NCBI GenBank assembly: GCA_902791885.1
Contig: CADAXO010000088.1
Coordinates: forward strand, 1-7,884
DNA from: Oscillospiraceae bacterium
GTDB taxonomy: Bacteria > Bacillota_A > Clostridia > Saccharofermentanales > Saccharofermentanaceae
DNA length: 7,884 nt
Direction of reading: 5' to 3'
Under the pieces are notes generated by a model. The model did not search any database. It was not told the DNA's origin and was given only the letters and a program-made list of their open reading frames with translations. The position numbers and the translations under genes are program-made. The stretch's first letter is position 1, and each line of letters opens with the position of its first letter. Shown here piece after piece: positions 1 through 7,884 of the stretch.

Positions 1-1379
1 ATCTCGTTAAGATCGTAAGATACTGTCTCTGTCACAACGAAAGCCTCATCCTCACTCTCTCTTAACGAGTAGGTCGTATCCTCGTCGATAAGCTCGACCA
101 TGATCTCGGCGAATCTCGGGTCGAACTGCTTATGTGCACCCGTTATGAATCTTTCCCTTACCTTGCCCTGAGGATAGAGGCCTCTGTATTTCTTGTGGGA
201 AGTCATTGAGTCATAGACGTCAGCGACCTTAACAATCCTCGCATAAAGATGGATATGCTCACCCATTAATCCTTCGGGGTAACCTGTTCCGTCGAAGTTC
301 TCGTGATGCGACTTCGCAGCATAAGGAAGATACGGATAATCGGTGATCGTGGACATTATCTCGGCACCGTATTCTGCGTGCTTTCTGAAAATCTCCTTTT
401 CGATGTCGGAAGCATCGGCACCGCCCTTCTTGATGATGCTGTCAGGGACTCCGATCTTGCCTATGTCGTGAAGGAGAGCCGCATAGTAGACCTCGTAACA
501 AGTCTGCTCGTCGAGGCCCGCGCGCTCCGCGATCATTCTGGAGTAACGTGCTACTCTTACCGAGTGTCCGCGGGAATACTCGTCTCTCGCGTCAACTGCC
601 GTTGCTATCGCTGTAGCAGCCTCGTCAAAGCCGTGCATGATCCTCGTTCTCTCACCCTTAACAAGATCGAGCTCAAGTTTCTTCGCTCTTTCGACCTGAT
701 CGTTCATGTCCTTTAATGCGAAGATATAAAGCACGATGGCTGCACCTACTATCGCGAGGTTGATCAAAGACACTCCGTAAACGTAGTACTGGAATACGGC
801 CGCAGCTATCGGGATAATGAAGAACAGGAACAGCGAGGTCCTGAGCACGTTATTAAGGAGCTTGTAGTTATTGACCATCAAAGAGAGCTGCAAAGCAATG
901 ATAAGGAACGGAACTATATATGAGATTCCGAAGCCGACACCGCGCTGATATATATTGTTGTCATCGAAGTAGTAATAAAGTCCGGTGAACTGCGAGATGA
1001 TGAGAAGCACGAGACCGATAACGACGAGCATCTCGGCGAACCTTAATCTTTCGGGGATCTTCTTAAGACCCATCTCGTTGACGGAGAGATCCGCTATGTA
1101 ACAGTTGACCGCGTGCAGGAACAATATCAGCATCATGAAGACGTTGAAGTTGCAGAACCTCGACATCCAAAGACCCATATCGCTGACATCTCCGCTGTAA
1201 AGATACGACAGTCTGTCGAAGAATACGAGGAAGCCCGCCGACATCTCGATATATATGAGCGCAAACTTCCTTTTCCTCGGCAAAGTCTTGGTAAGGCCTG
1301 CAAGGAGCGCCAGCATAAAGCAGATTGCTGAGAAGCAGAGCATTATATAGGTTTGATATGTCCGAATAAACTCAAGCAT
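1..1379 (-). CDS. Seven-TM membrane HD-GYP phosphodiesterase, 3' end outside window
   Basis: The frame stays open from an ATG at 1379 to the left edge, giving 459 residues without a stop, so the C-terminus is missing. About seven hydrophobic helices (near residues 8-29, 38-57, 76-96, 113-133, 148-170, 180-198 and 203-222) form an integral membrane sensor without a large external loop. A short coiled linker (222-248) leads to an HD-GYP domain (about 250-435). Its hallmarks are all present: GHS with H272, HDIGK (304-308), H334, the pair H358-H359, GTGYPEGL with GYP at 366-368, and D387 in VADVYDS. HD-GYP proteins of this pattern hydrolyse cyclic-di-GMP at a bi- or trinuclear metal site in the cytoplasm; activity here is inferred from the intact motifs. 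An acidic tail follows residue 432. The start lies one base after the hybrid-kinase stop, and its Shine-Dalgarno is inside that gene, so translation is probably coupled. The signal sensed by the membrane part is unknown. Confidence 0.93.
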   Translation of the reverse strand, partial: MLEFIRTYQTYIMLCFSAICFMLALLAGLTKTLPRKRKFALIYIEMSAGFLVFFDRLSYLYSGDVSDMGLWMSRFCNFNVFMMLILFLHAVNCYIADLSVNEMGLKKIPERLRFAEMLVVIGLVLLIISQFTGLYYYFDDNNIYQRGVGFGISYIVPFLIIALQLSLMVNNYKLLNNVLRTSLFLFFIIPIAAAVFQYYVYGVSLINLAIVGAAIVLYIFALKDMNDQVERAKKLELDLVKGERTRIMHGFDEAATAIATAVDARDEYSRGHSVRVARYSRMIAERAGLDEQTCYEVYYAALLHDIGKIGVPDSIIKKGGADASDIEKEIFRKHAEYGAEIMSTITDYPYLPYAAKSHHENFDGTGYPEGLMGEHIHLYARIVKVADVYDSMTSHKKYRGLYPQGKVRERFITGAHKQFDPRFAEIMVELIDEDTTYSLRESEDEAFVVTETVSYDLNE

Positions 1380-1380
1380 A

Positions 1381-4300
1381 TTAATTCCTCGGCTTTAACA
1401 TCATTTCTTCGGGGAGGTTACTCATGATCACGCGCTCGAGCTCCTCGGGATCTGCAGGCTTAACCAGGAAGCCGTTGAAACCTTTGGACTTGAAGTACTC
1501 TTCTCCTCCCTGGGAAGAGTTGGTGATCATGGCATATACCGGAAGATCAGGGTGCGTCTCGCGGATGATCGCGAGCGTCTCCTCACCGTTAAGACCCGGC
1601 ATCTGCTGGTCGAGGAAGACCATGTTATAGTTGCCGTCCTCGAGTTTCTTTATAGCCTCTTCGCCGCTCTTGGCTGGCGTTACGAATATCTTCGTGGGCT
1701 TCAGAAGTTCCTTAATGATCCTCATGTCGGCAGCGTTGTCCTCTACGACAAGGATATCCGCATCGGGAGCGATGAAGTTCGGAACATACTGCTTATCGTA
1801 ATTCTCAGTTTCCTGACCGACGAACTCGCCGATCTCTTCGGCATCAACGATCTTCTGGCTTATCGTCAGAACGAATTCTGTTCCTTCACCGTAGATACTG
1901 TTGCACTCAAGCTTGCCGTTCATAAGTCTTGCGTACTCATAAGAGATATCGAGACCCAAGCCCGAGCCCTTGATGGAGGCTGTATTCTCTTCATCGAAAT
2001 GCTCGAAAGAATTGAATATCTTCTTAACATCCTCTTCCTTGATACCGATACCGGTATCCTGAACGCTCATTCGAAGGTTGACTGTCGCATCGTTCTTGCT
2101 TAAGACGCGCATTACAAGCTTGATACCGCCGTTCTCGGTATAGTCAACGGCATTGGTAAGAAGGTTCGTAACGATCTGCTTGATCTTGTTCCCGTCACCG
2201 TAAAGTCTTACGGGAACCTTAGGATCAACATCGACTTCGAAGTAAAGTCTCTTCTCTTCAGCTCTTGATCTTGTCATCGCGATGGACTGTCTTAAGAGCT
2301 CCTCAGGCACATATTCAAATTCATTAACGGACATCTGTCCGGTCTCGATTCTTGAGATATCGAGAAGGTCGTTAACGAGAGTCAGGAGCGACTCGGAAGC
2401 ATACTTGATATCCTTCGCGTGCTTCTTGACGTTATTCGCGAACTGCTTCGGATCGTCGTCATGAAGTTCCTCTCTTAAGATCATCTCGTCCATTCCGACG
2501 ATGGTATTAAGAGGAGTTCTTATCTCATGGCTCATGTTCGCAAGGAAGCCCGACTTCGCGGCGTTAGCCTTCTGGGCATCATCTCTGGCAGCCTGAAGCT
2601 CGATATACTGCTTTCTTACAACCGTACTTGTCATTACACGCCATACGATGATGCCTGCCGCAGCTACGATCAGAATACCGATCATGATCCTTACAGACCA
2701 AAGTTCGAAGAACTTCGGTGTCTTCGTGATCTTATAAGTTGTTTCAGTCACTACATTACCCGTAGTCTGATCGAGGATCTGAACATGGAGAATATAATCA
2801 CCGTAAGAGATATTCGTATATTCAAGCGATGAAAGCTTGCTCTGTCTTGTCTCGATACCGGGATCATTGGTTCCTTCAAGGTATACGCGGGCCGTAGGAT
2901 TAGACAATGTGTAATCTAGTACTGAAGGAATGATCTGCACACGTCCGTCACCTTCGGGAAGTACATATACACCTTCCTCATTCATATATACGGGCTCATC
3001 ATTCCAATAGATTCCGCGAAGTCCGGTAAGGATCTGCGTTGAACCTGAATAGAAATCATTGATATTAACTCTCGATACACCGGACTGACCTGCGACATAA
3101 AGCGTTCCGTCTTCATCAAGGCAGCTGTGGCAATGAGATACAGGTACACTTGTAAGTCCGTTGAACACATCGTAAAGCCTGTAGTCCTCGATGATGTCAT
3201 TCAACGCATCACTTGCATTCACGACATAGATACCCTGGGATGAGAGCACCCAGAGATTGTTATTATTATCGGTAATTATCTCGAAGTTATTGTTATAAGG
3301 GAAAGTAGATACATTAGTAATAGTACCGTCCCTCAGATACTCGATGGAGTTGGAAGTGACGATCCAGTAAAGGCTTCTTTCATTGTCCTTCTTGATTCTC
3401 ATTATTACTTCACTGGTAAGACCGTCAACCGAACCCATCTGTCTTACGCCGTCTTCATTAATGATATAGATTCCGCCGCCGTCAGTACCTGCAAGGATAG
3501 ATCCGTTATCGCCTTCACAGACCGTGAGGATTACAGTATTATCGATGCCTGCAGAATGACCGTATGTCTTAACGATCTCCAAGTCTCTTATTACTGCGAC
3601 ACCGTCATTGGTCGCCGCGACGATCGATCCGTCGCTCATCTCACAGGTGCTTCTGACTTCATTATTCGGCATACCGTTGACTGAGTTGAACGAGATGATC
3701 TCACCGTCTTTGGTAAGACATACAAGGCCCAATCCGTCGGTAAATGTCGAGAACCAGAGGTTGCCCGAACTGTCGCGCTCGATATCTCTGATTCTTACGC
3801 CGTCAAGGTAGTTCGTCATTGTATCGGTGATAAGCTCACCGTTTCCGCTGATGATCTGAAGACCGCGGTCTGTTCCGATATAGAGGTTGCCGTCATCAAG
3901 ACAAGTAGCATTAACGACCTCATCCGGAATACCCGCTACCAATGTGTAGTTCAGGAAGTTATTTGATGTGATCTTCATGACGCCGAATCTTGCCGACGCG
4001 AACCACATATTGCCCTGATAATCCGATGTGATCATCTCGAATGAATCGGTTACGGGAACATTCTCAAGTTCAACATACTCATTGTTCTCATCAAGGTAAC
4101 CTGCGGAATTACCGGTCGCGAGCCACAGCCTGTCGCATCCGTAATACATACAGTTGATATTGTCTGCCGCACCCGTATCGATCTTGGTGAGGTTAGAAGA
4201 ACCGTCGCCAAAGGCTCCGTAATATACGGCATTGACTGATGTACCGTAATAAAGGACACCGGGAACTTCGGGATCTGCGATAATGCAGTTGATCTTGGCT

Positions 4301-4992
4301 ATACCTATGTCTCCGCTGGTATAGAAATCCATGATGCCGCCTTCTGATACGGAGAAAACCTCACCGCTCTTCGTAAGGCCGTAGACATTGCCTTCGACAT
4401 CCGATACGAGATTGACGATCCTTTCCTGATTGATCCTGTCATCGTTGATCGGATAGACATTCATATCCGATCCTATCCATGCCATACCGGAAGATGTACC
4501 GACATAAATAGTACCGTTATTATCCTGGGCAAACGCTCTGATCGAAGATGAAGGCAACCCGTCGCCCTTCGTATAATGCCTGCTTGAAGAACCGTCCATT
4601 ACGACCGCACCGTTATCATTCGTGGCAACCCAGATCCTTCCCTGTCTGTCCTCGAAAATCGCTCTTCCGCTCGTAAGTCCGTCAACAGAAGTTATTCTCT
4701 CGAATTCATTGCCGTCGAATCTTATGATTCCGCTGTAACCGCCGATCCAGATATATCCGTCTCTTGCAGCGAGAACACAGTTAGCCTCAGATGTAGGAAG
4801 TCCGTTCGTCGCGTCGTAAAGGCTCGCCGAATAACCGACACCCGGGATCTGTCCGGTTACCGCATATCCGCCTCCGGTCATGTCGTAACCGTCCTCGTTT
4901 ACATTCGCGAACGATACAGCTGACATCCCTGCGATACACAGGGAAAGGATGATCATCGTTATACATGCTTTTATGCCGTAACGCTTCATCAT
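1381..4992 (-). CDS. Hybrid histidine kinase: two-propeller sensor, Y_Y_Y, HisKA, HATPase, receiver
   Basis: This 1203-residue sensor kinase starts with a signal peptide or anchor (hydrophobic 9-28, possible cleavage after SFA near 29). Residues 60-650 carry 14 repeats of the Reg_prop type (D-x-x-G-x-[LI]-[WY]-x-[GA]-T-x-x-G), which fits two seven-bladed propellers. A Y_Y_Y domain (about 683-757), one membrane helix (766-787) and a coiled segment (790-812) follow; I see no HAMP or PAS. The kinase core has the H-box SHEIRTPLN with phospho-acceptor H822, the N-box near 943-950, G1 DTGIGI (979-984), an F-box (FEHF) and G2 GSGLGL (1009-1014). The C-terminal receiver (about 1078-1195) has E1084/D1085, phospho-acceptor D1128 in LDQQMPG, T1157 and K1178. 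The extracellular half matches Bacteroides hybrid two-component sensors (HTCS), which sense glycan fragments, but the C-terminal AraC-type DNA-binding domain of HTCS is absent. The ligand and the phosphorelay partner are unknown. The second Met (4989) may be the true start, because it is better spaced from GGAGG. Confidence 0.95.
1385..1391 (-). promoter_or_regulatory. Shine-Dalgarno of the second HD-GYP gene inside the kinase gene
   Basis: GAGGAA on the minus strand overlaps the last sense codons of the hybrid kinase (Pro-Arg-Asn). It is followed by the TAA stop, one T and the ATG at 1379. This spacing suits initiation at 1379 and supports translational coupling. Confidence 0.75.
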
Positions 4993-7160
4993 TCCTCCTT
5001 AAACTTGTTCATGATCTTAACGACTTCATCGATAGATTCCATGAACACTTCGACAACCTTGGGATCGAACTGGGTACCCGCACCCTCCTGAATGATGGAC
5101 AGAGCCTTTTCGAGCGGGAACGGGGGCTTATAGATACGGGGCGAGACGAGAGCATCGAACACGTCCGCAACGGACATGACACGTGCCGACAGCGGTATAA
5201 CTTCGCCGTGAAGTCCTTCGGGATAACCCTTACCGTCCCAGCGCTCGTGGTGGTAACCTGCCATGTTGCGGGCTTCCTTGAGATATACGTCACCTTCTAC
5301 CTTGGAGATGGCACTCTCGATGATCTTTCTTCCCGCGGTGGTATGTGTCTTCATTATCGCGAACTCTTCGTCCGTGAGCTTGCCGGGCTTGTTAAGTACG
5401 GCATCGGGCACGTTGATCTTACCGATATCGTGCAAAGGAGCACTGAGTTCGACGTCACTCATATATTTGTCGGTGAGCTTCTCCGTGTAGTATCCGTTAC
5501 GCTTCAGGCCCTCAAGGATGATCCTTACATACGCCGCCGTCTTCTGAACATGCGCACCGGTATCGGAGTCTCTGGACTCGACCATATCGGCCATCGTTAC
5601 GATAAGGCCGTTCTGCATCTTCGAGATCTCTTCAGACTTGTTCCTGATATCCGTAGTCTGTGCTACGGTATCGCTCGTCATCTTGCAGATAGCCTTGTAC
5701 AGAAGCTCAAGCTCGTCGCCCGTATGGATATCGAGGCTCTCTATCTTCTTAAGCTTCAGCGTGTACTCCTCGTCGTCCATGAAAGCAACTTCATCCGTAA
5801 AGCGCGTCATTGCGGCGATAGGCATCAGGATATAGTACCTTGCGATCCACACACCCGCTACAACAATGAGTATGAAGAAGCCTGCGAAAAGGAGTATTAC
5901 GCGGCCTATAAAATCAGTGGTGTTCTCGCTTATGATCGAACACTTGATGTTAGAGATAACATAGCAGGCGAGATTGCCGTCCTTATCAAACAAAGGCTGA
6001 TAATGCATCAGGTATTCGCCGTATTCGTCATGTACTTCAAGAGTCGGAATCTCTTCTCCCGCGAGGAGCTGATTCTTATAGTTAACGAATTCAACCTCAT
6101 AATCTATGAGAGCACCCGGCTGAACACCCGGAACGAATGTACCGTCGGGAAGCGTCGCATCAAGATCGAATACGACTCTGCATCCGCTCGCCTCAGGTCT
6201 GTATACATAGAGGAACTGGATATCATCCGAACTGTTCATGATCGAATAAAGCTTGTCCCTGACCTCCGCATATCCTTCAGCCTGGAAACCGTATCTTACA
6301 TACCGGTCGACCATCTCGGGATCGATCTCATTAGCTGCTAACTTCGCGATCTGCTCTGCATTCGCTGCGATCCTCTCGCGTGTCTTATCCTGATAGTTGA
6401 CCAGTGAGAATACCGTAACGATCACAGCCATAAGAACACTCGATACCACAACAAGAAGCATCGTTCTTTTGCCGATGGATAATCTTCCCCTGATACCGGA
6501 TATTACTTTTCTTTGTTCGCTCTGACTGATCCTCTTGTGTCTCCAGCCCGATACCATCAGGGTCTGCTTAAACTTCTCAGGCAAAGTAGTTATTATGAGG
6601 AACGACAGAACGACAGATATGGTCTTATCTATGAAATCCGTAAAGAAAGTAGACACTACATGGCAGCCGAACTCGCCCATACCGAACGTACTGTGCAGCC
6701 ATGTCATAATGCTGACGATCATCGGTGAATCGGACGGTTCGCCGTACAGGAACCATGTGATGACAGATCCGATACCTCCGCCGATGAATGCAATGACCAG
6801 AACAAACAGGAACTTGCCCCTGAACGTCTTTATAAACTTACTTTCGAAGAACATAGTGGTCGCGAGAGCTATCAGCATGCTGAGTGACGCATAGAAGATA
6901 GACTCTCCGTCCATTACGAAGTTGATCGCATTGGTGCAAAGGGCAGTCAGGATGCCCGGGATGACACCGCCCAATGCCGTTACTACGATCGTTCCGACCG
7001 TGTCGATGTAAAAAGGAAGATTGGTGGGTCTTACGATAGCCGAGAGAATGAAATTAAGCGCAATACCGCAGATGATAAGAATCCAAACGCGGGGACGCAT
7101 GAATCCCCTTTCTCTGGATGACCATTTAAAGGCCTTTCTACCGGTCTTAATCTCTTCCAC
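4989..7160 (-). CDS. Membrane HD-GYP phosphodiesterase with ECF-S-like, Cache-like and HAMP domains
   Basis: This 723-residue protein is read from a GTG at 7160, the first possible start after an in-frame TAA. Residues 21-195 form about six hydrophobic helices with conserved-looking [11 protein letters not shown] and ALGGVIPGI motifs, resembling the S-component fold of ECF vitamin transporters as used as a membrane sensor in clostridial signalling proteins. A seventh helix (232-254), an extracytoplasmic segment of about 160 residues (255-417) with Cache-like features (YVYRPE, then [11 protein letters not shown]) and a helix (418-440) follow. A HAMP-like linker (about 441-497, with GDELELL) leads to the HD-GYP domain (about 520-715). 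Metal-site and signature residues look complete: H537, HDIGK (577-581), H606, H637-H638, GYP (645-647) and D666 in VADVFDAL. The likely role is cyclic-di-GMP hydrolysis in the cytoplasm under control of an external small molecule. It is the first gene of the three-gene operon, and its TGA stop overlaps the hybrid-kinase start. ATG21 (7100) is an alternative start. Confidence 0.93.
4994..5001 (-). promoter_or_regulatory. Shine-Dalgarno of the hybrid kinase inside the end of the HD-GYP gene
   Basis: AAGGAGG is read on the minus strand within the last codons (Lys-Glu-Glu) of the upstream gene. It ends 1 base before the first ATG (4992) and 4 bases before the second ATG (4989), favouring the second. 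The upstream stop TGA (4991-4989) shares bases with both starts, which is the usual arrangement for stop-restart translational coupling. Confidence 0.75.
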
Positions 7161-7167
7161 TGCTTAA

Positions 7168-7174
7168 TCCCCCG
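7168..7174 (-). promoter_or_regulatory. Ribosome binding site for the GTG start at 7160
   Basis: On the minus strand CGGGGGA lies with its G-run ending 8 bases before GTG. It is a G-rich but imperfect Shine-Dalgarno. A competing site, AAAGGGG, lies 5 bases before the internal ATG at 7100, so the true start cannot be settled from the sequence alone. Confidence 0.55.
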
Positions 7175-7185
7175 ACATAACTTTT

Positions 7186-7191
7186 ATTATA
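7186..7191 (-). promoter_or_regulatory. Candidate -10 box of the HD-GYP/kinase operon
   Basis: Read on the minus strand this is a perfect TATAAT in a highly AT-rich stretch. It would place a transcription start near 7179, leaving a leader of about 19 bases before the GTG at 7160. I see no convincing TTGACA-like -35 box at 16-18 bases upstream, so the promoter may be activator-dependent or the match may come from base composition. Confidence 0.5.
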
Positions 7192-7221
7192 TAATATTTT
7201 TTAGGTTTTTGCGGGATTTTT

Positions 7222-7240
7222 AACAAATTCACAGTTTGTT
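7222..7240. repeat. Small inverted repeat upstream of HD-GYP promoter region
   Basis: AACAAA (7222-7227) and TTTGTT (7235-7240) form a perfect 6-base dyad with a 7-base centre. It sits about 30 bases upstream of the putative -10 box. That position could suit a regulator site, but a dyad this short in AT-rich DNA may be chance. Confidence 0.4.
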
Positions 7241-7280
7241 TCAATTAGCCTGAGGCAACTTCTTTTCAATCATACGGTGG

Positions 7281-7318
7281 CCCATACTATTTTTGATTTT
7301 TTTAAGATTTAGTATGGG
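7281..7318. repeat. Dyad unit 1 of the array
   Basis: Arms CCCATACTA (7281-7289) and TAGTATGGG (7310-7318) are perfect reverse complements of 9 bases around a 20-base T-rich loop. This is the unit nearest the HD-GYP gene and the one with the longest perfect pairing. Confidence 0.85.
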
Positions 7319-7339
7319 AATGGGAATTTGGTCAAATCT

Positions 7340-7373
7340 CATACTATTTGCCGTTTTTTCTCAATATAGTATG
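7340..7373. repeat. Dyad unit 2 of the array
   Basis: Arms CATACTAT (7340-7347) and ATAGTATG (7366-7373) are perfect 8-base reverse complements with an 18-base loop containing six T in a row. Confidence 0.85.
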
Positions 7374-7391
7374 GAAATGAAGGTCAAATCT

Positions 7392-7425
7392 CATACCATA
7401 TATGAATTTTTCCCGATATAGTATG
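7392..7425. repeat. Dyad unit 3 of the array
   Basis: Arms CATACCATAT (7392-7401) and ATATAGTATG (7416-7425) pair over 10 positions with one mismatch. The loop is 14 bases and includes five T. Confidence 0.82.
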
Positions 7426-7440
7426 GAAATCAGGGCATTT

Positions 7441-7480
7441 GTCCATACTATATTTCGATTTTTGGGAAAATGGTATGGAC
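7441..7480. repeat. Dyad unit 4 of the array
   Basis: Arms GTCCATACTA (7441-7450) and TGGTATGGAC (7471-7480) pair over 10 positions with one T:G position that would wobble-pair in RNA. The loop is 20 bases. Flanks on the right side leave the repeat consensus. Confidence 0.82.
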
Positions 7481-7488
7481 TCCGAGCG

Positions 7489-7505
7489 AAAAGCTCCCAA
7501 AGAGC
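7489..7505 (-). terminator. Weak terminator-like hairpin after the ABC-F gene
   Basis: On the minus strand GCTC (7505-7502), loop TTTGG and GAGC (7496-7493) are followed directly by TTTT. A T:G pair could extend the stem to five pairs. It lies about 40 bases past the ABC-F stop, where a terminator is expected, but the stem is short and the T-run only four long, so efficiency would be low. Confidence 0.35.
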
Positions 7506-7545
7506 CGGTCTGTTACCGCCATAACGAAGGATCCCCCGTTGATTC

Positions 7546-7884
7546 TCAGAAACAGTACTCATAATCCGCCACAGCCTCGGCAAATGCACGGTCATGTTCG
7601 ACGAATAACATTGTTACACTGCTTTGTTTTACAAGCCTTTCGATCTCTTTTCTCATATAGACATCGATGTAGTTCAGCGGCTCATCCCAGAGGTAGACAT
7701 CTGCCTTTTCGCACAGTGAGAGAGCCAGCATGACGAACTTTTTCTGTCCCAAGGACAGCGCGTCAACGTTCCTGTACAGCATGTCGCCGGTGAAGCCCAT
7801 CTTGACCAGGATCGTGGAGAACTGAGTTCTGTCGGCGCCCCTGTCAGCGCAGATGTCGTACAAAGAGCCCTTAAGAGAAGACGT
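7546..7884 (-). CDS. ABC-F family ATPase, C-terminal fragment (5' end outside window)
   Basis: The frame is open from the right edge to a TGA at 7546-7548, giving the last 112 residues of what is normally a protein of about 500 residues. The fragment covers the second nucleotide-binding domain: a signature motif written LSLGQKK, a Walker B with catalytic glutamate in VYLWDEPLNYIDV, and an H-loop in MLFVEHD. The DEPLNYID string and the LSxGQKK spelling resemble Lsa/Vga-like ABC-F proteins, many of which act on the ribosome in the cytoplasm and release lincosamide, streptogramin A or pleuromutilin antibiotics. Housekeeping ABC-F translation factors are the alternative, and the missing first domain and interdomain linker prevent a choice. 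There is no membrane segment, as expected for ABC-F. A long intergenic region separates it from the signalling operon on the same strand, so it is probably a separate transcription unit. A TTG at 7863 is just an internal Leu codon; the frame continues upstream of it. Confidence 0.88.
   Translation of the reverse strand, partial: TSSLKGSLYDICADRGADRTQFSTILVKMGFTGDMLYRNVDALSLGQKKFVMLALSLCEKADVYLWDEPLNYIDVYMRKEIERLVKQSSVTMLFVEHDRAFAEAVADYEYCF

Follow-up and report, generated by a model that had tools for sequence, protein, structure and literature searches.

The window analyzed here (7,884 nt; positions 1 to 7,884 of contig CADAXO010000088.1, GenBank assembly GCA_902791885.1, from an Oscillospiraceae bacterium) contains, by its ORF list, one minus-strand run of three genes: an HD-GYP protein (A), a propeller hybrid kinase (K), and a second HD-GYP protein (B). 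The Pfam domains are HD_5/HD in A and B, and Reg_prop, HisKA, HATPase_c, and Response_reg in K; no Rfam family matched within the window, and no transporter partner genes are among its ORFs. The last ~335 residues of B, and the genes after it, lie beyond the window. The features are:

4989..7160, minus strand: HD-GYP protein A (723 aa, GTG start; HD_5 match of 123 bits; 39 sequences aligned; structure model)
within 4989..7160, minus strand: alternative start of A, an ATG 20 codons inside
6555..7109, minus strand: A residues 18-202, ECF-transporter S-component-like membrane domain
5907..6398, minus strand: A residues 255-418, Cache/PAS-like sensor, extracellular, with a membrane helix on either side
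4995..5639, minus strand: A residues 508-722, HD-GYP domain, which in the window is of the D-T-G type, with a predicted trinuclear metal site
4989..4992, minus strand: A/K junction, an ATGA overlap (1-base overlap with the second ATG), AGGAGG just upstream
1381..4992, minus strand: hybrid histidine kinase K (1203 aa), without HPt domain, ending 15 residues past the receiver
3043..4821, minus strand: K residues about 58-650, Reg_prop beta-propeller region, probably two propellers
1855..2559, minus strand: K residues 812-1046, HisKA and HATPase_c, phosphoacceptor His822
1429..1755, minus strand: K residues 1080-1188, receiver, with Asp1128 and Lys1178 kept and the switch Thr replaced by Ile1156
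3..1379, minus strand: first 459 residues of HD-GYP protein B, an ORF open at the window edge with no stop inside the window
690..1379, minus strand: B residues 1-230, predicted multi-helix (7TM-type) membrane sensor (from a model of the relative P0241, structural matches over P0241 residues 1-217, and hydropathy)
105..602, minus strand: B residues 260-425, HD-GYP domain, Y/F type, with a predicted binuclear site and 7 of 7 scored ligands

At the A/K junction, AAGGAGGAATGATG gives an overlap of four bases (ATGA) or one (TGATG), depending on which ATG starts K; at the K/B junction, the TAA of K is followed by one base and then the ATG of B, with GAGG upstream. The initial annotation had described 4- or 1-base overlaps, a 1-base gap, and Shine-Dalgarno sites, and the window sequence bears this out, with AGGAGG and GAGG as the sites. 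It had also described two full-motif HD-GYP proteins flanking a giant hybrid kinase, and in the window all 11 scored HD-GYP residues are indeed present in both A and B. The spacing suggests that A, K, and B are co-transcribed. A and B do not appear to be products of a recent tandem duplication: in the window, A belongs to the E/D-T-G subgroup and B to the Y/F subgroup, as these subgroups and the roles of the scored residues are set out in PMC4159591.

The three genes had been proposed as a candidate module, and a gene-neighborhood search now finds the triplet in many loci. With an A locus taken as one whose A HD domain is at least 67% identical, a cut chosen after the table had been seen, a kinase lies directly downstream of A in 42 of 46 non-window loci (24 of 27 when only the unselected genome scan is counted), which rules out a one-strain curiosity. 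B is present in 33 of 40 decidable kinase-bearing loci, 32 in the same direction and one divergent (17 of 23 in the unselected genome_contigs part alone). A and K overlap or are separated by 50 bases or less in all 41 pairs, one of which is a duplicate. Such linkage suggests a shared task, and dozens of other loci repeat this close A-K order, so the window arrangement is more than chance. These observations support a tightly spaced, conserved signaling operon common to many rumen bacteria. The 67% rule reduced 80 genome_contigs loci to 26 (27 A genes), and in the 54 excluded loci no propeller kinase shows up in the 1 kb that follows A. Twenty further stretches were hand-picked, mostly with the neighbor of A seen beforehand, and so were not blind; one of these, L123, lacks a kinase. 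L126 and one A copy of L137 were removed as duplicates, while two pairs of loci, L001 with L138 and L018 with L137, come from the same genomes. At E 1e-215, A was found in no genome besides G001 (392 genomes of the order and 391 of the class, each scored on no more than its top two candidates), and nothing was found in viral contigs. Flanking genes vary between loci, and constant neighbors were therefore set aside as a clue to function: among 93 flanking neighbors scanned, no Pfam family matched more than four (EAL and GGDEF two each). GGDEF matches number 16-41 per genome in all 10 of the relatives' genomes.

A has the seven shared metal ligands, the catalytic Lys, and the GYP motif of a predicted HD-GYP c-di-GMP phosphodiesterase, and c-di-GMP is, on this evidence, its probable substrate. 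These residues are kept in 201 of 201 A sequences, which are not all distinct and are partly motif-selected, and the 11 scored residues are invariant across all 121 proteins and all 80 locus ORFs. This invariance is in part a product of selection, since one of the two patterns in the genome scan (APLHD[VI]GK) spans three scored residues and an HD-domain identity cut was also applied; the protein search used words from residues 1-500, outside the HD domain, and is free of motif selection. At an eighth ligand position, D533, just 129 of the 201 have Asp. The structure model of A joins an ECF S-component-like fold, a Cache domain, and the HD-GYP domain; residues 18-202 are modeled with an S-component fold like that of RibU and ThiT.

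The closest full-length relative of B is P0241 (81% identical, 794 aa), whose C-terminus, compared with galectin/ConA-like lectins, appears in the model to form two galectin-like domains, putatively beta-sandwiches. The ligands, Lys, and GYP are present in window B, and all seven ligands occur in 97 of the 103 closest B proteins (window counted). Among distinct operon copies outside the window, they are intact in only five of 30 and degenerate in the other 25 (31 B ORFs were scored, with L137_492 repeating that of L018; the truncated or short B of L001, L015, L040, and L135 was left out). The description as two full-motif HD-GYP proteins therefore stands for the window but fails for the system as a whole. 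To judge from these residues, B would sometimes be an enzyme and sometimes, probably, a regulator.

Two propellers in K are supported by Reg_prop matches and by blade-like motifs often about 42 residues apart, and K matches the propeller sensors in PDB entries 3v9f, 4a2l, and 3ott. A glycan signal could be suggested for K by analogy, its one basis being resemblance of fold.

Judged by tail length after the receiver, an HPt domain ends K in 34 of 39 non-window loci, and a small receiver protein (R) adjoins the operon in 29 of these 34; HPt is absent from K in the window and in all 17 relatives of its clade in the tree. With the window counted, HPt-bearing loci divide into 29 with R and five without, and HPt-lacking loci into none with and six without. 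Leaving the window out (29/5 vs. 0/5) gives p 4.4e-4 by our own arithmetic, with kinship ignored; a kinship test found two independent pairs on supported branches, with a median p of 0.5. The table leaves out L010 and L060, which are at contig ends, and L132, where K is not one ORF by the filter used (HPt and R are present there by tblastn). The position of R varies (it precedes A in L001 and L018 and follows B in L128), yet it is kept with the operon. Where no R is adjacent in L002, L006, L120, and L133, one is found elsewhere in the genome at 54-61% identity; outside the operon, R lies beside an HPt-ended kinase in five of seven stretches. Of 12 genomes searched, 10 encode R-like proteins; R may thus be shared by many kinases. 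In the window, neither the 724 bases before A nor the K/B junction holds an R; one could possibly follow B, as in L128, since genes downstream of B are beyond the window. The “unseen HPt relay” of the initial annotation thus has a counterpart in relatives, where HPt is fused to K and usually accompanied by R, but it is missing from the window clade, and with R not seen either, an in-operon relay cannot be assumed here. Loss of HPt is not tied to the catalytic state of B: HPt-less L017, L050, and L058 have a degenerate B and the window an intact one, and HPt-bearing L009, L124, and L136 have an intact B.

The reading preferred here, given about equal weight for and against, is that the window holds a reduced form, with two active enzymes, of a conserved gut/rumen operon whose task is to lower c-di-GMP upon several signals. 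A would be the committed phosphodiesterase, with input through its S-component-like membrane domain and its Cache domain. B would be a second HD-GYP protein with a 7TM sensor, to which close relatives appear to add a pair of galectin-like domains in the cytoplasm; it is probably no longer an enzyme in most of the operon copies, and would most likely regulate A or another partner by contact. The propellers of K would sense an extracellular ligand, and in the fuller operon phosphate may pass from the K histidine to the K receiver, the K HPt, R, and then the HD-GYP proteins. In the window clade, with HPt gone and R not seen, the K receiver would be the last step in view, acting by contact or via an unlinked partner.

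A less probable but substantial alternative is that these are parallel sensors that are merely co-expressed, A and B altering c-di-GMP through their own sensors and K signaling to an unlinked DNA-binding regulator. No Response_reg domain was found in A, in the window part of B, or in the full-length B relatives L003, L009, P0241, and P0244. B is absent from seven of the 40 loci, and L160 has K, HPt, and R without A or B, from which the operon pieces can evidently work apart; the frequency of R-like genes is also in keeping with this. The close A-K linkage suggests a shared task instead, and Pfam finds no DNA-binding domain in the two R proteins scanned. It is quite unlikely that K in the window clade is decaying or rewired, the relay ended and the operon running on A and B alone: the lost HPt and the R not seen would fit, as would the Ile for switch Thr in nine of 19 clade rows (counting the window and its identical copy P0121) vs. 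Thr in 101 of 102 other kinases, but all 19 rows retain His822, the N, D, and G2 boxes, Asp1128, and Lys1178, and the ORFs, full-length at about 1200 residues and 59-81% identical, point to continued selection.

A more doubtful reading is that of a new kind of c-di-GMP unit. In it, a nutrient receptor derived from an S-component would drive A directly, and the partner B, with cytoplasmic lectin-like domains, would have passed, apparently more than once, from enzyme to allosteric switch, reading the propeller-kinase relay and setting the activity of A; the window clade would be a version with two active enzymes and a shortened relay.

Links between kinases and c-di-GMP enzymes are often assumed from adjacency, and this gene set is a natural test of control of c-di-GMP by sensor kinases and dead enzymes. 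HPt, R, the catalytic state of B, and the propeller sensor vary piece by piece while the catalytic residues of A are fixed, so that a handful of species provide ready comparisons of the role of each piece. A vitamin-transporter fold as sensor on a c-di-GMP enzyme would, if true, be a new kind of input within the literature searched. No description of the operon was among the papers that full-text search listed, subscription papers being outside its scope.

The closest counterparts of K are the propeller sensors 3v9f, 4a2l, and 3ott, which we take to belong to Bacteroides-type hybrid two-component systems. Such systems have a C-terminal DNA-binding domain on the same chain. K resembles them in its propeller sensor, in the one transmembrane helix that precedes the kinase core, and in having HisKA, HATPase_c, and a receiver, but by Pfam has no DNA-binding domain after the receiver; most of its relatives have HPt there. 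In the RpfC/RpfG architecture, a hybrid kinase is paired with a REC-HD-GYP protein. A hybrid kinase adjoins an HD-GYP enzyme here as well, but RpfG has its own receiver, and neither A nor B has one; RpfG is discussed in PMC4159591. The sensor parts of A and B differ from those of the HD-GYP enzymes PA4781 (4r8z) and PmGH (4mcw). Residues 18-202 of A resemble the ECF S-components RibU and ThiT in modeled fold, but are fused to a signaling enzyme, with no transporter partner in the window. In the Hno system of Shewanella (HnoK/HnoS, HnoB, HnoD), according to PMC6335343 and PMC8846402, the degenerate HD-GYP protein HnoD suppresses HnoB by direct interaction, and kinase inputs relieve the suppression. 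The likeness is that an active phosphodiesterase and a degenerate HD-GYP protein go with a kinase pathway; the differences are that HnoD and HnoB are described as response regulators, whereas A and B are receptors in the membrane that lack receiver domains, that the active enzyme here is HD-GYP rather than EAL, and that B is intact in the window.

The genes for the HD-GYP membrane proteins A and B and for K, the hybrid histidine kinase between them, all lie on the minus strand. In gene-direction order the features are:

7546-7884: 3' end of a gene for an ABC-F type ATPase
4989-7160, minus strand: HD-GYP protein A
1381-4992, minus strand: hybrid kinase K
1379 to the window edge, minus strand: HD-GYP protein B

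By Pfam, A and B carry HD domains of the HD-GYP kind, and K has propeller repeats, HisKA, HATPase_c and a receiver. The stop codon of A shares an ATGA overlap with the first ATG of K, or a 1-base overlap with the next one, and AGGAGG precedes; a single base separates the K stop from the B start, which is preceded by GAGG. The initial annotation had described this layout correctly in gene order, junctions and domains. The ABC-F fragment is the C-terminal part of its protein; of the NCBIfam families Lsa matches it best, but this fragment scores just 112 bits where the cut-off is 750, which leaves the assignment tentative. Some 385 non-coding bases separate it from A, and contain a repeat array (7283-7479): four 36-base copies at a spacing of 52-57 bases, each with inverted ends (CATACTAT...ATAGTATGG). 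CCATACTATA-like sites number five here versus 0.41 expected, and the region folds better than its shuffles (z -2.95).

With E 1e-20 as threshold and about 8000 candidates scored in each, the protein searches yielded 161 proteins resembling A and 1218 resembling K, of which the best 120 each were listed. A genome-contig scan with 39 aligned A proteins as query found at least 80 loci, labelled mostly as Lachnospiraceae MAGs from rumen and gut; those carrying a kinase include Ruminococcus albus 8, Agathobacter ruminis, Butyrivibrio, Saccharofermentans, and Treponema. Among the scan loci listed, a cut-off of at least 67% identity to the window's A HD domain (chosen post hoc, with the table already seen) retains 26 loci with 27 A genes, 24 of them with a kinase immediately 3'. 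Adding 20 hand-picked stretches to these 26 loci gives, once duplicates are removed, 46 A genes in addition to the window's, and 42 of the 46 have a kinase. A and K overlap or lie within 50 bases of each other in 41/41 pairs (one pair a duplicate), and all but three of the 42 kinases (L050, L058, L139) have a propeller. B is present in 33 of the 40 kinase loci where it could be scored (L060 and L139 end too early) and absent from L002, L006, L007, L008, L056, L061, and L138. The triplet thus recurs in relatives, and the A-K-B operon is real and conserved. Within the window clade (the window's K and its HPt-less kinase relatives), equal longest-contig sizes are an indirect sign that A, K and B relatives are co-located: 95,473 bases for P0007, P0125, and P0244, and 17,062 for P0122 and P0241.

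Judged from their sequences, A and B are under different constraint. Eleven scored residues of A (seven metal ligands, the catalytic Lys, and Gly-Tyr-Pro) are kept in 121/121 proteins and 80/80 locus ORFs, two overlapping sets; this invariance is partly selected for by the genome-scan pattern APLHD[VI]GK, but the protein search is free of motif selection, since its search words came from residues 1-500, ahead of the HD domain. At an eighth ligand site (Asp533), Asp is present in 129/201 sequences, and 54 of the remaining 72 carry Cys or Asn there. By contrast, 25 of 30 distinct operon B ORFs have lost two to six of seven metal ligands, and five have lost none. In PmGH, the enzyme taken as reference, Ala at any of the seven ligands except Asp305 essentially abolishes activity (PMC4159591), and by that analogy the majority of operon B proteins are expected to be inactive. 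The window's B has lost no metal ligand, so the two intact HD-GYP enzymes of the initial annotation stand for the window, but as a minority state among the operon copies examined. Among the 103 full-length B proteins nearest the window's (itself included) 97 are intact; this list covers proteins irrespective of gene context, and is biased that way because the query is intact. A B tree with the motif columns removed requires at least three changes of state, two forced by supported branches; degenerate B makes up all of one clade (27 rows, weak support) and recurs in L018/L120/P0248, which are closer to the window, as well as in P0313. A recent duplication is ruled out, as A of the window falls into the E/D-T-G and B into the Y/F subgroup. 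L120 has one A-K pair between two B genes, the upstream one with all scored ligands, the downstream one degenerate. At L061:15991-18489 a B membrane domain is apparently fused to a second kinase core, receiver and HPt in place of HD-GYP, followed by R, a small receiver protein.

The suggested HPt was found in relatives, most of whose K proteins run to about 1400 residues with a C-terminal HPt domain (25.6 bits against a Pfam cut-off of 24.6 in L003), but this domain is missing from the window's copy. Most relatives also encode R close by: 250 residues, with a receiver domain and a preceding region lacking a Pfam match. The R at L009:7191-7952 aligns, over nearly its full length, with positions 1-239 of CbrR, as if a tandem receiver without output domain, although at 40.6 bits against a cut-off of 600. 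R is adjacent at 29/34 HPt-bearing versus 0/6 HPt-less loci, window included (Fisher p 1.2e-4, ignoring kinship; supported branches leave two independent comparisons). L012, L014, and L137 have short HPt tails, with about 140 residues after the receiver versus the usual 212 or so, and no adjacent R. Of 12 genomes searched, 10 encode R-like proteins, and in five of seven stretches around R copies outside the operons first seen (L160, L161, L162, L164, L165; not L163 or L166) R lies beside an HPt-ended kinase, L161 being a second A-containing operon. HPt and R therefore look like general partners, and R is not restricted to this operon.

A kinase tree places the window together with 17 relatives, all HPt-less (97% SH-aLRT). 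Across the full tree, the HPt state switches no fewer than nine times, and supported branches force four of these switches; the count wrongly enters L010 as HPt-less, because its contig ends. Window-clade receivers retain Asp1128 and Lys1178. The switch Thr, present in 101/102 other kinases, is Ile in 9 of 19 clade rows (the window being counted along with P0121, an identical copy); in CheY, the matching change uncouples phosphorylation from activation. R was found outside the operon, at 54-61% identity, in the L002, L006, L120, and L133 genomes, and was not found in those of L012 and L017 at E 1e-25. A relay like that proposed for the relatives could work in the window clade only with HPt and R supplied from other loci.

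GGDEF matches (16-41 per genome) in 10/10 relatives' genomes make c-di-GMP the likely substrate. No constant neighbor genes were found among 93 flanking proteins, where the commonest families match only four members each (EAL and GGDEF two each, DegT three). At L002:15793-18489 the HPt-less K is directly followed by an apparent aminotransferase of DegT type and an apparent sugar transferase, both identified by inspection of the translations, hinting at surface polysaccharide. With no constant neighbors and c-di-GMP the likely substrate, the operon is best read as a self-contained module in which several inputs would converge on a single output, the lowering of c-di-GMP, and in which K may act on A or B.

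No description of the A-K-B operon was found in the literature searched; so far as that search reached, it is an undescribed variant of known signaling parts. For a degenerate B there is a precedent in HnoD, a degenerate HD-GYP partner that suppresses the phosphodiesterase HnoB via direct interaction (PMC6335343, PMC8846402).
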